NCBI GenBank assembly: GCA_017557785.1
Contig: JAFYYA010000074.1
Location: forward strand, 1 to 32,252
Origin: Salinivirgaceae bacterium
GTDB lineage: Bacteria > Bacteroidota > Bacteroidia > Bacteroidales > SZUA-534
Direction: 5' to 3'
Length of the DNA: 32,252 nt
Below the pieces are notes generated by a model. It was not told the origin of the DNA. It saw nothing but the letters and a program-made list of their open reading frames with translations, and did not search any database. Position numbers and translations under genes: made by a program. This document shows, in pieces, positions 1 through 32,252 of this stretch (positions are counted from its first letter, which is position 1; each line of letters begins with the position of its first letter).

Positions 1-70
1 CACAAGTGTTTAATGGCGCAAATAGTTTATTTTCGCGCGATTTTTTTGAATTATAGAAACATATCAAAAT

Positions 71-1483
71 ATGAAACGGAAAATCTCGATTGGAGACATC
101 ACAATGAAACAGGCCGCCGACCAGGCAGGCTATGCTTTCTCATTCAGAGAGAAGATTGAATTGGCCAAAATGTTGGACCGCTTGGGCCTTTCGGTTATCG
201 AAACAGGTTCAATCACCGACGGCAAGACCGACAGTCTGCTCATCAAGTCTATTGCTTCGGCTGTGAAGAACAGCGCTGTGGCCGTTCCGCTCAACATTAC
301 AGAGCCAGACACTGTTGAAACCACTTGGAACGCCCTAAAGGGCGCAGCCCATCCCCGATTGCAGATTTCTGTTCCAGTGAGCACCGTGCAAATGGAGTAT
401 TTCTGCCACAAGAAACCCGCTGCCGTGCTTGAACTCATTGCCAGCCTGACCAAACGCTGCCGCGACCTTTGCGCCGACGTTGAGTTTGTGGCTGAAGATT
501 TCGGCCGCAGCGACAAGGATTTCCTGAAACAGGCCATCGACGCGGCTGTTGGCGGCGGTGCCAACACCATCACCGTTTGCGACGCTGCAGGCAATCTGCT
601 GCCCGACGAGTTCTTTGCTCTTGTGAAAGAGGTTAAGGCTCTTCTGCCCGACGGCGTTAAGTTGGGTGTTCGCTGCTCAAACGAGTTCTATTTGGCCGAC
701 TCGTGCGCCATTGCCGCGGTTCGTGCGGGTGCCGACGAGATTAAGACCGCGCCTTTCGGAAACTTCACCGTATCGCTCGAGCGTTTTGTGAAGATTCTGA
801 ACGTGAAAGCCGACGTGTGCGACACCTGCTGCGACGTTCGCGCCACAGAGCTGCACCGCGCCGTGGAGCAAATCAAGCGCCTGTGCCAGACCAACCGCTC
901 GAAACCGACATCGTTCTCAAATATTGCGCCTGCCGACCGTGCCGACATCCAACTCTCGGTTCACGACTCGAAAGAGACCGTCATCGAGGCCGTCAAGAGC
1001 CTGAACTTCGACCTTAACGACGACGACGCGCAGAACGTTTACGACGCCTTTATGCGCGTAGCTGCCACAAAAGAGACCGTCGGAGCCAAAGACCTTGACG
1101 CCATTGTGGCCACGGTTGCCTTCCAGGTGCCGCCGACCTACAAGTTGGAGAATTACGTCATCAACTCGGGCAATATCATCTCGGCCACCTGCCACATTCT
1201 TTTGAAGAAGGGCGACGACGTGCTCGAGAGCGTCTGCATTGGCGACGGCCCGATTGACGCCGCTTTCCAGGCCATCGAGAAGGTCATCGGCCACCACTAC
1301 GAATTGGACGATTTCCAGATTCAGTCAGTCACCGAAGGCCGCGAGGCTATGGGCGAGACCGTTGTCCGCCTACGCTCGGAGGGTAAAATCTACTCGGGCC
1401 GCGGCATATCAACCGACATTGTCGGCTCAAGCATCGCCGCCTATCTGAACGCAGTGAACAAAATCGCCTTCGAGGAGGCTTAA
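71..1483 (+). CDS. LeuA-like protein (HMGL-like TIM barrel plus LeuA dimerisation domain) lacking the metal-site residues
   Basis: The 470-residue protein aligns over its length with 2-isopropylmalate synthase: an HMGL-like barrel (about 1-330) and a C-terminal LeuA regulatory/dimer domain (about 356-470, ending with GRGISTDIVGSSIAAYLNAV). The residues that make LeuA an enzyme are missing. The RDGxQ motif reads K13-Q-A-A-D17, and the HxHND metal/general-base motif after strand 6 reads R201-C-S-N-E205. The core VEFVAEDFGRSD and ITVCDAAGNLLPDEF segments are kept. By family knowledge LeuA condenses acetyl-CoA with 2-oxoisovalerate using a divalent metal; this protein probably cannot do that by the standard mechanism, so a regulatory, binding or altered catalytic role is inferred. 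It lies 38 bp upstream of the ligase fusion and is probably co-transcribed with it. The ATG at 71 gives a full barrel start. Bases 1-70 show no clear promoter. Family assignment is sure, function is not. Confidence 0.85.
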   Translation: MKRKISIGDITMKQAADQAGYAFSFREKIELAKMLDRLGLSVIETGSITDGKTDSLLIKSIASAVKNSAVAVPLNITEPDTVETTWNALKGAAHPRLQISVPVSTVQMEYFCHKKPAAVLELIASLTKRCRDLCADVEFVAEDFGRSDKDFLKQAIDAAVGGGANTITVCDAAGNLLPDEFFALVKEVKALLPDGVKLGVRCSNEFYLADSCAIAAVRAGADEIKTAPFGNFTVSLERFVKILNVKADVCDTCCDVRATELHRAVEQIKRLCQTNRSKPTSFSNIAPADRADIQLSVHDSKETVIEAVKSLNFDLNDDDAQNVYDAFMRVAATKETVGAKDLDAIVATVAFQVPPTYKLENYVINSGNIISATCHILLKKGDDVLESVCIGDGPIDAAFQAIEKVIGHHYELDDFQIQSVTEGREAMGETVVRLRSEGKIYSGRGISTDIVGSSIAAYLNAVNKIAFEEA

Positions 1484-1521
1484 GAGCATTTAATTAATTG
1501 AAAATCATTTAGGACACCGAT

Positions 1522-4005
1522 ATGAAACTGTCATTTTCAACCCGTGGATGGGCCGATATGTCGTGGAGCGATATTCTCAACAACGCAAGCGAAATGCGCT
1601 TTTCGGGCATCGAGATATACAACGTGTTCAAAACCCCTGAATTTGTGGCCAAAGGCGGGCCGTTCAACAAATACTCGCTAATGGCGTCGTTGCGCGATTT
1701 GCGCGAGCACAAACTCGCCATTCCCTGCTTCGACAGCTCGCTCGACCTTTCGGAGGACAACCCTGCAATGATTGCCGAAATGCAGCAACTCATCGGCATT
1801 GCCGCCGATATGCACAGCCCTTATGTGTGCGCTTTCGCGAAGAAGGGCACCGTTGAGGCCGTGAAACAGAATCTGACCAAACTCATCCCCGTTGCTGAAG
1901 AGAAAAACATCACCATACTGATAAAAACCAGCGGAATCTACGCCGACACCGCGCTGCTGCGTGAACTGCTCGACTTTTTCGCCTGCGACCAGATTGCCGT
2001 CATTTGGGACGTGCACCATCCGTACCGCGACAAGGGCGAGACACCCGCGCAGACCATCACCAACCTTGGCGCCTATGTGAAGCACGTGCACCTTCGCGAC
2101 AGCGACGACGCCAACCGCTACAACATTATCGGCGAGGGCAACTTCCCGATTTCGGACGTAATGAAGGCTCTGTCGTCAGTCGATTACGACGGATTTATCT
2201 CGCTCGAGTGGAAGCCAGAGTGGATGCTCGACTTCACCGACCGCGACGTCATCTTCCCGCATTTTGTGAACTATATGAGCCAGTTCGAGAACACCCGCGG
2301 CAAACGCAGCGAGCTGTATCCGAACCACGACGGCTCGGGCTATTACATTTGGAAGAAGGACGAACTGCTGAATATGACATTCTCGCAGGTTTTGGACCGC
2401 GTGGTTGAGGAGTTCCCCGACCAGTACTGCTTCAAATACACCACTTTGGACTACACCCGCACCTATGCGGAGTTCCGCGACGACGTCGACAATTTCGCTC
2501 GCGCCCTTGTGTCGCTCGGCGTGCGTCCAGGCTCAAAGGTGGCCGTTTGGTGCACCAACATACCTGCTTGGTACATAACATTTTGGGCAACAGTCAAGAT
2601 TGGTGCCGTGCTTGTGACGGTGAACACCGCCTACAAGATTCACGAGGCCGAATATCTGCTTCGCCAGTCCGACACTCACACGCTTGTAATGATTGAGAGC
2701 GCCTTGGACTCGAACTACCGCGCCATTATCAACGAGCTCTGCCCCGAAATCGCGACAAGCACGCCAGGCAAACCGCTTCATTGCAAGCGCCTGCCGTTCC
2801 TGCGCAACGTTATCACCGTGGGCTTCCGCCAGAAGGGCTGCCTGACACTGCAACAGGCTATGGACCGCCATAGCCTTGTGCCGCTCGACGAGATTCAGCG
2901 TATGGCCGCCGCCGTCAAACCCGACGATGTCTGCAATATGCAGTACACCAGCGGCACCACAGGTTTCCCGAAGGGCGTGATGCTGACTCACTACAACGTG
3001 GTGAACAACGGCAAATGTATCGGCGACCGTATGGGACTCTCGACAGCCGACCGAATGATGATTCAAGTGCCTATGTTCCACTGCTTTGGAATGGTTCTGT
3101 CGATGACTTCGTCGATGACGCACGCAGCCACAATGTGCCCGATGCCGTACTTCTCGGCCAAATCGTCGTTGGCCTGCATAAACCAGGAGCATATAACCTG
3201 CTTCAACGGCGTGCCCACAATGTTCATTGCAATGTTCAACCACCCCGACTACCGTCACACCGACTTCTCATATATGCGTACAGGCATTATGGCAGGCTCG
3301 GGCTGTCCGCCCGAACTGATGCGCCGTGCCGCCGAACCGTCGGAGATGAATATGCGCGGAATTGTGAGCGTTTACGGCCAGACCGAATCGGCGCCAGGCA
3401 GCACAATGTCGGCTTGGACCGACTCTATCGATGTCCGCACCGAAACGGTGGGCTACGCCTTCCCGCACGTGCGCTGCAAGGTGGTTGACCCCGAAACGGG
3501 CCTTGAGGTTCCGCCCAACACCAACGGCGAGTTCTGCGCCAAGGGCTACAACGTGATGAAAGGCTACTACAAGATGCCAGAGGCCACAGCGCAAACCATT
3601 GACGCTGACGGTTGGCTGCACAGCGGCGACCTTGCCTGCGTTGATGAGAACGGCAACTACAAAATCACAGGCCGCTTGAAAGATATGATTATCCGCGGTG
3701 GCGAGAATATCTATCCTAAAGAGATTGAGGAGTTTATCTATACCCACCCGAAGGTGAAGGACGTTCAGGTTATCGGTGTTCCCGACGAGAAATACGGCGA
3801 GGAGGCAATGGCCAGCATTATCCTGAAAGAGGGCGAGGAAATCAGCGAACCCGAAATGCGCGAATTCATTATGGGCCGCCTTGCCCGCCACAAGGTTCCG
3901 CGCTATATCGATTTCGTCAAATCGTTCCCGATGAACGCCGCAGGCAAAATCCTGAAATACAAGATGCGCGAGGAGGCTGTCGAGAAATTGGGGCTCAAAA
4001 AATAG
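1522..4005 (+). CDS. Fusion: xylose-isomerase-like TIM barrel + AMP-dependent acyl-CoA synthetase/ligase
   Basis: 827 residues. About 1-265 form an AP-endonuclease-2/xylose-isomerase-like barrel: GIEIYNVF near the start, then VIWDVHHPYRDKG, YVKHVHLRDSD and GFISLEWKPEW, which carry the usual metal-binding Asp, His and Glu. The strand that normally ends in a ligand Glu reads ITILIKTSG, so that Glu may be replaced. From about 286 an ANL-superfamily ligase follows: phosphate loop Y475TSGTTGFPKG, Y618GQTE, the ATP-ribose Asp in HSGD703, hinge G717RLKDMIIRGGENIYP, and the adenylation Lys K809 in AAGKILKYK. All ligase motifs are intact, so it should activate a carboxylic acid to an acyl-AMP and then the CoA thioester; the substrate is not readable. 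The closest feel is to medium-chain acyl-CoA ligases. The barrel may make or modify the acid. The ATG at 1522 follows the LeuA-like gene by 38 bp. Both domains are continuous in one frame with no stop. Confidence 0.9.
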   Translation: MKLSFSTRGWADMSWSDILNNASEMRFSGIEIYNVFKTPEFVAKGGPFNKYSLMASLRDLREHKLAIPCFDSSLDLSEDNPAMIAEMQQLIGIAADMHSPYVCAFAKKGTVEAVKQNLTKLIPVAEEKNITILIKTSGIYADTALLRELLDFFACDQIAVIWDVHHPYRDKGETPAQTITNLGAYVKHVHLRDSDDANRYNIIGEGNFPISDVMKALSSVDYDGFISLEWKPEWMLDFTDRDVIFPHFVNYMSQFENTRGKRSELYPNHDGSGYYIWKKDELLNMTFSQVLDRVVEEFPDQYCFKYTTLDYTRTYAEFRDDVDNFARALVSLGVRPGSKVAVWCTNIPAWYITFWATVKIGAVLVTVNTAYKIHEAEYLLRQSDTHTLVMIESALDSNYRAIINELCPEIATSTPGKPLHCKRLPFLRNVITVGFRQKGCLTLQQAMDRHSLVPLDEIQRMAAAVKPDDVCNMQYTSGTTGFPKGVMLTHYNVVNNGKCIGDRMGLSTADRMMIQVPMFHCFGMVLSMTSSMTHAATMCPMPYFSAKSSLACINQEHITCFNGVPTMFIAMFNHPDYRHTDFSYMRTGIMAGSGCPPELMRRAAEPSEMNMRGIVSVYGQTESAPGSTMSAWTDSIDVRTETVGYAFPHVRCKVVDPETGLEVPPNTNGEFCAKGYNVMKGYYKMPEATAQTIDADGWLHSGDLACVDENGNYKITGRLKDMIIRGGENIYPKEIEEFIYTHPKVKDVQVIGVPDEKYGEEAMASIILKEGEEISEPEMREFIMGRLARHKVPRYIDFVKSFPMNAAGKILKYKMREEAVEKLGLKK

Positions 4006-4080
4006 ATTCACAGAGCGCACAGAGGGGACTAGAGGACACGGAGCGCGCGGAGGAAACGAGAGAACACAAAGTTTAAATAG

Positions 4081-4111
4081 CAAGGCTGCCCGATTGGGTG
4101 GCCTTGTTTTA
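4081..4111 (+). terminator. Rho-independent terminator after the TIM barrel/ligase gene
   Basis: CAAGGC (4081-4086) pairs with GCCTTG (4101-4106). An inner CCC/GGG stem with wobble pairs closes a GATT loop, and TTTTA follows. It lies 76 bp after the stop. The bases between (about 4009-4075) are a degenerate purine-rich CACAGAG-like string of the kind scattered between genes in Bacteroidota; no gene is seen there. Confidence 0.7.
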
Positions 4112-4129
4112 TTATCGACAGGCAACCCT

Positions 4130-4255
4130 GCAACCATTCCCGCCGCCACCGCGTCATATAACTGCAAAAAGTTTTAATTTTGGCGTATGGCGACACAAAC
4201 ACATACTTTCGGGACAAATTCCAAATGGATTCCGGGAGGTAAAACTTCAGGCGGA
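4130..4255 (+). repeat. Direct repeat, copy A (head of mini-cassette 1)
   Basis: This segment recurs at 6607-6733. Over the first 104 bases (4130-4233) only two differences are seen (C/T near 4141 and T/A near 4157). After that the copies diverge gradually, and copy B carries one extra A. The shared part covers the presumed promoter and the first ~16 codons of a small gene. The two copies are 2,477 bp apart in the same orientation, so they could recombine and delete the ATPase gene and one cassette. Confidence 0.9.
4175..4182 (+). promoter_or_regulatory. Possible -7 box (TAATTTTG) just before the small gene
   Basis: TAATTTTG is an exact match to the Bacteroidota -7 consensus TAnnTTTG. No convincing -33 TTTG is seen at the expected spacing. 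The box ends only 4 bp before the ATG at 4187, so a transcript from here would be leaderless or nearly so. It is kept unchanged in copy B. Confidence 0.35.
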
Positions 4256-4354
4256 ACTACAGAAGCTGTGTTAGTCGGTTCAGAGAATGTAATACATAAT
4301 AGAGATTGGAACACTTTCATAAGTTTCTTTGACAACGTCGAACCAATTAAATAA
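4187..4354 (+). CDS. Small protein of mini-cassette 1 (55 residues, unknown)
   Basis: A 55-residue reading frame beginning MATQTHTFGTNSKWIPGGK and ending FFDNVEPIK. I do not recognise it. It is supported by a related frame in copy B. That copy is near-identical for its first 16 residues; after undoing one inserted A it continues with KTSGG, EAVL and a VIHN/VITHN match, so similarity extends past the near-identical DNA at the protein level. No signal peptide or membrane segment is visible. It ends 7 bp before the next gene, suggesting translational coupling. The conserved head and changing tail resemble the organisation of polymorphic effector genes, but no toxin motif is visible, so that is only an analogy. 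An antisense frame across the same repeat also exists and cannot be fully excluded. Confidence 0.55.
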   Translation: MATQTHTFGTNSKWIPGGKTSGGTTEAVLVGSENVIHNRDWNTFISFFDNVEPIK

Positions 4355-4361
4355 CAAAAGA

Positions 4362-4862
4362 ATGAGAGAATACAATTTTATATATGCAATTGAGCATAAT
4401 GAAGTACAACAATATCTTTTAGGTGAAGGAAAATACTTTATTCCAGAACGAGAGTATTGCAATAGACCATTGCACGATATAGGAAGTGCAATGCATGATA
4501 TAAGACTTTGCTTAGCCAATAAATTAATTGACGAGCAAAAAACGTATGATATAATAGACGAGCATTTTATTAAAATATTAAGTAGTAATAATAGTCCAGA
4601 AACATTATTAAACGTAAGCATGTATATATGGGCCTATTTTGTTGACTTTGTGGAGGAAAAGAAGTTAACAACGGAGTGGCACATTTCTGATGAATTGTTG
4701 TCGTTAATACGAGCAGGCTACCGACGTTATATTGATGATGGCAAGCGTTGTGTTGTATCTGAAGAACAGATGAAACAGTGCGAATTGTACAAAACGACAT
4801 TTAAAGAATTATTGGAAACTAGAAGGCGCTTATTTAAAGAAAGATTTAATTTAGAAATTTAA
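4362..4862 (+). CDS. Partner protein of mini-cassette 1, immunity-like in character (unknown)
   Basis: I start this at the ATG at 4362 (MREYNFIYAIEHNEVQQYLL) rather than an in-frame TTG at 4329. The start then lines up with the paralogue at 6823, and 4329 lies inside the preceding gene. It has 167 residues, is acidic, looks mostly helical, and has no signal peptide or transmembrane segment. It shares with the protein at 6823-7281 the pattern AIExxExxxxLxGEGxY near the N-terminus and a similar helical middle (LLNVSMYIWAYFVDF against RLYNSIIMLFDYAND). Identity is otherwise low. It is much more AT-rich than the genes on either side, which suggests separate ancestry. Size, helical content and position behind a small variable gene resemble immunity proteins of polymorphic toxin systems; that is inference. 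No family is recognised. Confidence 0.75.
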   Translation: MREYNFIYAIEHNEVQQYLLGEGKYFIPEREYCNRPLHDIGSAMHDIRLCLANKLIDEQKTYDIIDEHFIKILSSNNSPETLLNVSMYIWAYFVDFVEEKKLTTEWHISDELLSLIRAGYRRYIDDGKRCVVSEEQMKQCELYKTTFKELLETRRRLFKERFNLEI

Positions 4863-5002
4863 AACTATTGTCCTATTAAAAGCAGACTTGTTGCTCTCGG
4901 AAATGATTGAGAAACAATATTATATATAGATTATATAATGGATGTTCCTACTGATATGAGGAGCATAAAGATTCTTCGTAAAATACTATCACTCTGTGTA
5001 AT

Positions 5003-5064
5003 CAGTGTCATCTGTGCGAGAAAGAAATCCGTTAAATCTGCGTTCCCGATAGTTATCAGGACTG
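5003..5064 (+). repeat. Dispersed intergenic repeat, copy 1
   Basis: Bases 5025-5064 match 7336-7375 at 36 of 40 positions, and 5003-5020 match 7440-7457 at 17 of 18. The two blocks appear in opposite order in the two places, so this is a modular, shuffled non-coding element rather than a duplicated gene. The CCCGAT-ATC core is a decayed version of the palindromes at 7356-7439. It lies inside the 388-bp gene-free stretch 4863-5250, which is otherwise filled by the tandem repeats listed next. Confidence 0.7.
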
Positions 5065-5088
5065 TCAAGGGGTGTATGCGGGGAAACA

Positions 5089-5131
5089 TTTTCGCCAACT
5101 CGCCGAACAAATTTTCGCCAACTCGCCGAAC
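5089..5131 (+). repeat. Tandem repeat, two 20-bp copies 23 bp apart
   Basis: TTTTCGCCAACTCGCCGAAC is present exactly at 5089-5108 and again at 5112-5131, joined by three bases. It lies upstream of the 33-bp-period repeats and about 120 bp before the ATPase start. It may be a protein-binding site or a small mobile repeat. Confidence 0.85.
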
Positions 5132-5167
5132 GAATGGAAAAATGTATAATTCGATTACGCGCAAACT

Positions 5168-5248
5168 TGCAAAAAGTTACTACTTTTAAGCAAAACATTC
5201 TGCAAAAAGTTACTATATTTGTGTCGTAAAACTTGCAATAAGTTACTG
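5168..5248 (+). promoter_or_regulatory. Three direct repeats with exact 33-bp period (candidate operator) before the ATPase gene
   Basis: TGCAAAAAGTTACTA occurs exactly at 5168-5182 and 5201-5215, and as TGCAATAAGTTACTG at 5234-5248, two bases before the ATG at 5251. Both spacings are 33 bp, about three helical turns, so bound proteins would sit on the same face. The end of the second copy overlaps an exact -7 box. This is the geometry of an operator that shuts off its own gene, or of iterons. The string TGCAAAAAGTT also appears 20-30 bp before the small-gene starts at 4187 and 6664, hinting at a shared regulator. Confidence 0.75.
5214..5221 (+). promoter_or_regulatory. -7 box TATATTTG of the ATPase gene
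   Basis: Exact TAnnTTTG match 29 bp before the ATG at 5251. It overlaps the end of the second 33-bp-period repeat, and the third repeat lies within the predicted leader. No clean -33 TTTG is visible, as would fit a promoter that is weak or controlled. Confidence 0.5.
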
Positions 5249-5250
5249 CT

Positions 5251-6552
5251 ATGAATATCAGCCGCAAGATTATCAACGATTTAATCAAATGGAAGAATAA
5301 ACCACAAAAAGAAGCTCTGCTTATATGCGGTGCAAGGCAGGTGGGAAAGACAACCATTGTCCGCCAATTTGGGCGTAAGCACTACAAGCATTTTGTGGAA
5401 ATCAACTTTGAGCAAAGCCCCGAGGTGCGGCAAGCCTTTGAGGGCAACCGCGACGCCGATTCCATTATCGGCCGCTTGAGCGTAATGGGCTACGGGCCGT
5501 TTGTCGAGCGGCAGACGCTTGTGTTTTTCGACGAGATTCAAAGTTGTCCCAATGCCCGCACGGCGATAAAATTTTTGGTTGAGGACGGACGGTTCGACTA
5601 TATCGAGACGGGCTCGCTTTTGGGTATCAACTATGCCAATGTCAGCAGTTATCCCGTTGGTTTTGAGCGACAAATACAGATGTATCCGCTCGATTTTGAG
5701 GAATGGCTTTGGGCAAATGGAGTGAGTGCGCAAGTTGTTGATTCTGTGCGGAAATCATACACCAACGAAGTGCCCGTCGACAGTTTTCTGCACGAGCAGC
5801 TGATGAAGCATTATCGGGCGTTTCTGATTGTTGGAGGAATGCCCAAAGTGGCCGCAACATATCTTGAAAATCCCGATTTCGCCGAGACGCTCAATCAGCA
5901 ACGAATCATTATCGACAGTTATCGGCTTGATATTGCGAAATATGCGGGTGGGCAAAAAACGCGGGCAAAACGTTTTTTCGATGCCATTCCGTCGCAACTT
6001 GCCAAGGAGAAAAAGCGGTTTGTGCTTTCCGATTTGGAAAAGACCGCAAGTATGCAGAAATACGAGGATGCGGCGCAGTGGTTATCAGATGCAGGAGTGG
6101 CTGTTTTCTGCTACAATACCCATTCGCTCGAGTTGCCGTTTGAACAGTACGAGAGTCGTAACTTATTCAAAGTGTATTTGTTAGATACAGGTTTGCTTTG
6201 CAATATGTGGGGCACCGATGTTCAGTGGCAGGTGCTGCAAGGCGACCTTGCTATAAACGAGGGCGCGCTGACCGAGAATTTAGTTGCCGCCGAACTTGTC
6301 AAACACGGCCATAATCTTCATTATTACGACTATAAGAGCCGAAACGAACTCGATTTTCTTATTCAGGAACAAAACCGATTGTCGATTTTAGAAGTAAAAT
6401 CAGGCAAAGAATACAAGAAACATACGTCGCTAACCAACACATTGTTAGATAATTCGGCAAAAATCGGGCGCAGTGTGGTTTTCTGCAAGTTCAATGTCGA
6501 AAAAACTGACCAAATAACATATCTCCCGCTTTATATGGCAATGTTTGTGTAA
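5251..6552 (+). CDS. AAA_14 / DUF4143 family ATPase
   Basis: 433 residues. The N-terminal P-loop domain has Walker A G27ARQVGKTT and Walker B TLVFFD94E95IQ, followed by IETGSLLGI, the sensor region typical of AAA_14. The C-terminal half is DUF4143. Its end carries ELDFLI followed by ILEVKSG, the spacing of a PD-(D/E)XK nuclease-like fold, with an E-K pair but of unproven activity. Such proteins are very abundant and often multicopy in Bacteroidota; their role is unknown, with toxin-antitoxin, mobile-element and DNA-binding roles suggested by fold only. The ATG at 5251 is preceded by the three-repeat candidate operator. The gene sits between the two mini-cassettes, within the segment that recombination of the direct repeats would remove. 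Its codon use is intermediate between the AT-rich cassettes and the flanking core genes. Confidence 0.9.
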   Translation: MNISRKIINDLIKWKNKPQKEALLICGARQVGKTTIVRQFGRKHYKHFVEINFEQSPEVRQAFEGNRDADSIIGRLSVMGYGPFVERQTLVFFDEIQSCPNARTAIKFLVEDGRFDYIETGSLLGINYANVSSYPVGFERQIQMYPLDFEEWLWANGVSAQVVDSVRKSYTNEVPVDSFLHEQLMKHYRAFLIVGGMPKVAATYLENPDFAETLNQQRIIIDSYRLDIAKYAGGQKTRAKRFFDAIPSQLAKEKKRFVLSDLEKTASMQKYEDAAQWLSDAGVAVFCYNTHSLELPFEQYESRNLFKVYLLDTGLLCNMWGTDVQWQVLQGDLAINEGALTENLVAAELVKHGHNLHYYDYKSRNELDFLIQEQNRLSILEVKSGKEYKKHTSLTNTLLDNSAKIGRSVVFCKFNVEKTDQITYLPLYMAMFV

Positions 6553-6606
6553 ACATTCTTATTCGCAAAAATTGTAGGAATGCACTGCGTACGTCCGCAT
6601 AGACCC

Positions 6607-6733
6607 GCAACCATTCCTGCCGCCACCGCGTCAAATAACTGCAAAAAGTTTTAATTTTGGCGTATGGCGACACAAACACATACTTTCGGGACAAATTCCA
6701 AATGGATTCCAGGTGAAAAAAACTTCAGGTGGA
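6607..6733 (+). repeat. Direct repeat, copy B (head of mini-cassette 2)
   Basis: Near-identical to 4130-4255 (two mismatches in the first 104 bases). It contains the same TGCAAAAAGTT string, the same TAATTTTG box (6652-6659) and the same ATG context. It begins about 55 bp after the end of the ATPase gene. Confidence 0.9.
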
Positions 6734-6826
6734 TGTAATGAAGCCGTCTTGGATAATATGGTCATTACGCATAATAATGATATTAAAAAATTGAAAAATT
6801 GTTTTTCAATAAAAGAATACAAATGA
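6664..6826 (+). pseudogene. Frameshifted copy of the mini-cassette small gene
   Basis: From the ATG at 6664 the frame reads MATQTHTFGTNSKWIPGEK and then stops at 6736-6738, after 24 codons. The shift falls in a run of seven A (6714-6720), where copy A has a shorter non-repetitive stretch. Removing one A restores KTSGG, EAVL, a VITHNND segment and a frame that runs to a TGA at 6824-6826. That TGA overlaps the ATG of the next gene (ATGA at 6823-6826), a classic coupling arrangement, so the shifted frame is likely the ancestral or functional one. Options are a true pseudogene, slippage at A7 giving some full-length product, or a sequencing error. Confidence 0.6.
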
Positions 6827-7281
6827 AAATGATAGAAGACGCAATAGAGAAAGGAGAACTACACCTTTTCCTTATGGGGGAAGGCGGTTATAAATGTCAA
6901 GGAAGAAGTGATTATCCTAACCCAACAGATTATTTAGCTTGTTGGGAAAAAGAAATAATACCTTATTTCAATAAAAATAATTCAATAGAGTCTATTATGA
7001 GATTATATAATTCCATAATTATGCTTTTTGATTATGCAAATGATATAAATCTTGGATTATATTCAATAGCTGCTCATATCGAGTGGTGCAATTATTTTGA
7101 AAAGGAAGAAAAAATTCAATTTCATTTAGATTGGAAAACTATCGCCGAAAAGCTGAAACTTGCTGTAGAGATTAATAAAGAACGCCTTATTGCAGATACA
7201 CGTTGGGCAGGCGCAGAGTGGAATAGTAGTCAAGGATTATATGAACCGATATGTCGAGTACTGACAAAATTATTAGCATAA
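6823..7281 (+). CDS. Partner protein of mini-cassette 2, paralogue of the 4362 gene (unknown)
   Basis: Started at the ATG at 6823 (MKMIEDAIEKGELHLFLMGE), which overlaps the stop of the frame-restored small gene and lines up with the start at 4362; a TTG at 6799 is in frame but less likely. It has 152 residues, helical and acidic, with no signal peptide or membrane segment. It shares AIExxExxxFLxGEGxY with the 4362 protein, plus a comparable hydrophobic helix in the middle; the rest has diverged strongly while the DNA upstream stayed near-identical. The region is AT-rich. An immunity-like role is inferred only from size and arrangement. Confidence 0.75.
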   Translation: MKMIEDAIEKGELHLFLMGEGGYKCQGRSDYPNPTDYLACWEKEIIPYFNKNNSIESIMRLYNSIIMLFDYANDINLGLYSIAAHIEWCNYFEKEEKIQFHLDWKTIAEKLKLAVEINKERLIADTRWAGAEWNSSQGLYEPICRVLTKLLA

Positions 7282-7335
7282 GCGGCCTTGCGGGTTTATA
7301 TTGGGGGGATTCGTTAATGCTATAAAAATCTGTGT

Positions 7336-7457
7336 AAATCCATTAAATCTGCGTTCCCGATGGCTATCGGGACTGCGTTCTAAAAAGATCTGTGAAAATC
7401 TGTGCACCCCGATAGTTATCGTCCCGATTGCTATCGGGGCAGTGTCGTCTGTGCGAG
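7336..7457 (+). repeat. Dispersed repeat, copy 2, with CCCGAT...ATCGGG palindromes
   Basis: Holds the second copies of the blocks at 5025-5064 and 5003-5020. It also contains CCCGATGGCTATCGGG (7356-7371) and a 9-bp stem CCCCGATAG (7407-7415) / CTATCGGGG (7431-7439). Between lie AATCTGTG-type strings. No gene is seen in 7282-7501; the stems could end transcription from the cassette, though no T-run follows. Confidence 0.7.
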
Positions 7458-7474
7458 TTTAAAAACAATTTTTC

Positions 7475-7482
7475 TAAATTTG
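7475..7482 (+). promoter_or_regulatory. -7 box TAAATTTG of the NTF2-like gene
   Basis: Exact TAnnTTTG match 19 bp before the ATG at 7502. A weak -33 candidate TGTG lies 21 bp upstream (7450-7453). It predicts a short leader of roughly 12-15 bases. Confidence 0.5.
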
Positions 7483-7501
7483 ACTCATCATTAAACACTT
7501 A

Positions 7502-8137
7502 ATGAATATGAAGTTAATAGTTACTATTGTCACGTCGCTCGCTTTGCTGTTTACGGGGATTTATATCGCTCTTATGCTTGGAATCAATTCCACACCAGGA
7601 GCATTCAACTATCCCGACAGTAATATCTCGGAACCCAACAGACAAGCGATAGAAAAAACACTGAAAGTATTTCAAGAAGGTTACGCGTTGCGCGATGCAT
7701 CGAAAATCGGCGAGTGCATTGCCCAAACCATTGATACCGCTTCGATTTTTATTTTGGGCACCAATCCCAACGAAATACTCAAGGGAAAAGACGGGGCGCA
7801 GGGGCTCTTATACGGCGATTGGACATATTGGGGCAGTGTAAAATATGATATCGACCGCCTCTATGCCGACCAAATCACCGACAGCATTGTCTATGTGGTT
7901 TTCCCCGGAAATATTACTCTTGATGTTAACAAGATGAACTTCCCGCTGCAAGTTACAGGTATGATGGTGCAAGATGAGAATGGCCAGTGGAAATTCTCGA
8001 AAATGCAGTTCATATATGGTTGGAACACCAATTATATCATCTTTGCCCGCACTGCGGCATACGGAACGCTGATTTTCTTGATAGCGCTGCTGGCACTCGT
8101 TGGCATTGTGAAGTGGATAGTGGCCCTGAAGAAGTAG
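7502..8137 (+). CDS. Membrane-anchored NTF2/SnoaL-like protein (unknown role)
   Basis: 211 residues with a hydrophobic N-terminal segment (about 4-26) and a second near the C-terminus (about 178-207) followed by a Lys-rich end. The middle (about 47-172) reads like an NTF2/SnoaL-type alpha+beta domain. It has EKTLKVFQEGYALRDASKIGECI, the helix-with-counter style opening typical of that fold, then strands ending in VYVVFPGNITLDV and MMVQDENGQWKFSKMQFIYGW, close to the 'GxWKF' strand common in these domains. The domain probably sits in the periplasm, held by both ends. No catalytic residue can be named. An alternative start is the ATG two codons later (7508). It is a single-gene unit, with its own -7 box and a strong terminator after it. 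Confidence 0.75.
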   Translation: MNMKLIVTIVTSLALLFTGIYIALMLGINSTPGAFNYPDSNISEPNRQAIEKTLKVFQEGYALRDASKIGECIAQTIDTASIFILGTNPNEILKGKDGAQGLLYGDWTYWGSVKYDIDRLYADQITDSIVYVVFPGNITLDVNKMNFPLQVTGMMVQDENGQWKFSKMQFIYGWNTNYIIFARTAAYGTLIFLIALLALVGIVKWIVALKK

Positions 8138-8161
8138 TAGAAGTTGAATGAAATAAATGAG

Positions 8162-8191
8162 AGGGGAGAAAGAAATTTTCTCCCCTTTTTT
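8162..8191 (+). terminator. Rho-independent terminator after the NTF2-like gene
   Basis: AGGGGAGAAA (8162-8171) pairs perfectly with TTTCTCCCCT (8177-8186) around a five-base loop, and a run of T continues to 8191. It begins 25 bp after the stop. Confidence 0.9.
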
Positions 8192-8309
8192 GATATAAAA
8201 GACTCTCTATTATCAGCAAACATCCATAAAAATCATCAAATTTCTAATCGCAATTGTTTTTTTGCATTTTTTTGTTCAACTTGCTGATTGTAATTACATC
8301 ATTTGAGCA

Positions 8310-9374
8310 ATGAGACTTTTGGTTTCCGTCGTTGCCCTTGCGGCACTTTTCACAACTGCCTGCCAACCAGCAGGTTCATCGCGCAGCAGCGAAAAACATG
8401 GTGGCACCCTGCGTGTCAATATCAGCGATATTCCACACATTATCTTCCCCGGGCAGGTTGAGAAACGCAGCGAGCAGATATTAGTCAATCAGGTTTACGC
8501 AGGATTGGTGAAGTACAACCAGCGGACGCTAGAGATTGTTCCGTCGCTTGCCAAATATTACACCATCTCGCCCGACGAGTGCACCTACACCTTTGTGCTG
8601 AACACCCGCGCCCGTTTCCACAACGACCGCTGCTTCAAGCAGGGAAAGGGCCGCCGAATTGTGGCCGCCGATGTCAAATACTCGATTGAGCAGATTTGCC
8701 GCAACAAGCTTGTGGACGAAATCGGCATTTCGCGCCAAGTGATGAACATTGAAGGCGCCGACAGCTTCATGCCTGTTGCTAAAAACAACGATTCGGTGAG
8801 CATTTCAGGTATTGTGGCACTGAACGACAGTGTGCTGAACATCAGACTGAAAACGCCCGACAAACTGTTCATCTACTTTCTGGCAGGCACCAATGCTCTT
8901 GTCTTTGCCCGTGAAGCCTACAACGCCTACGGTGTGAACGGCACTGTCGGCTCTGGGGCTTTCTGCTTCCACTACCCGAAAGGCATCGGACAGGCCATTG
9001 AGCTGACCTACAACCCGCACTATTGGGGCGTATCTGAGCAGAACGAGCATCTGCCCTATCTCGATACCGTGGTTGTCTCGTTCATCACATCGATACAGAA
9101 GGAACTCTATATGTTCGGCGCCGGATTTGTTGACATGGTGTTCGACCTGCCGACAAACTATCTGTCCGATTTTCTGGAATCGAACATCAGCGGTTTCCAG
9201 TCGGACCCCCCGCGTTTCATCATGACCAACACAATGAAGGCTAATGGTGAAAAACGTTTCAATCTGATGACTTCCAACATCAATGGAATGCACGTGAACT
9301 CACAAGGCTACTTCGATTTCTCGAATATCTACCTGAAAGCCCCGGAATCATCGGACGAAACTTTGGAAAAATAA
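8310..9374 (+). CDS. Short family-5 solute-binding lipoprotein (SBP_bac_5)
   Basis: 354 residues. The N-terminus has a lipoprotein signal: Arg at position 2, a hydrophobic stretch, then TTAC with Cys18, so the protein is lipid-anchored. Family features follow: GGTLRVNISDIPHIIFPG, QVYAGLVKYNQRTLEIVPSLAKYYTISPDECTYTFVL (the classic 'L-x-P-x-L-A-x-x-W' region), RFHNDRCF, IVAADVKYSIEQI, and the NPHYWG segment near residue 240. Usual members (dipeptide/oligopeptide/nickel-binding) run to about 500-600 residues and continue with a second lobe that closes over the ligand. Here the protein ends about 100 residues after NPHYWG with a tail (EKRFNLMTSNINGMHVNSQ) that I cannot match. No permease or ATPase gene of an ABC transporter lies nearby. 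It may therefore be a reduced, stand-alone binding or surface protein. The gene ends just before a bidirectional terminator. Confidence 0.85.
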   Translation: MRLLVSVVALAALFTTACQPAGSSRSSEKHGGTLRVNISDIPHIIFPGQVEKRSEQILVNQVYAGLVKYNQRTLEIVPSLAKYYTISPDECTYTFVLNTRARFHNDRCFKQGKGRRIVAADVKYSIEQICRNKLVDEIGISRQVMNIEGADSFMPVAKNNDSVSISGIVALNDSVLNIRLKTPDKLFIYFLAGTNALVFAREAYNAYGVNGTVGSGAFCFHYPKGIGQAIELTYNPHYWGVSEQNEHLPYLDTVVVSFITSIQKELYMFGAGFVDMVFDLPTNYLSDFLESNISGFQSDPPRFIMTNTMKANGEKRFNLMTSNINGMHVNSQGYFDFSNIYLKAPESSDETLEK

Positions 9375-9413
9375 CAACAAGCAGCAGAGCACTTTAACAT
9401 ACTGCATCTAAAC

Positions 9414-9450
9414 AAAAAAGGGAAGCCGATTGGGCTTCCCTTTTGTTTTT
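9414..9450. terminator. Bidirectional terminator between the lipoprotein gene and queA
   Basis: GGGAAGCC (9420-9427) pairs with GGCTTCCC (9433-9440). A-run on the left, T-run on the right, so it works on either strand. It separates the converging 8310 gene (+) and queA (-). Confidence 0.9.
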
Positions 9451-9464
9451 ATCAGGTCTGACTA

Positions 9465-10520
9465 TCAGAGAATCAGCATTGCATCGCCATAAGCACCGAA
9501 TTTGTAGCCTTCCTTCATGGCCTCGCGGTACGCTTCCATCAGCAAATCGTAACCTGCATAGGCAGCCACCATCATCATCAGCGTTGATTGCGGCAGATGG
9601 AAATTCGAAACCATTGTATTTGCCACGCTGAAGTCGTATGGCGGGAAGATGAACTTGTTGGTCCAGCCGTCGAACGGTTTCAGATAGCCGTATGTCGATA
9701 CCGAACTCTCGAGCGTGCGCATGACGGTGGTACCGATGGCACAAACCTTATGGTGTCCGTCTTTGGCCTTGTTCACAATGTTTGCGGCCTCTTCCGGAAT
9801 AAGAATCTGCTCAGAGTCCATCTTGTGCTTTGTCAAATCCTCAACATCCACCGGACGGAAGTTGCCCAAGCCCACGTGAAGTGTGATTTCGGCAAAGTTG
9901 ATTCCTTTAATCTCGCAGCGTTTCAGCAACTCGCGGCTGAAGTGCAAACCGGCCGTCGGCGCAGCCACAGCACCTTCGTGCTTTGCAAATATGGTCTGAT
10001 AGCGCACGGCGTCCTCAGGTGTTACTTCACGACGGGTGGTGATGTATCGCGGCAGCGGTGTTTCGCCGAGCGAGTAGAGAGTCTTTTTGAACTCATCGTG
10101 CGGGCCGTCGAACAAGAAGCGCAGTGTTCGTCCGCGCGATGTGGTGTTGTCAATGACCTCAGCCACCAGAGCGTCGTCCTCGCCGAAATAGAGTTTGTTT
10201 CCGATGCGGATTTTGCGCGCAGGGTCAACCAGCACGTCCCACAGACGCTGGTCCTGATTGAGTTCGCGCAGCAGGAAAACCTCGATTTTGGCACCGGTTT
10301 TTTCCTTGTTGCCGTAAAGACGGGCCGGAAACACTTTTGTGTTGTTGAACACAAACACATCCTGATCATCGAAATAATTGATTATCTCTTTGAAAATGCG
10401 GTGTTCAAACTGTCCGGTCTTGCGGTTGACAACCAACAGGCGGGACTCGTCACGGTTTTCCGACGGATAAAGAGCAATGCACTCTTCGGGAAGTTCGTAG
10501 TTAAATTGCGAAAGTTTCAT
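9465..10520 (-). CDS. queA: S-adenosylmethionine:tRNA ribosyltransferase-isomerase
   Basis: 351 residues, normal length for QueA. It starts [19 protein letters not shown], with [75 protein letters not shown] and [18 protein letters not shown], all hallmark segments. The enzyme transfers and rearranges the ribosyl part of S-adenosylmethionine onto preQ1 in tRNA to make epoxyqueuosine at the wobble base of His, Tyr, Asp and Asn tRNAs. It is the last gene of the ftsX-DUF3098-truB-queA run and starts 51 bp after truB. A TAATTTTG box on the minus strand (10567-10574) at the truB stop might give queA its own weak promoter. Confidence 0.98.
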
Positions 10521-10571
10521 TCGAAAAAAAATTACTGTTTTATAGCGCGTTCGAACCGAACTGCGGCAAAA

Positions 10572-11318
10572 TTATGACAGGTTGTTTACGTTGTTTTTTG
10601 AAAGCGGTTGCAGGTTTTTTACAATTTTTTCAAATTCTTCTATTCCAATGGCCTTATCCACACTGAAATCGCCACTTGCCGTGCGTCGCAAATCGTGCAG
10701 ATAGGCACCTGAGCCGAGCCTCTCTCCAAAATCGCGGGCCAGTGCTCTGATGTATGTTCCCTTGCTGCAACGGATGCCCACCGTCACTTGCGGCAGGTTG
10801 CAGTCGATGAGCCAGATGCGTTCAATATTGATGCGCGCGGGCTTCAGGTCGATTGTCTTGCCCTTGCGTGCGGCCACATAGGCACGCTGACCGTCGATCT
10901 GCTTGGCCGAGAAAACGGGCGGAATTTGGTCCTGCTCGCCTTCGAATGTCTGCAGCACCTGCTCAACACGCTCACGCGTGATGCCGTCGGTGCTGAAGGT
11001 GCGGTCGATCTCGGTTTCGCGGTCGTACGACGGTGTGGTGGCGCCAAGCATGAACGTGGCCACATACTCTTTGCTGCTGGCCTGAAGCGTCTCAATCTGC
11101 TTGGTCAGTTTCCCGGTGCAGATTATCAGAAGCCCCGTTGCCAAAGGGTCGAGAGTGCCTGCGTGCCCCACTTTTATCTTTTTGAATCCGAACTGATTGC
11201 GAAGCAGATAGCGCACCTTGTTCACCGCGTCGAACGATGTCCATTTGAGCGGCTTGTCAATCAACACTATCTGACCTTCTTCGAAATCGTATTGTTCTTT
11301 TCCCGGCTCGAAAATCAT
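10572..11318 (-). CDS. truB: tRNA pseudouridine(55) synthase
   Basis: I place the start at the ATG ending at 11318 (MIFEPGKEQYDFEEGQIVLI), giving 248 residues; a longer frame to 11405 overlaps the upstream gene and adds a Cys/Arg-rich stretch unlike the family. The body has the family core DKPLKWTSFDAVNKVR and GHAGTLD57PLATGLL with the catalytic Asp, then YVATFMLGATTPSYDRETEID and RCSKGTYIRALARDFGERLG. It makes pseudouridine 55 in the T-loop of tRNAs. It follows the DUF3098 gene by 10 bp in one operon. In many Bacteroidota an undecaprenyl-diphosphatase gene lies between these two; it is missing here. Confidence 0.97.
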   Translation of the reverse strand: MIFEPGKEQYDFEEGQIVLIDKPLKWTSFDAVNKVRYLLRNQFGFKKIKVGHAGTLDPLATGLLIICTGKLTKQIETLQASSKEYVATFMLGATTPSYDRETEIDRTFSTDGITRERVEQVLQTFEGEQDQIPPVFSAKQIDGQRAYVAARKGKTIDLKPARINIERIWLIDCNLPQVTVGIRCSKGTYIRALARDFGERLGSGAYLHDLRRTASGDFSVDKAIGIEEFEKIVKNLQPLSKNNVNNLS

Positions 11319-11328
11319 TGCGCTGTGA

Positions 11329-11574
11329 TCAATCGTCAGTTTTTGGCTTGCGCATAATCGCATAAATCTCGAACAGGAACCCGACCAGCACCACAACCGG
11401 CGCAATCACAATCCGGCGGACGCTGAACATGCCTTCGTTGAACACTTGCGGGTCATCGGAACGGCCACCGGCCATAAGAATGAATCCAAACACCACGATG
11501 GCAATGCCAATCCAAATGAATTTGTAGTTTGACGGGTGCAAGGCGAACCCGGTTTTTTTAGTCTCGTTATCCAT
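11329..11574 (-). CDS. DUF3098 family small membrane protein
   Basis: 81 residues with two transmembrane helices: YKFIWIGIAIVVFGFILMAG (about 18-37) and IVIAPVVVLVGFLFEIYAIM (about 55-74), joined by SDDPQVFNEGMFSVRR. The N-terminal ALHPSNYKFIWIG and central FNEGMFSxRR match the DUF3098 family, which in Bacteroidota lies directly after ftsX. Function is unknown; its constant position suggests a link to FtsX or the cell envelope. It is 12 bp from ftsX and 10 bp from truB. Confidence 0.9.
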   Translation of the reverse strand: MDNETKKTGFALHPSNYKFIWIGIAIVVFGFILMAGGRSDDPQVFNEGMFSVRRIVIAPVVVLVGFLFEIYAIMRKPKTDD

Positions 11575-11586
11575 AATGATGATAAT

Positions 11587-12465
11587 TTATGCGTATAAAT
11601 CGTTGCCCTTCATCCGCAGATAGCGGTTGACGGCGAAAAAGTTCGATATCCAGACAATGAAGAACCCGATGGCCATGATGCCTGCAAACAGAACGGCAAT
11701 GGTGTCAAGTTCGTACATGATTGACAGTTCAGGAACGTGCTTGTCGGTGATGTAGATGGTGCCGCCCAGAAGCACGAATGTTATCAGAATGCTGATGAGC
11801 GCGTGCTCAAGGCTCTTGATGATGAACGGTGCCCTGACAAACGAGCGTGTGGCGCCCACAAGTTCCATTGTCTTTATCAGGAAACGCCGTGCGTAAACCG
11901 ACAGCCGTATGGTGTTGTTTATCAGCGAAAGCGATATGATGAACAGCAGTCCGCAGAACACCAGCAGCACCAGACTGATTTTCTTTATGTTCTGATTGAC
12001 GGCCTCGATGAGCGATTTCTGGTACGACACTTCCTTCACCTGTGAGTATTTGACCAGCCGCTGCTCGATTTTTGCAATGCTGTCGGCATTGGCGTATTCG
12101 GCCTTCAGTTTCACCTCAATCGACGGCAGCAGCGGGTTGTAACCCAAGAAAGAGACGAAATCCTCGCCCAACTCGTTTTTCAGTTCCTGCGCGGCCTGCT
12201 CTTTCGAAATGAAATCGGTCGATTTGACAAAAACCGAAGCGTCAAGGCTTTTTTGCAACTTAATCATGTCGACTTCCTTGACATCGTTCTTCAAAAACAC
12301 GGTGACGCTGATGTTCTCTTTCACATGGCGCGATATCTTATGCGCGTTCAGAATCAGCAGCCCGACCAGTCCTATCACAAACAAAACCAACGAAATGCTT
12401 ATTATTGTGGTGAGATACGAACTTCGCAATTGCCGCGAAGTGACACGTGATTCTTTTTTGCTCAT
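11587..12465 (-). CDS. ftsX: Cell division protein FtsX (permease-like subunit)
   Basis: 292 residues from the ATG ending at 12465; an in-frame TTG nine bases earlier is less likely. Four transmembrane helices: one near the N-terminus (about 20-42: TTIISISLVLFVIGLVGLLI) and three in the second half. Between them is the periplasmic domain (about 45-165) with ISVTVFLKNDV and the FVSFLGYNPLLPSIEVKL segment typical of FtsX. The cytoplasmic loop has RLSVYARRFLIKTMELVGATRSFVRAPF. FtsX works with the ATPase FtsE at the septum, controlling cell-wall hydrolases; ftsE is not in this window. It is the first gene of the four-gene operon and has a near-perfect promoter directly upstream. Confidence 0.96.
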   Translation of the reverse strand: MSKKESRVTSRQLRSSYLTTIISISLVLFVIGLVGLLILNAHKISRHVKENISVTVFLKNDVKEVDMIKLQKSLDASVFVKSTDFISKEQAAQELKNELGEDFVSFLGYNPLLPSIEVKLKAEYANADSIAKIEQRLVKYSQVKEVSYQKSLIEAVNQNIKKISLVLLVFCGLLFIISLSLINNTIRLSVYARRFLIKTMELVGATRSFVRAPFIIKSLEHALISILITFVLLGGTIYITDKHVPELSIMYELDTIAVLFAGIMAIGFFIVWISNFFAVNRYLRMKGNDLYA

Positions 12466-12485
12466 TTTCAACAATTATTGAATGG

Positions 12486-12516
12486 CAAATATATGCGAGT
12501 TCTGCAAAATAGCAAA
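12486..12516 (-). promoter_or_regulatory. Bacteroidota-type promoter of the ftsX operon
   Basis: Read on the minus strand: TTTG (12516-12513), 19 bases, then TATATTTG (12493-12486). This is a full match to the TTTG-N19-21-TAnnTTTG consensus. The start of transcription is predicted about 12479, leaving a leader of ~15 bases before the ATG at 12465. It lies in the 139-bp divergent region shared with sbcD; for sbcD only a weaker TAAGTTTA box is seen (about 12578-12585). Confidence 0.8.
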
Positions 12517-12604
12517 GCCTGTTTTTATGGTTGATAAAATAAGCCCCGCTGTTGTTTCGTATGGCATGATTTTTCGATAAGTTTAGTGCCAAATTTTATC
12601 TGTC

Positions 12605-13771
12605 ATGAAGATTATCCACACGGCTGACTGGCACTTGGGACAGCAATTTTTCCAATACGACCGCAGCAGCGAGCACGAGCATTTTTTCGATTGCCTTTGC
12701 CGGATTATTGCCGACGAGCGTCCCGATGCGCTTGTGGTCAGCGGTGATGTCTACCACAATGCCACGCCGTCGAATGGCGCGATGAAACTATTCACCGACA
12801 ATATGGTGCGGCTGCACAACACGCTGCCCGGCATGGTGATTGTTGTCACGGCAGGAAATCACGACAGTTGCTCGCGACTTGAATCGACGGGTGAAGTGTG
12901 GCGGCTGGCCAATGTGCATGTGATCGGCGGCGTCAGGCGCAATGCCGACAGCGGCTTGTTCGATACCGAAGGACAGATTATTGAGATCCCGGACAAGGGC
13001 TACATTCTGGCCGTTCCGTTTGTCCAAAGCAACAACACTGATATTTTCGGCCAGTTGCTTTACGAAACGGCCGCACTCAACACCCGCGACCTTCCGGTTG
13101 TGATGACAGGCCATCTCTACGTGTCGGGGGCCGACCTGACGGGCCACAATATGGCGGTTGTCGGCGGAATTGAAGGCGAAAACATTGCGCTGATGGGGTC
13201 GGGTTACGATTATCTGGCGCTGGGGCACATCCACTGCCCGCAAACAATAAAGGGCAGCAACGGCCGTGCACGCTACAGCGGCAGCCCCGTGCAGGTTGAT
13301 TTCGACGAGACCTATCCGCACTCTGTGACGATTGTCGAGATTGCCAGCCACGGCGCCGAGCCGGTTATCCGTACTGCCGAAATAGAGCGGAAAATGCGCT
13401 TCTACACCATTCCAAGCAAACCGCTACCATTCGACGACGCACTTGCCTGCCTGCGCGACTTCATCCCCGACAAGCCAGGCTATTTAAGACTCAATCTGCT
13501 TGTTAAAGACTATGCGCCTTCGTTTGCCGAAGAGCAGGTTTATCAGGTTCTGGAAACCAAACCCCAACTCAAGTTCTGCTACATCCGTTCTGAGCGCGAA
13601 CAAACACAAGAGTCGGCGCGCAAAGTGCTTAATATCCAGGAAGTGAGAGAAACAAGCCCGATGGAACTGGCCCAAATCTACTACAACCGCAAGGTGGGCA
13701 CCGATATGGACCCAAGGCTTTGGAAACTGCTGTCGGAAGTGGTTGACTCTGTAAGAAACAGTGAAGATTAA
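12605..13771 (+). CDS. sbcD: Exonuclease subunit SbcD (Mre11-type)
   Basis: 388 residues. The metallophosphoesterase motifs are all present in order: TAD8WH10LGQ, VVSGD48VYHN, VTAGNH86DS, TGHLYVSG and LGHIHCPQ. The C-terminal ~130 residues form the capping domain that touches SbcC. With SbcC it trims hairpins and blocked DNA ends using Mn2+. The start ATG at 12605 is directly followed by the first motif strand MKIIHTADWHLG. It runs divergently from ftsX and is followed immediately by sbcC. Confidence 0.97.
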   Translation: MKIIHTADWHLGQQFFQYDRSSEHEHFFDCLCRIIADERPDALVVSGDVYHNATPSNGAMKLFTDNMVRLHNTLPGMVIVVTAGNHDSCSRLESTGEVWRLANVHVIGGVRRNADSGLFDTEGQIIEIPDKGYILAVPFVQSNNTDIFGQLLYETAALNTRDLPVVMTGHLYVSGADLTGHNMAVVGGIEGENIALMGSGYDYLALGHIHCPQTIKGSNGRARYSGSPVQVDFDETYPHSVTIVEIASHGAEPVIRTAEIERKMRFYTIPSKPLPFDDALACLRDFIPDKPGYLRLNLLVKDYAPSFAEEQVYQVLETKPQLKFCYIRSEREQTQESARKVLNIQEVRETSPMELAQIYYNRKVGTDMDPRLWKLLSEVVDSVRNSED

Positions 13772-13784
13772 TCGATTTAACGCC

Positions 13785-16700
13785 ATGAAATTCAAAACAT
13801 TATCCATAAACAACATTGCATCGATTGAGAGTGCGTTTATCGATTTCCGCGACCCCATGCTTGAGCGTGAGTCGCTGTTTCTGATTTACGGCGAAACAGG
13901 CGCCGGCAAAACCACCATTCTCGACGCCATCTGCCTTGCCCTTTACAACGAAACCCCGCGGCTGACTCAAATAAAGAAGCAGAAATATGTTGATGACCTG
14001 ACCGTCCTGTCGTCGAGCGATTACTATACTACAGGCGATGTCAGACAATACTTGCGGAAAGGCACGAAAAAAGGCTCGGTTGAACTTGTTTTTGAAGGGA
14101 ACGACGGCGACGAATATAAGGCCAGCATCGCTTTCCGGGTGTCGGAACGGTCGGGCACGCTGCAAAAGACCGAAAGAAGCATCGAGCACAACGGCGACGT
14201 GTTTGTCAAAGACGTTGATGATATTGTTAAAGAAGCCGTGGGGCTTGATTTTGAGCAGTTCTGCCGCACCACGATGCTTGCGCAGGGCGAGTTCACCAAA
14301 TTTCTGAAGAGCGACGACGACAAAAAATCGGAAATTCTGGAAAAAATAACCGGAACGGGTATTTACACACTCATCGGCAAACAGATTTTTGTCAGGTCGA
14401 GTGAGAAGAAAGCCGAACGGGACCAGGCCGTGCAGGAAGCAGCCAATATCAAGGCTCTGTCCGCTGACGAGAAGGATGCTCTGAACAGTGAGCAAAAGCA
14501 ACTGAACGAGAGCCTGGCCCAGCTGACAGCGAGAAAAGCGTCGCTGGAAAACGCCCGGAACTGGCTGCAGACAAAAAAGCGGTTCGAAGACGAAATCAAG
14601 AGCGCCCAAGAAAAGCTGCAGGCAAACATTCAGTTGAGTCAGTCGCAAGAATTTATTGAAAAACAACTGTTTATATCCGATTATAAATTGTCGGCCGATG
14701 CAATAAAATCATTGGCGGAAATCGACTTGAACCAGAAAAATCTTGATGACCTGCGCAACAAGGAAATCGCCTACGGCCAGGCGTTTAAAGCCATCACCAA
14801 CGGCGATTTGTTCCGCAACAATCTGATTGACAGTCTTGAAAAGAGTTTGTCAGACACCGAAGACTATCTGAAGGCTTCAGCCGGTCAGGCCGAGATGTTT
14901 GCCGAAAGCCAACTCATCGCCGAAAGGCTTCAACAGTGTGTGAAAGCCCGCGCTGAAGCGGCATCGAACGCCAAAACAGCCGATGATGTTGAGCGCACCG
15001 AGTTGCCTGAAATAATGAGCAAACAAAAAGCCGAAGCGGAAAAACTGGCACAAAAGCAAGCAGAAAAAGAGAAACTGCAGACCGAACTGAAACAAAAGCA
15101 GGCTGAACTGGCAGCAATGAACGTTGATGCTCTGCATAAAGAGCAAGATGCCGCCAATCAGTTGAAAGAGAAGGCTAATGCGGCCATCAACAGCCTGAAG
15201 AATCTGGCCAGTGCACAGAATAACTACCGTCAGGCGGCTGACAACGAAGCAAAACTCAAATCGCACATTGCACAGTTGACAGCAGATGCCGAGAGCCTTA
15301 CAAAAAGCACCGAACAGGCACGCCTGGCAATGGACGAAGCCGACCGCTTGTACAAGACCGTGCTAGCCGGTGTTACCGATGCGGCCAAATCGCTACGGGC
15401 GGGTTTGCACCAAGGCGATAAATGTCCGGTTTGCGGCCATGTTGTTGAAGAAATCCCGCACGACAACGAGTTTGATGCAGCACTGAAGCCACTTGAAGAG
15501 AGTTTCAACGAGAAAAAGAAGGCATATGAGAACGCCGATTCACGATTGAAAGAAGTAGCCGCACAAGTCAAGGCCGAAAACAACCAACTCGTTGTTGTTG
15601 GGCAAGACGCAGCCACAAAAAAGAGTGAATCGGAAACTGCCGCGCAGGAAGCCGGGCAATGCTGCCGCTCTTTAGGCATTGAATTCGGGCCCGACAGCGC
15701 CACCATTGCCGCACAATTATATGAGAAAGCCCGTCTGGCCGTTGAGCAGACGGCCGAAAAAATAAAAACCGCTAACGGGATTCGTACCACAATCGACAAT
15801 CTGATTGAAGTAAAGAATAAGATAGATGAAGAAAACAACCTGATTAACGAGCAAATAAACAAGTTGAATAACGACGCCGGCCAATGTCATTCAAAAATAG
15901 AGAAACTGCGAAGCCTTGCGCAGCAATGCGCTGCCACAGCCAATGATGCTTTGGTGTCAGTGTCATCGAAAATCACTTATCCCGACTGGCAGAACGACAT
16001 TGAAAAGACAATTGAAAAACTGTGTGCCGACGCCGGCAACTACGAGAAACAAAAACAGTTGCGCACCGACATAAGCAACAAAATCGAGAACCAGAAAAAC
16101 CTTCGCAGCAGATCGCTGGAAATCCGCCGGCAGATTGAAGCAATGTTCCCTGACTGGACAGCAGGCTCTGATGCGCAGGAATTAGACAAGGACATCGACG
16201 AGAGTTGGAACAATTTTTTGAAAAGCGCTTCCATTCTGCGTGAGCACATCGATATGGCAACTGCCAATTTGCAGAAAGAGAAGAGTTTTGTCAGCGATTT
16301 TCTGGCATCGCACAATATGTCGGAAGAGCGACTCAGCAAACTAGCATCGGTTGACGGCTCGCAAATTACCGCCCTTGAAAAAGAGCAAACAGAACTGAAC
16401 GACGCCATCAATCAGGCTAAAGGCGCACTGAAACAGACCAACGAACTGCTGGCGCAACACCTGACAAAGAAACCTGAATTTGAAGAAACACTTGAATTAA
16501 CCGATATTGAAACCTTGATAACCAGTCTGACAAAAGAAACGAATGATTGCAGTCATCGCATTCTTGAAATAGGAATTCTACTGAAAACCGACGATGACAA
16601 CGCCAAACTCAAGCAGCAGAAAGAGCAAAAAATCAAGCAGTTGCAGGACGAGTATGAATTGTGGAACCAACTAGCAAAGCATTTTGGCGATTCCGAAGGA

Positions 16701-17159
16701 AAAAAATTCCGTGTGATCGCACAAAGTTTCATTCTCAGAGAACTACTCTTGAAGGCTAATTATTTTCTTGGCCAACTGTCGGGACGGTATGAACTTGACT
16801 GCCAAGACGATTCGCTGACCATTCTGGTGCGTGACATGTATTTTGGCGGCTCGGTCAGACCGGTCAATATGGTATCGGGCGGCGAGAGTTTTGTTGTGTC
16901 GCTGGCTTTGGCGTTGGGACTGTCAACCATTGGCGGCAACGGGTTCGCAACCGACATGCTCTTCATCGACGAAGGGTTTGGCACGCTCGACAGCACCACG
17001 CTCGATGTGGTGATGAACACTCTGGAACGCTTGCGCGAATCCGGCAATCGGAAAGTAGGAATAATAAGCCACGTTGAAACGCTTTGCGAGCGCATTCCGG
17101 TGAAAATCCTTGTCGAACGCACAGGCAGCGCAGCAAAAATCAGAATGGTGAAAGATTAG
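13785..17159 (+). CDS. sbcC: Exonuclease subunit SbcC (Rad50-type ATPase)
   Basis: 1124 residues from the ATG at 13785 (MKFKTLSINNIASIESAFID). A GTG at 13761 is in frame but would overlap sbcD by 11 bp and add residues not seen in the family. Walker A G36ETGAGKT; Q-loop region with TTMLAQGEFTKFL; a long coiled coil rich in Lys/Gln/Glu/Ala; the zinc hook C547PVC550; the returning coil; the signature V1030SGGES; Walker B MLFID1062E; and D-loop FGTLDS. ATP binding by the head pairs drives opening of the SbcD nuclease, while the hook joins two SbcC arms through zinc. Length matches bacterial SbcC. Its end overlaps the converging O-antigen-ligase-like gene by 4 bp, so the two share stop-codon bases. 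Confidence 0.97.
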   Translation: MKFKTLSINNIASIESAFIDFRDPMLERESLFLIYGETGAGKTTILDAICLALYNETPRLTQIKKQKYVDDLTVLSSSDYYTTGDVRQYLRKGTKKGSVELVFEGNDGDEYKASIAFRVSERSGTLQKTERSIEHNGDVFVKDVDDIVKEAVGLDFEQFCRTTMLAQGEFTKFLKSDDDKKSEILEKITGTGIYTLIGKQIFVRSSEKKAERDQAVQEAANIKALSADEKDALNSEQKQLNESLAQLTARKASLENARNWLQTKKRFEDEIKSAQEKLQANIQLSQSQEFIEKQLFISDYKLSADAIKSLAEIDLNQKNLDDLRNKEIAYGQAFKAITNGDLFRNNLIDSLEKSLSDTEDYLKASAGQAEMFAESQLIAERLQQCVKARAEAASNAKTADDVERTELPEIMSKQKAEAEKLAQKQAEKEKLQTELKQKQAELAAMNVDALHKEQDAANQLKEKANAAINSLKNLASAQNNYRQAADNEAKLKSHIAQLTADAESLTKSTEQARLAMDEADRLYKTVLAGVTDAAKSLRAGLHQGDKCPVCGHVVEEIPHDNEFDAALKPLEESFNEKKKAYENADSRLKEVAAQVKAENNQLVVVGQDAATKKSESETAAQEAGQCCRSLGIEFGPDSATIAAQLYEKARLAVEQTAEKIKTANGIRTTIDNLIEVKNKIDEENNLINEQINKLNNDAGQCHSKIEKLRSLAQQCAATANDALVSVSSKITYPDWQNDIEKTIEKLCADAGNYEKQKQLRTDISNKIENQKNLRSRSLEIRRQIEAMFPDWTAGSDAQELDKDIDESWNNFLKSASILREHIDMATANLQKEKSFVSDFLASHNMSEERLSKLASVDGSQITALEKEQTELNDAINQAKGALKQTNELLAQHLTKKPEFEETLELTDIETLITSLTKETNDCSHRILEIGILLKTDDDNAKLKQQKEQKIKQLQDEYELWNQLAKHFGDSEGKKFRVIAQSFILRELLLKANYFLGQLSGRYELDCQDDSLTILVRDMYFGGSVRPVNMVSGGESFVVSLALALGLSTIGGNGFATDMLFIDEGFGTLDSTTLDVVMNTLERLRESGNRKVGIISHVETLCERIPVKILVERTGSAAKIRMVKD

Positions 17160-18754
17160 TCGGCGGCTTCTGATTTGGTCACCTTTGCCAGCACCAAAGT
17201 CAATGAATACATCAAGGCAAACATGATTGACCCTAATTGGCGGGTTAGCGAATCCTCATCGAACATGCTGACAAACAAAATGGTAAAAAATGTTATCAGC
17301 AGAAAATGCGTTGTTCTGAGCAAGAAAAATGGTGCGAACATGCATATTAGCACCAGTAAAAGCCCTATCAATCCCAAAGCTATTGCAAAAGTAAGGTATT
17401 GATTATGTGCATAATGCTGGTATTTTGACTCCAAGGGCGAATCAGTCTCCTTATATGCCTGAGCAAAAGCGTCCACCACATCGCCGGTGCCAACGCCGAA
17501 CCACAAATGCTGCTTGGCAATATGCAGACCCGTTTTGAAGAATTCAACTCGCATGCAGACCGATTTGCCGTTCGGATCACCGTATTTTTGGTAATGGTCG
17601 AATTCCCAAATCACTTCATATATTCGTTGATAAACATGTGATTTTTCAACATATATGCAACTTGTTGCACCTTCTTCAATGCCGTCAATGTCGGCTTGTG
17701 TCAGCTTCCACACTCCGCAACTGTCCTTAGGCAATCCCTTTGAAGTCAGATAACGGATAATGGTGTGCTTGATGGGTTGTCCATGTCCGTCGATGCTGTC
17801 GATTTTGATGGCACTGCGCTTGTTCCATTCGGCCGCCAGCTCTGTATTGCAGATGTAGCGGTTGACATAATAGCCGTTTTCGATGTTGGGGCTTTCAGCG
17901 TCATGATTGTATCTATTACCCTTTAGCGTGTACTCTGGCAGATTGGTTTCAGTGTCTTTAATATGATGAAAATCTGTATAAACGCCGCTGATGAACACCA
18001 CTGTGGCTGTAACTAATGCTATCAGCAAAACAACAGACCCATATAGCTGCCATTTTTTTAATCTTTTATGATACACCACAAAAAGGACGGTTACAGCAAC
18101 AAAGGCCGAAACCCAACTTGTAGCTGTCTGTATCAGCAAAATGAAATAGACCAGCCATGTGATTGTAACACCAAATGCTATCTTATGCCAAATCTTCATC
18201 TCTGCGGCTTTTTTGTGCCATATGTAAACAATCACTCCAACTGACATAAGGCACATCAGCCCCAAACGGATGTGCGACACGAAAATGCTAATATCGCGAA
18301 TGTTGTTGACGGGTTTGCTTGGTGTGTAGATTTCAAGATAGACTCCCAAACTGACAAGAGTGCTGATGATGACTGCTATCACAAACACCTGAAGCATGAT
18401 GATTATCTGCTTGCTTGTGAACCGCAGCGACCCTATTGCCAACGGGAAAAACAGCAGTGGAAGTTTGACATTGATGTCGTCGATGGCTTCGGCCGCGTTG
18501 TCAGCCCCGACCAACCATACGACGTGCAGCAGGAATATGGCGATTATCGGCCACAGAAACTTGTTTTCTTTCAGATTGTCAATCTTATAACGCCAGTTGC
18601 CACTGATGGCCCACCAAATGGCAACGCTCGTCGTTCCGGTGCTCATAAGAAACCTTGACAACGGCATTCCCACAGCGGTTATGCATATAAGAAATAGCAT
18701 AAACCACTCAACATTTCTGGCTGTGAAAATGCGCGTGTAGAGCGATTTCAGCAT
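17156..18754 (-). CDS. O-antigen ligase / polymerase-like membrane protein (Wzy_C family)
   Basis: 532 residues with about ten or more transmembrane helices and a very long extracytoplasmic stretch (about 265-445) before the last helices. That stretch carries RYLTSKGLPKDSCGVWKL, then MRVEFFKTGLHIAKQHLWFGVGTGDV and YAH450NQYLTFAIALG. The Arg, the P/W-FGVGTG-like turn and the HNQYL segment are the signature of WaaL/Wzy proteins. These join or polymerise undecaprenyl-linked sugar chains at the periplasmic face. Whether it is a ligase or a polymerase cannot be told from sequence. It begins 12 bp after the PKD/CTD gene, so they likely share a transcript. That fits type IX secretion, in which cargo is attached to a lipopolysaccharide, but the link is inference. 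Confidence 0.88.
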   Translation of the reverse strand: MLKSLYTRIFTARNVEWFMLFLICITAVGMPLSRFLMSTGTTSVAIWWAISGNWRYKIDNLKENKFLWPIIAIFLLHVVWLVGADNAAEAIDDINVKLPLLFFPLAIGSLRFTSKQIIIMLQVFVIAVIISTLVSLGVYLEIYTPSKPVNNIRDISIFVSHIRLGLMCLMSVGVIVYIWHKKAAEMKIWHKIAFGVTITWLVYFILLIQTATSWVSAFVAVTVLFVVYHKRLKKWQLYGSVVLLIALVTATVVFISGVYTDFHHIKDTETNLPEYTLKGNRYNHDAESPNIENGYYVNRYICNTELAAEWNKRSAIKIDSIDGHGQPIKHTIIRYLTSKGLPKDSCGVWKLTQADIDGIEEGATSCIYVEKSHVYQRIYEVIWEFDHYQKYGDPNGKSVCMRVEFFKTGLHIAKQHLWFGVGTGDVVDAFAQAYKETDSPLESKYQHYAHNQYLTFAIALGLIGLLLVLICMFAPFFLLRTTHFLLITFFTILFVSMFDEDSLTRQLGSIMFALMYSLTLVLAKVTKSEAAD

Positions 18755-18766
18755 AGAGCGAACTGA

Positions 18767-19561
18767 TTAATAAAATACAGTGATGTAACCGTTCAGCGGA
18801 TTGTAGTTGGTTGAGCCTTCTTCGACCGTGATAACATAGAAATAAGTGCCGGGCGAAACCAGCGTGCCCTGCGGGTTGTAGCCGTCCCACACAATGTTTT
18901 CGGTGCCGGTGCGACTGAACATCTTATAACCCCAGCGATTGAAAATCTCGAGTTTGAGCCGTGCCCCATTGGCCGAAATCATAAAATAGTCGTTCTGGCC
19001 ATCGCCATTCGGGGTGAAGACGTTCGGCACCTGAGTCGATGCTTCAATAACGACTGAGCGCATGGTGGTATCGGTGCATTTCTGATTGTCGGTGGTGGTG
19101 AGAATAGCATTGTAAGTGCCGGGGGCACTGTAGGTGTGCTCTGTTTTGTTTCCGGTTGCGGTTGAGCCGTCGCCAAAATCCCATGTGAAATTATGGCTGG
19201 CACTCGAATTTGCTGTGAACACTTTGGTGTTGCGCTGTGCCGTAGTGTCAACATCGAATTTGGTTTTCGGCATGGCGTTCACGGTGATGTTCAATGTTTC
19301 GGTTTTCGATTCACCGCCGTTCTTGGTAGCCGTAAGCTTTACTGTATAAGTTCCGGCTTCGTATTTGTGAGTCGGCTCAATGCTGTTGTCGGTTGCGCTG
19401 TTATCGCCAAAATTCCACGAGAAAGTGTCGTACCGGTTCGACAAACTGTATTTGAACTTCAGAGTCTCGTTTTCACACAGATTGCCGTCAATAACAATAT
19501 CTTGCGCCGATACGGTAAACGCGGCGGCCACGATTGTCAGTAATACAGATATTCGCTTCAT
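18767..19561 (-). CDS. Secreted PKD-domain protein with type IX secretion (CHU_C / B-type) C-terminal domain
   Basis: 264 residues from the ATG ending at 19561 (MKRISVLLTIVAAAFTVSAQ). This is a clean Sec signal peptide with cleavage after VSA or SAQ; a longer frame to 19591 only adds residues before it. Two PKD-like domains follow, each with a W-x-FGD core and a YxxxGTYxVxLT strand: about 20-95 (FSWNFGDNSAT, HKYEAGTYTVKLTAT) and about 100-172 (FTWDFGDGSTA, TYSAPGTYNAILTTT). The end (about 178-264) is a B-type sorting domain: VPNVFTPNGDGQNDYF, LEIFNRWGYKMF, WDGYNPQG, SPGTYFYVITV. It should cross the outer membrane by T9SS and be released or surface-bound. Small size and no catalytic domain suggest a structural or adhesive role. 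The O-antigen-ligase-like gene follows in the same operon. Confidence 0.93.
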   Translation of the reverse strand: MKRISVLLTIVAAAFTVSAQDIVIDGNLCENETLKFKYSLSNRYDTFSWNFGDNSATDNSIEPTHKYEAGTYTVKLTATKNGGESKTETLNITVNAMPKTKFDVDTTAQRNTKVFTANSSASHNFTWDFGDGSTATGNKTEHTYSAPGTYNAILTTTDNQKCTDTTMRSVVIEASTQVPNVFTPNGDGQNDYFMISANGARLKLEIFNRWGYKMFSRTGTENIVWDGYNPQGTLVSPGTYFYVITVEEGSTNYNPLNGYITVFY

Positions 19562-19578
19562 TGCATTCAAAATGATTA

Positions 19579-19610
19579 CAAACATAAACATTTTTAACGA
19601 CAGCGCTAAA
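19579..19610 (-). promoter_or_regulatory. Promoter of the PKD/CTD - O-antigen ligase unit
   Basis: Minus strand TTTA (19610-19607), 20 bases, TATGTTTG (19586-19579). The -7 box is an exact consensus match and the -33 differs by one base. It lies 17 bp before the ATG at 19561. Confidence 0.6.
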
Positions 19611-19631
19611 AATGTGCTGTTTTATTTTCAT

Positions 19632-21266
19632 TTAGCCGATTTCGAACGGCACTTCGGCTTCAATAACCGTTTCGACGCCTGTCACGGGGTGGGTGAACGA
19701 AATTCCAGCAGCATGAAGCATGAGCCTTTCGGCAGACGAGCCGTACAGATTGTCACCGATGATGGGGCATCCCAGTCCAAGCTGATGGGCTGCATGAACG
19801 CGCAGTTGGTGTGTGCGGCCTGTCTCGGGATAAAAATTCACAAACGTGCGGCAACCCGTCCGGGCGATAACTGAAAAACGGGTAACGGCCTTTTTGCCAT
19901 GCTCATAATCGACCATTTGCCGCGGGCGGTCGTTGATGTCGGGACGCAACGGTAGATCGATGGTGCCACTTTCATCTTTCAGCAAACCGTCGAGCACGGC
20001 CACATAGCGTTTTTTTACGGCACGGGTGGCAAATTGCCGCTGCAGGGTCTTGAAAACCGCTTCGGTTTTGGCAATGAGCAAGATGCCCGATGTGTCCATG
20101 TCGAGCCGGTGCACCATCAGCGGGCCGCTGGCATCAGGGAACATTTCTCTTGCAATGGAATAAGCCGACACCTTGTGCTCTTTCCCCGGCACCGACGGCA
20201 GCCCTGCAGGTTTGTCGATGGCGGCAATCCACTGGTCGTTGTAGATGATTCTCAGTTCGGTTGCGGCTTGCTTTCTGAGTGGATTAGGCTCAACGCCGAG
20301 ACCTTGAAGCATGAAGTTCAGCAGCGGCTCGCACTTGCTGTGGCACGCCGGATAGAACGCCCCGTGGTGCCGCACTTCGCCTTCCGGCGACTTTCCCCAC
20401 CAAAATTCGGCCATTGCAACAGGCTTAAATCCATTGGCAAAGGCCGCCTGCAACAGTTTCGGCGCAGCGCATTCGCCAGTGGCAGCCGGCGGCTCAGTTC
20501 CGCGCTCATCGGCAAAAATGCGGGCAACTGTCTTCCGCTCGCCGCGTGCGTTCAGCACAACATACTGGTTGAAAAGCCATGTCTGCAGCTCTTCCGACTG
20601 CTGCTGCCGAAGTTTTTTAAGACGTTCGATTTCCGACCTGATGCCTGCCGCTTCGGCTTCAACTTCGGCCATTTGTGCGGCCCAGCGCCGCTCAATGCGT
20701 TTGCGCTCGGCTTTTTCAAACTGACTCTGACGAATCAGTTCGGATTCTTTTTCGGCTGTCAAATTCTGCTGGCGCAGAGCGTCGCGCTCGGCTTTGTGCT
20801 GCTTTGCAAGAGTTGCAAACCGGCCAAGTTCTTCTTCGGCCTGCCGCCGCATCAGCAAAAGCCGCTCTTCGGTCTGGCGCAGAGCCGTGCTACTCTCGAG
20901 TGCCGCAATCTGCCTGTTGAGTTCTGAAATGGATCTTTCCTCTGTACGGAAATATCCGTTGGGTGCGGTAATGTCGAAAATGGGTGGAACAAAATAGTTG
21001 TGCTGTCCCTTGCCGCCGATGTTTCCCGAAAAAGCCGCCACAAACCCCAGCTGTCCGCTGCCGGTTTTTACCACCAGCACGCCAAACATCTTCCCTTCAG
21101 CAAGTTCGGCGGCCCAGTCGGGTCGGGTGGACAGATAATCCTGCACCTGCCTTGCTGCCGCCGCTGCCAGCGGATGTGGTGTGTAGCAGAAAGGGCACGT
21201 GAAAAGATCCGGCAAAACAATTTTGTCAGGTGTCGCGGGAAAGGCATGAAACCAATCGGGAAGCAT
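19632..21266 (-). CDS. RluA-family pseudouridine synthase with long coiled-coil N-terminal extension
   Basis: 544 residues, about twice the length of E. coli RluA. The C-terminal ~230 residues are the catalytic domain: ELRIIYNDQWIAAIDKPAGLPSVPG, then H386RLD389MDTSGILLIAK with the catalytic Asp, KRYVAVLDG, and the closing GRTHQLRVHAAHQLGLGCPIIGDNLYG. The N-terminal ~315 residues start with LFTCPFCYTPHPLA, a CxxC in a His/Pro-rich context. An alpha/beta part (about 60-105) and a charged coiled coil (about 107-235) follow, then a basic linker segment (ARGERKTVARIF). This architecture is known in Bacteroidota; the target base is not known to me. No S4 domain is evident, so the extension may bind the RNA. 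It starts at the ATG ending at 21266. Confidence 0.92.
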   Translation of the reverse strand: MLPDWFHAFPATPDKIVLPDLFTCPFCYTPHPLAAAAARQVQDYLSTRPDWAAELAEGKMFGVLVVKTGSGQLGFVAAFSGNIGGKGQHNYFVPPIFDITAPNGYFRTEERSISELNRQIAALESSTALRQTEERLLLMRRQAEEELGRFATLAKQHKAERDALRQQNLTAEKESELIRQSQFEKAERKRIERRWAAQMAEVEAEAAGIRSEIERLKKLRQQQSEELQTWLFNQYVVLNARGERKTVARIFADERGTEPPAATGECAAPKLLQAAFANGFKPVAMAEFWWGKSPEGEVRHHGAFYPACHSKCEPLLNFMLQGLGVEPNPLRKQAATELRIIYNDQWIAAIDKPAGLPSVPGKEHKVSAYSIAREMFPDASGPLMVHRLDMDTSGILLIAKTEAVFKTLQRQFATRAVKKRYVAVLDGLLKDESGTIDLPLRPDINDRPRQMVDYEHGKKAVTRFSVIARTGCRTFVNFYPETGRTHQLRVHAAHQLGLGCPIIGDNLYGSSAERLMLHAAGISFTHPVTGVETVIEAEVPFEIG

Positions 21267-21313
21267 AATAATATGCTGATGATAGTTATAATTCTATCAA
21301 AGAGTTAGCTGCG

Positions 21314-21339
21314 GTTATTTCATCTTAAAGATGAATAAC
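21314..21339. other. Imperfect inverted repeat upstream of the RluA-family gene
   Basis: GTTATTTCATC and GATGAATAAC are near mirror complements with one bulged base. They lie in the 97-bp gap between the RluA-family start and the end of the small gene. There is no T-run, so a terminator is unlikely; it could be a binding site or mRNA structure. Confidence 0.35.
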
Positions 21340-21363
21340 TCGGCGAGCCATCAGTCAAACAGT

Positions 21364-21645
21364 CTATAAAAGTTCGCGCTGGCTGTACTGCTCGGGGTTT
21401 TTACGGATGGCGTTGGCGATGGCGCGGAAATCATCGGAATCAAATTCTTCTTGTGTCAACTCGTAAAATCTCGACGCACCACCGCTAGGCGTCTGGAAGA
21501 CAACTTCCATCACAACAACACCGCTTTTCTTATAGACGGCGTAGTTGTTCATAAAGAAATCGATTTGATTTTTGGTCACAACAACCTTCATTTTCGGATT
21601 TTGCGAGTTGTTCTGCTGTTCCTCAGTCTGATTCAATTCTCCCAT
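21364..21645 (-). CDS. Small conserved-looking protein, unknown
   Basis: I start it at the ATG ending at 21645 (MGELNQTEEQQNNSQNPKMK), 93 residues; in-frame ATGs at 21666 and 21681 and a GTG at 21684 would add up to 13 residues. After a Gln/Asn-rich polar head, the protein has KVVVTKNQIDFFMNNYAVYKKSGVVVMEVVFQTPSGGASRFYELTQEEFDSDDFRAIANAIR, an alpha+beta pattern. It has no signal peptide or membrane segment, and no family is recognised. It lies between dnaE and the RluA-family gene on the same strand, 97-98 bp from each, so it may be part of a long transcript. A small hairpin GACGG-GAAAA-CCGTC (21686-21700) precedes it. Confidence 0.7.
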   Translation of the reverse strand: MGELNQTEEQQNNSQNPKMKVVVTKNQIDFFMNNYAVYKKSGVVVMEVVFQTPSGGASRFYELTQEEFDSDDFRAIANAIRKNPEQYSQRELL

Positions 21646-21781
21646 TTTCAATAAATTAGTTAACATCTCACCGGCCGTCATCACCGACGGGAAAACCGTC
21701 TGTTCCTACGGAAGGCTGCGCAATATAGCAAAACTTCCATTAAGCGTACATCAAAAACCGCCTAACGGCCATATTCTGTGG

Positions 21782-24700
21782 TCAATCATCATAATCGATG
21801 GCGTCGGTCGGCATCTGGTTCTCCATTTCTTCGTCGGACTGTTCCACCTTTTCTTCTGTTTTGCGGCGTTTCTTCCATTTGTCGTCGTTCAGCGTGAACG
21901 AAACCATATTCTCGTTTTTATACAGAAAATCAGCCAGCTCATTGGTCACTTCAATTGATTGCGCGTGCGACAGCAAGTTCAGCGTCAAGCCGGTTTCTTC
22001 GTCCTGCACCAGAAAATAGAGATTCACATTGCCTTTCTTCTGCAAGGCATCCTGCAGCATCTTGATGTTCACTTTGTTCAAATCGCCAAGGTTGATTTTG
22101 ATGGTGATTTTTTTAATCATCTCTTCTTTGATATTGCTAAGCAGTCTGACGCTTTTAACTTTTACCTCAAGCGGCTTTTTGCCTTCCTTGTCGGCATACT
22201 GGCGTTCCTCAACCCTGGCTCTGATGAACAGCGTGCTGTTTTTGTCAATGGTCTTGCCGAACGATTCGTAATCTTTTCCGAACAGGGCTATTTCCTTGCT
22301 GCCGTTGTAGTCTTCGATGGTGAAAACCTTGTAGGGCTTGTTGCTTTTTGTCAGACCCTCACGCGCTTCGGTAACAAGCCCGCCGAACGATACGTCGTAG
22401 TTTCTGAACCGCTCCAGGTCATCCAGTTCGTTTGGCGAAACGGTGCAGTAGTAATCGAGCTCGAAGCGGAACGGATCGAGCGGGTGTCCCGAAAGGAAGA
22501 TGCCCACAACATCTTTTTCAAGATTTAGTTTCTCGAGCAGCGGCATTTCGGGCACATCGGGAACGTGCGGACGCGGAATGGCAACCGTCTCGCTTATCTG
22601 CCCAAAGAGAGTGTTGGTGTTGTTTTTCTTGTCGGTCTGATAAACGTTGCCGTAGCGCACCAGCGTATCAAGGAAGCGGTCACGGTCCGACGACTCACCC
22701 ATAAATATCTCGCGTTTGACGTCGAGCGAGTCGAAGGCGCCGGCCTGGGCAAGGCTCTGGATGGTTTTCGAGTTGCACGATGCAAGATTGACGCGTTCAA
22801 CAAAATCGAAAATGTCTTTGTACTTGCCGTTGGCTTCGCGCTCTTTCACAATCGATTCAACAGCACCGCCGCCGACACCTTTGATGCCGCCCAGTCCGAA
22901 ACGGATCTGGCCTTTTTTGTTCACGGTGAAGTTAAGTTCCGACTCGTTGACATCCGGTCCCTTCACGGTTATCTTCATGGCCTTGCACTCTTCCATGAAC
23001 TTCTGCACGTCGGTAATCGAGTCCTTGCTCTGCGTAAGGTTGGCTGCCATGTACTCTGCCGGATAGTGCGCCTTCAGGTAGCCCGTCTGATAGGCAACCC
23101 AGGCATAGCAGGCGGCGTGCGACTTGTTGAAGGCGTACGATGCGAATTTTTCCCAGTCGGCCCAGATTTTCAGCAGAATCTTTTCGTCGTGGCCGTTCTT
23201 TTTTCCGCCTTCGATGAACTTCGGCTTCAGCATGGCCAACATGGCGGCAATCTTCTTACCCATGGCCTTACGCAGAGTGTCGGCCTCGCCACGGGTGAAT
23301 CCGGCCAGCAGTCGGCTCAGCAGCATGACCTGCTCCTGATAGACGGTTACGCCGTAGGTGTCCTTCAGGTATTTTTCCATCACCGGAATGTCGTAGGTGA
23401 TGGGCTCCTCGCCGTGCTTGCGGCGGATAAACTGCGGGATGTAGTCCATCGGGCCCGGACGGTAGAGCGCGTTCATGGCAATAAGGTCCGATATCTGCGA
23501 TGGCTGCAAATCGCGCAAGTACTTCTGCATTCCGGGACTTTCAAACTGGAATGTGCCGATGGTGCGGCCCTCGCTGTAGAGCTTGTAGGTGAGCTTGTCG
23601 TCGATTGGAATATGGTCGATATCAATGTCTTTCCCGGTGGTTTTCTTAATGTTGCGAATGGCCTCTTTGATGAGCGACAGTGTGCTCAAGCCCAAAAAGT
23701 CCATCTTGATTAAACCAACACTTTCAACAACGTGTCCATCGTATTGGGTTACAACAACATCCTGGTTTGTTTTTCGGTCCTTGACTGTGCAGACGGGTGC
23801 GAACTTGGTCAGGTCGTCGGCACCAATGATGACGCCGCACGCATGAATACCTATCTGGCGGTTGGTGTCCTCAAGCTCCTGCGCATAGGTCAGGATTGAC
23901 GGAATGGCCTCAGCGGCATCGCCAAGCTGGATGTCGTTGGTGTCCTGACCTTCAAGAAGTTTCTTGAAATCAGGAATATACTTGTAACAGTTTTTAAGGT
24001 TGACCTTAGGCATCTTCTTCGGCACGCTGCCCTCAACAGCTTTCACCTGGCTCTCCTCAAAATCGCGGTCGGGCACCAGTTTCTTAATGGCGTTCGAAAT
24101 TTTAAGGTCGATTTTCTGAACGCGGCACACATCGGCCAGCGACGATTTGGTGGCCATGGTTCCGTAGGTGATGATGTGCGCAACCTTTTCGGCACCATAT
24201 TTTTTTTTAACCCAGTCCAACACACGGCCGCGGCCTTCATCGTCGAAGTCGACATCGATATCGGGCAGCGATATACGGTCGGGGTTAAGGAAACGCTCGA
24301 ACAGCAAGTCGTACTTGAGCGGATCAAGGTCGGTGATGCGCAGGCAGTAGGCCACCACCGAGCCTGCAGCCGAACCACGGCCAGGGCCCACACTCACGCC
24401 CAACTCCTCGCGGGCGGCACGAATATAATCCTGCACAATAAGGAAGTAGCCGGGGAAACCCATCGTCTTCATAATGTGCAGCTCAAAGGTGATGCGTTCG
24501 GTCTGCTCGTCGGTCAGCTTGTCGCCGTAACGCATATGAGCACCGTCCCAGGTGAGCTTGGCCAGATAATCAGCTTCAAGTTTTATTCTATATAACTTGT
24601 CGTAACCGCCTAATTTCTTGATTTTTTTCTCTGCTTCTTCCTGGCTCAGCACCACCTCGTGCTTCTCGTTTTGGGTGAACTCGTCGAAAAGGTCTTTTTC

Positions 24701-26488
24701 GGTGAATTTCTTGCGGTATTCATCTTCGGTGCCAAACTCCTCGGGAATCGGGAATTTAGGCATAATCGGGTCGGAATCGATGCTGTAGACCTCAACTTTG
24801 TCAGCAATCTCCTGCGTGTTGGCAAGTGCCTCGGGAATGTCGGAAAAGATGGCGGCCATCTCTTCGGGCGTTTTCAGCCACTCCTGCTTCGTGTAGTGCA
24901 TGCGGGTTGGATCGTCGAAATCCTTGCCGGTGCTCAGGCAGATGAGCCGGTCGTGAGCCTCGCCGTGCGCTTCCTCAACAAAATGCACGTCGTTGGTGGC
25001 TATCAGTTTGATGTTGTGCTTACGGGCAAAATCGATCAGCACCTTGTTCACTTCCTGCTGGCGGACAAAAGTGGACTGATCGGCATTGGGCTTGTCGGTC
25101 TGGTGGCGCTGCATCTCAAGGTAATAGTCGTCGCCAAACAGATTCTTGAACCAGAGCACCGACTGCTCGGCACCTTTAATGTCGCCGTTCATTATTTTCT
25201 GCGGCACCTCGCCACCCAAGCAGGCCGAGCAGCAGATTATTCCTTCGTGGAATTTCTCGAGCAGCTCGTGGTCGATGCGGGCGTTGTAGTAATAGCCTTC
25301 GGTGAAAGCTCTCGAACTCAGAATACACAAGTTCTTGTAGCCCGTTTTGTTCTTTGCCAGCAGGATAAGGTGCCAGCCGCGGGTGTCTTTCTCGAAACGC
25401 GACTTGTGGGCGCAGTAGGCCTCAATGCCGATGATGGGCTTGAACGGTTTGAAGGCTTCGGCCTTGGCTTTCAGCTCCTCGAGCTTGGCCTGCAGCTCGG
25501 CCTTTTTTGCTTCATCGGTCTCTTTGTCGATTTCCTCCTGACACTCTTTGACTTTCTTTTTCGGTGCTCCGTTCACCTTGCCTGCGGTATCAACAAAATC
25601 TTTGATGCCGAACATGTTGCCGTGGTCGGTCAGGGCCATGGCGTGCATGTTGTTGGCCATGCACTTGTTAATCAGGTCGGGCACTTTCGACATTCCATCG
25701 AGTATCGAGTAGTGAGAGTGGACGTGCAAGTGAGTGTATTCAAAGTTTTTTAAATCAATCGATTGTGATGGTTGTGATTCGGCTGGTTCCGGCTGCTGCT
25801 CAACAGCCGGTGCTTCGAACGACTCAAACTCAATCTTTTCAGGCTCAATGGGCGCCGGGTTCTGCTGCTTAAACTCCTGAAGTTCCGCTTCGCTGATGCC
25901 CAGTTGCTGCGCGCTAATCACACCTATGCGGACTAGTTCAAGGAAGCAGCGTGTGGTGGCCACCACATCGCCAGCAGCGTTGTGTGCGTCTTCGAACGGC
26001 GCGCCGAACAGTTTCTGATGCAGCTCGGTAAGAGTAGGCCGTTTGGGCCTTCCGGTCTTCGTTAAGAGTCCGCAAAAATCGGTTGAGTTGTCCATGGTGC
26101 AGAAAGCACGGGCGCTGGCCAGAACATTCTCCATGCCGCAGCGCAGATACTCGCATCCCACAATATTCATATCAAACCCTATAACATTGTGGCCTACAAC
26201 CAGAGTGGCCTTCTGCACATCGGCGGCAAACTCACGCAACACCGAGTCAAGGTCACGACCAATTTCATGTGCCTTTTCGGTGGTGATATGGTGCACGCTA
26301 GCGGCAGCACTTGGGATGACGAACCCGTCGGGTTTGACCACGTAATTCTTGGCAAAAAGGAACTTTCCGTTCAGGTCGTGGCACTGCCATGCCAGCTGGA
26401 CCAGACGCGGCCAATTTTCGAAATCGGTGATAGGCGCCTTATAGTTGGCAGGCAACCCAGTTGTCTCAGTGTCAAAGATTAAGAACAT
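21782..26488 (-). CDS. dnaE: DNA polymerase III alpha subunit with fused DnaQ-type 3'-5' exonuclease
   Basis: 1568 residues. The first ~195 are a DEDDh exonuclease with all five residues: D6TE8TTG, HNVIGFD106, H169NAAGD174. A Pro/Glu/Gln-rich linker (about 205-245) leads to the PHP domain (from about 251: THLH255VHSHYSILDG, ALTDHG), with a charged helical insertion at about 306-348. The polymerase core has the GRGSAAGSVVAYCL palm motif and PD743ID745VDF catalytic acids; then the helix-hairpin-helix region (GLGGIKGVGGGAVESI) and an OB-fold (VSFGGLVTEAREGL) near 1360. It is the main chromosomal replicase, with proofreading built into the same chain instead of a separate DnaQ. The ATG ending at 26488 starts directly at the first exonuclease strand. 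Upstream only a weak TATCTTTA box is seen. Confidence 0.95.
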   Translation of the reverse strand: MFLIFDTETTGLPANYKAPITDFENWPRLVQLAWQCHDLNGKFLFAKNYVVKPDGFVIPSAAASVHHITTEKAHEIGRDLDSVLREFAADVQKATLVVGHNVIGFDMNIVGCEYLRCGMENVLASARAFCTMDNSTDFCGLLTKTGRPKRPTLTELHQKLFGAPFEDAHNAAGDVVATTRCFLELVRIGVISAQQLGISEAELQEFKQQNPAPIEPEKIEFESFEAPAVEQQPEPAESQPSQSIDLKNFEYTHLHVHSHYSILDGMSKVPDLINKCMANNMHAMALTDHGNMFGIKDFVDTAGKVNGAPKKKVKECQEEIDKETDEAKKAELQAKLEELKAKAEAFKPFKPIIGIEAYCAHKSRFEKDTRGWHLILLAKNKTGYKNLCILSSRAFTEGYYYNARIDHELLEKFHEGIICCSACLGGEVPQKIMNGDIKGAEQSVLWFKNLFGDDYYLEMQRHQTDKPNADQSTFVRQQEVNKVLIDFARKHNIKLIATNDVHFVEEAHGEAHDRLICLSTGKDFDDPTRMHYTKQEWLKTPEEMAAIFSDIPEALANTQEIADKVEVYSIDSDPIMPKFPIPEEFGTEDEYRKKFTEKDLFDEFTQNEKHEVVLSQEEAEKKIKKLGGYDKLYRIKLEADYLAKLTWDGAHMRYGDKLTDEQTERITFELHIMKTMGFPGYFLIVQDYIRAAREELGVSVGPGRGSAAGSVVAYCLRITDLDPLKYDLLFERFLNPDRISLPDIDVDFDDEGRGRVLDWVKKKYGAEKVAHIITYGTMATKSSLADVCRVQKIDLKISNAIKKLVPDRDFEESQVKAVEGSVPKKMPKVNLKNCYKYIPDFKKLLEGQDTNDIQLGDAAEAIPSILTYAQELEDTNRQIGIHACGVIIGADDLTKFAPVCTVKDRKTNQDVVVTQYDGHVVESVGLIKMDFLGLSTLSLIKEAIRNIKKTTGKDIDIDHIPIDDKLTYKLYSEGRTIGTFQFESPGMQKYLRDLQPSQISDLIAMNALYRPGPMDYIPQFIRRKHGEEPITYDIPVMEKYLKDTYGVTVYQEQVMLLSRLLAGFTRGEADTLRKAMGKKIAAMLAMLKPKFIEGGKKNGHDEKILLKIWADWEKFASYAFNKSHAACYAWVAYQTGYLKAHYPAEYMAANLTQSKDSITDVQKFMEECKAMKITVKGPDVNESELNFTVNKKGQIRFGLGGIKGVGGGAVESIVKEREANGKYKDIFDFVERVNLASCNSKTIQSLAQAGAFDSLDVKREIFMGESSDRDRFLDTLVRYGNVYQTDKKNNTNTLFGQISETVAIPRPHVPDVPEMPLLEKLNLEKDVVGIFLSGHPLDPFRFELDYYCTVSPNELDDLERFRNYDVSFGGLVTEAREGLTKSNKPYKVFTIEDYNGSKEIALFGKDYESFGKTIDKNSTLFIRARVEERQYADKEGKKPLEVKVKSVRLLSNIKEEMIKKITIKINLGDLNKVNIKMLQDALQKKGNVNLYFLVQDEETGLTLNLLSHAQSIEVTNELADFLYKNENMVSFTLNDDKWKKRRKTEEKVEQSDEEMENQMPTDAIDYDD

Positions 26489-26566
26489 ATCGGAATCTGT
26501 TTTTTTCTGTTTCTAAAGATATGTTTTTGACCTTAGGAAGTTGCCGTTGTTGATAAGTTTTGCGTC

Positions 26567-26605
26567 AAAAAAACCAGCAATGCCCGTCACGACTGACGGC
26601 TGACA
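26567..26605 (-). terminator. Probable terminator after the transporter gene
   Basis: On the minus strand the transcript would fold CAGCCGTCA with TGACG...GCTG around a GTCG loop, with a small bulge, followed by GTTTTTTT (plus-strand A-run 26567-26573). It starts about 10 bp after the stop at 26613. The bulge lowers confidence. Confidence 0.5.
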
Positions 26606-26612
26606 GAAAAGG

Positions 26613-27563
26613 TCATTTTCCGTGCCTTTTCCGATAGAGCTGGTATGAGTTGACAAAGTTGTGCCAAATGCTGTAGAGTCCGCCGGCCACAGCCACCACG
26701 GGGTTCATGAAGGTGTAGGCCATCCAGATGATGAAGACGGTGTTCTTCTGCCCCATGGCCTGTCCGCCGCTGATGCGGTCGCCGTAATGCCCGCCGATGC
26801 GCTTGCCCAGCCAGAACTGCAGGGCGCAGCACGCAAGGGTAGCCGCAAGCATCCCAATAAAGCACAATACCGAAATCCGGCTGTTGACAATGGCCCGCGT
26901 GGTGACGGCCATGGCCAACGCCAGCGCAACCATCCAGATATAGAAGGCCAGATCGCGGACCGAAACCACCATCTGCAGAAAGCGCGGGAAGAACAGCCGC
27001 GTTATCCACGCAAGTGCAAACGGAAAAACCAGCAGCGGGAACACCTGCTTTATGATGATGAAAAACGAGTGTGCGAAACTCATTCCGATGCCCGGATTGA
27101 CCACCGGCACCACCGCCGGCACCACCACAGCCGTGACAATGTTTATGAGAATGGTGTAACCCACAAGCGATAGTGTGTTGCCGCCCAACTTGTCGGTCAC
27201 CACCACAGCGGCAGTGGCCGTCGGACAGATAAGGCACACCATGGCGCTTTCAACAATGATACCCCACTCGCTTCCGCGCAAAAGGCACGCCACAGCAGCC
27301 GTCGCCACAAACGCGCCCGACTGAATGAGCGCCAGCCACAAATGCCATCGGCAGAATCGTATTTTTGAAGGGTCGATTTTGCAGAACGATATGTAGAGCA
27401 TGGCAAAGAGCAGCAGCGGCTGCACAATGCCCACCGTGCTGTTGGCCAGCTGCCGCGTCTCGGCGCTGAACCCGGCAGCCGAAAACAGAAAATAAGCCAG
27501 CACGCCAACACCCATAACAATGGGTAGCGCCCAATCTTTCACAAAACCTATCACCTTACTCAT
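26613..27563 (-). CDS. Bile acid:sodium symporter family transporter
   Basis: I use the ATG ending at 27563 (MSKVIGFVKDWALPIVMGVG), 316 residues; a longer frame to 27761 runs into the hairpin array and is not protein-like. There are nine to ten transmembrane helices. The segment ESAMVCLICPTATAAVVVTDKLGGN holds the Pro-centred broken helix typical of the BASS/ACR3-like superfamily. A second such region near IGGHYGDRISGGQAMGQKNTVFIIWMAYTFMNP carries conserved Gly, Gln, Lys and Asn. The family co-transports organic acids or other anions with Na+; the substrate here is unknown. It lies alone between two non-coding hairpin regions, 125 bp upstream of dnaE in the same direction, separated from it by the probable terminator. 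Confidence 0.82.
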   Translation of the reverse strand: MSKVIGFVKDWALPIVMGVGVLAYFLFSAAGFSAETRQLANSTVGIVQPLLLFAMLYISFCKIDPSKIRFCRWHLWLALIQSGAFVATAAVACLLRGSEWGIIVESAMVCLICPTATAAVVVTDKLGGNTLSLVGYTILINIVTAVVVPAVVPVVNPGIGMSFAHSFFIIIKQVFPLLVFPFALAWITRLFFPRFLQMVVSVRDLAFYIWMVALALAMAVTTRAIVNSRISVLCFIGMLAATLACCALQFWLGKRIGGHYGDRISGGQAMGQKNTVFIIWMAYTFMNPVVAVAGGLYSIWHNFVNSYQLYRKRHGK

Positions 27564-27585
27564 CTGCTCTTTCAGAATCAGGCGG

Positions 27586-27593
27586 CAAAAATA
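27586..27593 (-). promoter_or_regulatory. -7 box TATTTTTG of the transporter gene
   Basis: Exact TAnnTTTG on the minus strand, 22 bp before the ATG at 27563. No TTTG is found 19-21 bp upstream; that position falls at the edge of the first 28-bp palindrome. Confidence 0.4.
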
Positions 27594-27612
27594 AAAAGGA
27601 TTTAAAAAAATC

Positions 27613-27640
27613 GTAGAGACGCGCCATGCACCGTCTCTAC
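27613..27640. repeat. 28-bp palindromic element, copy 1
   Basis: GTAGAGACG (27613-27621) and CGTCTCTAC (27632-27640) form a 9-bp stem around a ten-base centre. Two more copies with the same arms and differing centres lie at 27872-27899 and 27926-27953. Confidence 0.85.
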
Positions 27641-27660
27641 AAAAATGTGCGGATAAGGAA

Positions 27661-27857
27661 CGTCTGGAAGACGTGATTTGCATAACCGGCTGCAAGCGGA
27701 GCGCAGCTGCCGGAACATGACGTGTAAGGGGACAACACTCTGAAAGAGTGAACCTTGGCATGGTTCAATCCTTCGGATTGGGTCTTTGGGGCGTGGCATA
27801 ACACCACGGGTTACGCTGCGCTCACCCGCGGTTATGCAGATTTTGTCCTTCGGACAA
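27661..27857. repeat. Chain of short hairpins, several with three-base loops
   Basis: Non-coding stretch packed with inverted repeats: CGTCT-GGA-AGACG (27661-27673); CCGGCTGC against GCAGC-T-GCCGG (27686-27713); CACTC-TGAAA-GAGTG (27736-27750); TGAACC-TTGGCA...GGTTCA (27749-27767); CAATCC-TTC-GGATTG (27766-27780); a 12-bp imperfect stem about 27799-27835; TTGTCC-TTC-GGACAA (27843-27857). Reading frames on both strands cross it but follow no codon pattern. It fills most of the 413-bp gap 27564-27976. Confidence 0.8.
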
Positions 27858-27871
27858 TTTTGTTTTCTACC

Positions 27872-27899
27872 GTAGAGACGCGCCATGGCACGTCTCTAC
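27872..27899. repeat. 28-bp palindromic element, copy 2
   Basis: GTAGAGACG and CGTCTCTAC arms around CGCCATGGCA; the centre is itself partly palindromic (CCATGG). Confidence 0.85.
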
Positions 27900-27925
27900 A
27901 ACAATTGATGCATCCCATAAAACAC

Positions 27926-27953
27926 GTAGAGACGGTGCATGCACCGTCTCTAC
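27926..27953. repeat. 28-bp palindromic element, copy 3 (perfect palindrome)
   Basis: Arms GTAGAGACGGTGCA and TGCACCGTCTCTAC are exact complements, giving a 14-bp perfect stem with no spare loop bases. It lies 23 bp after the stop of the giant repeat gene and could end its transcription or stabilise its mRNA 3' end. Confidence 0.9.
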
Positions 27954-27976
27954 AAAAACGAATTATTAATTCCTTG

Positions 27977-30900
27977 TTATTTATTCAGCAGTTGCTCAAC
28001 CAGGCGTTTCAATTCGTCTATCTGTTGCTGCTGACTCTCCACTGTGGCCTGCAGCTCGTCTTTCTCGGCTTTCAGCTCTTTTACGGCCTCGATTAGGATT
28101 GGGCCAAGGGTTGAATACTCAACCGACTTGAAACCTTCGGCATCGGTATTGACCAGCTCGGGGAACTCTGCTTCCAGCTCTTGTGCTATTACGCCAATGT
28201 GTTTCTTGTCATCGTAGCCGTAGTCCAGGTTATCGACAGAAACACCCTTTGCGGCGGCCATCTCCTCGCGATTCTTCCAGTAGAACGATACACCGCGCAG
28301 TTTAAGCACTTTGTCCAACGCACTGGTAAGCGGCTGTACGTCTTTCTTCAGACGGGCGTCGCTTGAACCACTCCAAGCGGTTGTGCCACCAGCCTGACCA
28401 GAAGAATAAACGCCATAGTTTGTAGTACCGCCACTTGCAGTTCCATAAACTCCGTAATTAGTAGTCGTGCCAGCTGCAGACCCCCTAACACCATAAGTAG
28501 CTGTGGTTCCACCTTCAGCGCGTGCTGAAAAACCAAGGCTATATTTATTAGAGGCAGAATTTGTATTGTATGCAACTACGGCAGCATGTTTTCCATATAA
28601 ATTATTCCAAAATACGCCATACTCACCTCTTTGTGAATATACGTTATTCCAATGGTAATCACTGGAGCCTAAATTGTAACTGTTATTGGCTGATGGTTCT
28701 ATATCGCCACTCGTATTAATATAATTTGTATATAAATAATGCCAACGATAGTTGCTTGAACCTAAATAATATGAGCCAGTTGATACCGGGTAAATAGAGC
28801 CACTGGTGATAGAACCTGTTGTGTTGATATAATTAGCATACAAGTATTTCCAACGCTTGCTGCTTGAACCCAAATAATACGACCCACTTGTTGAAGGAAT
28901 AAAGTTGCCATAAACTTCACCTCCATCATCTATTTTTAAGTCGTAGACTGTCAAATCATCAACTTCCATATCAGTAACATATAATTTTCGCCACGGTACG
29001 TCACTTGATCCTAAATAATCACCAGTTAAAGTACCAGCAATATTAACAGACCGTGCGGAAAAATCGCCATAAATAAGTGGCAGCGCTTTAGCACTGTCGC
29101 CCTCTATGGCCAATATGTTTTGTGCATTATTTTTAATGTATGGTGTGCTGTTCAAGCCATAGTTGCCTATGATAATATTATTGCTGCCATTTTTGATATT
29201 ATAGCCGGCGTAATTGCCCATTAATATATTACGATTACCAGTTTCTAAACTACGGCCAGCTCCTGTACCAACCATTACGTTTCTAGTAGCAGTTGTGCTC
29301 GAAAGGCCTGCATACTCACCAATATATACGTTGCTAAAGCCAGTTGTGTTGGCATGACCAGAATAATATCCGACAAAAACATTATCATTACCATTTGTAT
29401 TTGAGAAACCTGATTGGTCACCTATAAATACATTATACTTATAGTCAGAATTTGATGTGCCTTCTCCTGCTTTATTGCCAATAACAACTGAACTACCGAT
29501 TTTTCCTGCTTTTTCTGCTGCACTTTCTCCCAAAACAACATTACCACCACCTGCAACATTCGCAGCAGCCGCTTTATAGCCAATAAACACGTTAAAATTG
29601 CCTGATGAGCTTTTCACACCTGCATAGGTGCCAAGGTAAACATTGTCGTAGCCCGAAACGTTGCTGTAGCCAGCCTCATTACCCATGAACACGTTATTGG
29701 AGCCGGTGTACCTGTCTTCTTGCTGGCCAGTTCGCGGATTAGTTTCTGTCTGATTATTAGTGAATTTTTTTCCCTCATTTGAATATCCTGCCATATTACC
29801 AAGGAACACATTATTTCTTCCAGCCCAGTTTTTGTAACCAGTTTGGTAACCAATGTAAATATCGTTAACGGCATCAGTATAGTTGTGTCCTTTACAAGCT
29901 TCCTCACCAATAACAATGGTTTTGCTCATCTTATATGCTGCCAAGGCGGCATTTGTTCCCAAAATCACGTTGCTTTCGCCGGAAACATTGGTCACTCCTG
30001 CATTGTTACCTATATAAACATTGTTTTTGCCATCAACATTTTTCACACCCGCATAGTTTCCAAGGAATACATTGTTGTAGCCGGTGGTGTTTTTGTAACC
30101 TGCATTATTGCCAAGGAACACGTTGTTAGAGCCTTTGGGGAAAGTTTGATTGGCACCGCTTGTTCCTGATAACGGATTGAAAAGCGTTATTGTTTCAGTT
30201 CCGCCGTTTGTCGAATGGCCGGCATCAGTGCCAATAAACACGTTATTCTTACTTGTTTGGTTGCTGTAGCCTGCGTTGTAACCCATCATAACATTGTAGC
30301 TACCGGTTGTGGTATTAAAGCCTGCCAGGTTGCCTATTAAAACATTATAATCATATTCGCTACTCCCCTGTTGTCCACGGCCGGCATAAGTTCCTAAAAC
30401 CACGTTACCATAGCCAACTCTTTGATAAAGACCGGCCTTGTGTCCTAAGAACACATTTTCACTTCCATATTCTTGTGAAAAACCAGCATAGTTGCCAACA
30501 AACACATTGGTGAAGCCATTTTCGGTACTATAACCAGCCTGGTTGCCAATGAACACGTTGTTAGATGTTCCATCATATTCTATCTCATCACCAGTAATCG
30601 GGTCATAATCATAATAGTAAATGCCATCACTTGCAGAATAGCCTGCCTTATTGCCAAGGAATATGTTGTTCGTACCGTAATTGTTGTTGTAGCCAGCCTG
30701 GTTGCCTATCATCACGTTGTTTGCGCCAGATATATTGCTCATGCCAGCCTGATAGCCAATGAAAACATCGTCAACTGAATTAGTGTATTGTGAACCTTTG
30801 CCTGCCTCTTGGCCAATAGCAATGGTGCACGTCATCCTGATAGCATCTTTGGCGGCGCTCTTACCCATAACAACATTGCTGTTGCCGGCTTTGGTGCCCA

Positions 30901-32252
30901 TTGCCGCGCTGTCGCCCAAAAAGACGTTGCTGGAACCGGCGACATTGCCTGAACCAACTTCGGTGCCTAAATAGACATTGTTTTTGCCAGTGGTGTTGAG
31001 ACGACCGGCATTATAACCAAGGAAGGTGTTGTTAGATGCCGTATTGTTCCTACCTGCCTGATGGCCGAGGAAGACATTGTAACTGCCTGTGGTATTAGCG
31101 TAACCTGCAGTGTTGCCTATAAACACGTTGCTTGCGCCTGTGGTGTTTGCGCTACCGGTGCTTGTTCCAAGGAAGACGTTGTTGCCTCCTGTTGTTGTGC
31201 TCAAACCAGCCTGATAGCCCAGGAAGACGTTCTTCGATGTTGTGTTATTTAAACCTGCCTGATAGCCCAGGAAGACGTTTTGTGATCCCCCGGTGTTGTT
31301 ATAACCTGATTGATAACCCAGGAAAACGTTGCCTGCGCCTGATGTGTTTTTATAACCAACCTGATAGCCAAGCATGGTGTTGTACGATGCTGTGTTCATG
31401 TAACCTGCACCATCACCCAGCAAGACATTGCTAACGCCAGTGCTATTATAGAAACCGGCATAGTTACCCAGGAATACGTTGTTTGATGCCGTAGTGTTGG
31501 TCTTTCCAGCCCGGTAGCCCAAGAAGACGTTGCTACCACCTGAGGTGTTCTTATTACCAGCTTCGTAACCCAGGAAGACGTTATTGTTGCCAGAAGAGTT
31601 TGAGTAACCTGTATTGTTACCGATAAACACGTTGCTTGCGCCTCCCTGGTTAGTGTAACCGGCATTGGTGCCCAGGAAGACGTTGCTTGAGCCAGTTGTG
31701 TTGGCTGTTCCTGTATTTTTACCTACAAACACGTTGCCATATCCTGTATTATTGGTTGCCGTACCGGCATTGTTACCCACAAAGGTATTGTCAACGCCTG
31801 CTGTTCCGTTTGGTTTAACATTTTTTCCTGCATCGTAGCCTGCAAAGAAGTTCTGTGCGGTAATGTTCATATAGCCTGCACTGCCTTCGTCGCCCTTCTC
31901 GGTAACTGAGAAGCCGTTTTTGCCTTCGCCGGCGCCTTTACCTTCAACGCCAAAGCCGCTCTTGCTGCCGCTGCCGTTAACATAAACGCGTGTGCTGTCG
32001 GGGGTTACCTCCATCACATCGGATTCAGTAGTGCTCTTGGTGGCGTCGCGTCCTGTTACAAGGAATCCGCTGCGTTTCATCTTGCTGGCGTCGGTGTCGA
32101 ATTTCACCTGTGTACCGTCGGTGGCAACCTTCATATAGTTTGGCGTGCTGCCGTCTTTGGTTGCTTCGCGGCCTGTTACAAGGAATCCGCTGCGTTTCAT
32201 CTTCGCGTCATTCTCAAGCTGGTCGTCGATGTACACTTTCGTACCGTCGTCG
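27977..32252 (-). CDS. Giant 17-residue-repeat surface/fibre protein with C-terminal S74 intramolecular chaperone (5' end outside window)
   Basis: Partial: the frame stays open to the window end (DDGTKVYIDDQLEN precedes the first GTG at 32236), so the N-terminus is missing. At least 1424 residues. Counted from 32236: two or three head repeats with KMKRSGFLVTGR (about 12-130); roughly 48 repeats of a 17-residue unit, SNNVFLGNxAGYxNTTG (about 147-1024); a fibre-like part with three YYLGSSxxRWxYLYxxYINT units and YGVYG repeats (about 1070-1285). It ends with a Peptidase_S74 chaperone (from about 1288, SSDARLKKDV, then KKHIGVIAQELEAEFPELV) and a terminal coiled coil. In phage tail spikes S74 domains trimerise the fibre and cleave themselves off before the Ser of S-D-x-R-L-K; that motif is kept. 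A trimeric beta-helix or beta-roll surface adhesin is inferred. No T9SS CTD is seen at its end. Confidence 0.9.
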   Translation of the reverse strand, partial: DDGTKVYIDDQLENDAKMKRSGFLVTGREATKDGSTPNYMKVATDGTQVKFDTDASKMKRSGFLVTGRDATKSTTESDVMEVTPDSTRVYVNGSGSKSGFGVEGKGAGEGKNGFSVTEKGDEGSAGYMNITAQNFFAGYDAGKNVKPNGTAGVDNTFVGNNAGTATNNTGYGNVFVGKNTGTANTTGSSNVFLGTNAGYTNQGGASNVFIGNNTGYSNSSGNNNVFLGYEAGNKNTSGGSNVFLGYRAGKTNTTASNNVFLGNYAGFYNSTGVSNVLLGDGAGYMNTASYNTMLGYQVGYKNTSGAGNVFLGYQSGYNNTGGSQNVFLGYQAGLNNTTSKNVFLGYQAGLSTTTGGNNVFLGTSTGSANTTGASNVFIGNTAGYANTTGSYNVFLGHQAGRNNTASNNTFLGYNAGRLNTTGKNNVYLGTEVGSGNVAGSSNVFLGDSAAMGTKAGNSNVVMGKSAAKDAIRMTCTIAIGQEAGKGSQYTNSVDDVFIGYQAGMSNISGANNVMIGNQAGYNNNYGTNNIFLGNKAGYSASDGIYYYDYDPITGDEIEYDGTSNNVFIGNQAGYSTENGFTNVFVGNYAGFSQEYGSENVFLGHKAGLYQRVGYGNVVLGTYAGRGQQGSSEYDYNVLIGNLAGFNTTTGSYNVMMGYNAGYSNQTSKNNVFIGTDAGHSTNGGTETITLFNPLSGTSGANQTFPKGSNNVFLGNNAGYKNTTGYNNVFLGNYAGVKNVDGKNNVYIGNNAGVTNVSGESNVILGTNAALAAYKMSKTIVIGEEACKGHNYTDAVNDIYIGYQTGYKNWAGRNNVFLGNMAGYSNEGKKFTNNQTETNPRTGQQEDRYTGSNNVFMGNEAGYSNVSGYDNVYLGTYAGVKSSSGNFNVFIGYKAAAANVAGGGNVVLGESAAEKAGKIGSSVVIGNKAGEGTSNSDYKYNVFIGDQSGFSNTNGNDNVFVGYYSGHANTTGFSNVYIGEYAGLSSTTATRNVMVGTGAGRSLETGNRNILMGNYAGYNIKNGSNNIIIGNYGLNSTPYIKNNAQNILAIEGDSAKALPLIYGDFSARSVNIAGTLTGDYLGSSDVPWRKLYVTDMEVDDLTVYDLKIDDGGEVYGNFIPSTSGSYYLGSSSKRWKYLYANYINTTGSITSGSIYPVSTGSYYLGSSNYRWHYLYTNYINTSGDIEPSANNSYNLGSSDYHWNNVYSQRGEYGVFWNNLYGKHAAVVAYNTNSASNKYSLGFSARAEGGTTATYGVRGSAAGTTTNYGVYGTASGGTTNYGVYSSGQAGGTTAWSGSSDARLKKDVQPLTSALDKVLKLRGVSFYWKNREEMAAAKGVSVDNLDYGYDDKKHIGVIAQELEAEFPELVNTDAEGFKSVEYSTLGPILIEAVKELKAEKDELQATVESQQQQIDELKRLVEQLLNK
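29165..31798 (-). repeat. Coding tandem array, about 48 units of 51 bp
   Basis: Each unit encodes a variant of SNNVFLGNxAGYxNTTG. Third-codon positions and the x residues vary freely, so the array is old rather than freshly amplified. Units lengthen at three places by inserted loops (around 30560-30620, 30130-30200 and 29700-29770). Three units-plus-neighbours repeat a different block (SNVVMGxSAA...IGxEAxKG...) at about 30770-30890, 29860-29975 and 29430-29555, which shows duplication of larger blocks. Confidence 0.92.

Follow-up and report, generated by a model that had tools for sequence, protein, structure and literature searches.

The question raised by this locus is why two short units on the forward strand of the window (the whole stretch of 32,252 nucleotides, from a gut bacterium, that was analyzed) begin with almost the same sequence and then continue into different small frames and different partner genes. 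In kind, this is a locus of polymorphic toxins and their immunity, and the explanation that we consider quite probable is that it is a variable hotspot carrying two orphan immunity units, each composed of a common head, the 3' remnant of a toxin gene, and the immunity gene of that toxin. The original prediction of a polymorphic effector/immunity locus was correct in kind but not in the role given to the small frame, for which a toxin-gene stub is a better explanation than an effector.

The repeated head in the window

The two units are introduced by a repeat of 118 nt in the same orientation (4127-4244 and 6604-6721, 94% identical), within which the predicted common head of ~104 bp with about two mismatches was recovered (2 mismatches in 104 aligned nucleotides between 4130-4233 and 6607-6710). 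When the assembly to which the window belongs was searched with the repeat, no place other than these two was returned (E 1.8e-63 and 2.5e-49), which excludes a chance origin. The upstream part of head 1 (4130-4186, forward strand) is promoter-like, judging from the repeat and from a layout like that of the heads collected from relatives: GCAACC (4130-4135) is followed by a 15-nt spacer, GCGTC (4151-4155), an AT-rich stretch, and TAATTTTG (4175-4182). In the upstream part of head 2 (6607-6663, forward strand), the corresponding elements are GCAACC (6607-6612), GCGTC (6628-6632), and TAATTTTG (6652-6659). The last box, of the form TAnnTTTG, ends 4 nt upstream of the ATG in both copies and represents the -7-like box noted originally. 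The units are also AT-rich against their surroundings, as had been stated, with GC contents of 0.345 (unit 1) and 0.332 (unit 2) compared with 0.55 for the ligase gene on the left and 0.488 for the window. They are separated by the gene for a 433-residue ATPase (5251-6552, forward strand; AAA_14/DUF4143, PADLOC PDC-S01). The window genome is a metagenome assembly of 153 contigs with 7% contamination; despite this contamination, the order of ATPase and head seen in the window is also found in two other genomes (G007 and G008).

Heads, cassettes, and toxin genes in the genus

Twenty-nine heads were collected, at 13 sites in 9 of the 11 genomes of the genus. It should be recognized that they come from stretches fetched for matching something and are no census, and that the uniformity of their layout is partly a product of selection because the pattern used to collect them demanded the presence of both boxes and the TTTG box. 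Outside the genus, an order-wide search with a head model gave only short matches, with E values of 0.001-0.01, to 24 of 295 genomes, and the head thus appears clearly in this genus alone at the search sensitivity used. When different sites are aligned, similarity begins abruptly at the left edge of the head and has a ragged right end; the right sides of the cassettes were considered as a second constant end and rejected, since dispersed intergenic repeats are present there. Content is exchanged behind the head, and other downstream frames follow heads in relatives, in agreement with the prediction that different tails would be found elsewhere. The hotspot in the window lies between the genes for an 827-residue protein with an acyl-CoA-ligase part (1522-4005, forward strand) and a 211-residue protein (7502-8137, forward strand) present in 10 of the 11 genomes. 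Of the nine genomes in which this hotspot is readable, eight carry a cassette, with six kinds represented, and in one the site is empty.

Several of the stubs behind heads can be identified with toxin sequence and, for some units, the neighboring gene has homology at toxin loci. At the corresponding chromosomal site in a sister genome (G010), a 64-residue frame follows the head; its residues 17-64 align with 78% identity to the end of a toxin frame in G007 (contig C69; last 50 residues, 862-911). Next comes a gene for 171 residues that is 74% identical to the gene adjoining that toxin. A cassette gene of G005 and the gene adjoining the toxin of G010 are 91% identical over 282 residues. Among head-started frames, 8 of 21 match one of four toxin frames (E ≤ 0.01), and only 3 of 32 cassette-type genes match toxin-adjacent genes of the genus (E ≤ 2e-11). 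The toxin frames of G000 and G010 are located behind SprB/Por_Secre_tail genes at loci where fn3 is also found, fn3 and Por_Secre_tail are both found at the toxin locus of a more distant genome (G203), and the type IX secretion (T9SS) genes GldL, GldM, and GldN are present in G007, the genome examined for them. The forms observed comprise complete toxins, a head-joined half toxin of 906 residues, frames of 121 to 51 residues, and an immunity gene behind a bare head. These are apparently intermediate steps from weapon to defence gene, and the series from complete toxin through half toxin and stub to bare head offers a route for studying that conversion.

The spread of heads over sites is observed directly, and the manner in which they moved between sites we infer. 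For the head alone, a serious possibility, although one that we place short of probable, is that it is a common promoter type of one regulon and is not mobile, the cassettes being exchanged through homologous recombination in the chromosomal flanks or in dispersed repeats; this is compatible with the orphan immunity explanation. It accords with the flanks of the ligase site, which are about 90-97% identical between genomes, and with the dispersed repeats on the right of the cassettes. An ECF-sigma promoter would have two boxes at a fixed spacing and a CGT-type -10; the spacer is 15 nt long in all 29 collected heads, with 14-16 allowed, and is variable in sequence, which is promoter-like; a spacing of 15 accounts for 30 of 126 pattern matches in six genomes, heads included. 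However, the two-box pattern is not overrepresented across genomes (23 matches versus 16 for the reversed pattern; 207 versus 319 in a looser form), which speaks against an established regulon. Also unfavorable to an immobile promoter are nearly identical heads, spacer included, located at separate sites (those of the window and contig C87 of G004 agree by 95.6% over 68 bases) and whole units common to different sites in different species (an alignment of 899 columns with 92% identity between the ligase site of G005 and an oxidoreductase site of G010).

A more ambitious proposal, which we regard as unlikely, treats the head as a mobile module dedicated to "capture and express" that would travel between intergenic sites with an acquired toxin 3' end and immunity gene. 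Only a stub of the toxin, still translated, would be left after trimming, and the immunity gene would stay on, perhaps under a regulator common to type IX secretion genes. If true, this would represent a system for collecting immunity that differs from both AID arrays and integrons.

Small frames and partner genes

Small frame 1 (4187-4354, forward strand; 55 residues) consists of the first codons of the head followed in frame by a stub (GTNSKWIPGGKTSGG...) that most likely derives from the 3' end of a large gene for a polymorphic toxin. The motif W-I-P-G-G-K-T-S-G-G of this stub closes two large frames in other Bacteroidales, of 1592 residues (G203) and 968 residues (G231), with matches 47 and 33 residues from their ends. 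The stub-toxin matches are short (20-37 residues), and their E values of 2.6e-4 and 3.7e-4 are per single genome and the best of many, 393 having been searched; neither stub of the window matched the four toxin frames of the genus. The coding signal looked for in the copy-1 frame is present in the comparison with its counterpart in G007, where third positions account for 12 of 15 base differences and 8 of 13 changed codons are synonymous, a pattern of purifying change. The protein of ~55 residues that had been predicted for both units exists in copy 1 but not in copy 2: small frame 2 (6664-6738, forward strand) is closed after 24 codons by a frameshift, and the remainder of the stub lies in a second frame (6719-6826 including the stop, forward strand), whose stop overlaps the start of the partner gene as ATGA (6823-6826).

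The partner genes, which are most likely orphan immunity genes, encode 166 residues (4362-4862, forward strand, starting 7 nt after stub 1) and 152 residues (6823-7281, forward strand), the second protein being a distant paralogue of the first. Their predicted weak likeness was borne out by BLASTP (23.5 bits, E 0.001, over 17 residues) and a global identity of 23%. In G203, a 149-residue gene comes directly after the 1592-residue frame and overlaps it as TAATG; the 166-residue partner appears to be related to this gene, with a BLASTP E of 3e-5 in a single comparison and, weakly, with an E of 0.0013 by phmmer over 3963 frames, where it ranked below five loci chosen for resembling the query. The 152-residue partner did not match this gene, and neither partner convincingly matched the 7 toxin-adjacent genes of the genus. 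Searches of 393 genomes of the order gave no clear homologue, the matches outside the window's own genome being weak (for the 166-residue protein, 6 genomes with E values no better than 0.0026; for the other, a single one, E 0.0062), and no relatives of the partners were found in plasmids or viral contigs. No immunity family was assigned to the partners by Pfam or NCBIfam, no match to the small frame or either partner was found in NCBIfam or to the two partners in PADLOC, and PDB sequence searches gave no match below E 0.9. The Pfam search with small frame and partners produced the weak lines RelB_like_antitoxin (E 0.029, below its cut-off), DUF1722 (0.11), ALOG (0.16), and F54D1_6_C (0.21). 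The structure predicted for the 166-residue protein from two sequences has a mean pLDDT of 53.8. As to the proposed tie of partner to head, relatives of some other cassette genes are located immediately downstream of large toxin frames; in the comparison with the 7 toxin-adjacent genes, this did not extend to the two partners of the window.

On the orphan immunity explanation, a unit would be made of the head (promoter-like boxes, start codon, and a few codons), the in-frame 3' remnant of the toxin gene, and the immunity gene, and no toxin would be made because the toxin body is missing. The head would provide transcription and a start, the short stub would probably guide ribosomes to the immunity gene by translational coupling, and the partners, presumed to function in immunity, would guard the cell against toxins of the same class from relatives. 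These toxins would be large proteins that combine fn3, a zincin-like region, and a C terminus that varies, encoded next to genes with SprB repeats and type IX sorting tails; their route of secretion we infer.

It is improbable that the units are decaying remnants that lack a present function. Decay would account for the stubs, the internal losses of toxin sequence, and the frameshift in copy 2, but both partner frames are intact, the small frame of copy 1 is subject to purifying change, and the hotspot is occupied in eight of nine readable genomes. We assign very little probability to a miniature effector/immunity or toxin-antitoxin pair, with the 55-residue protein as toxin and the partner as antidote: a coding copy-1 frame under purifying change, a variable partner 7 nt downstream, and the sub-threshold RelB_like_antitoxin line would suit it, but the frameshift in copy 2 disrupts the small frame and leaves the partner frame intact, the stub sequence matches the extreme C termini of the 968- and 1592-residue frames, a nearly identical small frame in G007 precedes different sequence and a 98-residue gene, and the corresponding frames at other heads can be shown to be remnants of toxins. 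The first three of these observations also argue against the small frame as a ~55-residue effector. A RiPP leader/core arrangement was dropped because the partner varies and is not a constant enzyme, and phase inversion because the heads are direct repeats.

Relation to known systems

The standalone toxin/immunity cassettes and polyimmunity loci of polymorphic toxins, as outlined by Zhang et al. (2012, PMC3482391), resemble the present units in that a 3' toxin piece and an immunity gene are exchangeable and orphan immunity genes occur. They differ in that the toxin piece here is often a short stub fused to a common promoter/start head and that, in place of the strings of polyimmunity loci, single units are found whose head recurs at unrelated chromosomal sites. 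The parent toxins are similar to the TANFOR class of Bacteroidetes described by Jana et al. (2020, PMC7073777), in which Fn3, a variable C terminus, a downstream immunity gene, and adjoining SprB-repeat/T9SS-sorting genes are reported from genomes with T9SS. The window, in contrast, has only stubs and immunity-like genes, and the parent toxins gave no NCBIfam match at E ≤ 0.1, a result that bears on their N-terminal TANFOR domain (TIGR02542) if the library includes it.

The AID and rAID systems, according to the accounts considered (PMC12247911, PMC10470768), are AT-rich orphan immunity genes exchanged among gut Bacteroidales, with rAID directed at type VI effectors. The units are likewise AT-rich and exchanged, with probable orphan immunity genes, but they form no array of co-oriented short immunity genes, have one partner per head and an ATPase gene between them, and concern a different toxin class. 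Conserved intergenic motifs are part of the definition of rAID, and the head is itself a conserved intergenic motif. No tyrosine recombinase of the rAID kind or integron integrase was found in the 6 frames scanned of the 7 with at least 100 residues at 71-8137 (all but a 122-residue frame on the minus strand); no Rfam family reached its gathering threshold in the window, which would bear on integron attC sites if Rfam models them.

The literature considered links orphan immunity in Bacteroidales with the type VI system. From the present locus it appears that a parallel reserve of immunity genes is directed at polymorphic toxins whose genes lie beside those of type IX substrates, and the other stubs and presumed antidote genes kept behind the same head in relatives suggest a swappable stock of protection against neighbors; the locus would be an orphan-immunity hotspot of a known kind in a different form. 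It also gives indirect support to the view that this toxin class acts between relatives. A further comparison is with the toxin tips of CDI (CdiA-CT/CdiI). The toxin domain of the G231 frame is found on another protein, the last ~150 residues of the 968-residue frame also ending a haemagglutinin-repeat protein of Rahnella that has an 87-residue gene 9 nt downstream, whereas the carrier protein and secretion route of the toxins considered here are different.

The two units and their small frames

The window belongs to a 3.0-Mb metagenome assembly, and its two units are built on a 118-nt direct repeat of 94% identity (4127-4244 and 6604-6721); the original prediction of a near-identical head with about two mismatches is confirmed, there being 2 differences in the 104 nt that it covered. 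In both copies the head comprises GCAACC, a 15-nt spacer, GCGTC, and an AT-rich stretch closing with TAATTTTG, followed after 4 bases by the ATG of a small frame, or stub. The copy 1 stub has 55 codons (4187-4354) and is followed by a 166-aa partner (4362-4862); that of copy 2 has 24 codons (6664-6738), with the remainder of the stub in a second frame (6719-6823) and a 152-aa partner at 6823-7281. The units are, as had been noted, AT-rich, with GC contents of 0.345 and 0.332 as against 0.55 in the gene on their left.

A coding frame of about 55 residues had been proposed for both units, and this holds for copy 1 but not for copy 2. The copy 1 frame and its counterpart in G007, a genome of the same genus, are 91% identical as proteins, with 12 of the 15 base differences at third positions and 8 of the 13 codon changes silent. 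The copy 2 frame is broken, its likeness to copy 1 persisting only in a different frame (54.5% over 22 residues).

Between the units lies a 433-aa ATPase gene (5251-6552; AAA_14/DUF4143; PADLOC PDC-S01). By eye, similar genes accompany several further heads or toxin loci in the genus (stretches L013, L075, L077, L081, L085, L103, L204, and L211), a recurrence that may only reflect how common such genes are.

Heads and their exchange in related genomes

Head DNA was matched in 7 of the 11 genus genomes at E ≤ 1e-3, in 5 of these only across the first ~60 bases or fewer, and weaker members were recovered with a head profile. From the retrieved stretches, 29 heads were collected, spread over 13 sites and 9 of the 11 genomes; the collecting pattern permitted spacers of 14-16 and tolerated one mismatch, and the spacer is 15 in all 29. 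That the head is trailed by differing sequence elsewhere, as predicted, is borne out in these genomes. In 94 cross-site alignments the left ends fall at -4 to 0 of GCAACC in 82, 5-18 bases further left in 11, and inside the head in 1, and the right ends are spread from 44 to 896. In two cases, units stand at distinct sites in differing species: an alignment of 899 columns (92%) joins the site beside the ligase-like gene in G005 to an oxidoreductase site in G010, and one of 228 columns (92.5%) joins the window's ligase site to a position behind the ATPase in G007.

The ligase site is a hotspot with conserved flanks, an 827-aa ligase-like gene on the left and a 211-aa gene on the right (10 of the 11 genomes). 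Its left side is readable in 9 genomes, in 7 of which a head is present (G000, G002, G003, G005, G008, G009, and G010); G007 has a cassette with no recognisable head, and in G001 just 134 bases separate the flanking genes. Six kinds are distinguished among the nearest cassette genes, encoding 166 (window), 163, 373, 207, 186, and 171 aa, the 163-aa kind, hydrophobic by eye, being found in G002, G007, and G008. In G007, gldL, gldM, and gldN of type IX secretion lie immediately upstream. The 827-aa protein (1522-4005) is an unusual fusion that occurs in several genus genomes; residues 279-826 are an acyl-CoA ligase and the first ~280 resemble, by eye, a sugar-isomerase-type domain.

An apparently membrane-bound protein of 162-169 aa also recurs behind heads (L005 1012-1431 in G008; L074, L075, L086, L206, and L207). 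A 139-aa protein of G008 shares its last ~56 residues with it and has a different front, as if the front had been swapped between two constant ends. Four weak head-model matches at ~126-130-base spacing, resembling a tandem array, are present at G007:C4:26584-27007.

Probable toxin origin of the cassette contents

Some heads are joined directly to pieces of large proteins; in stretch L079, the head's first 7 codons are followed by residues 8-164 of a 906-aa frame, 85% identical to the interior of a large G003 frame. Complete toxin frames of 1606 aa (G000) and 1228 aa (G010) have fn3 domains, differing ends, and, by eye, a zincin-like HELAHGAF motif; they are placed behind SprB/Por_Secre_tail genes, and the genes coming after them encode 191 and 305 aa. 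Among the frames that 21 of the 29 heads start, 8 have a match (E ≤ 0.01) in a set of four genus toxin frames; neither of the window's small frames, nor that of G007, has one among these four at that threshold. The best analogue is at the window's own site in G010, where residues 17-64 of a 64-aa frame share 78% identity with the final 50 (862-911) of the G007:C69 toxin frame, and the 171-aa gene behind it is 74% identical to the gene adjoining that toxin. A G005 cassette gene shares 91% identity across 282 residues with the gene adjoining the G010 toxin. Altogether, cassette-type genes behind or near heads number 32, and 3 of them match (E ≤ 2e-11) one of seven genes that come after toxin frames or head-joined toxin pieces; neither the 166-aa nor the 152-aa partner has a match at this level among those seven.

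Three small frames were combined into a profile, with which 393 genomes of the order were searched. The top two places outside the window's genome are in G231 (E 2.6e-4) and G203 (E 3.7e-4), each E being for one genome, in open frames of 1018 and 1593 residues, respectively; the third place (E 0.0019) falls in a 46-residue frame that is broken. In both large frames the match is at the extreme end, NEFWIPGGKTSGG 33 and GEWVPGGYTKSGT 47 residues from it. The G203 protein (1592 aa) contains fn3 and has a Por_Secre_tail gene upstream, and zincin matches in both frames are below threshold (E 0.02 and 0.05). The G203 frame overlaps (TAATG) the start of a 149-aa gene behind it that matches the 166-aa partner with a BLASTP E of 3e-5 as a single comparison and a phmmer E of 0.0013 over 3963 frames, ranking below five loci pre-selected for likeness to the query; for the 152-aa partner, no match to this gene is seen. 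The G231 end domain shares 41.5% identity (E 3e-18) with the terminal part of a Rahnella haemagglutinin-repeat protein, 9 bases after which an 87-aa gene begins. The stub tail is also found in G002:C45 (75% over 28 residues), where an ATGA overlap leads into a 199-aa gene. The stub-to-toxin matches are short and were selected from many genomes, but a chance origin is in our judgement unlikely, given their placement where large frames end and the neighbouring gene.

Proposed joining of toxin remnants to the head, its possible promoter role, and known systems

The most economical reading is that a toxin gene's 3' portion, together with its immunity gene, was joined to a head; loss of toxin sequence after the joining would leave a stub starting at the head and stopping near the immunity gene, whose product would protect against incoming toxins of this class. 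For 9 of the 16 heads measured, the next start is situated between 16 ahead of and 24 beyond the final base of the stop, a proximity that would suit translational coupling. The distance is 8 in copy 1 and 85 in copy 2, the latter standing after the frameshift of its stub. The stubs, the joints, and the exchange can be seen in the sequences; promoter activity, coupling, and protection are inferred from them. We consider this a real locus, well explained biologically as orphan toxin-tip/immunity modules whose shared head is unusual.

The head would act as a promoter, and one of two readings that stand takes its TAnnTTTG box as the -7 element of the primary sigma factor, with the mRNA start near the ATG; the other sees in the two boxes at a constant distance, the second being a CGT-type -10, a possible ECF-sigma promoter. 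The two-box pattern is not in excess genome-wide (207 vs 319 for the reversed pattern); spacing 15 stands out with 30 of 126 matches in six genomes (8-18 for the other spacings), in part owing to inclusion of the heads in the count.

Acquired interbacterial defence likewise involves orphan immunity genes apart from their toxins, but two defining features of the recombinase-associated form (rAID), the recombinase and the array, were looked for at the locus and not found, the former in six scanned frames of 100 aa or more between 71 and 8137. Literature searches on orphan immunity and polymorphic toxins, restricted to open access, gave no title or abstract mentioning such a shared promoter/start module, which is no proof of absence. 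The parent toxins are similar to the TANFOR class as outlined in PMC7073777; the domain model of that class was not confirmed in them by NCBIfam (no match at E ≤ 0.1).

Farther along the window, a 1407-aa minus-strand frame made of repeats with a 51-nt period (27977-32200) has no match in an NCBIfam search. A dispersed intergenic repeat (AAATCTGCGTTCCCGATAG...) at 5025-5064 and 7336-7375, also present to the right of cassettes at several other sites, is a possible recombination substrate. A 40-nt palindromic repeat (GTAGAGACG...CGTCTCTAC) has three copies at 27606-27958, and similar ones lie to the right of cassettes in relatives.
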